Shown here: positions 1 to 64,000 of the stretch, one piece after another | Layout of the letters: each line of letters opens with the position of its first letter | Numbering within the stretch: position 1 is the first letter of the stretch | Assembly: GCF_000341285.1 (NCBI RefSeq) | Contig: NW_005178443.1 | Location: 62,001-126,000, forward strand | Origin: Galdieria sulphuraria | Taxonomy: Eukaryota > Rhodophyta > Bangiophyceae > Galdieriales > Galdieriaceae | DNA: 64,000 bases | Reading direction: 5' to 3' | Program-made: the position numbers and the translations under genes | The notes under the pieces: generated by a model | What the model was told of the DNA's origin: nothing | The model's input: the letters and a program-made list of their open reading frames with translations, nothing else | The model's database searches: none

Positions 1-2210
1 TTATTTTCCAAGTGGCAAGAAAATTTCCAACCTCTAGAACCCCACTTGTCAACTTTTCAAGAGATAGCTGACAGTGTTGCCGAGCTTGCAAATGATGGCG
101 CAGACTCCTCTATATTCTCCACTCAGCAAGTTACCACCGGTCCTCTGGAGGAAGAACTGGTAGCTGAAAACCTGTGGAGACCAATGGAAGGTAATTTATA
201 GAACTATACTTTTTTCAAGTCTTAAACTTTTCTATGTAGAACAAGGAACCAAGTCGTTGATAGAGTTGGGTCCTGGCGTTGATTCTATTACGTCGTCTCA
301 TTTAGAAAAGTTGCAAAGAAACGACGAAAGAATATTGTCGAATTGTGCAGTCGACAAGTTCTGTGAAAGCCTTATAGATATAGCATCTAGAGAGGTGGAA
401 CATAGGTCTTCTTGTTTAGCCACCTTTGATGTACATAACTTATCTGTCGATAGTTCTTCTCGTCCATCCCATTCTGCGTTTGGAACGGAAGATAGTCATT
501 ATCTTTCTTATCTTTTGTTTTTAAACCGTAGAAAGTTGCAGGCTGTGGAAGACTGTTTGGAAAAAATTGATTCCATTCAGAAACTGGACACCCTATCACA
601 ACAACAGAAGAATAATGGTTCTTCCGTTAGTCACGGTAGTAGGACTTCAATGCCGTGGTATTGGAGTTGGATAAGAACCAACTCTCAAAAGAATGCTGTT
701 CATAGCTTAGAGCATCCACCGTATACTACGGCATTGTTTAAATATGCCAACTATTTTATTCAGCGACTAGGATTTTCTTCTTCTAACCTATTCAAAGGAT
801 ACGTTCCATTTTGCGGTGTTGAAATCGTGAAAAAAGGTCGTAGGGAAGGTTAGTGATTCATCATATCAAGTACTTTGGCTCATCATAATATTATGTTTCC
901 ATGGCTACTACTAGTTCTTGAACCAAAGCGGCATTCAGATACGGAGCGAGTGGGCTCTCAGAAACGTAAGGAATTGGGTATTTCATTTGAGAAATCCTTT
1001 CGTCCGAGAAACTTTCAACAAGTATTGGAAAAGATGGTCATAAGAAGTGCACAAGAAGAAAGATATCAGGAATTGGTTGATGAGTTAACAAAGGGTGTGA
1101 TTGGCCATCATGAGTTTCGAAACAAGATTAAGGAAATATCTGAGATGAGCTTATTGGATGCTAGTTATCAATCAGTGCATTGGAGTAGAGAAAAATGGGT
1201 GGGGTTACTTGAGCAGAATACAAGCAAGTTATCTAGTAAGTATTTTGCTTTGAACACATATTGGATCGAATTCTTACATGTTAACTTATAGAGAATGTTC
1301 AAGTGGATGATGTAAGACTGTATTGGGTCAATTATGGAGCTTCCTTTTATCGAAAGGACTCATTTAGCAAAGAAGAAGATGAAGAAATATTACAAGCAGT
1401 ACAACAACTTGGAGAACATAGTTGGGTAAGTAATGGAAATGGAAAGCAACAGGATCTCATTCAACTTTTAAAAGGTTCAAGTAGCCAATCGAGTGAATTC
1501 AGGTCGAAGTCCATGGCAATATTTTTGTCGATATCAACGAACTCTTCGACCAACTTGTTTGACTTGTAAATGGACGATGGAAGAAGATATGAAACTTTTG
1601 GCAGCTATAGAGAAATATGGTACAAAGCAGTGGTCACTTGTATCGTGTAATGTTCCTGGAAGAACTCGTCAACAATGTCTTCATCGTTGGAGAAGAGTAA
1701 GTGAGATTTGAATATATAGATAGATATGGAGAGAGTGAATGGAATAGGGTCTTTGTCCGAATATTCATCATGGCAAATGGACAGTAGAAGAAGATGAACT
1801 GCTACGCAAAGCAGTAGTAAAATATGGAGAAGGTCATTGGTCACAAATAGCTCAAATGGTTCCTGGACGAACGGATTTACAATGTCGAGAAAGATATACT
1901 GACGTTTTGAAACCCTCATTGAGTCATCAGCCTTGGACCCATGAGGAAAATGAACGTTTGTTACAACTTACTCAAGAGTAAGTATGATTTATCGATTGAG
2001 AGAGAAGTATGAATTTGCATTAGAATGGGAACAGGAAAATGGTCTCTTGTAGCATCATTCATGAAGAATAGGACTGATAATCAATGTTATCGTCAATATA
2101 AGAAACTAAAAAGTGAAACAAGGTAAATATTTCTCTCTTGATTCAACAGAATCGGAATAAAATGAAAGTGTAGGAAAAAACAGAAGAGGTCCAATTCCGA
2201 TGGAGAATAA
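1..2210 (+). CDS. SNAPC4: SNAPc subunit 4-like Myb-repeat protein (5' truncated)
   Basis: Probable largest subunit of the snRNA-activating protein complex, which binds the proximal element of snRNA promoters and recruits Pol II or Pol III. The gene begins before the window; frame 1 is open from base 1. Exons are joined by introns at 191-239, 849-914, about 1234-1289, about 1425-1474, about 1697-1747, about 1979-2033 and about 2123-2173; every junction keeps one frame. The C-terminal half is a run of Myb repeats: a partial one with the SNAPC4-style segment RSPWQYFCRYQ, then KWTMEED, KWTVEEDELL and PWTHEENERL repeats with conserved Trp spacing and VPGRT motifs, and a last degenerate repeat GKWSLVASF. 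It ends in a short basic tail with TAA at 2208-2210. An R2R3-type Myb regulator is less likely because there are more than three repeats and the first is atypical. The protein N-terminus is not seen. Confidence 0.8.
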
Positions 2211-2312
2211 CTTGCAAGTCATTACCTAAACATTCTCACACTTTTATTTATGAAAAAAGACTATAAAGGCATTCTTAAAAATTATTAAACTCAACAAGAT
2301 ACTGAAACTATC

Positions 2313-3228
2313 TCACGAAGCAGTATTTTTGATGAATCGACCTTTAAAGCGACATCGACGCTCTGCCAATTGTTTACGACAGTAATATCGGATCTTTCGT
2401 CCTGTGTTGCAGTTGACCTTCATTCGCATACGTTTCTCTCTCAATCGACACATTGCCTTTTGTCGATTCAATTTTTCATAGCTGTCTGATAAACTCTCCG
2501 TTGGTCTTGCCAACTTTGGGAATGTTGTTACTGCACAAATACTTTCTTCCAGACCAACAATTGATTGCACATTAGAAGAACTTTCTATATCCTGCTTGTC
2601 TGTACCATCTTCACTCGTAAGGAATGAATCTACATTTGCACATTTATCGCTGTCTTCATAATTGGCTACTTGAAAAAACAATGAGCCCATGTCGTCGCCT
2701 TCCAAAGAAGAGGAAAAACTGGAAAATGGATATTCCTCATCAACCCAACTATCTAAAGTTGAGCTTAACGAAAAAGTGGGAGAGTCTAGGATAGAACTGT
2801 TGCCCGACACTGGCTTCATATGAGGACTCTCTAAGACAACTTTCTCTGAAGATAGAATATCTGCCTCATCATGCTTCATATTCTTGGAGCAATGTTCGGC
2901 AATCATGTGAGTTATCACTTCCCTCAAATGGCACATTTCCTTAGAACAAGTAGGTACTTGATACAAGGCGGGATTGCAAGGTCCTCGAAAGGCGGACAGT
3001 CTTTCACACAAAAAACTAATTCTAAAAATAAAGTGATTAGCTTCCAATGTTTACTAAAATTTTTTATAAAATATACCTTAGATGACATTCTTTGTCTGCG
3101 GTGGAAGTATGATATTCAACGTCACACTGATCACAACAAAATACATCATCTTCTTCACAATATATACTGGAGTTTGCACTTTGACAAAGTTCACACAGTT
3201 GGGAAGCTAATACTTGGCTAGCTTTCAT
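2313..3228 (-). CDS. B-box and CCT domain protein (CONSTANS-like)
   Basis: Putative nuclear regulator of the CONSTANS-like family. Two exons, 3228-3077 and 3021-2313, with a 55-bp intron, give 286 aa. Residues about 12-60 form one B-box zinc finger: a CELC pair, a CCDQC cluster and later Cys/His ligands. The last about 45 residues form a CCT motif, rich in Arg and with the typical spacing of [13 protein letters not shown] and KGRF. The middle is acidic and Ser-rich, as expected for an activation region. The start ATG was chosen because it opens directly into the B-box. In plants such proteins act in light and clock signalling; whether that holds here is inference. The gene is divergent from the glycosyltransferase gene across a gap of about 770 bp. 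Confidence 0.82.
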
Positions 3229-3997
3229 AAAAGTTGACAGCAAAGCAATGGATAATAATCGCTGTCTCTGTTCAATAATTTCTCTTCAATAAACTTGAAC
3301 CCTCCGAGAGCTACTTTTAAAAGTTACTGCTTTTTAGAACCAAAGTTTACTTTCTCTATTGGAAACTCAACGATAACGGTGAAATATTCTGCTTTCTGTA
3401 GAATCTATTGGGCTATGATATACAACTTCAACCGGCGCCAACTCTTGGGAGCAACACAGAAAACCTTCCTATCAAAGGGAGATTACAGCAGAGCCAATCA
3501 CGTCGTTGGCTCTCGTATTGGGAGGCGGAATCTTCATTTCTCTTTGATTTGATTTGACTCTCTCATAGCAAGTCTATTGGACATTCTCTTTTTAGGAACG
3601 GAGTAGCAATATATTTTGTTGTTGGAGAGCGTTGAGTGGTTGTCTTATCACTCGCAAAACAACAAGACCATAATGAAAAAATCATCGAGTTGCCGTCACT
3701 TTCTGAAAAGTTTCCTATTGTTCTTGAAAGATATTCCATAGCTCTATTATTTCAAAAGATCATGAAATCTTTACCCAATTTCCTCAATCGGTTTGCTATT
3801 TCATCAACAAAGTTTATCTACCATAAAGGACTTGTTGAATGCTGCAATCATCATTGAGCTCCTATGCATCATTTGAAAAACAATCATCAATTTCAAGTTG
3901 CCATAGGAGGAGGGGAAGGAGGAGGATCGAGGGCTGGTTCAGTTCTACTTTATGATAAAGGCGCTTCTAGAGTTGTTCTGTCCATACTTTTATTTGA
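3229..3997. promoter_or_regulatory. Divergent intergenic region with CCAAT boxes
   Basis: About 770 bp lies between the start of the B-box/CCT gene (minus strand) and the start of the glycosyltransferase gene (plus strand). It holds open frames of up to 85 codons, none resembling a known protein. A small cluster of CCAAT motifs (forward at 3494-3498, inverted at 3517-3521) sits near the middle, with a GGCGCCAA element at 3434-3441. This fits a shared or double promoter; the assignment rests on motif recognition only. Confidence 0.35.
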
Positions 3998-4837
3998 ATG
4001 TCATTCACCAGTAGCTTATTGGTTTCCTTTTTGGTTTTGTTGTTATATCCAGTATACGAGTTGTTTTCATCGTGGCTAACCAACGAGTTGCGAAAAGAAA
4101 CGTTGACGGTTACCACTATATGCATTCCAACGGTGAAAAGAGAAACGTTTTACCTCGCTCAAGTCATTTATTCTTTCTTTCAATTATGTCAGCGCTATCC
4201 AAGAGTTGCCCAAGACATCCACCGAGTTTTTATTTTTCAACTAGACGATCATGACTTAAACCCCTATTGGAATGAGGATTTGACTATTCCTTTTCACTGT
4301 AGAAAGAAGATTTTTATTCAACTCCTACCACAATGTTTTCCAGCAATAGAGAATAAGACCTATTATGAATGGCGATGTAAGGAAGCCATCGACTATGCCA
4401 GGACTATGGAGAATTGTGAAAAGTTAGCTAATCCATCCACAACTTTCTTTCTTCTTCTTCAAGATGACGCTGTGTTCAATTCTCATTTTCCTTCTTTTTA
4501 TGAGGCGCTTCCTGGTTGGATGGAAAGATCAAAGTGGCGACGAGTATGTTCTATTTCTTTATATGATATCAAACAAAGAACGGATGGTGGGCCTTTATTG
4601 TCGTACAACGCTGTGGCAAGATTGTATCCTAGAAACTTGATGAACAATATGAGTGCTTTTATTAAAAGACAGTTCCAAAAGCAACCAGTGGATTGGTTGA
4701 TTGAAGAATACTGTAGAAAACTTCATTTAACCACGTTTGTCAAAGTTCCTAACCCTGTTCGTCATATTGGTAATATTTCAACTTTTAAAACATTTGCAAA
4801 AGCAGCACGACGACTGGGTCAATATGATTCATCGTAA
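3998..4837 (+). CDS. PGAP4/MGAT4-like type II membrane glycosyltransferase
   Basis: Single exon, 279 aa. An N-terminal hydrophobic segment (residues about 5-25) is the single membrane anchor of a Golgi or ER type II enzyme. The lumenal part carries TTICIPTVKRE near the start, which resembles the first strand of PGAP4/MGAT4-type enzymes, a FFLLLQDDA motif matching the metal-binding (L)EDD position of these families, and a late RHIGNIST segment like the HIG motif near their C-termini. PGAP4 adds GalNAc to GPI anchors and MGAT4 adds GlcNAc to N-glycans; the acceptor cannot be decided here. It is shorter than animal PGAP4 (about 400 aa), so a divergent member is likely. ATG 3998 is the first in frame and precedes the anchor. 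Confidence 0.6.
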   Translation: MSFTSSLLVSFLVLLLYPVYELFSSWLTNELRKETLTVTTICIPTVKRETFYLAQVIYSFFQLCQRYPRVAQDIHRVFIFQLDDHDLNPYWNEDLTIPFHCRKKIFIQLLPQCFPAIENKTYYEWRCKEAIDYARTMENCEKLANPSTTFFLLLQDDAVFNSHFPSFYEALPGWMERSKWRRVCSISLYDIKQRTDGGPLLSYNAVARLYPRNLMNNMSAFIKRQFQKQPVDWLIEEYCRKLHLTTFVKVPNPVRHIGNISTFKTFAKAARRLGQYDSS

Positions 4838-4891
4838 GACCATTATTCATTATTATTGGGCTTTACAACGGTTTCTCTAGTGCTCTTTACT

Positions 4892-5264
4892 ATGATTGAA
4901 GTTATTTGTAACGATAGGCTAGGTAAACTTTGTTTGCAGGAAATGAATAAACTCAAAAGGGTTTTAGGAAGGAAAATTCGGGTCAAGTGCAATCCAGACG
5001 ATACCATTGGTATTGTACACAAACTGTATATATATATTTGTGAAGAAGAGGATGAACGGTTTCCTTTAGGAGATTTGAAGAAACTTATTGCAGCTCAAAC
5101 AGGAACAAGACCTGAGAAGATTAGAATACAAAAGTGGTACACTGTTTACAAGGACCATATTTCCTTGGCGTATGTTGGAACTTGAGTTCTGTATCCCATA
5201 GTGACTTGGTTTTAGGGACTACGAAATTCACGATGGAATGGGTTTAGAACTTTACTATGACTAA
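4892..5264 (+). CDS. HUB1: Hub1/UBL5 ubiquitin-like splicing modifier
   Basis: Four short exons, 4892-4922, 4968-5009, 5070-5169 and 5216-5264, encode exactly 73 aa, the size of Hub1/UBL5 across eukaryotes. The product starts [13 protein letters not shown] and ends with the double-tyrosine ELYYD, the family hallmark that replaces the Gly-Gly of conjugated modifiers. It also has [18 protein letters not shown] and [20 protein letters not shown]. Hub1 binds HIND elements of splicing factors such as Snu66 and tunes 5' splice-site use; it is not attached covalently in the normal way. The three introns are 45, 60 and 46 bp. The gene ends 50 bp before the 3' end of the convergent Rpt2 gene. Identification is nearly certain. 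Confidence 0.96.
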
Positions 5265-5314
5265 ATAGGTCTTCCACAAGTAGTTGTGTTTGGTTGCATA
5301 AATCAGACAAAAAC

Positions 5315-6709
5315 TTACAGATAAAGTCCCTCAGGAACTCCCTCATTCTTCTTATACAAAACATTTTCACGAGCCTTTCTAAAGTCGTCCTGAGTAACTT
5401 TCATACGTCGTTCACGTAATGCCATCAAACCAGCTTCCGTACAAATAGCTTTGATATCTGCACCAGACAAGTTATCCTTGGTCATTACCAACTCTTCCAA
5501 GTTGACGTCATCTGCAAGTGTCATCTTCGCAGCATGAATCTGAAATATTTTACGTTTAGTCTTCTCATCTGGAAATGGAAACTCAATCTTTCGGTCAATT
5601 CTACCAGGACGAAGAAGAGCTGGGTCCAGTGTTTCAATTCTGTTGGTTGCTAACAATACTTTGATATCTCCTCTCGAGTCAAACCCATCCAATTGATTCA
5701 ACAATTCCAACATAGTACGCTGTATTTCACGTTCACCACCAGAAGTTGCTTCATATCGCTTTGTACCAATAGCGTCAATTTCGTCAATGAACACTATGGA
5801 AGGCGCCATTTCTTCTGCAGCTCGAAATAATTCTCGTACCAATTTGGGACCATCTCCCAAGTATTTCTGAATAAGTTCGGAACCTACAACACGAAGAAAA
5901 GTTGCTGAAGTGCTATTTGCCACAGCTCTAGCCAATAAGGTTTTTCCAGTTCCTGGTTCCCCATATAATATGACACCTTTTGGAGGACTTATTCCAATAT
6001 CCTCATATAGTTCGGGGTGAGTCAAAGGAAGTTCTACAGCTTCCTTGATTTCTTGTATTTGTTTTTCCAAACCGCCAATATCTGCATAACTTTCCAAAGG
6101 AGCCTTATCCACCTTCATAACGGACACCATGGGGTCCACATCATCAGCCAGCACTCCCACAACACTTAAAACTTTGTTATGTAAGAGTACCGTGCAACCC
6201 TTTCCATTCTTAGTCAAACAACTTTCGAGCATTTCACCTATACTTACCGGTTCAATTTGATCCCTATCCACAAAAGAACACATATTCACGTAATATTCTG
6301 GACCGACTGCTGAAGACACAATGGCGTGATTATCGTCTACTATTTCTTCCAAAGTACCCACTCCAACCGGTGTTCCTCTTATATCATCAACTTTGGACCT
6401 TTCTTCTTCATGTTTCTCTTCTCTTGGTCTTATTTTCTCTTGTTTGGTAATAAACTCTTCTTCAATGAGTAAATAATCCTTTACTCGCTCTAGTTTCAAC
6501 ATTCGTAGACGACAACGAGCACTTGGCGTTATGGGTGGTAGTCTAGTAGCAGCTTCAGGACCACTTGACTTTCTTTTCTTGTGACCTATTCTAGTTGGCC
6601 CAGTAGGTGGTTCATATTTTTTCTTTTCTTGACCTTTCTTATCTCCTCCTCCTCCTCCTCCTTGGTTGAAACCTGGAGGACCTGAAAACCCACTTTGGTT
6701 TTGACCCAT
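5315..6709 (-). CDS. RPT2: 26S proteasome regulatory ATPase Rpt2 (PSMC1)
   Basis: Single exon, 464 aa. AAA+ ATPase of the 19S base that unfolds substrates and opens the 20S gate. Visible are the Walker A GEPGTGKT, Walker B FIDEIDA, the Arg-rich [13 protein letters not shown] region, an N-terminal coiled coil and OB domain, and the C-terminal GLYL tail, an HbYX-type gate-opening motif. The N-terminus reads MGQNQSG, which fits the conserved N-myristoylation site of Rpt2, so I set the start at 6709 and not at an in-frame ATG 39 codons upstream. A run of CCT repeats encodes a Gly-rich stretch. The start codon is 16 bp from that of the divergent P5CDH gene. Confidence 0.97.
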
Positions 6710-6725
6710 AATTAAAATAATCAAA
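6710..6725. promoter_or_regulatory. 16-bp divergent spacer between Rpt2 and P5CDH start codons
   Basis: Only 16 bases separate the two start codons. Either each transcript has a minimal 5' leader, or the 5' leaders overlap the other gene's coding exon so that promoter elements sit in coding DNA. Another possibility is that one start codon is further downstream, but both N-termini look right (myristoylation motif for Rpt2, targeting peptide for P5CDH). Confidence 0.6.
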
Positions 6726-8864
<2,139 letters not shown>

Positions 8865-8889
8865 TAAAAGTTTGTGATTTTATCAAGTT

Positions 8890-10222
8890 TCATCGTGGTT
8901 GCAACTGTCTGGCTTTTTTGGGTTCAGGAAACTGTAAGGGTACTTGCAAACTTGCTTGATAACTTTTGGTATTTGCACCCTTCTTCATTTGTTGTACTTT
9001 GCATCCCAATTGTCTGAAATAGAGCAAACAACTATCCAATATAAGTTCTCAAATACAAAAGTAACATAACGTTCTCACCGCAAAACTGTCATTCCTAACA
9101 ATTCTGCGATATGTTGAGGATCTCCAGAAAAACCTACCAAATGAAGCCACACAACTAAAGCACTATAAATCAACTTGTCCATATACAGTGGACTTCTAAA
9201 ATACCTATCATCAATGTAGATGGAAATGTCTTGAAACATAGATAACTTGGTAATAACTTACGTCCTTCTTTTCGTATCATATTCAGCAAAATCTGCGAGA
9301 AAACGTTCTAAAAGTACGTTGGGTATTCCAGAGTCCTCTGCCCATGACGCAACTTGTTTTTGTTTCAATGTTTTGGGAAAAGTATGAAATTTGCACAAGT
9401 ACTTGAGAAATAGACAACAAATCAATTCTTGTTGTCCTTTCGAACCTTGTCTCATAAAGAAATCATTTGCAAGTGGCTCTGGAACACCCCACATGTCAAC
9501 CATGTCGTTCTTTTTCAAGGCATCCATATCCATCAAGCTATCTAAAATGCCCACACTGGACTCCATCTCTTTCCATTCTCTCGGTAAAATGATAGCTTGT
9601 AAAGGATATGCTTCTGATAGTACTGTCGTTTCCTTATTCATAGGAGGAAGTGCAATAGAGTGTAAAGCATCTTCCAGACTGCTACTGGTCCTCACTTGGG
9701 ATATAGAGGACTCCACTGCCTTGAATTCTTCCTTATCTACTTCAAGTTCATTAACTGCATTCCGAAGAACTGCATCTCGTCTCTTTTTCGTTGCTTTACT
9801 TCCAAATTTTGCAATTAACTGAGTTTTTAACTCTCCCTTGGACAACTGCGACGTTTCTGAGTAGTCCCTTTGAGTCTGCCTGATGGCCGGATACAAGTGA
9901 ACAATTTGTTGTGGCTCTATACAATATATTGTGTTTTCCCCTCTCTTTTTTACACCAATAAAATATCTGTCTCACTTCCTATTAGAACAATACAAAAAAA
10001 TAGTAAGGTCCAATACCTTGCAAAACAATGCTGGGATACTGCTTCCTTCACGCTTACCGGCATTGAATAACCACTGTTATTATCTGCCAACACAAGGGAA
10101 CCTCTTCCATCTTCTTTCAACTGGAAATCACTATTTTCGTGTTGACTCCAACGAAATCCTTCCACAGAAGCTATAGCGGTAGGATAACTTGTCTGTGGGT
10201 CAACGCAATATTGTATTCGCAT
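8890..10222 (-). CDS. RPA49: RNA polymerase I subunit A49 (RPA49/PAF53)
   Basis: Subunit of the A49-A34.5 heterodimer that aids Pol I initiation and elongation on rDNA. Exons 10222-10017, 9966-9262, 9204-9079 and 9013-8890 give 386 aa. The N-terminal dimerisation part includes ARYFIGVKKRGENT, followed by the family motif TQLIAKFGSKATKKRRDAV and a C-terminal tandem winged-helix region with DKLIYSALVVWLHL and LRQLGCKV. The first acceptor is not the nearest AG; the one at 9967-9968 keeps the frame and restores the conserved YFIGV. ATG 10222 is the only good in-frame start after a stop-bearing stretch, but an upstream non-coding or short coding exon cannot be excluded because a pyrimidine tract plus AG lies just before it. 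Confidence 0.82.
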
Positions 10223-10481
10223 ATTCGTCCTTTTTGAAAGAAAATGCAAATGGGAATGCAATGCGCAAAGTCACATCTTGTTTTCAATATCAATTAATAC
10301 ATGCTCAACTTACAAACCCTTACACAATTGTCATTCAATACTCGTGAGAAATAGGCATCGAGTAAAAACTCATGCATTCTTCATAATCACAAGAAATATT
10401 GTGTTACCATGAAAGAGATCAGAACTAAATGATCGAACTGGATGAAGAAACTCATAACAAAAATACGATGGCTTGGATTTA

Positions 10482-12132
10482 TTACTGACTTAATAAGCCT
10501 CGTTCAAATGCTGCCTTTTCCAAGGCTTCTCGATGATCAGGATGTGCTATACTGATCAACGAAAGTGCTCTTTCTCTCAAGTTCTTGCCATGCAACTCAC
10601 AAATTCCCCATTCCGTTACCTTACAAAGTAAGTACTTAACAGATGTGCTTCACTGTATACTTACAACATAATATACATGTGCTCTAGTAGTGACGACACC
10701 TCCCCCAGGATGTGCAAAATTGACAATCCGAGAATTACCCGAAGAAGTCGTACTAGGAAGAGCAATGATCGGTTTTCCACCTTCTGAAAGTGATGCTCCA
10801 CGAATGAAATCGACTTGTCCACCAACACCGCTATAAAGTTTCGTACCAATGCTATCACTGATAACTTGTCCAGTTAGGTCAACTTAAATACAAAGGGTAA
10901 ATATACACTAAAAATATCATGGAACAAATATACTCACCTTCGATTGCAGAATTAATAGCAGTTACCCGAGAATTTTTGGCGATAACAACTGGATTGTTGG
11001 TAAAAGCAATATCTTGCATAGTTATAAGTGGATTGCGATCCACAAAGTCGTACAATTTCCTGGTACCAAGTAAAAATCCTGAAACAATACGGCCAGGATT
11101 AATAACTTTCTTAGAATTGGTAACTGCACCACATTCTACCAAGTCTATGAGGCCATCACTAAACATTTCGGTATGAACACCGAGATCTACATACAGTTTT
11201 AATGGTTGAAATGAAACTGAATTTCTCCTACCTTTGTGATTTTTTAGCTTGGAAAGAACTGCATTGGGTATTGCGCCTATTCCCATCTGCAAACAAGCAC
11301 CATCTTCTACAAGATTGGCGGCTATCAATTGACCAATACGGTCTTGAACAGAATTGGGTGGTTTAGCATAAAGCTCGGGTAATTCCCATTCATCTTGAAC
11401 TATATAATCCAACTGTGAAACATGAACAAAAGAGTCTCCAAAAGTATACGGCATTCTGGGATTCACAATAGCAACTTTGTGTTTGGCCATTTCCAAGGCA
11501 GCTCTAGTACAATCAACACTAGTTCCAAGAGAAACATAGCCATGATTATCAGGTGGAGTTGTCTGCACAAAGGCCACATCCAAAGGAATAGCACCTAATC
11601 TGAATAAACTAGGAATCTCGCTTAAGAATACCGGTGTATAATCTGCCTTTCCAGCATTGACAGCTTCTCGTACATTGGCACCCATGAATAACGAGTTGTC
11701 ACGAAAGATGCCTTCATATTCCGGCTTTAAATGAGGCAAAGGGCCTTCGGTATGAATGTGATGCAAACGGACCTTTTTCAAGTTTGCTTTTTTCCCCCAT
11801 CTACAAAGCGCCTCCAAAAGAGGTGTCGGTGTAGCAGCAACGCCTTGAACAAATACATTGTCTCCACTTTTAACCACAGTTACAGCTTCATCAGCACTGA
11901 CTTGTTTCGGTTCTCTTCCTGGAACTTTGTAGAATGGTTCATTGGCCCTTCTGGTGAACCTGTACTTTTCGATCTCTCTTTCCTGTCTTTGACGTGCTTC
12001 ACCTTCGATTATGTTGGCTTCTGTCTCATTATGAATCCCGGAAGTACTCAAGCCACGTAAAGGTGGTAAAATATTTTGATTTGGTCTTTTTGAAGCAAGT
12101 TGTGTTAATGAAAAGTTCCGAAGTAAGAACAT
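10482..12132 (-). CDS. Mitochondrial acetyl-CoA hydrolase/acetate CoA-transferase family protein
   Basis: CoA-transferase of the acetyl-CoA hydrolase/4-hydroxybutyrate CoA-transferase family, related to acetate:succinate CoA-transferases. Four exons, 12132-11232, 11186-10938, 10882-10665 and 10619-10482, give 501 aa. The N-terminus MFLLRNFSLTQLASKR is a good mitochondrial presequence. Landmarks are LGVHTEMFSDG (probable catalytic Glu region), GVGGQVDFIRGA and the late YVVTEWGICELHGKNLRERA. In mitochondria it could make acetate from acetyl-CoA while forming succinyl-CoA, or recycle CoA; the exact substrate pair cannot be fixed from sequence. The first intron (11187-11231) is 45 nt with no in-frame stop, so retention would add 15 residues without breaking the frame. 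Confidence 0.88.
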
Positions 12133-12781
12133 GATTGCACAATAATTCTACAGATGTTGACAAATGCAAATGTTACACTTCAGCTGCAGATGGGTCCGAG
12201 CATTGAGACGCGCATGAAACAAGATACCAGGAGCTTTATGGCTACCAACAATCAAACAAGCTATTCTTCATAACGCCTCATGGGTTATAACCATGGTCGA
12301 ACCTGTTTTATAGGGTTTATTAGGGTAGTTTGCTCACACGTACTTTTGTTCTATCCCATTCTACCTTGGGATACCGAAACATGCAATAAATAATTACGAG
12401 GAATATCCTCTAATGAACAATTGCTAGAAACTTTTCGTACCATGGACGCCTACTCACCATTGAACAAAATAGTGAAGGAAGCATGTTGTTTAAACTTTCT
12501 TCATTTCTCGCTTGGCTTTGCTTGATTTGTCTCAAGGATCTTCTCAAGCACAAGTCTTTGGCGCCAAATTTGGGAATAATTTTTTCTTCGATGAGAAGGG
12601 ACAGAACACAGCAATGGACACGTGGGAACAAATCGATAATCCCCAATGAGAAAAAAATGGATGCTTTGCTCCTTCTCGCAATGAAGAGAGTGACCTGGAT
12701 GTTCATTTTCACTTTCTTTTCGTTTTCAGCAAATAGAGTTGAAAGAAACTAGACTTGTAGCTATCAAACTTTGAAAAGACG

Positions 12782-15700
12782 ATGCACGAAACACTTCTCA
12801 TGGACTACTCTAGTGGCAACAGAGCATGCGACAAGATATTTCAACAGCAAATACTTTTTTATGAGATGGAGACAAAGAATCAAGCGTCGCTACTTATGTC
12901 ATATTATCGATGGAGAAGATCTATAGTAAACAAAGGCTACGAAGTAGACTCCGATAGGCATCGTCAATTGGCGTATTTTGGACTTTGGAAGATTGGAGTT
13001 ATTGCACGATATTTTCGAACCCTCCAAAACTATGCACATAAACGAAAAGAACAAAGACAGAAAGCTGAATTGTTCTATAAACGGTTATTGGCGCAGAAGA
13101 CATTATTAGCCTTGATTTCTCACTCTTTAAACAGCAAGGTGATGGTTGAATGCGATTCTCTCAAAGATGTGAGTCATAGAAAGCCCCCAAGAGAACTTCA
13201 TAGAAAGGGGAATTGGAATGTCACAGGAAACAGAGGAAAGTCCTTTCCACAATACATTCTGACTATGGGAGCATGGATAGAAGCTCTCGAAGCTAGAGCA
13301 GAAAAATATTTTCAAAGAAAATTGATTTTAAGAGTGTTTCATCTTTGGCTGATGTATTTTCATTGTGCAAAGATTTCTTCAAGATGCAAAGATAAGGTAA
13401 CATTGATTTTTTCATCAAGAACAGTCCCCAGTCGACTTGTTCAGAAAACATATTATGAAACTTCAGTAGAGACTGTTTTGCCCGTGATAACCTTTGACCA
13501 AATTGCATTTCGATGTCAAAGAACACAAATTACTTTGTTATGGAAGATATGGATCCAAGGCATTGAAGACATTCGAGAATGCAAACATTTATGGGCATCT
13601 TCTTGGAAGCAATTGAGAGATATGATTCACAACAATCAGGAATTCCGAGAAAAATCACTGCAGTTGCCATTGAAAAGTTCATGGATAAAACCTGCGGTGC
13701 AGAGAAGGCAAGAAAATGTATTGCAAAGATGGATGGATCTTCGAATATTTTATAAAAAACAATATATTTGGAACTGTATGAAACTGGTTCTCTTAGATAA
13801 GCATTTCAACAATCGACTAGCTAAGAGAATATATGATATATACCTTTTAAGAATGGGTCTCAAAGCACTCTATCAATTCGCGTTTGTGAAGATGCCTTAT
13901 ACTTTTATACTGAATGAGGACGAGACAGCAGTCCGATATGCAGATGAGATTGACAAGAGGAAGCGGAAGAGCAAATACTTCCTATTTTGGAAAACTATAA
14001 CAAAAATGCACAGGGAAAGACGACAGTTGGCTATTGAAAATGTGCAGCGGCATCGTAAGATTTTCCTATATACCAAAGCCAAATGGGCTCTACAGCATTA
14101 TGTCATAAACATTCGATATAGCGAGAGACTTATTATGACGAGAGCCAAGAACATTCGTCAATCTGGCGTCTTTAGAATTCTCCAAAGTTACTACAAGTTT
14201 CGTTCCAACTATAGCAGCTCTTTACTGGCTAAAGTTTCTCGTTCCTCTCTTCGAGTGGGTGGTCGCTATGACATACGCAGAACTTTGGGCAAATTGGTTC
14301 ATGTGTTTCATTTACCTTTGTATAATGCTGGAATAACCCAAAAATATTCCAATTATATCCAACTGTGGAATAAGTTGTTGTTAGAATCATCTACTTTGAG
14401 AGCATTGAAATTACATCACATACAAAGGCTTCATAAAGGAATCATCTTCTCTTCTCTGATGTATCTATTGTGTGATGACTTGAGAAGATTGTCACTTTTG
14501 GAATTGAGAGCTTTTGTGAATACCAAAAAGCGTAGACGTCGTTTATATAACAGAGCTCTTGAATTTAATCAAAACTGCTTACTGAATCGTATGTTTGTCA
14601 CATGGAGAAAGAATGCTCAATGGATGGTTGCAGAGCGTCAAGCAACTCAAGTTGCGATTGAGTTTTCAAGACATAAGAGTTCATCTTATTGGATGCCAAA
14701 ATGGATAAAGTGCGTTCGATATCGAAAACTTGTGGAAACCCAGATATCCAACAGACGACAGACCTTTGTACGAAAATGGAGCTTTATGTTATTGAGAATT
14801 GAAACCCTTGTTGGTATTTATTCCCAAAAATCTAAACAAAGGCCTGTTAGAAGAGTATTTCGTGCTTTCCAACAAGTCCTTCAAGAAGAAAGCAAACAGA
14901 GAAAGCTGTTATTGATTCAAGAACTCAAATCCAATAGAATTTTCGAAACACATTTGAGAAGAATGATGGACGGAGCTACGTTTTGCGTCTATCGCAACTC
15001 TCCTTGTCGAAAGACGGATGTTCATTTTCATTTGGACGAACATTTAGAATTCTTATATTCAACAAGAAAAGAACTATGTTTTTCTCTAGTTTCCATGTTG
15101 GAGTTGGAATATGGAACAGATTCATCCAACTATTTGGAACATTTACGAAAAGGCGGTATTCTAGCACATGAGTCTTGGCAATGCTTTTCTATATTTCTTC
15201 GCAATAGGAGCGAAGCAATCTGCCTAGCGACTGATAATGAAAGAACACTCGAATCTTGGTATATGGGGTTGGTACATATCATGGAAATATTGCAAAGGAA
15301 AACGAGAACATTCTCTTTCAAAGCGATGAGAGGAAGAATGAAACTTGATAAATTGTGCAAACAAAGAAACTGTTCTCTAGCAAGGCTACTTTTAGAAAAA
15401 CATTTGAAATCAACAGAGTCGAAAAGAGTGGCACCGACACTGGAACATTCATTGGTATCCGAGGCTCCGCTGGATATGCTATCTTCTCAAACTCATAATG
15501 GACAACAAGGATTACATTACAAAATAATGGCTCAAGCACTCTTTAGTCCAGAATTATTGATTCAAGAACTAAATGAACAACTTTTAAAGAAGGATACCAT
15601 TCAATTGCAGGGACCAGTATCCTTTTATTTGGAATCCGATAAAATACACACCAACAAATGCAATCAATATCAAGCTGAAGAAATTCAATCGTGGTTGCAA

Positions 15701-17047
15701 GCTGATGCAAGAATTCTTCGAGTAACTGTTCAATGTGATATTGCGCCTGTTCAGGAGCCTTGTATAGTAGAAGAAGAACAAGTCACTCCTTTGCCTCTTG
15801 CGCCTTTAGAAGATCTCACTCCTCTACCTGAAGATGAACCCATCTCTTTTGCTTTGAGCAAAACAGTTTCCTATATACATTCTGGACGCGTTCCCTCACT
15901 TGTACCTTTTGCAAGAGTACGTCTCGTCGTTCCAGGTTCACCTTCCAACGCGTCAGGATTAATAGAAGATGACTATATATTATCTCTTGGTAGACTACGC
16001 TTTTATAGAGACTCCCGTGGCGTACCTTTTGTACTTGGTTGTAATATAAGTCTTCAGAATATTTCTAGATGGGTTGAAAAGGAGTGCCACCAATATCAAA
16101 ATGGAACTTTACAATTAGTGGTTCTAAGACGCCTTGAATATTATCCCGAAGAATCTGAAGAAGTGATAGAGGAATGGCGGACGTTTCGATTGCAAGTACT
16201 TCCAAAAGCAAGTCCTAGATACCATGGTTTACTTGGTGCAACATTCGACTTTGATATTCTCAAGCAGCAGTTTCAGGAACCTTCCAAAAATATCCCATTT
16301 GCCATGGTTACTCTTGTGCAACCTGGTTCTCCTGCCGCAGAAGCAGGTTTCCAGCCTAATGATCTTATCCTTCAATATGGCTCCGTTTGTTTTACAACAC
16401 AAGACCATTATGAGAATGCTCAACAGTTGATTCAAGAGAGTTTGAATGCACAGACAGAGGAAGCCATCGTTGTTGTTGTTCTTCGGTCCAACAACGAAGG
16501 CTTAGATAACCATTATGATGCACCTCTTTGTATGTATCGTCTGTTAATAACACCCAGTCTTCATTATTATCGTTGGGAAGGTATTCATGGAATGCAATGG
16601 AGTTTCTTTTTAGCTCCCTCTGTGATTGGTACTATGGACAATGGTGAGACGGTTTATCATACTTCTAGATGGTTATGGGCAAAGTGGATGTTAAAAACGA
16701 TTAAGAAAGTCAAAGTGTTGTTGATACCTGACGACATTGTGATAAGATATCGAGTGTTTGCTGATTTTCTGAATCAAATTGCAGCAGATAGAAAGTTGGC
16801 AGGGCTCATTTGTGTATATAAAAAGGTCGACAAATATGCCTCCTTCCAATGTCCTCTACCTTGTTACGAGCTATTCTGTAGATATATAATGGATAATGAA
16901 CATTTGCAGTTGGTTATCAGGCAAAAGAAGGAGTCCTCTGTGTACACGAGCAGTTCATTGGCATCATCCAATAACAGTTCAAAGACGAACACTCCTAAAA
17001 AAGAGAAGAAAAAGTTCTTTTGGCCAAGTAAAAAACAACGCAAATAA
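12782..17047 (+). CDS. Giant SFI1-like / PH-like / tandem PDZ protein
   Basis: One exon codes 1421 aa. Residues about 1-700 are basic and helical with recurrent aromatic-Trp-Arg units (SYYRWRRS, LWKIG, MFVTWRKN, VRKWSF) spaced like SFI1 repeats, which bind centrin. Residues about 720-840 look like a PH-type domain, closing with WQCFSIFLRN and a final helix TLESWYMGLVHIME. Two PDZ domains follow: about 1030-1120 (core VVPGSPSNASGLIEDDYIL) and about 1135-1240 (core LVQPGSPAAEAGFQPNDLI). The tail is Lys-rich. Upstream exons are likely: ATG 12442 with a possible intron 12472-12536, then a frame open to a possible donor at 12690 and acceptor at 12759-12760, would join in frame with this exon. A second frame just upstream also looks partly coding, so the 5' end is unresolved. 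No named family covers the whole architecture. Confidence 0.75.
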   Translation: MHETLLMDYSSGNRACDKIFQQQILFYEMETKNQASLLMSYYRWRRSIVNKGYEVDSDRHRQLAYFGLWKIGVIARYFRTLQNYAHKRKEQRQKAELFYKRLLAQKTLLALISHSLNSKVMVECDSLKDVSHRKPPRELHRKGNWNVTGNRGKSFPQYILTMGAWIEALEARAEKYFQRKLILRVFHLWLMYFHCAKISSRCKDKVTLIFSSRTVPSRLVQKTYYETSVETVLPVITFDQIAFRCQRTQITLLWKIWIQGIEDIRECKHLWASSWKQLRDMIHNNQEFREKSLQLPLKSSWIKPAVQRRQENVLQRWMDLRIFYKKQYIWNCMKLVLLDKHFNNRLAKRIYDIYLLRMGLKALYQFAFVKMPYTFILNEDETAVRYADEIDKRKRKSKYFLFWKTITKMHRERRQLAIENVQRHRKIFLYTKAKWALQHYVINIRYSERLIMTRAKNIRQSGVFRILQSYYKFRSNYSSSLLAKVSRSSLRVGGRYDIRRTLGKLVHVFHLPLYNAGITQKYSNYIQLWNKLLLESSTLRALKLHHIQRLHKGIIFSSLMYLLCDDLRRLSLLELRAFVNTKKRRRRLYNRALEFNQNCLLNRMFVTWRKNAQWMVAERQATQVAIEFSRHKSSSYWMPKWIKCVRYRKLVETQISNRRQTFVRKWSFMLLRIETLVGIYSQKSKQRPVRRVFRAFQQVLQEESKQRKLLLIQELKSNRIFETHLRRMMDGATFCVYRNSPCRKTDVHFHLDEHLEFLYSTRKELCFSLVSMLELEYGTDSSNYLEHLRKGGILAHESWQCFSIFLRNRSEAICLATDNERTLESWYMGLVHIMEILQRKTRTFSFKAMRGRMKLDKLCKQRNCSLARLLLEKHLKSTESKRVAPTLEHSLVSEAPLDMLSSQTHNGQQGLHYKIMAQALFSPELLIQELNEQLLKKDTIQLQGPVSFYLESDKIHTNKCNQYQAEEIQSWLQADARILRVTVQCDIAPVQEPCIVEEEQVTPLPLAPLEDLTPLPEDEPISFALSKTVSYIHSGRVPSLVPFARVRLVVPGSPSNASGLIEDDYILSLGRLRFYRDSRGVPFVLGCNISLQNISRWVEKECHQYQNGTLQLVVLRRLEYYPEESEEVIEEWRTFRLQVLPKASPRYHGLLGATFDFDILKQQFQEPSKNIPFAMVTLVQPGSPAAEAGFQPNDLILQYGSVCFTTQDHYENAQQLIQESLNAQTEEAIVVVVLRSNNEGLDNHYDAPLCMYRLLITPSLHYYRWEGIHGMQWSFFLAPSVIGTMDNGETVYHTSRWLWAKWMLKTIKKVKVLLIPDDIVIRYRVFADFLNQIAADRKLAGLICVYKKVDKYASFQCPLPCYELFCRYIMDNEHLQLVIRQKKESSVYTSSSLASSNNSSKTNTPKKEKKKFFWPSKKQRK

Positions 17048-17072
17048 AACGATCATTCCTCTTAACCATTTA

Positions 17073-18065
17073 TTATTCTATCCAATGAAGGCCATCGACT
17101 TGTTCCATTTCTGTGGATAAGTAATGTTCGGCTTCCAGTGCTGCCATACAACCGGTACCTGCTGCAGTGATTGCTTGTCTCCATTTCTTATCCTGAACAT
17201 CTCCACAAGCAAATACTCCTGGAACGCTCGTTTTAGTACTGCCTGGAACAGTTTTGATATATCCATCTTCATCTAGTTCAACTTGATTTTCCAGAAACTT
17301 GGTTGCAGGCAAATGACCAACAGCAAAAAATAAACCAGAACAAGATAAATTCCTCAACTCATTATTCTTCAAATCTTTCACCTTGACACCTTTCAAAACA
17401 CGGTCACCGTACGCTTCAACCACTATGTGGGAAAAAAGAAAACGGATCTTTTCATTGGCCTTTGCTCTATTTTGCATAACTTTGGAAGCTCTCAAGTCAT
17501 CTCTGCGGTGAATAACAGTAACGCTCTTTCCAAACTTTGTCAAAAACATGGCTTCCTCCATGGCACTATCACCGCCTCCTACAACGACCAAATCTTGATT
17601 GCGAAAAATAGGAGCTGCTCCATCACAAACAGCACAAGCAGATATACCTCTATTCCAAAAACCATCAGGCGGGTCTCCAGAACCTATGAAATCCAGTCTC
17701 TTGGCTAAAGCTCCAGTGGCTATGATGACCGAATCGGATTCCACCACTCTATTGCTACTGAATATTCTATACGGACGACGAGAAAAGTCCACTTTTTCCA
17801 CAGTTTCTGTAAAAATTTCAGTACCAAAACTCTCTCCTTGCTTTCGAAATCTTTCACATAGCTCTGGACCTTGAATGCCTTCAGGAAAACCAGGATAGTT
17901 TTCCACCACAGTAGTGGTAGTCAATTGTCCACCTGCTGCCACTCCATTAGCAAGAAACCCTTCAAATAATATGGGTTGAAGTTCTGCTCTGGCTGCATAG
18001 ATAGCAGCTGTATAAGCAGCGGGACCAGAGCCAATGATACATAGTCTACAACTAAGACAATTCAT
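17073..18065 (-). CDS. NTR: NADPH-dependent thioredoxin reductase
   Basis: Single exon, 330 aa, the low-molecular-weight bacterial/plant type that reduces thioredoxin with NADPH and FAD. Visible are the FAD-binding [15 protein letters not shown], the redox-active CAVC, the NADPH-binding GGGDSAMEE and HRRDDLRAS, and the second FAD motif GVFACGDV. There is no obvious targeting peptide: after MNCLSCR the FAD fold starts at once, which suggests a cytosolic enzyme, although the initiator context was not tested and an upstream leader exon could exist. It has no thioredoxin fusion like plastid NTRC. It is tail-to-tail with the giant SFI1-like gene, 25 bp apart, and lies just downstream of CLPTM1 on the same strand. 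Confidence 0.96.
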
Positions 18066-18167
18066 GGATAGTCACACTCCTTCTTCAGACGTGATCGATG
18101 AAAATTCCAACCGCCATGGAAAAGATTCTTTATTTATTGAAAATGGAATCAAACAGAAAAAGGAATC

Positions 18168-19892
18168 TTACTGTTTCTTCTTCTTCTCTTCTTCTTCATT
18201 GGTAAACTCCTGACCAAACTCATTGACTCGAGACTTGTCTACTGGGTAAATCCAACGTTGATATAGAAAGATGAGAAATACAATATCATCACGGAAACAA
18301 GCAAGTCTATGCAACGTAGGCATTTTGATAATAAACGCAAAAAGGTCATCGATGATTGTATTCAAAAACTTGTACATCATAGCTTTCATGGGTAAATGTG
18401 CCACTGACTTGAGTTTGTAATTGATAAAGATTTGCGGCAACATCATAATAAAACCAAAGGCATAGACCGCACCCACTAGACTTGAGAGAATCCACGAGTA
18501 CCAACTTTTGTGTGTCTCATAGAAAAGCGAGTAGATGGAATATCCAGCAACCAAAGGATAAATAATAAAGCTCATATACTTCATGGCCTGATCATCTAAT
18601 TCTTTCGTGTTCTTCGAGTAACTCTTTCGATTGCGAACTCTAAAGAATGGAATGATACCAAATAATTTCACTTTGCCAAAATCTTTGAAACGAAAAGCTT
18701 TCGATAACTTCCATGCTTCTAAAGCTAGACCTAAAAACGAACTCATAATTATCATCCAAGAGGTCTCATTGTCCAATAGATATAATAAGATGACAACTTC
18801 CATTCCAAGTTTCCACATCATGGAACGTACCGATATTCCTTCTATGCTCTTTCTATCTCGCCAATGAGTAACATCATTCTTAAATGCAAGAAACTCAAAT
18901 ATAGTATGTAAAACAGTAACAACTCCGGTCAAAGAAAGAAAATATGGATTCGTTTCTAAAAACATTCTTTTCAGTTCATCTGTTTCTTCAGCAGTGTTCA
19001 AACCAAGGCCATTCTGTGTCTTCCAAGAACTGTCAAGCTGCGTAAAGATAGTCCATTTCATTAAAGAAAGTGGTCGGAAAGAAACTTTGACAGAGACATT
19101 CCTAACGGAGTCATTCAAGGGTACAAGGTTGGAACTAAGAAGCCAAAACTCCTCAAAAGTAAATAGTGGAAGATACTGCTTACTATCATTTAACAGCTGA
19201 ATATGTTCGCTGATCAAAGGTGGAATTTTATCCACGTCATAAGGAGTAAAATCGACGATAATAGATATACTTGTGAATGGCTTGAAATATATTCCAGAAG
19301 AGTTGTCTGACGTTGGCTGGTACAAGTCTTCGCCCTTCTTGATAAGGGCTTTAGCTACCGTAGGCTTCACATCTTTAACTACCACAAGATTGGTACGAGA
19401 CATCAAAAAGGGTTCCTCCTTATCCACTACGAGGTCACCCAAGGATCCTTCTGGAACTAGTTTCTTGGCAACAGCATAGCAAAATAATGCTTGGTTTTGT
19501 CTCAAGATGCTATAGTCCAAGTTGATGTCGAGAATCGTGTGTCGTTCGTTGGTTTTGTTGAAGTCATAAGTAAAAAGTTCAGTCCATACGGGTTTCTCAA
19601 CTTCAGGAGAGATGACCTCCAACGGTGAAACATACAATTGCAATAGAAATGGTTGCCCTTCTTTCCACCTAGGTTGATAAATGGCGCTACTTGTCAAGTT
19701 CCTTTCCCCACTACTAGCCAATGGCTTTTGTGCCTTGGAATTATCAGGAGATTTAGAAGAAGTAACATATAACAAACTTAGTAAGAAACCAAAAAAGATA
19801 ATGTCAGCAAGCATCTGTCGCTTGTTTTCAGTTCTCTCTACTTCTGGAGTGACCGCTGCAGGTCTCATTTCTCTAGGAGGCATCCCTGCCAT
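18168..19892 (-). CDS. CLPTM1: CLPTM1 family membrane protein
   Basis: Single exon, 574 aa. CLPTM1 proteins are ER multi-pass proteins; the CLPTM1L branch has been linked to lipid scrambling for GPI synthesis and CLPTM1 to receptor retention. An N-terminal membrane segment (residues about 28-46) is followed by a large lumenal domain (about 50-320), then several membrane helices. The most conserved block is clear: SLVGAVYAFGFIMMLPQIF, MMYKFLNTIIDDLFAFIIKM, PTLHRLACFRDDIVF and LYQRWIYPVDKSR. The tail is acidic then basic. The length matches the family (about 560-670). The precise role in this organism is unknown. Its stop lies 102 bp upstream of the thioredoxin reductase start. Confidence 0.95.
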   Translation of the reverse strand: MAGMPPREMRPAAVTPEVERTENKRQMLADIIFFGFLLSLLYVTSSKSPDNSKAQKPLASSGERNLTSSAIYQPRWKEGQPFLLQLYVSPLEVISPEVEKPVWTELFTYDFNKTNERHTILDINLDYSILRQNQALFCYAVAKKLVPEGSLGDLVVDKEEPFLMSRTNLVVVKDVKPTVAKALIKKGEDLYQPTSDNSSGIYFKPFTSISIIVDFTPYDVDKIPPLISEHIQLLNDSKQYLPLFTFEEFWLLSSNLVPLNDSVRNVSVKVSFRPLSLMKWTIFTQLDSSWKTQNGLGLNTAEETDELKRMFLETNPYFLSLTGVVTVLHTIFEFLAFKNDVTHWRDRKSIEGISVRSMMWKLGMEVVILLYLLDNETSWMIIMSSFLGLALEAWKLSKAFRFKDFGKVKLFGIIPFFRVRNRKSYSKNTKELDDQAMKYMSFIIYPLVAGYSIYSLFYETHKSWYSWILSSLVGAVYAFGFIMMLPQIFINYKLKSVAHLPMKAMMYKFLNTIIDDLFAFIIKMPTLHRLACFRDDIVFLIFLYQRWIYPVDKSRVNEFGQEFTNEEEEKKKKQ

Positions 19893-20067
19893 TTACTCGT
19901 CTAAACGAACACCACGCAATCGACAAACAAATTTACCAAGCACGGAAATAACTGAAAGTGAAGTAAGACCTGCATTCGTTAAGCAAGAATCTTCCTTTCA
20001 TATCAACAGATACGATACTTCATCAAGCATCTCCGAAGAAATACGGAAAATTGATATAATAGATTAA

Positions 20068-20542
20068 AAAATGAGTAGGTTAGTGAAAACATTAGTTCCA
20101 AATACATGGTTGACTGAATGTGTCGAGTTTCAATAAATAAGAAAAGTTAAAATCACACAAGAAATTTTATATATAATAATTAAAAATTTAAAGACTTATC
20201 AAGATAGAAATTCTACTAAGATGATGATCATCAACAACTAAAAAATTTGATAATTGTCATTTAATTTTAATATATAATTAAAAAAATAGTTCCACTTTAA
20301 AAAACTATGATAAGTTAAAAAATTGAGCAGTCTTCGAAAATTTAATAACCCAAAGTTAATTTTTTCAATTACGGCCTCTCTAGCTGAGGCTACAACTTGC
20401 CTAGTCAGTCAACCAGTGCTCATGCTCTCTCCTTTTGTACTAATTAAAAATTAATTATTACAATTTCTTTTAAATCCGCGTTGCTAAGATTGAGTTGTTT
20501 GGTTTACCTCAACGGCGTTTGTGTGTCTTAACCTTTTTATGA
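20068..20542. other. AT-rich intergenic stretch with a small hairpin
   Basis: Between the CLPTM1 start and the SNARE stop the DNA becomes much more AT-rich than its neighbours, with many A/T runs from about 20140 to 20360. Within it, an AATTTTTTC tract (20358-20366) is followed by a stem GCCTC (20374-20378) / GAGGC (20386-20390) with a 7-nt loop. That order (U-rich site, then 3' hairpin) resembles an snRNA tail but lacks the usual closing G, and I could not match an snRNA body. No gene is called. Confidence 0.3.
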
Positions 20543-21023
20543 TTAGTAAAATTTTAGAAACAAAAAAATCAAGACAGATATAAGAAATATTGTGAGGAAG
20601 CAAATAATTATCGTTCTCTGCTCTGAGTTCTTTCCTGTATCTTTGACTTGTCTTAATGTCGTGTGTGTCAATTCTCCAGCAGTTTGTACTTGATTACCTA
20701 TGCTTCCTAGCAATTTCGTTTGTTCGTCTACTTCACGATTTATCAAGTCGGCTGTTTGTGCCATTCTTGAAACCTGCGCTGCTATGCTGTCCAACTGGGC
20801 CTCTTCGTCGCTCATGCGGCTGGACACTAGAGAAGGAGAAACTAACAAAAGGAAACTAATGAAACTTCTCAAGTTTTGAAAATTCAAAAGGTCACTTTTC
20901 CCTAAAAGTTACCTTTGCTTGTGGTTGTTCTGGGAGAAAACAGATAATTGCCAGGTCCCTCCCTGCTCCTCACGCCTAACTGCTTTGGCTGTTCAATTTT
21001 CAATGAGAAATTATTAGGTTTCA
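20543..21023 (-). CDS. Qc-SNARE, Bet1/Sft1-like
   Basis: Small tail-anchored SNARE of the early secretory pathway. The main exon 20826-20543 encodes a SNARE motif with heptad hydrophobics and the zero-layer Gln in VDEQTKLLG, a short linker, then a 17-20-residue C-terminal anchor (IIICFLTIFLISVLIFLF). A clean 86-bp intron (20827-20912) leads to an upstream exon whose frame reads FSLKIEQPKQLG and NYLFSPRTTTSK, the disordered N-terminal tail expected of Bet1. The true start is uncertain: a frame stop lies at about 21029, so the ATG may be split by another intron near 21023. Using only the main exon adds a false hydrophobic leader translated from the intron. The family call is firm, the Bet1 versus Sft1 choice is not. 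Confidence 0.72.
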
Positions 21024-21230
21024 CTGCTTAGCTTTCAGGAGAGAAAATTAATCATTTTGTATAATTTTTTGACTTTTTCTGTAACATTTTGCTTCTACCA
21101 TATCTACGAAATTCTTTTCAATAGCTTTGTATCTCCCTTTGTAAATAGAAATGACTTCAGCATAGATGAAGAATTTACAAGGGTTCCTGCATAAACCTGG
21201 ATCTTCAACTCTAACAAGAAATTTAATTTC
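21024..21230. other. Intergenic gap between SNARE and lipoyl synthase
   Basis: About 200 bp between the divergent SNARE and lipoyl synthase genes. It probably holds both promoters and possibly a first SNARE exon. I see no recognisable element. Confidence 0.3.
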
Positions 21231-22409
21231 ATGGCCTTGTGGAAAGCCAGCTTCCCTTGTTTACGACTTTACCAACGGAAGCAACCGTTTTCGACGTACG
21301 GTAAACGCCTACAAGAGTTGAGACAAAAACTGGTGTCTGAGCCAGAGATTGACGATTTCGTCCACTCTTCAGAGTTGGTAGGGAAAGTCTCTGTTTCTCC
21401 ACCAGAGGCAAACACACCTTTTTGGACAGATATTAAAAGAATTGACGCATATGAGTATGTCTGTTGTGGCTTTATTAAGCGAGAAAGATAATTAGTATAT
21501 TTTTAGGAATCCGCAAAAGCCTTTATGGTTAAAGGTGAAACCTGCAGGAGACCATGCTTTGGAACAAGAGTACATTCGCCTGAAAAAACCCTACGAGGTT
21601 TAAGTTTACATACTGTTTGTGAAGAAGCACGCTGTCCAAATATCGGTGAATGTTGGGGAGGAGGTACGGCTACTATCATGTTGATGGGCGACACGTGTAC
21701 CAGAGGTTGTCGTTTTTGTTCCATTAAAACTTCCAAAACACCACCTCCGTTAGATAAAGAAGAGCCAGAGAAAGTATCCTCAGCAGTTGCTAAGTGGGGT
21801 CTTACGTACATTGTATTGACAAGTGTTGATCGTGATGATTTGGTAGATGGAGGAGCCAGTCATTTGGCGTCGACTGTCAAAGCTTTAAAACAGAAACAAC
21901 CGGATCTTTTGGTAGAACTTCTTTCCCCAGATTTTGGTGGCAATTTGAAATGTGTAAGTCATGTAGTGCATTCAGGCTTAGATGTATTTGCACATAATGT
22001 GGAGACTGTAAGTCGTTTACAACATGTTGTTCGTGATAGAAGAGCCAACTATCAACAATCTCTTTCTGTTCTTGAATATGCCAAGTCTGTCAATAGCAAA
22101 GTTTTTACAAAGACGTCGATTATGCTTGGTGCTGGAGAAACTCATGAAGAGATCTATCGTACTCTACAAGATCTTTTGAAAGTTGGTGTAGATATTGTTA
22201 CATTTGGACAATATCTTCGTCCTTCGAAAAGACAGATGAAAGTGGAAGAGTGGGTTCCTCCAGAAGAGTTTGAACGATGGAAGTCGATAGGCGAGTCTTT
22301 AGGGTTTATGTATGTAGCTTCTGGTCCTCTTGTTCGAAGTTCTTACCGTGCAGGAGAATTTTTCTTAGAGTCTAAGATTCGCACTCGTCGTTTATCAAGT
22401 ATTGGATAA
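21231..22409 (+). CDS. LIP1: Lipoyl synthase (LipA), with an apparent 1-nt frameshift
   Basis: Radical SAM enzyme that inserts two sulfurs into octanoyl-protein to make lipoate. Exons 21231-21454 and 21507-22409 are joined by a 52-bp intron. Visible are the auxiliary cluster motif [12 protein letters not shown], the radical SAM motif CTRGCRFC (CX3CX2C), [11 protein letters not shown] and the terminal RSSYRAGE. The N-terminus is basic and likely organelle-targeting, most probably mitochondrial. After splicing, the frame runs through [11 protein letters not shown] and EQEYIRLKK, then must shift by one base to enter [14 protein letters not shown]. The shift falls in or next to an A6 run at 21583-21588; seven A residues would keep the frame. 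No splice option I tried fixes it. It may be an assembly error, a mutation, or a real slippage site. Confidence 0.9.
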
Positions 22410-22446
22410 TATTCAAGGCAACTTTTATAATTTTTATGCACCATTT

Positions 22447-23234
22447 TTAATCCTGTTTGAGTTGAAACGTCTCCACTAAAACTCCCTTTTCTTTTGTAAT
22501 GATGCATATATCTATTGCATCTCCAGTATAAATATCTCTTTCTCCTGCGGAAGTGAAAACGTCTTTGATCAAGTCCACTGCTTCTTGCAGTGACAGTTTG
22601 GTTATTTGCTTATTCTCATATTGTTGTTTCTTTTCTACTTGGTTATCGAGAATGGGTTGAATGAGTGCTTGTCCTGTACCATTACAAACCACTTTAACCT
22701 TTTCACCGGATCCTATTGCGTCGAAACCATATACGAATCCTTGACCTTTTAAAAAAGTTAGTTACAAGTCCAAGCCAATGCATTTTGACCCCTTCTTCTC
22801 TCTTCTTACCATCTTCATCTAATCCTCCCAACACGTTGAAAGTATAATAAGGAAAGAATCTTCTGTAATATAAAGTGTTGGATAAGAGTTGTGCAGCTGA
22901 ATGCAAACCAAACGGCTTGTCTTGTTGTTCTTCATATATTTTTACTCTTGCTTTGATCACTTTGTGTAAGGTTGCTGTGTCTGCAAACATTCCTGCTGTT
23001 GCTAACACCACACGATTATTCAGTATAGAATATCGACAAACGTTTCTAGTAGGAATAGCAAACCCCAAACCAAGACGTGTCGTTGCGGAGACGATACAAT
23101 AGTCTTCACCTCCAATAGCAACCACTGTCCTACATATCTCACAAGTTGAGTCATATTTATACCCTCCATTTATCTATATCTTACCCTCCATTATTTTGAT
23201 AGGGCATAAAGTCAGGTCTTTGTAAAGAAGCCAT
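22447..23234 (-). CDS. PSMB1: 20S proteasome subunit beta type-1 (beta6)
   Basis: Non-catalytic beta-ring subunit of the 20S core particle. Exons 23234-23185, 23129-22810 and 22745-22447 give 222 aa. The product reads MASLQRPDFMPY, then GGTVVAIGGEDYCIVSATTR, RRFFPYYTFNVLGGLDEDG and QPILDNQVEKK, ending DVFTSAGERDIYTGDAIDI; these match the beta6 type closely (RRFFPYY and AGERDIYTGDA are diagnostic). The 55- and 64-bp introns keep phase. The gene is divergent from the formaldehyde dehydrogenase gene with 103 bp between start codons. Together with Rpt2 it is one of two proteasome genes in the window. Confidence 0.95.
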
Positions 23235-23337
23235 AGTAGCAACGACTGATGATTCCTTCCACATATGATGATATTATATATATCAATTCGTTTAGAAATT
23301 TCCTTTCAACGATTGATTATTATTATTATTATTATTA
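23235..23337. promoter_or_regulatory. Compact bidirectional promoter with (TTA)n tract
   Basis: The 103 bp between the divergent PSMB1 and ADH5 start codons must hold both core promoters and leaders. It contains a TATATAT run near 23274-23281 and a TTA trinucleotide repeat of about seven units (about 23316-23337) ending right at the ADH5 ATG. No named factor site is recognised. Confidence 0.5.
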
Positions 23338-24516
23338 ATGGCTTCCATCATTTCTTGTAAAGCTGCAGTCGCTTGGGAAGCAGGTAGACCACTTTCTATT
23401 GAACAAATTCAAGTAGATCCACCTAAGAAAGGAGAAGTAATTGTTGACTATGAGATGGTATATACTCTGATGTATTTCTATGAATAGGTTCGTATTCGTA
23501 TAGTCGCTACTGCACTTTGTCATACTGACGCTTATACACTTTCTGGTAAAGACCCAGAAGGTATATTTCCTTCCATATTGGGACATGAAGGTTGTGGTGT
23601 AGTGGAATCGATTGGAGAAGGAGTAGAATCTGTAAAAGTGGGTGATCACGTCATACCTTTGTATACCCCAGAATGTGGAAAGTGCGAATATTGTCAATCG
23701 AATAGAACCAACTTGTGCCCGGTGATAAGAGCTACTCAAGGAAAGGGATATATGCCGGATGGAACAGTCCGGTTTCATTGCAAAGGAAAGGATATTCACC
23801 ACTATATGGGAACGAGTACTTTTTCTGAATATACTGTCTTACCTGAAATATCTGTTGCTAAAGTGGATCCATCGGTTCCTTTTGAAAGAGCTTGTTTGTT
23901 TGGATGTGGTGTAACTACGGGTATAGGAGCAGTATTGAATACTTGTAAGGTGGAAAGAGGTAAAACTGTTGGAGTATTCGGACTTGGAGCTGTTGGACTA
24001 TCCGCTATTCAAGGTGCAAGACTTGCTGGAGCTTCACGCATTGTTGCTATTGATATAAACGAAGGCAAGTTTGAGTTGGCAAAGAAGATGGGAGCAACAG
24101 ATTGTGTGAATCCGAATAAATATGATAAACCTATTCAACAAGTATTGATAGAGATGACCAATGGTGGATTAGATTATACATTTGAAGCAGTAGGAAATGT
24201 CAAGTTGATGAGAGCAGCTTTGGAAGCTTGTCATCGAGGATGGGGAGAAAGTTGTATTATTGGTGTTGCTGGTGCTGGAGAAGAAATATCAACTAGGCCA
24301 TTTCAGTTGGTAACTGGAAGAGTATGGAGAGGTTCAGCTTTTGGTGGTGTGAAAGGACGTTCTCAATTAGGTGGATTCCTTGAAAGATATAAACAGGGAG
24401 AAATATTTGTAGATGATTTGGTTACTGGAGAATTGCCTTTTGAAAGTATTCAACAAGCGTTTGATGATTTACACCATGGAAAGGCTATTCGGACTGTTTT
24501 GAAGTATAATCAATAA
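23338..24516 (+). CDS. ADH5: S-(hydroxymethyl)glutathione dehydrogenase (class III ADH)
   Basis: Zinc alcohol dehydrogenase that oxidises the formaldehyde-glutathione adduct and also reduces S-nitrosoglutathione. Exons 23338-23436 and 23488-24516 give 375 aa, the normal family size. The first zinc ligands lie in [14 protein letters not shown] and GHEGCGVVE; the structural zinc Cys cluster is in [15 protein letters not shown]; the Rossmann motif is [10 protein letters not shown]. The 51-bp intron was placed at GAA|gtaatt because it restores the family sequence KKGEVRIRI; a later GT would leave a 31-nt intron and extra residues. There is no targeting sequence, so it is cytosolic. A long microsatellite follows the stop codon. 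Confidence 0.96.
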
Positions 24517-24520
24517 ATTT

Positions 24521-24577
24521 GTGTGTGTGTGTGTGTTGATCTAGGAATATATATATATATTGTTTTCTATCTATTCT

Positions 24578-24656
<79 letters not shown>

Positions 24657-24682
24657 TCCTATCCTTTTTTTCTCTCTCTATT

Positions 24683-24721
<39 letters not shown>

Positions 24722-24738
24722 TGTTTCCTATCTATTCT

Positions 24739-24775
<37 letters not shown>

Positions 24776-24960
24776 TACACATATATATATATATATATTG
24801 TTTTCTATCTATTCTTTTTCTCTCTTTATATAGATAGCCATATTCATTTCTATCTGCCTATCCTTTTTTCTTTCTCTGTCTTTACATACATATATTTCAT
24901 CTCTATCTATCTCTTTCTTCTTTAGATCCTTATATATTTATTTATTTATTCTCTCTATCC
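24521..24960. repeat. Compound microsatellite, four TA/TC units
   Basis: About 440 bp of simple sequence directly after ADH5: a short (GT)n, then four imperfect units, each a (TA)n tract, a TTGTTTYCTATC core and a (TC)n tract. Unit cores begin near 24559, 24652, 24721 and 24799; the last is shorter and more worn. It ends in TATC/TTTA-rich DNA. Two open frames cover it, encoding only repeated Ser-Leu and Tyr-Ile, and are not genes. Such tracts expand by slippage. Confidence 0.95.
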
Positions 24961-25044
24961 AAGTATCTTATTATGACACAAGACCAAAAGGGTAAAATCA
25001 TATAGTCGAAAATAGCCAAGACAGCGAGTCTTTGGGGTGTCTAT

Positions 25045-26540
25045 ATGCCAATATTCAACCCGGGTAATATTCCACTGGTTCATTGCAACTGGTTTGGTAG
25101 AAAGTCATTATTTATTTATCAACCTAGTGAGTGTCACAAAAAGTGGAAAAGTTACAAGAGTTTCTATCCTCGTTGCTATAGAAATATTTGTTTTTATACA
25201 AGACAAAGACATATTGTTTGCGGTCCAAAGTTGTTGTGTATGTTAGATCAGAATACAAATATTCCTACGAGCAAATATAATATGATGTTGTTTTGGGGCT
25301 CGTTAGCTTTATTTGGAATATATGGGTTTATCGCACTATCGAGGAGAAAGAAACTTCAAAGGCTGCAAAGTGGTCAATCGGACTGGACCAAAGTCAAGTT
25401 GCAGACTTTTGTCCAAGCTCAAAGAGTATGCAACCCATCCAATGTGGACAATTTTCGAAAACTTGTTGTACAAAGAGGAATGGCTTGCATTGTATTAGCA
25501 GCAGGTGAAGGAAGTAGATTCAAGGCAAGCGTACCCAAAGTGATCTATCCTTTCAATGGAAAGCCTTTGGCACTTTATGCGCTAGAAGCTGCCAGAAAAG
25601 TGATTGATGGGGCTATACCAACTATATTTGTGGTAGGATATGAAAAGGAATTGGTTTTGAGGTGAGAGGATGCTTGAAGATAAGGTATCGAATGACTAAC
25701 GTTGGGTGTTTGTATAGAACTTTGGGAAAACAATTGGCACACGTTACTCAAGAAACAAGAGTAAGTTTAATATTCCCGATTGGGTAACATTGTGTTGTAA
25801 TAAAGGAGTTTAGATGGGAACAGGTCATGCAGTCTATTTGGTAAAGAGTGCTTTACCAAGAGACTTTTCAGGTGATGTTATTATTACTTATGCAGATAAT
25901 CCTGGTGTGGATAGTTCTCTATTGGATAGATTGATCGAATGCCATAAAAGACATAAACAACAAATAGGAAAGGTAAGTCTGTTACGTGAAAATAGAAATG
26001 TCACTGAATGTGGATTATCTTAGAAATATGCAGCACTGATTCTCACCGGAAGGATGAGTTATGCTGGAGTAGGTGCCAATGCATATGGAAGAATTATTCG
26101 TGATTCGGAAGACAATGTTGTCGATATTGTGGAGAAGAAACAAATTGATCGAATGGAAGATGGTTCTTTGAAGCATTTTGGTTGTAAAGCGTTGAGTAAA
26201 CAACAACTTTATCAAATAGAAGAGTTCAATTCAGGTATTGTGATAGCCCGTAGCAAACCTTATTTTGATGCATTGGGAAATATTTATGCAAGTCAGGTAT
26301 GTGATTATTTGAATGAAAGAAACAAGTCATATATGTGATGTTCATCATTAGACTCGACAAGATCCACCCAAATATGAATATTATGCAACCGATTTTGTGT
26401 CCCAGTTGAGAAGCAAAGGTTTTCTGGTGAAAAGTTTTCTGATTCCTGAACAGGAAACTTGGAAATTGGAAGGTGCCAATACCGTCGAAGAATTGGATAA
26501 ACTCGGAGCCAAGTTTTGGGCATTGGGTGGAAATAGATAA
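25045..26540 (+). CDS. GlmU-type uridylyltransferase domain protein with N-terminal membrane segment
   Basis: Nucleotidyltransferase resembling the N-terminal half of bacterial GlmU, which makes UDP-GlcNAc from GlcNAc-1-P and UTP. Five exons (introns 25662-25717, 25761-25813, 25973-26023, 26297-26351) give 426 aa. Motifs: VLAAGEGSRFKASVPKVIYP (nucleotide loop), RMGTGHAVYLVK, ADNPG at the metal site (GlmU has GDVP), YGRIIRDSEDNVVDIVEKK, NSGIVIA and YYATDFVSQLR. No left-handed beta-helix acetyltransferase domain follows. The first about 150 residues are not GlmU-like and include a likely membrane helix (WGSLALFGIYGFIAL). ATG 25045 is first in frame, but a later Met just before the helix is possible. 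The sugar substrate is not certain. Confidence 0.8.
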
Positions 26541-26598
26541 AGTTGTGGAATGATTGGTTTATTTAGAGGAGCAGGTGGAACCTTCGCTATTCCGTTCA

Positions 26599-27063
26599 CT
26601 AGAAACGAAGCTTTGTAAAGAACCATCTATTTTTCCCAGTCAAATATCTTTCCTTCAAAAGTTGTTGAATCGCTTTTTTGCCCTTTTTACGAGAAGTGAG
26701 GTTGGTTCTTGCATCTTCCGGTATTGCCTTTTTCAAGGAGTCGACTATATCCAAAGTGTATCTTGTGGGCATGATGTGATTGTAGTTGATTACTCTCACA
26801 AATGCCCTGACTTTGGAACGCTTCTTTATCTTCTTTTCGCTCATCTTTCTAGTGACTTTAGCAGGATATTTTTCTATTCCAGCAATGATACAATGACCAT
26901 AAGGTCGTTCTTGAGTTCCATTGTCGTAGTTTTGAACGATCACCGCTTTCCTACCCGCGTACTTGCCTCGCAAAACAACCACCACTTTACCTGGCTTCAA
27001 GCTAAACAAAGTTGTTAATCCCTTTGCAAAGTATATTATTGGGTTAACTTACAACTTGACCAT
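26599..27063 (-). CDS. RPL27: Ribosomal protein eL27
   Basis: Component of the cytosolic 60S subunit, 137 aa. The tiny first exon (27063-27053) codes MVKF minus the last base; a 51-bp intron follows, then exon 27001-26599. The product has LKPGKVVVVLRGKYAGRKAVIV (KOW motif), NYNHIMPTRYTLDI and the conserved end GKNRWFFTKLRF. Without the short first exon the protein would begin one residue early from a spurious in-intron Met. It is tail-to-tail with the GlmU-like gene, 58 bp apart. Confidence 0.97.
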
Positions 27064-27217
27064 AATCTTAAAATTCTTTACTGAGAAGACACACAACACA
27101 GTCCAACAGTCTACAAATCAATTAATTTCCACGACGACGAAAATTGCCGTACAGAAAATGGAAAATGAGGGTCCGCTTTCTTCAGGCTCAACGCACCCTC
27201 TTGAGGCAATCATCATC

Positions 27218-28423
27218 TTAAGATACTACGACTGCTCTAGAATCTATTTGATGCATCAAAGCTGGATATCTGTTGGGGTGACACTTGACAAACCAAGGTA
27301 TGTATACAGCTTCCATGTCTTCTTCTGGAACTTGGTCTAAAGGAACCGTCCTTCCAAAAGTGGAACCCTCACAGTTACTTACTAAATGCTTACATTGTTC
27401 TTGGGTCATGCTATGAAAAGATTCGCTCCCATATTCAGTTCCTGTTAGTTCTTTTAATATAACAAAGGGAGGGAAGCAATAATTGGATAAATGTAGTCCT
27501 CCCAATTGATGGCTTGAAAATTGTTGACGAAAAGTTCCTTCGGAACACTGATTGGCATATCGTAAACTCGGATAGCCATATGTATATGGATGTCCCTCTA
27601 CTGGCCAATCACTTTTATATGCTCGTTCCAAGTGTCCAAATGGAAACCATATACCAAAACTTAAAGGATAAGATGGATGTGGATCACAATAAATTGCCTC
27701 ATATAATGCTTGTCGAGATACAATTTCATCCACAAAACCTAACATCACTATCGCATTGGAAGGTAGAAAACGACAAAATTCCAAAGCTTTCTCCCAAGAT
27801 TGTTGTTCAAAGCTCCATTCTATCTTATTCCTATCACCACGAACGGCATCAAGAGGAACTTCACGGACGATATGAATAACTTTGGAACGAAATGGCAGGA
27901 ATCTAGGATCATCCTTCAAGATATTCCATAGTAGAGGTTTGGGATAACCTTTATGGTCAATGTTACATTCTAATATAACGAAATGGTCTACCAACTCATT
28001 CAATTCATGAAAACGAATTTCCAAAGCATCTACTTCAAACGAAAAGAGAAAGATATCATAAACTTGGACGGGACCCTGAGGACGGAATGTTTGGCCTTTT
28101 CTACAGTGTAGTTCTGGCTTCCATTCTTTACATAACTGAGATACTGGGGAATCAGGCTGCAATAGAATTCTTTCTAAAACAGCTTTCAAAGGACCATCTC
28201 TCTCCACTTGTTCACAAAAGTCCTCTTGTCTAGAAACATATGAAGTAGAATGAGGAAAGGTGACTAGTTGACGAAGAGAGTTAACTTTCCAATGAAAGAT
28301 AACCAAGAATAATGCAAGAATAGCAAACGATACCTTGACCTGCCTCTTTTGAGCTCTCATAAAAATGACTTTCATCTTGACGACATTTTTTGAATTGCTT
28401 TTTGAATTAAGCAACTGCAGCAT
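27218..28423 (-). CDS. GT17 family N-acetylglucosaminyltransferase (MGAT3-like)
   Basis: Single exon, 401 aa. Type II membrane protein: a basic N-terminus, a membrane helix (VSFAILALFLVIFHW, residues about 31-46), then a lumenal domain. The domain carries the GT17 signature of MGAT3: VYDIFLFSFEVDALEIRFHEL, VDHFVILECN, MLGFVDEIVSR and FHLSNYC-like GGLHLSNYCF, with a late WFVKCHPNRYP. MGAT3 adds bisecting GlcNAc to N-glycans; in algae and plants GT17 members exist whose acceptors are unknown, so only the fold is firm. It lies downstream of eL27 on the same strand and is divergent from the Deg protease gene. Confidence 0.87.
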   Translation of the reverse strand: MLQLLNSKSNSKNVVKMKVIFMRAQKRQVKVSFAILALFLVIFHWKVNSLRQLVTFPHSTSYVSRQEDFCEQVERDGPLKAVLERILLQPDSPVSQLCKEWKPELHCRKGQTFRPQGPVQVYDIFLFSFEVDALEIRFHELNELVDHFVILECNIDHKGYPKPLLWNILKDDPRFLPFRSKVIHIVREVPLDAVRGDRNKIEWSFEQQSWEKALEFCRFLPSNAIVMLGFVDEIVSRQALYEAIYCDPHPSYPLSFGIWFPFGHLERAYKSDWPVEGHPYTYGYPSLRYANQCSEGTFRQQFSSHQLGGLHLSNYCFPPFVILKELTGTEYGSESFHSMTQEQCKHLVSNCEGSTFGRTVPLDQVPEEDMEAVYIPWFVKCHPNRYPALMHQIDSRAVVVS

Positions 28424-28683
28424 TTTTTCCTAGCCACTTTCTTGAGGGTTCATTTACACTTGGAGAATATAATAAATAACAGTTGAATGAAAGATTCCTA
28501 AAAGATGGTTAAACAAAAGAACTTACGACAAGATAGAGTAGCTATGTAGAGCTTATGGTCACTTGAATATCTCTTCACTATCTTTGTAACAACTTGTTCG
28601 GTTCTTTTTTGGAATTTCCTATCTTGTATTCATTGACATGATGGAATATTAAGAGTCATGATTTATATTTTCACTTGCTATGT
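28424..28683. promoter_or_regulatory. Divergent promoter region, GT17 / Deg
   Basis: About 260 bp between the GT17 and Deg start codons, transcribed away from both sides. It is AT-rich and shows no motif I can name with confidence. Confidence 0.35.
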
Positions 28684-30580
28684 ATGCCTCTCTTCACCAA
28701 CTCCTTTTGCTTCAAGAATGCAAAAGCTCATATCGACATTTCTCCTTATGAAAGTTGTGATTCTTATCAACATTGTAAAGCGTTGGTGGTGAAGGCGTTG
28801 TGTTGCTCGAGAACAATTGGAGTGGCAGAGAGGAGTCTTAAGAACTTACAAAATATGAAGACACTTGTTTATTCCAAGCCTTGTTTTCTTCAAGTGGCTA
28901 TTTCCTATCCACAATACTCGAGTCAAGAGGAAGAAGACTCCGCCAAGTCCTGTTTTCTTTATTTTCTTCCTGTGGGACAAACTCGTGTTTCACAGTTGCG
29001 ACGCTGTTCATTCTTTTATCGGAGAAATATGAAAGCAACTTTCCTAGTACCTAAATGTTGTAGCTATACTTGGCATTGTTCTAGAGCTACTAAAAGGAAC
29101 ACTATCAAAACTTTTGCTTTGCCGTTGTTTCGTCTTCTTTGTGCTTCTTATATCGCTCCGAAAAAGTATCAACACCACAAAATTCGTCGTCGTATGGGTA
29201 AGAACATATCGTTTTTTATCATATCTTGTACAGTGGGTAGTTGGATTGGCCAGTTGTTTCGTTGGTTGCTGATAACATCGGTCTCGCTGCTCTCTTTGTC
29301 TCTTTCTTGTTCTGCCTCGAGTATAGACACTCAAGGATTTCGTCAACCATTTTTTAACAGATATTTGTCGGCAGAAGTCACACTTCATCCACCAGTAAGT
29401 ATTGATGATTATCCTTGTGTCCACTATTCAAAGTTGATTTGAGGAGAAGTTGCCGTCGAATTGGAAGAGTCGACCAGAAGACAATGGAAAACACGATCAT
29501 TTGTGTGAAAAGAGGAGATCATCTTCTTTTGTGACGGAAGCAGTGAAGGCAGTTGGTCCAAGTGTTGTACGCATCGATACGGAAAGGAAGATATCTACCG
29601 CCAATGATCCATTATTGGAGGATCCCTTTTTTAAAAAATTCTTTGGTGATGAGTTTCAACGACAACTTCCAAGAGAAAGAACAGAAAGAGGACAAGGTTC
29701 AGGATTTATTATTTCCAAGGATGGTTTGATATTGACCAATGCACATGTGGTGAAGAATGTAGAAAAAGTGACGGTAACTTTAACGGATGGAAGAGCTTAT
29801 GTTGGTACTGTAAAAGGAACAGATGACTTGTTAGACTTGGCAGTCATTCGAATCGACCCCAAAGGAAGGGAGCTTCCTGTGGCTCCTTTAGGCAATTCGT
29901 CAGAGTTACAAGTGGGTGACTGGGTGATTGCGTTGGGCAACCCAGTTGGTTTGGATAATACGGTTACTCTAGGTATTGTATCATCTTTGAATCGTTCAGC
30001 AGCCGAAGTTGGAATACCTGAAAAGAAAATTGATTTTATTCAAACGGATGCTGCCATTAATCCTGGCAATTCGGGAGGTCCTTTGGTAAATGAGTTTGGT
30101 CAAGTTGTTGGTATCAATGCAGCTATTCGAGCCAATGCAGAAGGAATTGGATTCGCTATTCCCATCGACAAAGCAAAAGCAATAAGCGATGCGTTAGCAA
30201 AAGGAAAGAAAATTCAACATCCTTTTATCGGTATTCAAATGTCGACTATTACTCCCGAACTTGCAAAACAAAATAATGAAGACCCCAATGCACCTATTAT
30301 TATACCAGAAGTAGAAGGAGCGCTGATTGTTAGAATCTTACCAAAGACTCCTGCAGCAGAAGCTGGTCTACGTAGATTTGATGTTATACAAGCTGTAGAT
30401 GGACACAATGTGAGAAGTGCAAAGGAAGTACAATCTTATGTCGATAATGTGAAGGTTGGTCAAGTCATCCATATGAAAGTCGTACGTGGAGGAGACAAAA
30501 CATTAACTGTAGCAGTGCGAACAGGAGACTTGAATAATATTAAAGAATCAAAAACAGAGCCGATATTGGAAGATGAATAA
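28684..30580 (+). CDS. Deg/HtrA-type serine protease, probably plastid-targeted
   Basis: Trypsin-like protease of the HtrA family. Exons 28684-29394 and 29447-30580 (52-bp intron) give about 614 aa. The protease triad sits in ILTNAHVV (His), DDLLDLAVI (Asp) and NPGNSGGPL (Ser); the oxyanion-side ALGNPVGLD is also clear. One PDZ domain follows (about residues 500-595) with VRILPKTPAAEAGL. The first about 230 residues are not family sequence: basic, Cys/Ser-rich, with a hydrophobic stretch (LLITSVSLLSLSLSCSASS) near residue 200 that resembles a thylakoid-transfer or signal segment. That pattern suggests a two-part plastid-lumen targeting signal as in plant Deg1, but targeting is inferred. Several in-frame Met codons make the exact start uncertain. 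Confidence 0.9.
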
Positions 30581-30643
30581 AAGAAAAAAAACTGTGCAAG
30601 ATATGGTTTGAAAACTCTCATACAACAATTCCCTTTCATTCAC

Positions 30644-31984
30644 ATGTCTTCTTTTATTAGGCTACTTGCCCGTTGTGGTTTTGTGTTGTGTTGGACAAAT
30701 AGGATAAAAAGAGATACACTTCACTGTTGTCGTAAAAGAAGATGGTTATGCTGTAATACAAATTCTTTGGTTTGGATGACTGAAAGGGTTGCACCACTAG
30801 TCACTTTTTGGACACCACCCGTCGACGAAGTAGTAAGGTCTTTTTCCATCTCCAGTTATAATATGTTGGCACAAGTGTACGTGAACACGAGTCAATTTCC
30901 ATATTGTCCAAGACGATATCTCCGGCGCAAGCATCGACTGGCTTTAACCAAAAGCTTATTGCAAAGTTTACAAGTTGATATTCTCTGTTTGCAAGAAGTG
31001 GATTGTTATAAAGAAATAGAAACTTATCTACAAGAAAAAGGCTACAAAGGCATATTTCAACTTCGAGGCGGAATGAAAAAAGATGGTTGCGCCATTTTCT
31101 TCCAATCGGACAAGTTTGAGTTGCTAGCAGAACATAGCTGGTAAGTATCGGGTTTTCAGAGTTGATGGAGGTGTAGAGGTTTAGGCTTGTCTAGGGATTG
31201 TGACCAAGTACAGTTTCCGACACTCAAAAAATATTGTCACGAGAATTGGAATCCTTATGTGGACGAACGTCATAGACGTAACAATATTGGACAATGTGTA
31301 TGGTTGAAGTGGAGAACGGAATCGGAAGTTTCTTATCACTTGTGTATTGCAAATGTACATTTATTTTGGGATCCTTTGCATGAAGATGTGAAGCTATTAC
31401 AAACATTGCAAGCAGTTCATGAAATGGATGAGTTTATCCAACGTTGTAAGAGAGATGGAATGGAAGATGAAAATGTAAATGTCTTTTTAACAGGAGACTT
31501 TAATAGTTCACCAGGAACATTGATTTATAAGTTATTGACTGATGGACAAGTAGAATGGTATGGTCAGGAGATGGAACAACAATTCCGTTTATCGAAGGAA
31601 CCGTTGGAACGAACGGACAACAATAATGAAATGGTGAATACGATGACCACTAGTAGGAGCGCATTGTGGACTCCTATTTTTGCACGTCATGTGATGGTTA
31701 ACATTCCATTTCAGTTCAAAAGTGCTATTTGGTCTGTGTTAGGGAAGGAAATGGATTGGAGCAATCGAACAGAAAAATTCACAGACAATATTGATTATAT
31801 ATTTTATACTGGTACGCAGTTGAAACCCATCCAAGTCATTCCATGTCCAGAGTTGCTACAGAGATATGAACATTTCCTTCCCAATGAAAATTTTCCATCG
31901 GACCATATACCTTTAGGATGTCGATTTGAATTGGTAGAAAATAGGTGGAAGAATCACCATGATCAGATGGACAAGCAACAGTAA
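30644..31984 (+). CDS. Endonuclease/exonuclease/phosphatase protein, CCR4/nocturnin-like
   Basis: Mg-dependent phosphodiesterase of the EEP superfamily, closest in style to CCR4, nocturnin and Angel proteins (deadenylases or related RNA enzymes). Motifs in order: ISSYNMLAQVY, ILCLQEVDCY (catalytic Glu), DGCAIFFQSDKFEL, NVHLFWDP, FLTGDFNSSP (Asp and Asn), DNIDYIFYT and PSDHIPLGC (Asp-His). The N-terminus is basic and Cys-rich and may be a targeting peptide. The exon junction is unusual: donor GTAAGT at 31141 must pair with an AG at 31169-31170 to keep frame, giving a 30-nt intron and about 436 aa; the better-looking TTTAG at 31180-31184 breaks frame with this donor. The start is taken at the first in-frame ATG. 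Confidence 0.85.
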
Positions 31985-32928
31985 AAAGGATCAGCTTCAA
32001 GTTAATATCGAAGGAAGCTATAGATGGATTCTGAAGCACAGAACTATAGGAATACTATATGATTACTTGAATTTTGATATTTTTACAAAGTTGATGATAG
32101 TTACGAAATAGTACAAGTTCTTTAGAAAGTCTTACAAGTAACTAGGATAAGGACTAGTAGAAAGAAGAATATCAAAAATGAAGAATCGTAGGTTTTTTTA
32201 TGATCAACTATGAGGAAAATATGAAGAGTTTTTCAGTGACATGAAACTGAAATGATGGAAAGAAATTTCAAGAACAAGCTCGAGTTGAAAATAGTTTTCA
32301 AAGCGGAATGCTATAAACTCTTATGAATAACAATAGCGGAAATTTAGTGAGAATAGAGACGTGCAGATCGAATTTGTGCCGTTTGATTTCATATGCACAG
32401 AGCAAGCACTCCAACAAAGCTAAAATCCATATCTAAGCAAAGGATCCCTGAGGGCTTCCTTTAGCTGTGAGCCCGCCCAAATCTGTGCTTTGGGATAGCA
32501 ATGCATTTCCCCGCGCAAAGTGTTTCATCACTTTCATCATCCCTTTTGATTTCCTGGGACGTGCTCTTTGAGAGAATTCTTTCACCGTTACACCCACTCC
32601 CACAATTTCCAAAGTAACGTAAACTTGTGTTACCCATACACACTTGAATTATTGTCGAGTCTTCTTTCGTTGAGACTTGAATATTACGGCCTTTACTACC
32701 CCTTGATTATTGTCTAGTTCAAAAGAAAAACCCATAAGACTCGCTCCAAAGGTTACGACAAGAACGACAAGCAATACAGATAAAAAGGGGTTTTCCGGAA
32801 CCTAAGGACCCTTTGGATTCATTGTTATTCTATGTGTAGTATCTTCTACTCTAGTGGATTCTATTTCATCGAGTACGAGAAACGTAATTGGCTTGTTTCT
32901 TTGGAAGATATCCAACCTTGATATAGTT
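31985..32928. other. Intergenic region of about 0.9 kb without a supported gene
   Basis: Between the EEP gene and the STIL-like gene. The first part (about 32000-32300) is AT-rich; 32400-32650 is less AT-rich. A 60-codon frame on the minus strand (32643-32461) has a mixed charged composition but no recognisable motif, and I do not call it a gene. No tRNA-like B box is seen. It likely holds the STIL promoter and perhaps a leader exon. Confidence 0.4.
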
Positions 32929-35097
32929 ATGAATTTTCCACGCGTACGAAGTATATTATGGGATCCCACCCCAGAAAAAGAAGGGGAAGATGCAACAAGT
33001 AGCAACATAGAAACCATGTTTACTATTTCGGCAGAACAATTACTTTCTTCTGAATGGGTATGGAAAACGGAAGTTGTGAATCAGTTGCGCCAAAAGTTAC
33101 GAGAACGAAAGCAAGACCATTATTTTGCAACCATACGTGAAACGTGGTGTGACACTGGCAACTTGCGAATTTTTCCCCGGAAGTTGATTTTCGAGGCTGT
33201 TTCCGATAAACCTGAACAAGTCGATGACCAACAGAGAGCTAGTATCTCGTTACTAGTGAATGATCCGGAAACTGCTGTTTTTGAAAAAATGAAAGAGCAA
33301 ACTTATAAACCTATGTTTCGTGGATTTTGGTTATGCGAACTTGCTAAGTATTTTCCTCCCAGAATAGAGTTGGAAGAACATGGAAACGATGTTGTGCTAT
33401 GTTTAAGATTCTACATTCCAGATATTCAGTTTGTTTTCACGAAAATATCTTCACCTCGAGTACATAATATGGAAGTTCTCCATCAATGTCTAGCGAATAA
33501 CCAAAAGAAGAATGAAAGCATAGAATTGTATCCCATGATAGATAACTTTGGATTCTTGTCGATGAATTCAGTTCGCAAACTATTACTATACAGCAAAGAT
33601 GACCCTGATATTCTTGAAAGACAACCTGTTGTTGGCCTTTGGATGTTTGTCAAGGATAGGTTCGATCCTGCTATGCTTTGGATGGCTTGCTACGATTTCC
33701 TTTTTATGGAGGGTATTTGTGAGCGTGTACTTCAAAATGGTTCTTTTCTGATTTTGTTATATAATGGAAACCAACAGAAATACTCCATCTTATGCTGCAA
33801 TTGTGAAGCCAAACTGGGAAACCAACCAAAAGGTCAACAATGGAATAGCTCAAATCCTACTCTCCTCCAAAAATTATCTCTGAAACCATTTAGTTGCCAT
33901 TTTACTATTCCTGGATATAATATGAACACAGATATCGCTGGATATCTCGGACTACCAGTCAAAATATATAGATTCTTTGCTCTCAATGCCACTACTCTTG
34001 ATAGACGAAAATTAACATATTCTTCGCTTGATAGAAATTCGGTGAATAAGAATTCTGAGCGCGATTGGACATGGAAAGATAATATGTCAAGTAAATCTTC
34101 TGAAGAAGACATCACTGAAGGTGAACATCGTCAAATTGTAACAAAAGCAAAAGAACAAGTAGAGAACAAAAAGCATGATGAACAACAAGACCCAACCACA
34201 AAGCAGCAACTTCAACGTTTACATGAGGAAATGGAATCCCTTAAGAAATATTTTCGCAGCCTAGGAATTGCTCCTGATTATAAAAATTATCGAGAAAGCG
34301 CCAGTCGTGGAATGAAGTCTCTACCAGGAGAAGCTTCCAAGTTTTGGAACCAAACAAGAAGACCCCGTTCTCCTTCACAAGAAGATATTTCTGAAGATAG
34401 TGTCCTCGCAAAAATGGAACTAGGCTCCGGACATATCATGTCCCCAGTCTCCTCAGCAACAGATGACGATCCAAAAAATGACTTGTTTCAACCTCTTAAG
34501 ACTACTGTGCTACCAGCGTATGGAAGGCAACCAAATAATTCTTGGCTCAACAAACCTAGAGCAAAAAACCGAGTTGATGTGGCAGTTCAAGTTGATTTAA
34601 GTGAACGCAATACTAGAAGCACTTCCCAAGGTCATAATCCCACTCATACGAACCATTTAGAGACCCTTCCTAAGGAGATCGAAGAATCATTGGATAAGGT
34701 AGACGAACAAGTAGAAACTGATGATCTAAGGCCACGGGAGTATTCACATAGACGGTTGGAGCCTAGTGCGCTCCAAGAAAACTTCTTAGCTAGTCGAAGA
34801 TACTCTTCCCAGTCTTCGAACAGTTTGTCACTTTCCTATGAGAACTTTAGTGGCGACACAAAAGACCTTGAGTCTGAAGCTAGAAGTCAAGGTTCATCTC
34901 AAAGTTATCACCATGAAGTACCAAGGACAACCCTAGTCAACAGCAAAAAGACGCATAAAAGTTGTGAACGGCGACACTTGAACCAGCAGGGAAGTACTAG
35001 TCAGTTGTTGACGGCTGACACTGAGCTAACTGTGCCGAAAATTATTTATGCTAGTCTCTCGGACGATGAAGACTACGACAACGGATACAGTAGTTGA
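32929..35097 (+). CDS. STIL-like protein (Ana2/SAS-5 centriole-duplication family)
   Basis: Single exon, 722 aa from ATG 32929. In animals STIL links Plk4 to SAS-6 in early centriole assembly. The N-terminal part begins MNFPRVRSILWDPTP, like the conserved start of the STIL N domain, and residues about 200-300 align by eye very well with its second block: FGFLSMNSVRKLLLYSKDDP, PVVGLWMFVKDRFDPAMLW, ERVLQNGSFLILLYNG. A short coiled coil (KQQLQRLHEEMESLKKYF) sits near residue 450, as in STIL, followed by a motif VDVAVQVDLSE and a long Ser-rich, disordered tail. Length is about half that of human STIL. The frame is open upstream of the ATG to about 32854, so a leader exon may add residues. The role here is unknown. 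Confidence 0.75.
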   Translation: MNFPRVRSILWDPTPEKEGEDATSSNIETMFTISAEQLLSSEWVWKTEVVNQLRQKLRERKQDHYFATIRETWCDTGNLRIFPRKLIFEAVSDKPEQVDDQQRASISLLVNDPETAVFEKMKEQTYKPMFRGFWLCELAKYFPPRIELEEHGNDVVLCLRFYIPDIQFVFTKISSPRVHNMEVLHQCLANNQKKNESIELYPMIDNFGFLSMNSVRKLLLYSKDDPDILERQPVVGLWMFVKDRFDPAMLWMACYDFLFMEGICERVLQNGSFLILLYNGNQQKYSILCCNCEAKLGNQPKGQQWNSSNPTLLQKLSLKPFSCHFTIPGYNMNTDIAGYLGLPVKIYRFFALNATTLDRRKLTYSSLDRNSVNKNSERDWTWKDNMSSKSSEEDITEGEHRQIVTKAKEQVENKKHDEQQDPTTKQQLQRLHEEMESLKKYFRSLGIAPDYKNYRESASRGMKSLPGEASKFWNQTRRPRSPSQEDISEDSVLAKMELGSGHIMSPVSSATDDDPKNDLFQPLKTTVLPAYGRQPNNSWLNKPRAKNRVDVAVQVDLSERNTRSTSQGHNPTHTNHLETLPKEIEESLDKVDEQVETDDLRPREYSHRRLEPSALQENFLASRRYSSQSSNSLSLSYENFSGDTKDLESEARSQGSSQSYHHEVPRTTLVNSKKTHKSCERRHLNQQGSTSQLLTADTELTVPKIIYASLSDDEDYDNGYSS

Positions 35098-35498
35098 ACA
35101 GGCGAGTGGAAGCAATGCAGCATTTTGTATTACCAATCCAACATAGGTGTCAATAAATATTTTTCCCATGTGATTGGATGGTTCTCGAAACCAAATTTTC
35201 CCCTCAAGTACCAACAACTAGCTTGTATACATTCACTACCAAAGAGAAACTTCATACTTTATTGCCAAAGGAGAATTGTGAGAAATTGAAGAAACTTGTC
35301 AGTAGTGAGAAGGTTTGCGACTTGAATCCAAACCCATCTCACCACAAAGAAAAAGGAATCAAATGGCAATATGCAGCGTATTTAAAGGAACGCTCGATTT
35401 TTAGCGGGCTTGATTTACGCGCCAACACAATCCAAAGCCATACGAAAATCATCACATCTTTATTATTTATCACACAACGTAACAAAAGTGTACATTCC

Positions 35499-36718
35499 TT
35501 ACGAAAGACTCCCGTTTGGTAAGACTACAGCTGGTGGTGGTGGTAGATTAGAAAGAGACAAGGGAAGTGTGGTTCCTTGTTTTGGCTGAGATGACTGTGC
35601 AGGAAGTGGCGCTTCAGTAGCATCCACCAGTCGTTCCTTGGAAATCTTGTATGAGTTCTTTCCAATAATATACTTTTCGAAATCATCATATGGCTCCTCT
35701 TCAATTCCATTAGCTTAAACAACTCATAGAAAAGAACTTTTCTTACCTTTTCTCGATAGATATTCTAAAACTTGATCAAGTACCAAGTATCCAATCTGTT
35801 TCGACAACTCATCCTTATCTAAAACTACAGGGCATTAGCTATTTCAACCTCAACCAGTCTCAAAATACCTCTTGAAGATTGGGTCTGATTAGGCTCGAAA
35901 ACAGTAGGAGGTCCCAGGAAATAGAAAGGCTGGTTGCTGCCTACTTGTGAGAAGGGTGGAGGTATTTCTGTTGGAACAGGAACGTCGGTAGGTAAAGCCT
36001 CGACTGGTGAGGCTAACACTGCTGTTGGCAAGGCCACTCGGATGTTATCATTGGAACCGATATGGATCTGCAACTCTATTGTTCGACCTTGAGAAAACGA
36101 CTTGGAGTCTTTCAACGGAACACGAGCAGCGTTTGGTCCCAATTGTTCTGGAGAAGGGAATAAAAGCAAGTCAGAAGGACCTGATGTGGTTGGCTCGGGT
36201 ATCAAAGTTGCTAATTGTCTCATATTTGACCAAGCATCTTGCAGAGTACTATCCATTTGCTGCTCCTCTTGTAAAGAATCAAGTTGAATTTTTTCAACTA
36301 GTTTTCTAACAATACTTTCTAGATCAGCAGATGATATTGAATTTTGCTTCGCATTATATGAGTTTTGATGAATTATTTTTGGATAATGACTTCTTGTGAC
36401 GATTTCGAAGTCTCCTTCCGAAGTTTCAACAAGGAGGGTTTCTCCTGTTGGAATCGGAGCAGGTGCTTCTGTTGGATCTGGAAACACAATAGCAACGGGA
36501 ACGCCATTTGAAACAATTACTTGAGGAGATAGCTGAGACGAACCTGTCGCACTTGTGCTATTCTACATAGAGAAGCTTAGAAAGGTGCATGAATGCGAAA
36601 CTTGTCTTCTTACTTGTACTCTGTCAGTAGATAGAATGGGTGCACAATGTACATTTTGAACTGCTAAACCTTGAAGTGATAGCAATACGATAAGTGATAC
36701 AGCCACAAAGTATTTCAT
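35499..36718 (-). CDS. Unknown secreted Pro/Ser-rich protein
   Basis: Four exons, 36718-36614, 36562-35869, 35824-35747 and 35713-35499, give 363 aa. It begins with a clear signal peptide (MKYFVAVSLIVLLSLQGLA, then a likely cut near HCA). The mature part is rich in Pro, Ser, Thr, Val and Glu with PTEAPAPIPTGE-like stretches, a helical segment near residues 125-150 and a Pro-rich tail (NLPPPPAVVLP). No Cys-rich fold, catalytic motif or GPI-type tail is seen. I do not recognise a family; a cell-wall or extracellular protein is possible. The frame across three introns is fully consistent, and one of them (35714-35746) is only 33 nt. Its 3' end overlaps an unsupported plus-strand frame. Confidence 0.68.
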
Positions 36719-37647
36719 TACAACAAGAAAATCAATTAAAGCTCGAAGGCAAGACGCTTCCAGCTATCTTTTTAAACTCACCTTGAGAAGGAAGAAAAAT
36801 GCTGCCCTCCATATTTGATTTAAATAATTGTGGAAAAAAATGCACACCAAAAAAAGCAGCAGCATTGTTCTATACCCAAATTAATCCACGCAACGATTTC
36901 ATATGGCAACGTGACTATGTTTTCAATATCACGGAGACAGTCTATTTCTAAGAAAATATTGAAAAAGTCGAAGCTTTTCTAAGAAAGAATGAGAAGTCCA
37001 CATGACAAGGAAACATTGAGCTGCAATATGCTGCGACTGCCTGAAAGTGAAATTTTATTTAAATAGTACCTCATATTCTACAGTCTCTTACAACCGGATA
37101 TAGGCAGTTTTATACAGAATGACTTGTGAATATTTACAACAAATGGTCAAACTAGAAAACAGAAAATTCCAACTCACAAGTTGTTGTCAACAGTTGAACA
37201 GAGGCTAGAACTAGACTCCTTGCGACATAGTGTGCACTAAAAAACCCACAACAGGTTCTTACTATCTCCGTTGTTCCTTTTATATTAAGGTTAGCTAGTG
37301 ATTCATTTACATTTCTTATTATTGTGTCCATACAAATAATGGTGTGACCCAAAATTTTCTTTCTAGAAAAGATTCTTCCCAGCGGGTTTCTTATCCGTGT
37401 GTGTCGAAAAGCAGCATTGCAGCTCACTTGGGTTACTTTACAACAACTCGACTAGCTTTTTTGACACTTTTTTGGGTCCTTTTAAAAGCTTTGAATACTG
37501 TCACTTTTAGACATTACTTGTAACTAGTTTTTGTCGTGATAACTACCTACTGGGAAATTGCAACCAATAGCAGCGTGCCATTTTATGTATTTGCCAAAAC
37601 TGATAAGCTAATTCGGATAATTATATTGGTCAACTATACTTTTGTGA
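36719..37647. other. Intergenic region of about 0.9 kb
   Basis: Divergent region between the secreted protein and RING protein genes. A 91-codon minus-strand frame (37427-37152) has no family resemblance and no good context. AT-rich tracts and a GCCAAT-poor background give no clear promoter element. Nothing else is supported. Confidence 0.4.
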
Positions 37648-39064
37648 ATGGGAAACAGTCCTTCTTCTGCAGTTTGGGACTTCAACTCAAATAGACCACT
37701 TGGGCAATACATACGAAGGTCTGAAAGCAGTTTGAGGTTTCCAATCGCTACTGAGGATCAAGCTGGTAACTCAAGGCGAAGTAGTGGTTCAACAAGAGCC
37801 AATTCAGCGTCTGGTCGTAGCTCAAACACTGGCGTTTCCCGACATGTTCCAAGGAGAGTAACTCGTCGAAACCGCAGTCCCTCACATCATTCAGTCCATA
37901 GAGCAAGTAGGACTTCAAGAGTTGCTTTAGAAAGATTGATGGCAGAAACTAGACGAATGCATCATAGTGGTGATGGAGGAGAGAACAAGTGGACGGAAAC
38001 AAAAGTGAAGCAAATGGTGGATTCTAAGTCGTTGGCTCCTCGTGACAGAGGCACTGACGAACCTATAGGGGAGAACTTGGATGAATGTCCTATCTGTTTT
38101 GCATATTTTCCTATGTTGAATACAACTTGTTGTTGTAACAAAGTAAGCATCATTTTCCAATTATTTTTTTTATATTTAGTTGTTATAGGCTCTGTGTACC
38201 AATTGTTTCTTGCATATTCAGAGGCATGGTAAACGGAAGAGTTGTCCTTTTTGTAATCGGCCCAAATTAGAAGTCATGTTCTTTGGTCCTCGAACGGATG
38301 AAGAGCGTTTTCTAGAGTATGTAGAGGACATATCTTTAGAGTTGAGAAAGAGAGCAAGTTTGAAAGATGAAACGGAATGTGTGTCCAAAAAAGATGCTGT
38401 TTTACAAACTGATGATAATTTTATTCAGTTCGATTCAGAGGAAGACAAAAGAAGTTCATCTTTGTCTCATTTGAGTTCTTCTTTATTGGAAAGAGTCCGG
38501 AATAGACTAGTTTTGTCGAATAATTCCGATTATTACGAGACAAAGGGTTTATCCCTTCAAAATGTTTGCAATATTCTCCAGCAAGAAGAAATTTCAGAGG
38601 AAGACTTGGCTGTCATTATAGCCTTGCATCGTTCATATATGGAACACAAATCCAAAAGCAGGGAGAGTTCAACGGAGAAGAAAGGTAATTTTTCTTTGTA
38701 CTTATTTTTGAGCATGAATAGATATGATGTTGTAGATGAATCACTTGGTGGAAGTTCACATTCAGAACACCTAGTGGATATGGATGAAGACGACTCTAGT
38801 TTTCTTGATATATTTTCACTTTCTGGTTCGAGTAGCCATCTTTACAAGCCATCTTTGTCCACATCTTGTCCAACTCATTTCAATCAGCTCAATCAGACAC
38901 GTTGTAGTGAGGATAGCGTTGCAACTGGGAATTCGTCATCCCGTCTGGTGGATATAGAAGATCCAGAAAGGTCCGAGTCTACCACATTTTACTTGGATGT
39001 ACCTCCGATATCTCCCAGTCTACATTTTATGTCTAAAAGTCAGTCGAGTGAAACACAGGAATGA
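37648..39064 (+). CDS. RING-type E3 ligase, DA2/SIP5-like
   Basis: Three exons (introns 38143-38188 and 38685-38735) give 439 aa. The N-terminus MGNSPSS fits an N-myristoylation site, so membrane association is likely. Residues about 148-195 form a variant RING: CPICFAYFPMLNTTCC, ALCTNCFLHI and SCPFCNRP, the pattern of plant DA2 and yeast Sip5, whose second Cys pair is followed directly by more Cys. Before it lies an Arg/Ser-rich disordered region; after it a long Ser-rich acidic tail. It probably ubiquitinates partners that are not known here. The second intron is 51 nt with no in-frame stop, so its removal is predicted from its GT..AG ends and the adjoining composition, not forced by frame. 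A short (TA)n tract follows the stop. Confidence 0.82.
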
Positions 39065-39208
39065 TTGAACTTGTAGACAAAAGTCATATATATATATATA
39101 TATCGATGTACAAACAGTTGTAGAAACCAATGTTTTCCTTATAAAACGATTGTAATTTTAGTGGTACTTCAAATCCATGAATGGAAATGTTGGTGGTTGG
39201 TGGTGAAG

Positions 39209-40462
39209 ATGCAACGAGAGTCTACCAACTGTATCACTTCCACTTCTCCTACAACTAACAACGATACTTACTCCACAAGTTGGTTAGTCAAGTTACAAAA
39301 CTGGTTTGCCTCATGGAAGCCACGAAAAACGTCACTAGTTCAACCTCCCATTTATTGTCAACAAATTGCAGAGTCTGAAACAAAACTGTTTGAAATGTTC
39401 GTACAACAACGGTGGGAACGTCGTTTTGTTGAGCTACCTAACGGAGAATTGATGAATACGGTGATATTAGGAGACCATGATAAACCTTGCTTAGTACTCA
39501 CCCCAGGTTAGGAGTATCTTCTTTGCCATTGACTTGTTTGAATTTCTGTAGGCTATTGTTCAGGTATTGGTGTGTTTGCTAGAAATTTGGATACTCTATC
39601 TCAACACTTTAGAGTATATTGTGTTGACTGGCTGGGATGTGGTGCTTCTTCCAAGCCAAAGTTTCCTTTGAAAGGAACAGTTGAACAAGCCGAGTCTTAT
39701 TTTGTGGATAGTTTGGAACTGTGGAGACAACAAATGGGAGATAGTTTATCAAAGCCTTTTATCCTGGTGGGACATAGTTTAGGTGGATATTTATCTGCTG
39801 TTTATGCCAGCAAATATCCTGAAAATGTAGAACGTTTAGTATTACTGAGTCCAGTAGGAATACCTCACGCACCAGAACAACAAACTTCATTATCATCGCC
39901 TTCACAAGCGTCCAGTGCTCAGCCTATGAAAGATGATGAAAGAGTACAGCAATATAGAAGGAAATATCGACATTGGATAGCACTGTTTACTTGGTTTTGG
40001 AAACATGATATTACTCCTCACTCTGTTTTGAGAGTCACAGGTCCCTATTTTGGTCGTTGGTTGACTATGAAATATGCCCATCGTCGTTTTCAACATTGCT
40101 TACCTGAAGCAGCTCGTGTACAAGTTGCAGAATATGTTTATGAAATGTGTGTGAGAGGAACGCCTAGTGGAGAATATGCTTTGAATGCTATTTTGCTTCC
40201 TGGTGCTTGGGCAAAACAACCTTTATGTGATCGTTGGGATAAAGTTCGAGTACCAACGATATTCATTTATGGTGAACAGGATTGGATGGACTATCGTGCT
40301 GCACTGGCATTGAAACAACAATACAATTCCTTTATTACGGATATTCGAAGAGTACCTTTTGCTGGTCATTATCTATTTTTGGAAAATCCTCAGGACTTTC
40401 ACAAACAATTTTTGGAAGCTTTGAATAGTACAACGTTATCTCATGAAGAGTCAACTACTTGA
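39209..40462 (+). CDS. ABHD4/ABHD5 (CGI-58)-like alpha/beta hydrolase
   Basis: Lipid-metabolism hydrolase of the CGI-58 group. Exons 39209-39506 and 39552-40462 give 402 aa; the 45-bp intron starts GTTAGG. After about 95 N-terminal residues the fold begins with PCLVLTPGYCSGIGVFARNL and FRVYCVDWLGCGASSKP. The nucleophile elbow is GHSLGG with Ser present, unlike animal ABHD5 where it is Asn, so hydrolysis is expected. The late motif is FAGHYLFLENPQDF, where ABHD5 has HX4D; here the acidic residue position differs (HYLFLE). In plants CGI-58 controls neutral lipid. ATG 39209 is the first in frame; the open frame extends upstream without one. The last 22 bp of coding DNA overlap the end of the BRR2 gene on the other strand. 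Confidence 0.86.
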
Positions 40463-43400
40463 ATGGAAATAGATTCTTCTTGATCAACTCCTAAATAGGA
40501 GTCGCAAATTAAATATAAAATATATTCATGACTACCTATTTCGTTAGGTGCCATCCATTCTAACTTGACTTGGTTACTCTTTCCACCTCCTTTAATGACC
40601 AAACGCTTAATAGCAACCAGAGTTTGACTACTTCCCAACTCGCCTACTAATAACCACCAACTTTCTTCTTTCTTTTCTGGAAAACGAGTACTATAAGCAA
40701 TGGGATGATCGGCAACCTCTTCCGTTGTCTCTTCTTCTTCTTCTCGTGTTAATTGGGCAACTAAACGAATAGTGGAACCAGGATAAACCACCTCTGATGA
40801 AGAGCTTTCTTCACAAATAAGCTGAAAACTCAAATCAACGTTGGGATAAGCTGCACAAGCGTCAACAATATCCGCAATCTGTTGCCTACTCAAACCTTGC
40901 AATGACTGTCTACGTTGTTCATCTTCCATTTCCATAAAATCAAAAACGCTTTCAACTCCCATCTCCTTCAACTGATCACAACGCTCCTTATCCATATGTG
41001 GCAACTGCAGAAGCAAAGAATCTCTTTCCCACATTCCTTGAATAATCATTTGACACGTTTCCATTGCTGCCAATGCTGCCTTCAAATAACCAGCAGAACT
41101 AATAACATCCACCAAGGCTTGAATCAATCGAGGTGCACCAGCTATAACTACTTCCCTATCTTCTGCTAATTCTCCTTTTAATGGAATTCTAGAAAAATGA
41201 GACTGGAAAAGAATATGAGTTTTCACATGGGGATCTGCATATCTTACAACTCCTCCACTACTTCCAATAGGAGCATATGGTGCATGACTAGCTATCTTTC
41301 TCAAAACTTCATCTTCACCTACTCTTATGGGTACCGTATAATATTCAGATGCTGAAGATAATACTTCAAGAAGACCTCTTAAACGAATCTTTTCACTTAT
41401 ACTCGATGCAAATAATTCTACAGTAGTATAACGTATATAATAAAATGCCGCTATCATACCCAAATTAAGTGGACCTATTGCAGTATCTGCATCTTCCTTT
41501 CTACTTGGCATCTCGTCAGTCATCTCTTCATCTTGCTTCTCTTCAAAACCTTCTAAAGCAACACATTTGCAATTCTCCAATTCATTTAAAGCATTATCAA
41601 TACATTCTGATAAATGGTCACTGATATGTTTCGGAGTTGCCCCAGTTATTCCATAGTAATTGGGATTTTGTGCCAATCGTCGATAATACAAAGTCCATGT
41701 AATCAAGTCTACAGCATCTTGCTTCGTTTCTACAATATGCGATGCAACTTCTGCATTTAACAAGTCCGCCAGAATCATATCTAAATGAGACTCCACAGGC
41801 AGAGGATCTTTTAAGAATTTTTGATAATATTCTTTGCTCGAAGGATCCGTCAATATAACACATGTACCACTGACATCTTCTAGTGGTCTACCTGCACGTC
41901 CCATCATACGCATAATATCGGCAACTGCATAATCTGAACGTCTCAATGCATCACTATAACCACCAACGCTACTAGAGCCTCCAGCTCCACCAAATGAAGT
42001 TCCAGCGATAATCACTGTTTGTGCACATACTGAAGACGTCCATGTAAAAGCTTCAGTAGTGATTAGCAGTCGACAAGCACCTGTTCCGAATAATTTTTCG
42101 ACGAGTTTTTGGTCATAGTTATCCATCGACTCATGACAGAACAATATTCCCATAGACATACATTCTTTAAGAGATGAACTTTTCACCTCCTGCTTTAAGG
42201 GTTCTATATCTTGTTGAGATAAACTAAGGAAGTCAAGTTGCTGTGTAGATAGATTATATATCAATTCTGTCGCAAGTGCCCTCGTTAGTCTACGAGAAGG
42301 GACAAAAATAATGACAGAAGACGCAGTGTTGTTCCAATACTTCCTTAGTAATGATGAAATAGGACGAACCATTGCTGCTGCTGCAGCTGAGACTGAACCG
42401 CTAAATGCATCCAATCCAAATCCAAATCCTGTTCCTCCAAACTCATTTGATTGAATATGAGTAACTAGAGGTATAGGTCGAGCACTATGATGAAAAGTGA
42501 AAATATACTGGGAAGGTACAAATAGCCAATCACCCAAATCTCTGGCATTCGCAATGGGATCTGAAAGACCAATCATTCGACAAGGTTTTCCTCCCGCCGC
42601 TGAGACTTGATGAGACATGAGACGCATTCTTGAACAAGAAATTTCCATTGCCACACCATTTACTGCATTTCTATTACCAATACCACCCCCAATTCCACAA
42701 CTTACCAAATGTAAGTCGTCAATAATGAATAGAGAAACTTGACGAACTGCTTTGCGATGTTTCCACCTACGAGAAAGGGCATCCCAACGCTCCGGCGTGG
42801 CAATCAACACTGAACCTGGAACCGCCAAATAGCCAAGATCAATGGTGGACTCCCCCGTCATATAATGTACTGAAAACCCTAATACTTGGGCTAATCCCAA
42901 ATTCAACTCTTCCAAACGACGTTGTGCCAAATCTTCTTTGGCTACGACATAAACTGCCGTCGCAGCAGGATCTAAAGCAAAAAGTCTGCCCAGTGCAAGT
43001 TCTATTAGGACCAATCTGCCCGAACCAGGAGGAGAAGCAACGAAAATATTTTCATTTGTCTTAAATATAGCCGCAAATGTTTGGGTTTGTATTGGATTGA
43101 AATGTTCAAATGACTTTGAAAAATGAGCTTCCAATCCACTCAAAACATACCACATGGCTTCAGTTTCTTTTTCGAGAGGAGAACGAAATGCACTATATAC
43201 AGACAAAGGTTGCATATCCAAAAGATCTGTAAAAGGAGAAAATTTGGATGGAAGAATAAGATGCTTAAAGGAAACTGGCAATGTGACTTCAGGAGATATC
43301 CATCGATCACTAATACATCGTATGAAGTATTGGGGAGGTAAAGGATCCAAAACTGGGACAATAAAGGCTACAGTATGTTCCTCTTGGCTTAAACTTGCAC

Positions 43401-46400
43401 GAAGATAAAAAGGCTCTACATGCAATAAGTTCTCTCCATCAGGATCCTCGACCCATATCCAAAAAGGTTCTCCTGCACCATGAACCTTGGAATCAAAAAG
43501 AAAATCCGGAGTCAACGTCAATTCCATGCGAATCGTTGAGCGAGTTATGGGTTGAACATGAACCGCCAGTTCCATTCTGGGCAATAAATGCAAAAGACGA
43601 TGAATCGTCTTACCATCCTTAGGACTTCGGAACAGCTCTCCCAACTCGGCAGGAGATAAATCCAAGTACTGTTCGATTTCCAAATCCGTTTTTCTTTCAA
43701 TTCGCTTCAATACTTCTTCAGGAAGATGCGAAGAGAACTGTCGAAGAGGCGTATGCGAATGTGGCCAAATTCGTCGATCAATCGCTTTTGCTAAATTCAA
43801 ACAACGAAGAGATACTTGAGCATATCTACGACGTAAGGAAATTTCAAATAGTGCTCTTGCAAGTCTTCCAGCCGATTGTGAAATGAAAACAGCATCAGCA
43901 GCTAAAGCTAGACCTTCCAATTTCAATTTGGAAATATAACTTTGTAACAAAACATTCGCTTTTGCAGTTGGCTCATCTAAAGACTCTTTGATGGGAATAG
44001 GAGTCCGTTCCGCTAATCTTTCGAGCTCAAGTTTCTCTTCTTCTCTTACTCTCATAAAGCAAAATTCACTCGACAAAGTAATTAGTCTACATATATCTAC
44101 TTCAGTTAAATTCAAAGATATATTTTCCGAATAGATTGTGGCAGTATGGTAAGTTACATAATAACGAGCAGCTACTCTTCCTAAATCTGTGGGCTGTATA
44201 CTTCCGGAACGTTTTTCATATCTTATCAGGCCAGCATTATCTAAAGTTACAGCTGCCGAATGTACTAATTGAAGACGTCTCTGTTTCAAGGTTGGGTCCT
44301 GTTTCACCAACTCTGGAGTGATTCCATATAAAACGGGATTCTTTAACATTCTTACAAACAAATAAGTATAACTCAACCAGTCTGCACAGTCTTCCAAGTC
44401 ATGCACTGTTCCCAAAGCAATTTCAGCATTCATAAAGTCAGCCAAACGTGCAATCATCTGACTTTCGATAGGGAGCTGCGTATTCAGCAAAGACAAATAA
44501 TACTGTAGTTCATTTGCAGATGTAATGATAATACCTTTGCCTGAAGTATCGTACTGAGGTCTACCCGCTCTTCCCATCATTTGCATAACATCCATCGCTG
44601 ACAGTTCCGTCCATTTAGCCTTTTCCGGAGAATAGACTTGAGTTCCTTTAATGATAACTGTATGTGCAGGTAAATTAACACCCCAAGCAAGGGTTGCCGT
44701 ACTCACTAGGCAACGAATGTGTCCATCAGCAAACAAGTCTTCGACCAAGGTTCGATCACTTCTAGTCAAGCCTGCGTGATGAATAGCGAATCCATGAGTT
44801 AAGAGTCCTGCCAACTGTTGATTCTTTACGTTTTCCAGTTCAGACTTGATTATTTCCGCAGAAGCAGAACCTGGAGTTAAAAATGAGTCAAATATATTCT
44901 CTTGAACAGCCATGTCTCTAAAATAACTGGCAGTTTTCGCCGTTTCCTTTCGAGAATGAACGAAAACCAATATCTGTTGATGTTGTGACGCGCCTCCCAT
45001 TATTTCTTGTTTCACCTTTTGATAAGCAATTTCATTCATTGCTTGATATCTTTTCAATGCACTTTTCACAGTTACTCCTACAAATTCTTGCTGCAAAGGA
45101 ACAGGCCGATATGAATTGTCAAAGTAAAATAGGCCAACATTGGGATCTACTTTCATAAACACACTAACATCGTGGTAATTTGGCAAAGTAGCAGAAAGAC
45201 CAACAAGGCGACAATTCCAGTTGGATGTTTCCATCGACCGAATAGTTCGTGCAACAATAGACTCCAAGACGGGACCTAAATGAAATCATATTAGAAAATC
45301 CCATCCTTTCCACCTCAAAGTTCTTACCTCTTTCATCATGCAACAGATGAATTTCGTCGATAATCAAAAGTTTCACATAATCTACTACAGCTCTTTCTCC
45401 TGTCTTTCTGGTTACAATATCCCACTTTTCAGGTGTTGTCACAATGACGGATGTTTCCATGATTTCCTTCCATGTCATACTCACATCTCCCGTCAATTCA
45501 TGGACCGTTAAACCTAAGTAAGATAACCTCCTATCCAAATTGCCAACCACTTCTGCAACAAGTGCTTTCATTGGAGCTACATAAACTGCTTTGAATGACT
45601 CAAGACTTTCGTCTCCTTCCTCCAAAGCTTGACTGATTAACCTTAAAATACTCAGAACTGCAACATTGGTTTTGCCAGAACCCGTTGGGGCACATAACAA
45701 TAAATTCTCATCGCTCTCAAAAGCAGCTTTGTACAATTGAGACTGAATACGGTTGAGTGAACGCATGCCTTTGAACGCCTCACGAGCCCACTCCGGAAGT
45801 TGTTCAATTGGAACCAACTTCTCATCTCCCGAGACAGGCTTTGATTTGGGAGCAGGAACATAAACTTCTTCATAATCCTTTTTCTGAACTCTGACAGAAC
45901 CTTTTGGAAGCTCTACCTTTGCAATGGACATAAAATGTGAACCTCCTTGAAGTGCAAGAGATTCTAAGTCGACAACAGGTAATATATTACTATCAGAATT
46001 CAATGCAGAACGTTCTCTATCATGTTTCATGGTAGCTTTCGTATCCAACATGCGCTTATCCTCTTGCATTACATTGTCTTCACTTACAAGTTCCTCTAAG
46101 ATTCCAGACAATTGAGGATCATCCTTCATCTTTCCTTGCAATATCTTGCGCTCGTCCTCACTTGATGATAAAGCTAGCTTTGTGCAATAAACTATTTTCC
46201 AACGATTGATAAGCAACTTTTTTACCAACTCAAATTTATCAAAGCCCAGCAAAAGCACAAGTTGATTTTCACACTCTCTAATATTCATACTTTCATCCGA
46301 AAGAATGCGAAAAACTTGTTCTGCCACTTGGCGACTCTTATCCACATCTGAATAGTGCTTCACCAAACTTCGCTGTAACCAGTAACCGTCAATCTCACGG

Positions 46401-47399
46401 ACGTGAACATAATATCTCGACTCGGCGTTGTCCTTCGTATCTATTTCACTTGGGACGTTTGTAGATTCTAGAGTAGAGTCTATATTTGCTTCGTCCCCTT
46501 CTCCCTCATTTTCATAATCGTCGTCATCTAAAACAACCAACTCGACCAAATTGCTCTCAGTTTCATTTTCTTCATCTTCAAAAACAACTGCCACGCCAAG
46601 ATCTTCGTCCATGGTTTGTCCCGCAGCAGTTTCTTCCTCTGTTTGAAACTGGTCCTCTTCCTTACCGTAATCCGTGATAGAACGGGAGATATTGGAAAGT
46701 TCTGCAAAACTGTCTGCATCCATTTCACCGATAAGTTCTTTTACGTCTTCTATCTTTTGTTCCTCCTTAACAAAGTACGTCAGTAAAATATCAAACAACA
46801 ACCTCAAGTATCGCAATATATCAGAAAATTGGAAAACGGTTCCTCACACTGTAAATATCGGAACAGGTCTGTATTGTTTCATCCTTCAAGCGATACTAAA
46901 GGCGTTAAGGAAAAAAACTCACCGTTGTCTTTTGCTCCTTTAATATCGCAAGCACTTCATTTGCAGCTCCATGCAAGACGTCCTGTGGCTGGTCACCAAT
47001 TCTTTTGGTTATAAAATCGAGTAAATATTCATAAGCAACTCGTGTTTCGGAAGTCGTTGGTCTGTAAACTCCCAACTCCAAGTCGCGAGCAGCTGCAATC
47101 ACGTCACCGTAGTCCCCCGTGAGGTTTCTAGCTTCTTTTCTTCTCTTCTTATCTGCAAATATTCCTCTATTCTGCATACTTTTACTTTTTTGTAGTCGCT
47201 GCAGCCTCTCTTCAAGTTCTGGCGCCCTTTCGTGACTAACTCTGTCTCCCATGCGTCCTTTCAACTCGCTCACTTTTAAAGGTTCAACTTCACCAGTAGG
47301 TTCCGAGGGATCCCTTCTTCTTCTTTCTGTCTGGGCCAGAACAAGGTTGGCGTTGGCAGCATAGTCATATTGTTTTAACCGTGACAACTCGTCTGCCAT
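40441..47399 (-). CDS. BRR2: Brr2, U5 snRNP 200-kDa helicase
   Basis: Ski2-like RNA helicase that unwinds U4/U6 to activate the spliceosome. Exons 47399-46923, 46765-45328 and 45275-40441 give 2249 aa. The N-terminus is typical: MADELSRLKQYDYAANANLVL, then RRRDPSEPTGEV and the PWI-like region. Cassette 1 is active-looking with Walker A APTGSGKT, DEIH, SATLPN and QMMGRAGRPQYD. Cassette 2 is degenerate: its Walker A reads SPPGSGR and its motif II is DDLH, as in known inactive second cassettes. Two Sec63 units are present. Intron 1 (157 bp) is the longest I placed; its acceptor is a TTAAG that joins QKTT to EEQK in frame, matching the family, while nearer AGs break frame. The stop codon lies inside the 3' coding end of the ABHD gene. 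Confidence 0.95.
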
Positions 47400-48905
47400 A
47401 ACTTTGAAATGCTACGCCCCAAAACGAGCACAGCAAATTCCTAAAAAAGTTTGGGCGGTTGGTCATGTTGAAGCATCCCGAGTATCCCTGAAATACCATA
47501 CGAAGACTAACCAGAGTTTCACTTGTGAATGCAAAGGATTACTTCTTGTTGAAAAAAATTATTTATTCTTCACTTCTCTTGTTTATATTACAAGTAAATT
47601 CCGTGACTTTAAGAGGTGTCGTCCATTTATTGACAGTGAATAAGAGAATCGGAGTAACTATTTGCGTTTTTTCTGAAAAGTAAATTAATAGTTTCCGAAA
47701 AAAGTCTTTTTCACAAAAATATATTATAGAACAAGCTAATAAGTCGCCTGAAAACCTTTCAACTGTTCATATTATTACTGTAGGGTTTACAAGTTTCCCG
47801 CAATTAGCGTTTTTCAACTTTGCATTTCAGTTATTCTTCACTAGTTACTTGTCATCGTCTGAGAGAATCTAAAACAAAATCCAATAATAGCACTCCTAAT
47901 TTCAAGACTGCTCATTCTTAGGATTAAAAACCGATAAAAGCTCATCCACGTTTTCTAATTATTTAACAGCCGACAAAGGAATGCATGTCTTTCCCGATTG
48001 TAGTATTCTGTTCCAATGATATGCCTCATTTTGCTTTAAATAAGACGGATTGATGGAAAAAACTTTACGCTGTTCAACGGTTTCTTAGCTTGTTCACCAT
48101 GAAATATTTAAGAGTAGCAGCTCGAAGGAAACTGTCTCTGGCTTTTCAATTTTCATCCCTCGACTTGTTATGCTTAGCTTGAAAAGTACTCCAAATCATT
48201 ATAAAGCATTAAGTGAGTGTCATTTTGAAGAAGACAAAGCACAGCCATCCATTGTAGACATTTGCGTTTATGAGTTACAAACAAGCAAGTTATCCTGAAA
48301 TCCATTCCATCGAAACAAGGAGTCATGTGGTGAAATCAATCCAACGTACATGGAAATCTATACAGGTTTATTCTCAAGTTGAACAACGCTGTAATATCGT
48401 CTAGAAGGTTTGAAGAGGAAAAGAATCGCTTGTTCCTGGGTACAAGGAATCAAAAAAATTCGATTTAGAGAAAATCTATATCAACACAAAAGAAATTGTT
48501 GTCAAGCACAAGGTGGCTCTACTAAAGGACTTGGATCTGTTCATTTCCTTTTTGGGACGAGTGCTCGTCCGATTTCTCGATGTCCAACAGACATGAAGGG
48601 AGAAAGGATTTTCTATTTTTGGAAATAACATTTTTCCTTTGTATTTGGCGCGATCATTTGGCTTCATCCAATAAGCATTTTTCCTTTTCCATAGATTTTC
48701 ATCAGACTGAGTAAAACAAGTTGTCTCTTGGTTTATTTCTTGAGAACACTACTACCAACATCTTTGTGAACTAAATATAGACAAGACAAAATTTTCTACA
48801 ATTGCATCACGTTTTCTTTGGCTTCTAGCAACAGCGAAAAGTCTACAATAGGTTTGAGATTCCTTCTATGAAAGCTTAGAAGACACAGAAAACTTGCAAC
48901 TGTCC
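47400..48905. other. 1.5-kb gap with short coding-like frames
   Basis: The largest gap in the window, between divergent BRR2 and bZIP genes. Plus-strand stretches look partly coding but do not join into a protein I recognise: an ATG frame near 48109 starting MKYLRVAARRKLSLAF, one near 48171 starting MLSLKSTPNHYKALSEC, and one near 48273 starting MSYKQASYPEIHSIETR; each ends within 30-50 codons. They may be exons of a small gene, a leader of the bZIP gene, or chance. No tRNA or snRNA is identified. Confidence 0.4.
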
Positions 48906-50173
48906 ATGAATAACGAGTCTGAAAACGAAAAGTTACACGAAAACCAGGAAACTTCTCAAGGCAACGTCGTTGGAAACTTATCTGTAAATATACCCTCATC
49001 CAAGTCAAATAAAAGGGTTCGTGCAACTATCACCACTTCGGGCGTCAATGACAATGAAGACTTTCGGGTAAGGAACGAACTACGGTGTATATCTAAAAGC
49101 AACTGAAAGAGAATAGTTTCTACCTCCCATGAGTTCACATTCAAGAAGCTTGTTCTCTCCATTTGATCAGACTGGTGGTAAGTTTCATAGCAAAATACTT
49201 GTTGACTGTTTGATCCATTCAAATGCGCAGAATTTCTGTCCAATTTTGAGCTACCGTTCCTAGAAATGTTTCACGGAATACCAAGCTCGAGCGGTAGCGA
49301 AAAGCGAACACCCACTTCGATTCCAAGTCCCAGTTCTAACATGCCAGAAATATCCAACAAATTATTTGAAACCAATTCAATGCATCAGCCTCTTGATTCG
49401 TTTCCAGATAATCTTCTATTTGGAGAGACAAAAAAGGGGGATGAATCTCGAGATGATTTTTTCTTAGATGAACAAGAAAGCACTGAGAAACTGAAAAGCT
49501 TTGAATCGGAGGATAATACGAAAGTAGATCAGTCTTCTACAGGCTCAGTAAGCTCTCATTTGCAGGATAATACGAATGATGATGAAGAGAGACGTAAACG
49601 AGAACTTCGAATTCAAAGAAATCGTGAGTCAGCTATGAGGTATGCGTGTTTCCACGAATCCAATATACTTTTTGTTCCTAATTCTTCAGGTCACGCATTC
49701 GAAAAAATAATTATATTGCTGAACTGGAACGCAGAGTGGAAAATCTAACAGCTGAAAAGGTATGACGTGGCATTTTATTTCCCTTCGTTGCTCAGTGGAC
49801 TATCGATCATTAGATGAGACTGGAAGGAAGTCTACTACAGCTATGGATGGAGAACGAGATTTTGAAACGGGGAGGAGGATCAGGTACTGCTACTCAACGT
49901 CTTATGGGAGGAGATTCTGTTGGCAGTGTTTTAAACAATCCGTTTTTGCTTTCATCCTTTCTACAAAGGGTTGATCCACTTTTATCTACAGTTCAAAGCT
50001 CTGGTGTGTCTCGTCTGACTTCTTCCTATTCAGGAGGTAACGTTTCTTTCGGTAGTGAACTAGCAGCAAGTAACCCGGAATATAGTCGGGCAGTTGCTAA
50101 GGAAAATGTGAATAATCCTCCAGGAAAGTCAGTTGCTTATCCCAAAAAACGCAAAGGAAAGAAATCCTTTTAA
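48906..50173 (+). CDS. bZIP transcription factor
   Basis: Five exons, 48906-49067, 49117-49177, 49264-49639, 49690-49759 and 49814-50173, give 342 aa. The bZIP spans the last three: basic region QRNRESAMRSRIRKNNYIAE with the N-x7-R pattern, then heptads through LERRVENLTAEK and MRLEGSLLQLWMENEILKRG. The N-terminal half is Ser/Glu-rich and likely activating; the C-terminal part is Gly/Ser-rich with a basic end (PKKRKGKKSF) that looks like a nuclear signal. The third exon must start at 49264 (acceptor CCTTAG): the earlier CGCAG at 49225-49229 would put the frame off by one. No target can be inferred. It ends 66 bp from the convergent IPO5 gene. Confidence 0.88.
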
Positions 50174-50239
50174 ACTAGCTATTTCTGTTCACCTTTCCTT
50201 ATTTTCTTCTTACGTTAAAAAAAACAGGATTGAATTTAT

Positions 50240-53200
50240 TCAACTCTCTTTCCAAATCCCATACAGTTTTTGTTGTAAGCCTTCCTCAAGCTCAGCCAAT
50301 GTCCTTTGTAGATCAGAATAGTCATTACTTAGACTCTTCAGAAAGTTTACCAGTCGACAATTTGAGGTATCACTCACTAGATTGGAACCTACGATATTCA
50401 GGGCAATTCGGACAACTTGTAAAAGCCTTTCATATTGCTGCCCTAATATCATAGCATCCCTTCTTTCTAGCCATATAGAAAACAGTTCGTGCGCAATAAG
50501 TGCTTCTGACTCATCTTGTTTTAGTGGAAGACCATTCAGAATGGGGTCTATGAAGTTGGAAACATCACAAAGAGACCTTTGATATTCTACCATCTTCATG
50601 AGAGCTGATATCACGTTTTCCGTGGAAGAAACATTTTCCGATGTGTACGCTCCTTGCCAGGATAAGTAGCTTAGTAGTTTTTGTCCTACGGAAGAAGAAT
50701 AACTACTAAAGTCTGTTCCACCCAATTGTGCACATAAACCTAACCCATAGGCAGCTGATTGTCTCACGTTGGCATCTTTGTCAGTAACAAAAGCATCCAA
50801 TGCAGGCAACACCTGACGTATATATCTGCGACCTTCTTCACCACCCCATTCAATAATATCATCAAAAACACAAATAGCTGCTTTTCGCTCGACTGGCTCA
50901 ACTTGATTGGACAACATTTCCGCAAATTTTGCCACCAGAGAAATAGGTGTGCCTTCATTTCCAACTGGGGTTTCTAATGCTTTGATAAATCCGACATTTG
51001 TATGCGTCTTGATAAGACAAGCCACACAATCAATAACAGAGTCCAATAAGGTATCTTCCTATATGAAACACTTGAAAATGAAATAATATTGTCATAAAGT
51101 GGCCATTCTAACCTTTTCCCGGGCTTCTCCTGCTGCATGACCAGATTCCTCATCTTCCAAACCCTCGTCTTCATCATCCAAATCTCCCAATTCTTCTAAA
51201 CGACTCTTTCGGTCTTGCAACACATTCTTCAGAAGCTGACAAATCTGAGTCATTGTTTTATCGGAGAGAATTGGAAACTTTGCCAAAACACAACATTCTC
51301 CAAGAGAATCTATCATCACATCCAAAACATCCGGCTCAGGTTCCAATTCAATAGCTTCAAGTAATTTGGGAATCATATAGTCAACCAAACCCTGTATCCC
51401 AGCTCTACGTGACTGTTCATCTGCTCGAAATTTATCATTCACTGAACGTAACAAGTCTGGAAGGCAACTAGCGGCCGCAGATCGGACATCTTCATGAAAC
51501 AAGAATTTCAACAAAGGCACCATTATCTTGGTCACTTCTTCTACATAGTCATAAAAATAGCCTCGTAGTTCCGAAGCAAAACAAGCAATCATTCCGCAAG
51601 CCGTAGCTTTATCTTCCAATACGCTGGTCTTTATTCCTATTCTTTTGTCACCCACTCGAAAAGTATCCAATTCACCGTCAGTATCTTCCTCTACGTTATC
51701 TTCGAGAGCATCTGCTACCTAAAGCAAAACTAAAAACTTCTTTGTGGTTGAGCATTTCATAATTACATACCTCAATATCTGGTTTTACTTTTGCAGCAAT
51801 CAACAGAGCTGGCATGACATAAGGAAGATATGGAACAAACGCTTCTCGAAGACACCGACATATTCTTGCATAAGCTTGCATGAGATATGCCGCTTGAGGA
51901 TCGTCTGGTTCTAGTTGTGCAGACTGAGTTCTTACCAATAGGTCCATTATTTGTGCAGCATCTACACCAAATTTATCTCTTCCAACAGCTACTCCAATAA
52001 GTGAAATACATTCGATTACTTTTCCTCGAAGTCGGCGAAGGGGTTTATGTCCTTCTGTCGAATACAAAATATTCTTCAAAAGAGGCATAAATGAGTCATA
52101 ATATCTGATGAAAAATTGTTCAGCAGAGTCAGCAACTGCAGCGATAGCTGAAACTGCTTGTTCTTGAACGATTCGACGATTGGAAGCTAAAAGTTCCAAA
52201 AGCTTTTGTAATAATCCATCCAAATAAGGAGAAATAATATCTGGAGAAGCATCTTCACAAAAGTTGATGATAGCAGCAGCTGCATGCGCTTGAACGCGTG
52301 GATTGGCAGTATCATTCATTAAAGATATGAGACCTGGAATAATCTTTTGATGAAGTCTTTGTTGCATCCAGGGAGCGAAGTCGGTACACATTTGTCCGAT
52401 ACAGTTAATAGCAGCCCAACGAACACGAGGATGAGGATCTTGCAGTCTCTGAAGAACCATATCTACAACAGCTTCTAATTGCTCAACCATTTGGTCTCGA
52501 CATCCTTCTCCAATTTGGCTAATAGCTAAAATCGCTGCGTGTCTATGAACCCAAGATTGTTGACTGGCTAGAAAATGTGGCAGTACTTGAAATGCAATAG
52601 GCAATAATGTCTTTCCTCCGAGTGAAAGTGCGATACGATCTAAAGCCTCCTGACCTGCATCGAAGTTGGGACTAAATCCTGAATCATCTTCATCCTCGTC
52701 ATCGACAGTATACCACTCGGGATCATCCTCCAGTTCTAACATCATAGACAAAGAGACTCGGAACAGTTCAGGTACAAAGTTTCTAGTCTTTTTAGAGATG
52801 CTTGGTAACTTTTCACATATAGCAACCAGAAACTCTAGTGCTTCCTGTCGAATATCTTCTTCCATATTGATCTCTGCAGCCAATTTGGTTAGAAAATCAC
52901 AATATTGTGCAATGACTCGTTTAAAGTATTTGGGTTCACTGTCCGCAACTTCGACCAAACTTTCTAGACAAGATTCTGTTTCTTCGAAAAGTCCTTGACT
53001 GATCAAGTTATTCAGTGTTTGTAACATAAGAGGAGCCAAATCTTGAAAGTGTGCACATAACTTGCTCTCGACTGTAGTTAAAACACTGCAAGTAGCGCGT
53101 AGTGCAACCGACTGTAATTCCTGTTGACCACTTGACAAAGCGCTATGAAATACGGTATGGAAAGAAGGCAATTGAGGCTCTATCCAGGACGAACTTACAT

Positions 53201-53784
53201 ATTCCACCATTTGGCATAACAGTTCAAGACCACAAACTTTTTCTCCTACGTTGTTTGATTGCATGAGTTGAAACAGAAAAGGCAACAATTCGGGCCACGG
53301 TTGATCGTCTACTGTACCGCAGTTACAAGAAAGGAACGTTAAAGTGTCACAAAGCTAAAAACACACACAACTTGAGAAACAAAAGCTCAACACAAACAAT
53401 GAACGTCGTACTTTCTTTCTTAGGCTCTTATTATTCAGTTCGAGTCTTAAGACGTTGAAAATATTTTCCTTTGCCATCTTCCTGCTTGCTTCATCGGAGC
53501 CATTCCAAAGTTCGATTCCGTTTCTTCGAAGTAATACCGGTGCAGAAACCTTTACAATTGGGTTCTAAAACTAGTTGAGGATTGGACCCATTTGAAGGAA
53601 GAACAACGCGAACCTGAGAAGAATGTGGTAAACCGACCAATGCCTTCAAACATGCGGAAGCGTGTTGCTTTGCTTGTTCAAACTCCTTCTCTGCTTCTGA
53701 ACGCACACTATTATTGGAATCTTGTAGTTGAACCAAGACGTTTTCCAAATAGGACGCCAGTTGTTGAGCGTCGTTGTCCATCAT
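50240..53784 (-). CDS. IPO5: Importin beta-3 (IPO5/Kap121), nuclear import receptor
   Basis: HEAT-repeat karyopherin that carries ribosomal proteins and histones into the nucleus with RanGTP. Exons 53784-53614, 53564-53412, 53354-51771, 51718-51113 and 51058-50240 give 1110 aa, matching the family (about 1100). Diagnostic parts are VLLRRNGIELW, the acidic EDDPEWYTVDDEDEDDSG loop, CRDQMVEQLEAVVDMVLQRL, QDPHPRVRWAAINCIGQMCTD and the LRRLRGKVIECISLIGVAVG block, with a second acidic loop EELGDLDDEDEGLEDEESG. All introns are 49-57 bp. Intron 1 was placed to join SSQ to NPIVKVSAPVLLRR; the unspliced frame loses the family sequence. Confidence 0.95.
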
Positions 53785-53921
53785 CGGCCTTAGTTTCCCT
53801 CAAAGACGGTTTTTGAATCCAATGGAAAAAGGAATCGATTTATGATTATCAACATTTTTGGAATAAAATAAATACAACTATGTTAGAAACCAACTGTACT
53901 ACAACGAATTGTTCACAACTC

Positions 53922-54318
53922 TTAACCTCCGTGTAAAGTGGAAATAAAAGTAATACGATCTCCTTCTTGAATAACGTAACTGGTCTTTCCTTCCAATTCC
54001 CAGTCAACGTCATTGATAAGCACAAGAATACCCGGACGACTTGTCATATTCAGTACAATAAACCAATATCAACCTTAATATATCTTACTCACATATGTTC
54101 ACCTTGTACAAAGTATTCATGTTTCTCTTTAATCAAGCACGTCCTAATCCAGTCGATAACTCGCCCTAGAACAACTTGTTCTCCAGAAAAGTTAGCTGGG
54201 ACAACCTTGTTTCCACCTGTCAAGCTTTCCAGACCACCACTACAAAAATAAAAGTCATCTATTGTGACTTGAAAACTTTTAATAAACATTACCCGAACTG
54301 CAACTCTACTTGAGGCAT
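53922..54318 (-). CDS. URM1: URM1 ubiquitin-related modifier
   Basis: Sulfur carrier for 2-thiolation of wobble uridine in cytosolic tRNAs and a protein modifier. Exons 54318-54293, 54239-54093 and 54039-53922 give 96 aa, the usual length. The product begins [15 protein letters not shown], contains [19 protein letters not shown] and ends FISTLHGG with the essential C-terminal Gly-Gly. The two introns are each 53 bp. It lies between IPO5 (same strand) and the divergent aminotransferase gene, 88 bp from that start codon. Family assignment is secure. Confidence 0.96.
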
Positions 54319-54406
54319 ATTTCCAAGTCGCGAAAGAAACAAAAACACAATTGAAGTAACGACGTCGATTGCATTTGATCCAACATTCTTCAAGTTGTAA
54401 AACAAT

Positions 54407-55972
54407 ATGATCAAGTTACTACAAACATGTAGAAAGATTTGTCCATATAGCAGTATAAGAAGAAGTTTCTATTCCTCTAGATATAATGGACGACCCTACA
54501 GAGACCTTTTCTCGGAACGCAAAGAACCTTTCGGGAAGATGCCAAAGGAAGGCACACAAGATATATGGAAAAACTTGTCTCCAGCTACATTGGAAAATTA
54601 TTTGAACACGAGTTTGTCTTACCAGAAAAGTGAAGAAAGCAACAAGTTGGATCTGGCAACTGATGTTTTATTGGACGAAAATGGAAACCCTTTTGTGTTT
54701 GAAAGGTATGCTGTCCTCTTTATATCTGAAATAATAATATCAACTCATCTGTTGTTTGATGTAGTGTACTAAAAGCTCAAGAGAGAATCTCACCACAAGC
54801 CATCTTTTCCACAGAGTCTTCTATTTTAGGCGACCAAGAGTTCTTAGACTGTGCACTGGAGTTGGCATACGGTTCTGAAATATATCAAAGAGAACATGTA
54901 GGTTCCTTGAGTATTTTGTGTTTCTTATGACAAGAATGTGCTTTAGATTGCAGCAGTTGAGACAGTTGGAGGCACTAGTGCTTTGCGTACGGCTTTTGAG
55001 TTTATTAGTCGTTGTTTTATAAGTTTGGATGGTCAAAAACCTCGTGTCTATGTGCCCAATATGACTTGGCCTAATCATAAAGATATTATTAGGAGTGCTG
55101 GTCTGAAGATGAGAGACTACAGAAGTTATAGAAAGAATTTACAAGGAGTTGACTTGAAGAGTTGTTTGTCGGATCTCTTTCGGGCAACAAAAGGCTCCGT
55201 AGCACTGCTTCAAGCAAGTGGTCAGAATCCCACTGGTATGCATATGAAAGCGGCGTTTTACCTGTTGGTCATTGAATGCACTCATTTAGGAACTGATTTT
55301 TTGCCTGAACAGTGGCAAGAATTGTCTCAAATACTAAAAGATAGGAAATATCTATGTGTAGTGGATATGGCTCATCAAGGTCTTGTCCATGGCAATATAG
55401 ATACTGATGCCTTAGGATTGCGTCAGCTTATCCAAGATGGTCATCAAGTGATTGTATGTCAGAGTCTATCCAAAAGCTTTAGTCTCCAAGGCAATGCTAT
55501 TGGTACGCTCTCAGTTGTTACTAGCAACCAACAAGAAAAGGAAAGTGTTTGGTCTCATCTTCGTTCTTTGACCCATTCGATGTATTGTCATGTTCCTAAT
55601 TATGGACGTTTGATAGTAAAAACGATTTTGTTGAATGAAGAGTTGAGGAATGAATGGATAGAGGAGTCACGAAAATTAGTTGAAAGGATTCAAGAAACTC
55701 GTCAAGCTCTTCATGACAAGCTCGTTTCTCTTGATACTCCTGTAGATTGGTCATTTCTGCTGCAGCAAAAGGGAATGTTTCTATTTACAGCATTAGAAAT
55801 TGAACAAGTGGAACAACTTCGCAAAGGTTACGGTATTTATCTTCAGCCAGATGGGCGTTTGAATTTAGGAGCTTTAAGAATGAGTCAAGTTGAGCGTGTA
55901 GCAACCAGTATCCAGAAAGTGATCCATATAAAGGAGACTCAAGTAAAGGAAAAGGAGGCTGAGGAAGAATGA
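54407..55972 (+). CDS. Divergent aspartate-aminotransferase-like (class I) protein, mitochondrial
   Basis: PLP fold-type I protein related to aspartate aminotransferase. Exons 54407-54705, 54765-54897 and 54947-55972 give 485 aa. The N-terminus MIKLLQTCRKICPYSSIRR is a mitochondrial-type presequence. Landmarks: GGTSALRTAFEFI, PNMTWPNHKDII, QNPTGMH, VVDMAHQGL, the PLP lysine in CQSLSKSFSLQG and the late Arg in GRLNLGALR. Differences from canonical enzymes: HNPTG is QNPTG, DxAYQG is DMAHQG, and the phosphate-binding Arg that follows the lysine (usually NERVG) is replaced by GNAIG. The start of the fold also lacks the GVGAYR motif. It could be a specialised or weakly active paralogue. Class I is firm; the substrate is not. 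Confidence 0.82.
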
Positions 55973-56271
55973 ATTTCTGTATCTAATAGAGGAAGAACAG
56001 AAACATGATAGGATATGACGTAGTTGAAAGTATTTTGAACAATAAGAAACTTTGGTTAAAAAATGTTGGTTACTTGAAAACAGCGTTTGCATTGGCTTAC
56101 AGAATAATTATTTTGGTTGAAACTGATTTTGAGTTGCCCTTTCCATTATAAAAGATTGAGAGCAGTTGTTATGATGGAATGAAATTGTTTTGTTATATCA
56201 ATAGCTATCTATCATATGATATGCAAATCGGATTGAATTTCAACATGTTTTGATTGTCGTTTAAATTTAAA

Positions 56272-57941
56272 ATGACTTTCACAAGGATTGAAAATAATCT
56301 CAAAAAGTACTTTGGATACGAAAACTTTCGTCCTTTACAGCAAGAAGTTATCACCTCTGTACTAGAGGGTAAGGATGTGTTCTTTTTGGCTCCTACAGGA
56401 GGTGGGAAATCTCTTTGTTTCCAACTTCCAGCTTTGCTATTGGAGGGAAAAGTGTCTTTTGTCATCAGCCCTTTAGTGGCTTTGATAGAAGACCAAGTGA
56501 ATAAACTAACAGCCTTAAATATAAGAGCCTATAGTATACTGAGTTGCCAAGGAAAGAAACACAAGGAAAGGATTTTCTCCCTATTGGAACAAAGTCACAA
56601 GGAGAGATTACCTTCTTTGATATACCTGACGCCTGAGTGTGTTTCGACAAACAGATTCCAGAAATTGTTAAAGTCTTTGTATAGAAACAAAGAGATTGGA
56701 TTGTTTGCAGTAGATGAAGCACATTGTATTAGTTGCTGGGGTCATGACTTTCGACCAAAATATCGAAGACTGGAGATATTGAAGCAGTTATGTTGTGATA
56801 TACCTATCTTGGCACTTACTGCAACAGCCACAAAAATGGTAGTGGATGATATCATTACTTGTCTTGGAATGAAGCAATGTATTCAATTTCGACAAAGTTT
56901 CAATAGACCTAATATTTTCTACCAAGTAATTCATGAGGTATTTAAACGACTGGCGAATTCGTTTTCAGAAATGCTCAATTGTATTTTATGATATCTGCTT
57001 ATGTCACTAAACCTTAGAGCCAATTGTCAATGAATGTCATGGATGATTTGAAATGCTTTGTATCCTCTTTTGGAAATTCTAGTGGAATAATATATGCAAG
57101 GCAAAGAGAAGTGACAGAATACTTGTGTCAAAAACTCATTGCATCAGGTATAAAGGCAGGTGTTTATCATGCTGGAAAAAAGGCTTGTGAAAAGCAAAAG
57201 ACTTTAAAGGATTGGCTTTCTAACGACCTCTCTGTCATCTGCTGTACGGTTGCTTTTGGAATGGGCATTGATAAACCAGATGTTCGATTCGTTATCCATT
57301 TCAATCTCCCAAAGAGTTTGGAAAACTTTTATCAAGAAAGTGGAAGAGCTGGAAGAGATGGGTTTCCAAGTTGCAGTCGTTTGTATTACTCCTCATCCGA
57401 CTTTTTCAGTTTGCAAGAAATGTCGAGAGGTAAAGAGTATATGCCATCCACCTACTTGGATAAATGTAGTAGAGGTATAGAAGCACTATATGAGTTTTGT
57501 AATCAACCCATCTGTCGGAGAAAACAACTTGTCAAATATTTCGGAGAAACTTTTTCAGGCATTTGTGACTCTTGCGATATTTGTTTCTCAAAATTCTGTA
57601 CGATGTCTCCTAATTCATCAGTAATGAATAACCTTCCGAAAGAGACTGAAGCATCTCTTGGGGATCCTGTTTCCGATAATCGATTGGCTTCTACCTTTTG
57701 TACAGCTTTTCAATTGCTAGCTGAAGAAGGAAGAGCAAAACCGAAATATAGAGAAGACAATATAAGAGCCATTGGTATTGTAGACCATGGGAATCATCAC
57801 GAAACGAACACTTGTCACAAACGTAAAATATCCGATGATTCTATGGTCAGAGATGAAAAACAAAGACGCCAAACTAAAATGTCCAAAACCCAAAACATAA
57901 ATCAGAAAACGTTGCTAAGGTGGTTTTCTGAGACAATGTGA
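56272..57941 (+). CDS. RecQ-family DNA helicase
   Basis: 3'-5' helicase for genome maintenance. Exons 56272-56937 and 57018-57941 (80-bp intron) give 529 aa. Motif 0 is FRPLQQEVI, Walker A is APTGGGKS, motif II is DEAH in AVDEAHCISCWGHDFRP, then LALTATAT and motif VI QESGRAGRDG. A RecQ-type zinc site follows (YEFCNQPICRR, CDSCDICF). There is no HRDC or clear winged-helix domain, so the protein is short like RECQL5-type or plant RecQ3-type helicases. The tail is basic and ends with QKTLLRWFSETM, where QxxLxxWF fits a PCNA-binding box. The start is the ATG at 56272; an upstream in-frame codon is not ATG. Confidence 0.93.
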
Positions 57942-58180
57942 CTTTATTGTATGAGAATTTTCTGAATTTCTTTGCAGACATTTCTTTCGCATGTATCTTA
58001 TAAACAACTATAAGATTGTTTCGTGCACAGAAATAATAACTTGTATTATAGAGTTGGAATCTCTTGCTTTGATTTTGCTCTTAAAATATTCAGAAGCTTA
58101 GCTTTGTGAATACCAAATGATGATGAATGAGAAATAAATGATGACAGTCCATTCAAATTTTGGCAATACTTTGAAAATAA
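57942..58180. other. Intergenic gap RecQ / NUP50
   Basis: About 240 bp of AT-rich DNA between two plus-strand genes. It must hold the RecQ terminator and the NUP50 promoter; no motif is identified. Confidence 0.35.
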
Positions 58181-59402
58181 ATGGTGAAGAGAGCTGCTGA
58201 GAAACAGCTAACCAAAGATGACCAAGAAAATGAAGAAGAGGAAGAGAAACAAGAAAGCAACATATCATCACGCACAGTACGAGTGTGTTTCAGTGTTCCC
58301 TGTCTTATTTTAAGTTTTGCTCGTTCTTTAGGAGAGCAGCTTTACGAGAGCTTCGGAGGAAGAAATAGCGAGGAGAAGGGTTATCAAAGCAAGAAGATTG
58401 CGACCAGCCTTTTCCAGTGAAAACAGTGCAGTATCTATGACAAGTGTAGATGAGTTTCACAGCTCATCCCAGGATTCGAGACCACTTGCTTCCAATCCTT
58501 TTGCTTCTGTTTCCCTTGTGCCAACCACCTCAACTTTGTCTCAGAAAGGAGGAGACGAAAGCATTCAAGAAGATTCAAAAGGCCAGAGTTCTGGCAGGGA
58601 TAAAAGTGAAGTCCAACAGGAAGAAAAACTTGAAAGCACGAATGGGACTCACGGCAATCCTACGACAACCGTTCAAAGGGACGAAGGTGTTGACAAAGTT
58701 GTTGAAATCCGTTTCAACGATACAAATGAAGAGAATAATTCTGCTGTAGAAGAAAAAGTTTCAAAGGAAGCACAAGGAAAGAGTCATCCTTTTGTACCAA
58801 AGAGTTTCGGAGGCTTTTCTGGTGGTGAGATTCATATGGATCAACTTGTCAAACAAAGCAAAGGTTTACAGTCATCTACTGATAGTAAGGAATTCTTCTG
58901 GAAGGATGCCAAGAAAATGAGGCCTTCTGGTAAAAGCGACTCTCAAGTTGAAGAGTCGGAGGATACGGTTGATGATGATGGCGAGAAAAAGTCATATGAA
59001 GTTCCAATTGAAACCAAAGAGCCTATTTTACCGGAGCAAAAGACGGTGACTGGTGAAGAAGAGGAAGAAAATCTTCTCAGGATACGTGGTAAGCTATATG
59101 CGTTGGAGGACAAACAGTGGAAGGAGAAAGGAGTAGGCCAGTTACGTTTCAATGTTCAACAAGAGGACGACTCTCGAGGTCGATTTGTGATGCGAGCAGA
59201 AGGGAATCTCCGTGTACTGTTAAACTTTCCGATTTACTCAGAGTTTCAAATAGATAGAGCTAGTGAGAGAAGTGTGCGGTTCTGTGCTCCTGGAGAAGAC
59301 GGAAAACCAAAGAGTCTTCTTTTTAGAGCTTTTTCAAAGGAAGATGCCACAAAACTAGAAACAACTTATGTAGAATGGTTAAAAAGGATCGAACAAAAAT
59401 AA
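58181..59402 (+). CDS. NUP50: Nucleoporin Nup50-like protein with Ran-binding domain
   Basis: Nuclear-pore-basket protein that helps import by binding importin-alpha and Ran. Exons 58181-58276 and 58332-59402 (55-bp intron) give 388 aa. The N-terminus MVKRAAEKQLT matches the conserved Nup50 start that binds importin-alpha, and after an acidic stretch the second conserved block ASEEEIARRRVIKARR follows the intron. A long disordered middle with FG-like pieces (NPFASVS, FVPKSFGGFSGG) precedes the C-terminal Ran-binding domain (residues about 265-388) containing LLRIRGKLYALEDKQWKEKG, GQLRFNVQ, RFVMRAEGNLRVLLN and a final helix. RanBP3 is a possible alternative, but the N-terminal motif favours Nup50. 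Confidence 0.86.
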
Positions 59403-59558
59403 TAATTGAAATAGAAGAAAAGCCCGCATCTGAACTTTTGTAGTAAAGGCATATCTAACACATTTTTATTTTTTGTTGGTCTTTTGGGGGGAGAAAAGAG
59501 GATTGGCGCCTCGCTTCGTTTGATATAGAGCAGCTTGTTCTGTTTTTGTTTCTTGGAA
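59403..59558. other. Intergenic gap NUP50 / AGC kinase
   Basis: About 156 bp, including a T-rich stretch near 59460 and a G-run near 59485. It likely holds the NUP50 3' end and the kinase promoter; nothing specific is recognised. Confidence 0.35.
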
Positions 59559-61135
59559 ATGAATTCCTACAAAAATGACGTTAAAGAGGACCAGGGTGGA
59601 CCGGTTATGGGACAAGTTTCAAACTCAAGTCCTCCCTATAAGCATAAAGCGCCAGAGGTTCTTGCCAGGTCGGCAGTGCCTTTCTCAGAACGCTTTCCCA
59701 TCCCTCAGGACCAAGTGAGTATAGATGAAACTTCCCTGTTTCACATCTCATAGCTACCTAGGTTGGACCGCAACACTTTACAAAGCTAAAACTTTTGGGC
59801 AAAGGAGCAGTAGGTAAAACGTATTTGGTTGCGTTGAAGGGAACAGACAAACTTTATGCCATGAAAGTGTTAACCAAGGAGGAAATGATTGTGAAGAACA
59901 AAGTAATGCTTGCTCGGACACCAAAAACTTTGCTGATATGGGTGTTAGGTAAAAAGAGTTTTGACAGAACGAGAAATTTTGGCAACTGTGAACCACCCTT
60001 TCATCGTCACTATGTATGCCTCCTTCCAAACTGAAAAGCGGTTGTACTTCATAACAGAATACTGTGCTGGAGGAGAATTTTTCGCTGTGCTCCAGAGGCA
60101 ACCTAAGAAGAGGTTAAAAGAGGAAGCGGCTAAATTCTATGCTGCTGAAGGCAAGTGTCTGTGAAGTGGTTGCTTAGTACTAAGCTTCGCCTTTAGTCTT
60201 ATTAGCACTGGAATATCTGCATCACATGGGGTTTATATATCGAGACTTAAAACCGGAGAACATTCTTATGAGAGGTGATGGACACCTCGCTCTCACCGAT
60301 TTCGACCTTTCGAAACAAGCTCAAGCTGTTTCTCCTCGTGTTGTCAGTCATCAAATGTCTCTTCTTGAGAAGATACGCAACAACTTCCAAGGGAAAAACG
60401 TGGATCCTTCTCAAAAACTAGACATTGTTGATTCAGAACCCGTGCTCTCATATGCTACAAATTCATTTGTGGGAACTGAGGAATATGTAGCACCAGAGGT
60501 ATGTCTACAGAGTTTCTTTGCCGGTTATGCTTACATTTTGACAAGGTCGTTAGAGGAGTCGGTCACTCGTCCAGCGTGGACTGGTGGACTTTAGGTATCC
60601 TTATATACGAAATGATATTTGGTTCAACCCCTTTTAAGGGTTCCTTTTCTGATGAAACGTTTAGCAATATTATAGCAAATGGTGTCAAGTTCCCTGAAGA
60701 TGTTGTTGTGTCACCTGAGTGCAAGAGCTTAATTAAGAAGCTACTTAAAAGAGATGTAAGTGAATCAAGTTTTTTTCCAAGCTGAAATTGAAGTCCTTTT
60801 GTTTTAGCCCGAGCGTCGCTTAGGCCACGAGAATGGAGCGTCAGACATTAAGAGGCATCCGTGGTTTTCCAATATCAATTTTGCGCTTATTCGTAATGAA
60901 CGCCCGCCCATAATTCCTTCCATACCTGATCCTCGTGATCTTTCTTTATATGCCTCATTGAACGTCGAGGTATATGTACTTTTTCTATGATCTGGGTTGT
61001 TATTATTTATAAAGTGTTTAGGACGATGATGACGACGTGGATACTTTGAGCGATTGGAGTTCTAATGACCCAAGTAATCCTTTTATCAACTTTAATTGTT
61101 ATCGTGACGAGAAGCAACTTGGTCATCATTATTAG
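59559..61135 (+). CDS. AGC-VIII-type protein kinase (NRC-2/Fpk1/D6PK-like)
   Basis: Ser/Thr kinase of the AGC group. Seven exons (introns 59715-59761, 59903-59948, 60151-60196, 60499-60545, 60756-60807, 60970-61021) give 428 aa. Motifs: [14 protein letters not shown], the VAIK-type lysine in LYAMKVL, the catalytic loop [10 protein letters not shown], then DFDLS in place of DFG, the mark of plant AGC-VIII and fungal flippase kinases, an activation-loop insert of about 55 residues, and GTEEYVAPE. The acidic tail ends near a PIF-like motif NPFINFNC, which suggests PDK1 regulation. The third intron (60151) starts GCAAGT; a GT choice breaks frame. In yeast and plants such kinases act on lipid flippases or PIN carriers, but the targets here are unknown. 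Confidence 0.9.
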
Positions 61136-61747
61136 AAGTCACGTTGTTTTTGGTATATTTCTGTAAAATGCTACACGATAATGTGATGATAATAATAATA
61201 ATAATAACCTTGACTGCATATGTTCTTGTTTGAATTTCATGGTGTTTTGTTTCGTAACCACTGTTTTCTCGTAGTATCAAGAAAGCAAAATCAGTGGATA
61301 CAACCTAGTGTAGAAATTCCGTTTGGCAAAATACACTTGCAGCATGTCAATAGACTACTTTCACATTTAGGCATTAGGTAAGGTTGAGTGCCTATGTTGC
61401 ATGGTCCAAAAGGAGAGTTTTAACTCTTTGGCATTAGTCTATATGCGCTATTGTGGTGGTATCCAAATATAAATGTGTCTAATGACAACTTTTGACTTTT
61501 ATGTTGAAGTGGATACAACTAGTTTGCAGCCTATGATAAACTAACGGCCATGCCCCATATACAGTGATAATACAACTATGTCTCACAAGGAATGTACCTA
61601 CAGCAAGTTATTAAGAGGCTACAAGACACGAGTTGGAAAGTTTCTGTCGCAAAATGCGAATAATATTGATGGATTGATTGAATGCCCATAGAGAAGAAGA
61701 GACAATTTCAAAATAAAAAATGCAGTTTTGGCGCCTTTTTTTGTGTA
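61136..61747. other. Intergenic gap AGC kinase / FANCI with (TAA)n
   Basis: About 600 bp. A (TAATAA)-type repeat of about 20 bp lies near 61189-61207. The rest is AT-rich with no supported gene; a minus-strand frame at 61897-61619 overlaps the first FANCI exon and looks like its shadow. The FANCI promoter is probably here. Confidence 0.4.
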
Positions 61748-64000
61748 ATGTCCCACATTCAAACGATACAAGAAGAACTTCGAAAACTTGTACACAGAGA
61801 CCCCAACGACGTTGAACTCTTTTTGGATACTCTTCCCGAGAAGACGCGGAATGAGTTGTTGAATCATGTGCGTAGTGGTATAGAGAGTCACTTTCAAGAA
61901 GATTCTGTGGCAGAAGATCTCGTTTCTATCTTGGAAACAGTAAGAGCTTTGCTACTAAATCAATCCTTACGAGTAAGTTGCAGGAAACTTTTACGGAAAT
62001 CAAGTTGAATGATTAGGAGCAAACGCTTCTAGCTTTGTTAGGACGGATTCTGGTGGAAGGATGCTCTCCAAAAGAAAGAAACGTACTAATAACAGAGCTA
62101 GAACAAGGCTTCCTTTCAGTCTTGAGAGACTCGAAGCTATCAGTTAGTGAAAAATTCCAGGTATGTGAATTTCCTTATTGGAGCATCATTTCAGAGGCCA
62201 ACATGTAATAAGGAGATTCAAGGAATATGGTTGCGCATGGAAGCTTTGCTACAGTCTTTCGATTCTAGCACAAGATGCAGAGTTGTGGACGTTTTTGTGT
62301 CCATTAGTAAAAGTGCTGTTCAAATTGATAAATCACGCGGTAAAAAATTCTGCCATGCAACGTTTATTCGTGAAACTAAGAAATAACTAGGTAAAATGCT
62401 CTCCACGCGGATAGCACGCTGTATGATCGACTATATATTTGATTTAGAAAGTTGCTCTTTGGTGTTGTCCGTTATCAACGATCTGCATTTGGATCAAGAA
62501 CTATCCCAAATTTTGAGGCAAGTCTTCAATTGTTAACTATATTGTCAACTCAAATATTCGAAAAGGCGCAAAACGATTCAATTGATAGATAATCTCGACG
62601 CATCGCAATGTCTTCCTTTTATGAAAGGACTGTTTGAAGTCATAAGAAACCGTTTGAAAGAGACGAATGACAAACTCTTTCCTTGGATAGAAGTTTTTCG
62701 AATTTTTATCTACTCTGCACCGTTGTCAGTATTCAGAGATATATTATGTTTGTTAGATATTGAAATTAGTAATATTCCCAGCATTGGTATGACTATACAG
62801 CGATATTATGAAACCTTTGCTGGTACAGATGACTTTTTAACTGCTTTTCGCATGCAGGATCTAGCTTTGTTAGTATTGATTTTCAGTATTCATGAGGATA
62901 TGAAGAATAATATCACTAGCACGCTGGAGCGCTTGGCAGATTGTCCTGAAAAAATCCAAGCCTCTGCTGAAAGTTCAACAGAAGATACCTTTTGTGCTTT
63001 ATTTACAGAGTTGATAAACTTTCAGGACACAGAATACTTACTAATCTACGTTTTAGAAATTTGTTACCACTGGATGTCAGACGAGAAATGCCGTAAAACC
63101 TCTACAAAACAGAAAGCAACTTCAATCATCGTCAGCATGTTTCAGAAGCAAGCGTGCTCACGTGGAGAAATTGTTCATTACATTTTCTTTGAAATGGCTG
63201 AGCCAAGTCATAGCATACCCTATCGTCTGCATCTATGTGATATAATTGAACACTTGTTGCGTACCAACATCATCGATCTTGCATCTTTTGTTCCGAAGAT
63301 TCAGGATGCACTGCAGTTCTTAGAATCATTGCCAATTGTAGTTTGTAAGAGATTTTTGAAATCTCTTTGTCGCTTGGCAACTATTTCTCATTCTTTTACC
63401 AACTTTTTAATGAAATTTTTGCAACAAAAGGCGTTTGGGCGTTATCTTGGTGGACAGTGCTTAGGAGCAATCGGTTTTATCGCTGTCCTTTCTGAGAAAA
63501 GCTTACAACGGGTTCATTCGAATGCAATCAACATTTTACAAAGCTTAGCTACCAGAAGCAGTTACGGCATCCGTCTGGTGATATATGAAGGATGGAGACA
63601 GCTTGCAATGTTTGAAATGAAATCTCAAGATAGCTTAATTTTACCTATGATGCAGGAATTTCTTTTGCATAGACTCGAAGAACTATCCATCGACTGGAAA
63701 AATGGGGAATTCTCTTTGAAAGAGTCCTTTGAATTCACTAGTAGTAGTTGTGTTTCGTATCCCAAGGAACCGATTGCACACTTATTGCGTTGTCTTTGGA
63801 CTATAGACTCGAAGCATCCTAGTCTTGGGAAATGCATGGAATGGTTTTGCAACTTATTTAGATTACTCAATTGCATATTTTCCAAATGTTCTCTGGGCAG
63901 TGATGAAGATATCGCGTCTTCTGTATGCCTTGTAAAAGCTTTACATAATGTTGGCGATGTGCTGTTGCAGTTTTTCGATGATCAGTTTAACCGTGCTAGA
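61748..64000 (+). CDS. FANCI: FANCI-like Fanconi anaemia protein (3' truncated)
   Basis: Helical-repeat partner of FANCD2 in DNA cross-link repair. Exons 61748-61972, 62017-62160, 62195-62339, 62391-62517 and from 62566 to the window edge stay in one frame; at least 692 codons are seen. The best family match is at about 63560-63830: YGIRLVIYEGWRQLAMF and PIAHLLRCLWTI, which fit FANCI segments around LMLYEGFYDVL and LDYLLCCIQH. The fourth intron (62518-62565) begins GCAAGT and the second (62161-62194) is only 34 nt. A rival frame in 62178-62390 looks coding but cannot be spliced in phase. An in-frame ATG at 61682 is possible, adding 22 basic residues. The identification is family-level only. 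Confidence 0.72.

Follow-up and report, generated by a model that had tools for sequence, protein, structure and literature searches.

A STIL-domain gene with SAS-6 and CPAP partners in the red alga Galdieria sulphuraria: a candidate core for a microtubule organiser without a cilium

The genome of Galdieria sulphuraria encodes a STIL-domain protein together with SAS-6 and CPAP/SAS-4, and we put at slightly better than even (probability about 0.55) the reading that these three proteins have been kept as a module which assembles a microtubule organiser based on SAS-6 and lacking a cilium. Directly observed were the homology, the intact gene, its conservation across Galdieria species and the co-presence of the partners: the cartwheel-initiation core is kept, and the ciliary genes that we sought did not turn up. 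Among phyla with neither flagella nor centrioles, the red algae are a standard example; passages of PMC8304369 and PMC4979663 describe them as lacking both.

Results

A STIL-domain gene in Galdieria sulphuraria

The gene was found in the window, the whole stretch of 64,000 nucleotides analyzed here, as an uninterrupted open reading frame of 722 aa running on the + strand from an ATG at 32929 to a TGA at 35097. Its reading frame is already open upstream, from a GTG at 32854, and the ATG at 32929 is backed by the ortholog of G. partita, which has the same opening MNFPRVRSILWD. The neighbors in the window include frames with CLPTM1 and importin repeat, among others (Pfam), and the product is identical at 721 of 722 residues to Gasu2_14850, the annotated G. 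sulphuraria record. The closest STIL homologs belong to Galdieria, and the supposition in the initial annotation that the host is a red alga was right, as G. sulphuraria belongs to the phylum Rhodophyta. Elsewhere in the window, a single-exon frame of 1421 aa (12782-17047, + strand) has PDZ as its one family above cut-off. The features of the STIL-domain gene are as follows.

32929..35097 (stop included), + strand: STIL-domain gene, single exon, 722 aa (open frame, STIL_N match)
32947..32973, + strand: RSILWDPTP block, residues 7-15, aligned to vertebrate LWDPTP
33454..33807, + strand: scored STIL_N core, residues 176-293
34192..34260, + strand: predicted short coiled-coil helix, residues 422-444 (AlphaFold, pLDDT about 45-66)
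34243..34269, + strand: STAN-like KKYFRSLGI, residues 439-447 (compared with vertebrate KKYMKRYGL), candidate SAS-6 contact
34363..34392, + strand: conserved PRSPSQEDIS, residues 479-488, candidate phosphosite region
34576..34596, + strand: conserved DVAVQVD, residues 550-556
35026..35094, + strand: conserved acidic C-terminal block, residues 700-722

The STIL N domain that had been claimed from the letters alone was borne out by the profile search proposed as its check, in which Pfam STIL_N (PF15253) matched the 722-aa product significantly (E 4.6e-12; 46 bits against a cut-off of 27) and was the one Pfam family above cut-off in the protein. The two Galdieria orthologs scored 40.5 and 45.1 bits against the same cut-off of 27, and a six-frame STIL_N search across the 12.05-Mb assembly gave the window gene as the sole place among the best candidates scored. 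Against solved structures, phmmer (E<=1) returned a single match, 5oi9, the Trichoplax STIL N-terminal domain, at E 3.5e-4, whereas a three-species profile found 5oi9 more weakly, at E 0.0013. The blocks by which the domain had been recognized (RSILWDPTP, FGFLSMNSVRKLLLYSKDDP, PVVGLWMF and ERVLQNGSF) are all present in the frame and align to vertebrate LWDPTP, GYLTMDxTRKLLL..SDP, PLVGIWLS and ERV.SESGSF. The Pfam and hhalign scores stem from the later blocks only (residues about 176-295), and the first block, RSILWDPTP, lies outside the scored Pfam stretch and owes its assignment to the alignment. A profile-profile comparison between Galdieria and vertebrate STIL joined residues 206-295 only; it had been expected to join the coil or the tail as well, and neither was joined.

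The best fold match of the predicted core in Foldseek was likewise the structure of the Trichoplax STIL N-terminal domain, with low TM-scores (0.27-0.34) and an input alignment that already contained vertebrate STILs. The model used for this comparison was a domain-only one built from 30 sequences (mean pLDDT 43, better in the core), and the full-length AlphaFold model (20 sequences, mean pLDDT 35) was used only for helix 422-444 and the tail. We regard it as near certain that the window gene is a true STIL-domain homolog, the STIL ortholog of Galdieria.

The homologs at E<=1e-3 (n = 78) comprised 69 vertebrate-named proteins, 6 others, and 3 that are Galdieria or Galdieria-like, namely Gasu2_14850, G. 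partita GpartN1_g5973 and one metagenome protein. All named relatives outside Galdieria in this search are vertebrate, and Galdieria has a record of acquiring genes; on these grounds a horizontal origin, with an animal or some other eukaryote as the source and with an unrelated function, was considered. However, the Galdieria protein shares only 20-26% identity with the aligned vertebrate-type proteins, vertebrates are presumably overrepresented through heavy sampling in the database, and STIL, SAS-6 and CPAP lie on three separate contigs (C33, C39 and C19), which would need separate moves, making a transferred origin very improbable.

Conservation among Galdieria species and the region behind the domain

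Over the whole protein, identity was 68% to G. partita and 56% to the metagenome ortholog, and these two orthologs show that the gene has been maintained. Values given in the same order (G. partita, metagenome protein) were 82% and 67% in the core, 78% and 81% in the coil region (residues 421-452), 80% and 78% in residues 476-520, and 74% and 67% in residues 696-722, with residues 557-695 being loose (48% and 37%). Residues 1-16 are identical at 14 of 16 positions in each ortholog, and the nine-residue stretch 548-556, which contains DVAVQVD, at 8 of 9 in both; we take DVAVQVD to resemble an LC8-binding motif, as a candidate. A decaying relic or a contaminant could be suspected in a clade said to lack the organelle, but the neighboring frames with CLPTM1 and importin repeat, and the presence of this gene in the annotated record of G. 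sulphuraria, speak against it. It was rejected as barely credible on account of the open 722-aa frame, the two orthologs and the concentration of conservation in core and coil.

The initial annotation had also described a short coiled coil as in STIL behind the domain. A short helix was predicted at residues 422-444 with low confidence (pLDDT about 62-66 to residue 440 and 45 beyond), in which 6 of 10 core positions are hydrophobic in the most favorable of the seven heptad phases; the Pfam family CC_STIL (PF25775), on the other hand, was reached neither by the window protein (E<=1) nor by the two orthologs (E<=0.1). Column shuffles reached the match of the coil to vertebrate STIL in 18 of 1000 cases, and for each protein 64-271 of 1000 did. 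Behind the helix, the full-length AlphaFold model predicts a long tail without structure.

Directly adjoining the helix is the sequence KKYFRSLGI (KKYFRRLGV in G. partita), whose match as a 9-mer to vertebrate KKYMKRYGL was equaled by 0 of 1000 column shuffles and by 0-5 of 1000 for each protein, and the STAN-like 14-mer was reached by 2 of 1000 column shuffles and by 5-46 of 1000 for single proteins. The motif was picked post hoc as one of five vertebrate motifs tested on the Galdieria tail, among which the STAN core alone stands out. The match of the second (main) STAN block in the tail was not significant (152/1000 shuffles), and that of the KSVSIAVSTG block was reached by 412/1000. Because of the post hoc choice, the testing of five motifs and the failure to find the second block, we treat the STAN-like motif as a lead only. 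PRxxPxP, given in a passage of PMC3776556 as the metazoan CPAP-binding motif, is absent from all three Galdieria STILs and present in all three vertebrate-type proteins tested, and because it is missing the Galdieria protein was not filed as a metazoan-type STIL.

SAS-6 and CPAP in the same genome

A search of the same genome for SAS-6, which the initial annotation had proposed, was positive, with SAS-6_N matching in one place (E 2.1e-23). Once two introns are removed, the gene encodes a full-length SAS-6 of 544 aa, identical to Gasu_42870 isoform 2. Comparison with solved sequences (E<=1e-3) gave 21 matches, the best at E 4.9e-10, that carry the name SAS-6 or "Centriole protein" and that we take to come mainly from human, zebrafish, Chlamydomonas and Leishmania. 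In the alignment to chain 2y3v, residue F125 falls on a phenylalanine that is presumably zebrafish F131, at the head-to-head assembly interface. The protein thus has the N head, the aligned phenylalanine and the long coiled coil (the coil read from sequence) of a SAS-6; SAS6-like proteins are not known to carry such a coil. The homology search with SAS-6, limited by word and length, had no G. partita SAS-6 among its matches.

CPAP was recovered as a spliced protein of 329 aa with a G-box (TCP domain), in which Tcp10_C is the only Pfam family above cut-off (49.7 bits against 36). In the six-frame search Tcp10_C had remained under this cut-off, at 30.4 bits, and it passes once the gene is spliced. 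The Galdieria G-box matched solved CPAP at E 1.6e-16; the orthologs of G. partita (g4782) and G. yellowstonensis reached 56.5 and 58 bits with Tcp10_C, and the latter matched solved CPAP at E 4.2e-19. The annotated CPAP, Gasu2_56880 (309 aa; gene on contig C19, L020 1187-2293), skips an in-frame stretch that G. partita largely keeps, and this annotation is probably mis-spliced, since restoring the stretch raises Tcp10_C from 36.4 to 49.7 bits.

To compare the STIL-binding surface, we took from a passage of PMC3776556 the list of eight STIL-contacting residues of zebrafish CPAP, the numbering of which fits the chain. Five of the eight are kept in G. sulphuraria and six in G. partita. F978, Y996, F1015, Q1019 and E1021 are conserved in all four Galdieria CPAP sequences, so that the kept contacts include three proline-packing aromatics and E1021, whereas Y994 and H1003, which hold the arginine of PRxxPxP, are changed in all four, and T1005 is changed in three and kept in G. 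partita. This pattern fits a G-box that would still take proline-rich ligands and no longer PRxxPxP.

Polo kinase, tubulins and ciliary genes

One polo kinase was found, as a 752-aa frame with two polo boxes that scores higher with PLK1 (304 bits) than with PLK4 (231 bits); the PLK4 polo box 1 profile (PF18190) gave no match in the genome, with its control silent too. The initial annotation had considered a relic or a repurposed factor, for example at the polar rings of the red-algal spindle, a location that is a guess. A lone relic was not confirmed, as the same 12-Mb genome encodes SAS-6, a CPAP/SAS-4 G-box protein and a PLK1-type kinase, and the presence of these partners makes it less likely than a retained module.

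The profiles of HYLS1, CEP44 and IFT81 (PF15311, PF15007 and PF18383) had no match in the genome, and their controls were silent too. IFT57 was not found, nor was a dynein heavy chain with the AAA_6 profile, in a search run without a ciliated genome as positive control. The lone AAA_6 match (37 residues, 43.9 bits) was rejected as dynein, as it lies in frames with two midasin lid domains. The genome also carries an LC8-type Dynein_light gene (C11:44606-44905), with no dynein heavy chain detected.

The tubulin search yielded six beta, one alpha, one gamma and two FtsZ (the FtsZ assigned by eye), and delta- or epsilon-tubulin was not found in it. A match on contig C14 was rejected as delta/epsilon-tubulin, its open reading frames, read by eye, being the second FtsZ. 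The six beta-tubulin genes (C32, C9, C54 and C5) fall into two classes, 94-97% alike within and 81-83% between classes, and C9 and C54 each have one beta-tubulin per class about 3 kb apart.

An unseen stage of the Galdieria life cycle with ordinary centrioles or a flagellum would agree with the presence of the core assembly genes, and the genus had no described sexual cycle before 2022 (cited in a passage of PMC13353863). Nevertheless, AAA_6 yields a midasin frame only, there is no IFT57 and no IFT81 (the latter with a silent control), and the tubulins found, alpha, beta and gamma besides two FtsZ, leave no delta or epsilon for triplets, so that we consider such a stage improbable.

Discussion

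A proposed cilium-free organiser built by the retained core

From the components found, we infer the binding, assembly, place and time of action of the core as follows. Through head-to-head contacts, dimers of SAS-6 would assemble a scaffold in the form of a ring or resembling a cartwheel. STIL would use its conserved helix region, with the STAN-like motif, to bind the coiled coil of SAS-6, and would recruit CPAP via the G-box of the latter; CPAP would then tether microtubules nucleated by gamma-tubulin. As no PLK4 was recognized, the PLK1-type kinase is the likely regulator of the core. The end product would be a microtubule-organising structure, putatively cilium-free because searches for a dynein heavy chain, for IFT markers and for delta/epsilon-tubulin found none of them; it could be a mitotic pole body, or an organiser of tail microtubules in the haploid, tadpole-shaped cells.

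The main rival to this reading is that SAS-6, STIL and CPAP persist without a cartwheel, repurposed as ordinary scaffold proteins of the mitotic pole or associated with the nucleus. The searched ciliary genes that were not found, and the partial erosion of the metazoan STIL-CPAP contact (no PRxxPxP; 2-3 of 8 CPAP contact residues changed), agree with it, whereas the head domain, aligned interface phenylalanine and long coil retained by SAS-6 do not, and joint retention of three core factors is expected if they still act together. We hold such repurposing to be rather unlikely, though well ahead of transfer, a hidden stage or decay.

The place in which a SAS-6-based organiser might act is suggested by the haploids of Galdieria, described in passages of PMC13353863 as tadpole-shaped and surface-migrating, with an extendable tail containing actin and microtubules; according to the same passages, the haploids of Cyanidium, Cyanidiococcus and Cyanidioschyzon were not seen to have such tails. 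Within the reach of our homology searches, SAS-6 and CPAP matches came from Galdieria or metagenome sources only, and none of the named proteins among the 78 STIL matches at E<=1e-3 was from another red alga. These searches require shared exact 5-residue words and similar length (about 181-576 aa for CPAP), and a distribution in Galdieria only is therefore a lower bound. Tail and gene set coincide in distribution, a correlation from one genus and not a proof. According to PMC13353863, haploids of G. partita require the actin ACT2 for motility, and a microtubule organiser may therefore be dispensable for the tail. One of the two beta-tubulin classes might serve the tail. The more specific proposal, a naked centriole or cartwheel-like organiser made from SAS-6, STIL and CPAP in the haploid tadpole cells, without cilium, dynein or delta/epsilon-tubulin, is a tentative one, to which we give less than even odds. 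Transformation and knockout of G. partita haploids are reported in a passage of PMC13353863, which makes the organiser question testable at once and the function of the core open to testing in transformable cells.

Comparison with known systems

The STIL family was already known; the novelty lies in its occurrence within a core module of a red alga in which the ciliary genes sought did not turn up. Literature searches (Galdieria with centriole, and with SAS-6) returned no report of these genes in Galdieria among the matches listed. One comparative study includes Cyanidioschyzon merolae among its species, as seen in a passage of PMC3268115, and exactly SAS-6, STIL and CPAP tend to be missed in orthology inference, according to a passage of PMC10425847; comparative studies could overlook the Galdieria core module.

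Centriole loss is usually regarded as following the loss of the cilium. If the core works, cartwheel building would be separable from ciliogenesis, Galdieria would provide a natural and minimal SAS-6/STIL/CPAP system whose CPAP has 329 aa, and centriole loss would be placed inside the red algae rather than at their base. If the organelle is real, the red algae would have their first centriole-type structure and would not have lost the centriole in a single step.

Among known proteins, metazoan STIL (Trichoplax 5oi9/5oid and vertebrate) resembles the Galdieria protein in having an N-terminal domain alike in sequence and predicted fold, behind which a short helix and then a long, unstructured tail are predicted. 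The Galdieria protein differs in its length (722 aa versus 818-1263 in the named vertebrate matches), in having no PRxxPxP and no recognized CC_STIL, and in the position of the STAN-like motif, which lies directly behind the coil in Galdieria and near the C-terminus in metazoan STIL. Drosophila Ana2 and C. elegans SAS-5, which we liken to it by role and not by sequence, have the same proposed place between SAS-6 and SAS-4, and C. elegans SAS-5 is also without an unambiguous PRxxPxP, according to a passage of PMC3776556. Compared with the centriole-assembly core of other organisms, that of Galdieria comes with no recognized PLK4, with dynein heavy chain, IFT57 and delta/epsilon-tubulin not found, and with a CPAP of just 329 aa, and agrees with it in that SAS-6 and CPAP are both encoded in the genome. 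The ortholog GpartN1_g5973 of G. partita, 68% identical, bears the database label of a STIL N-terminal domain-containing protein.
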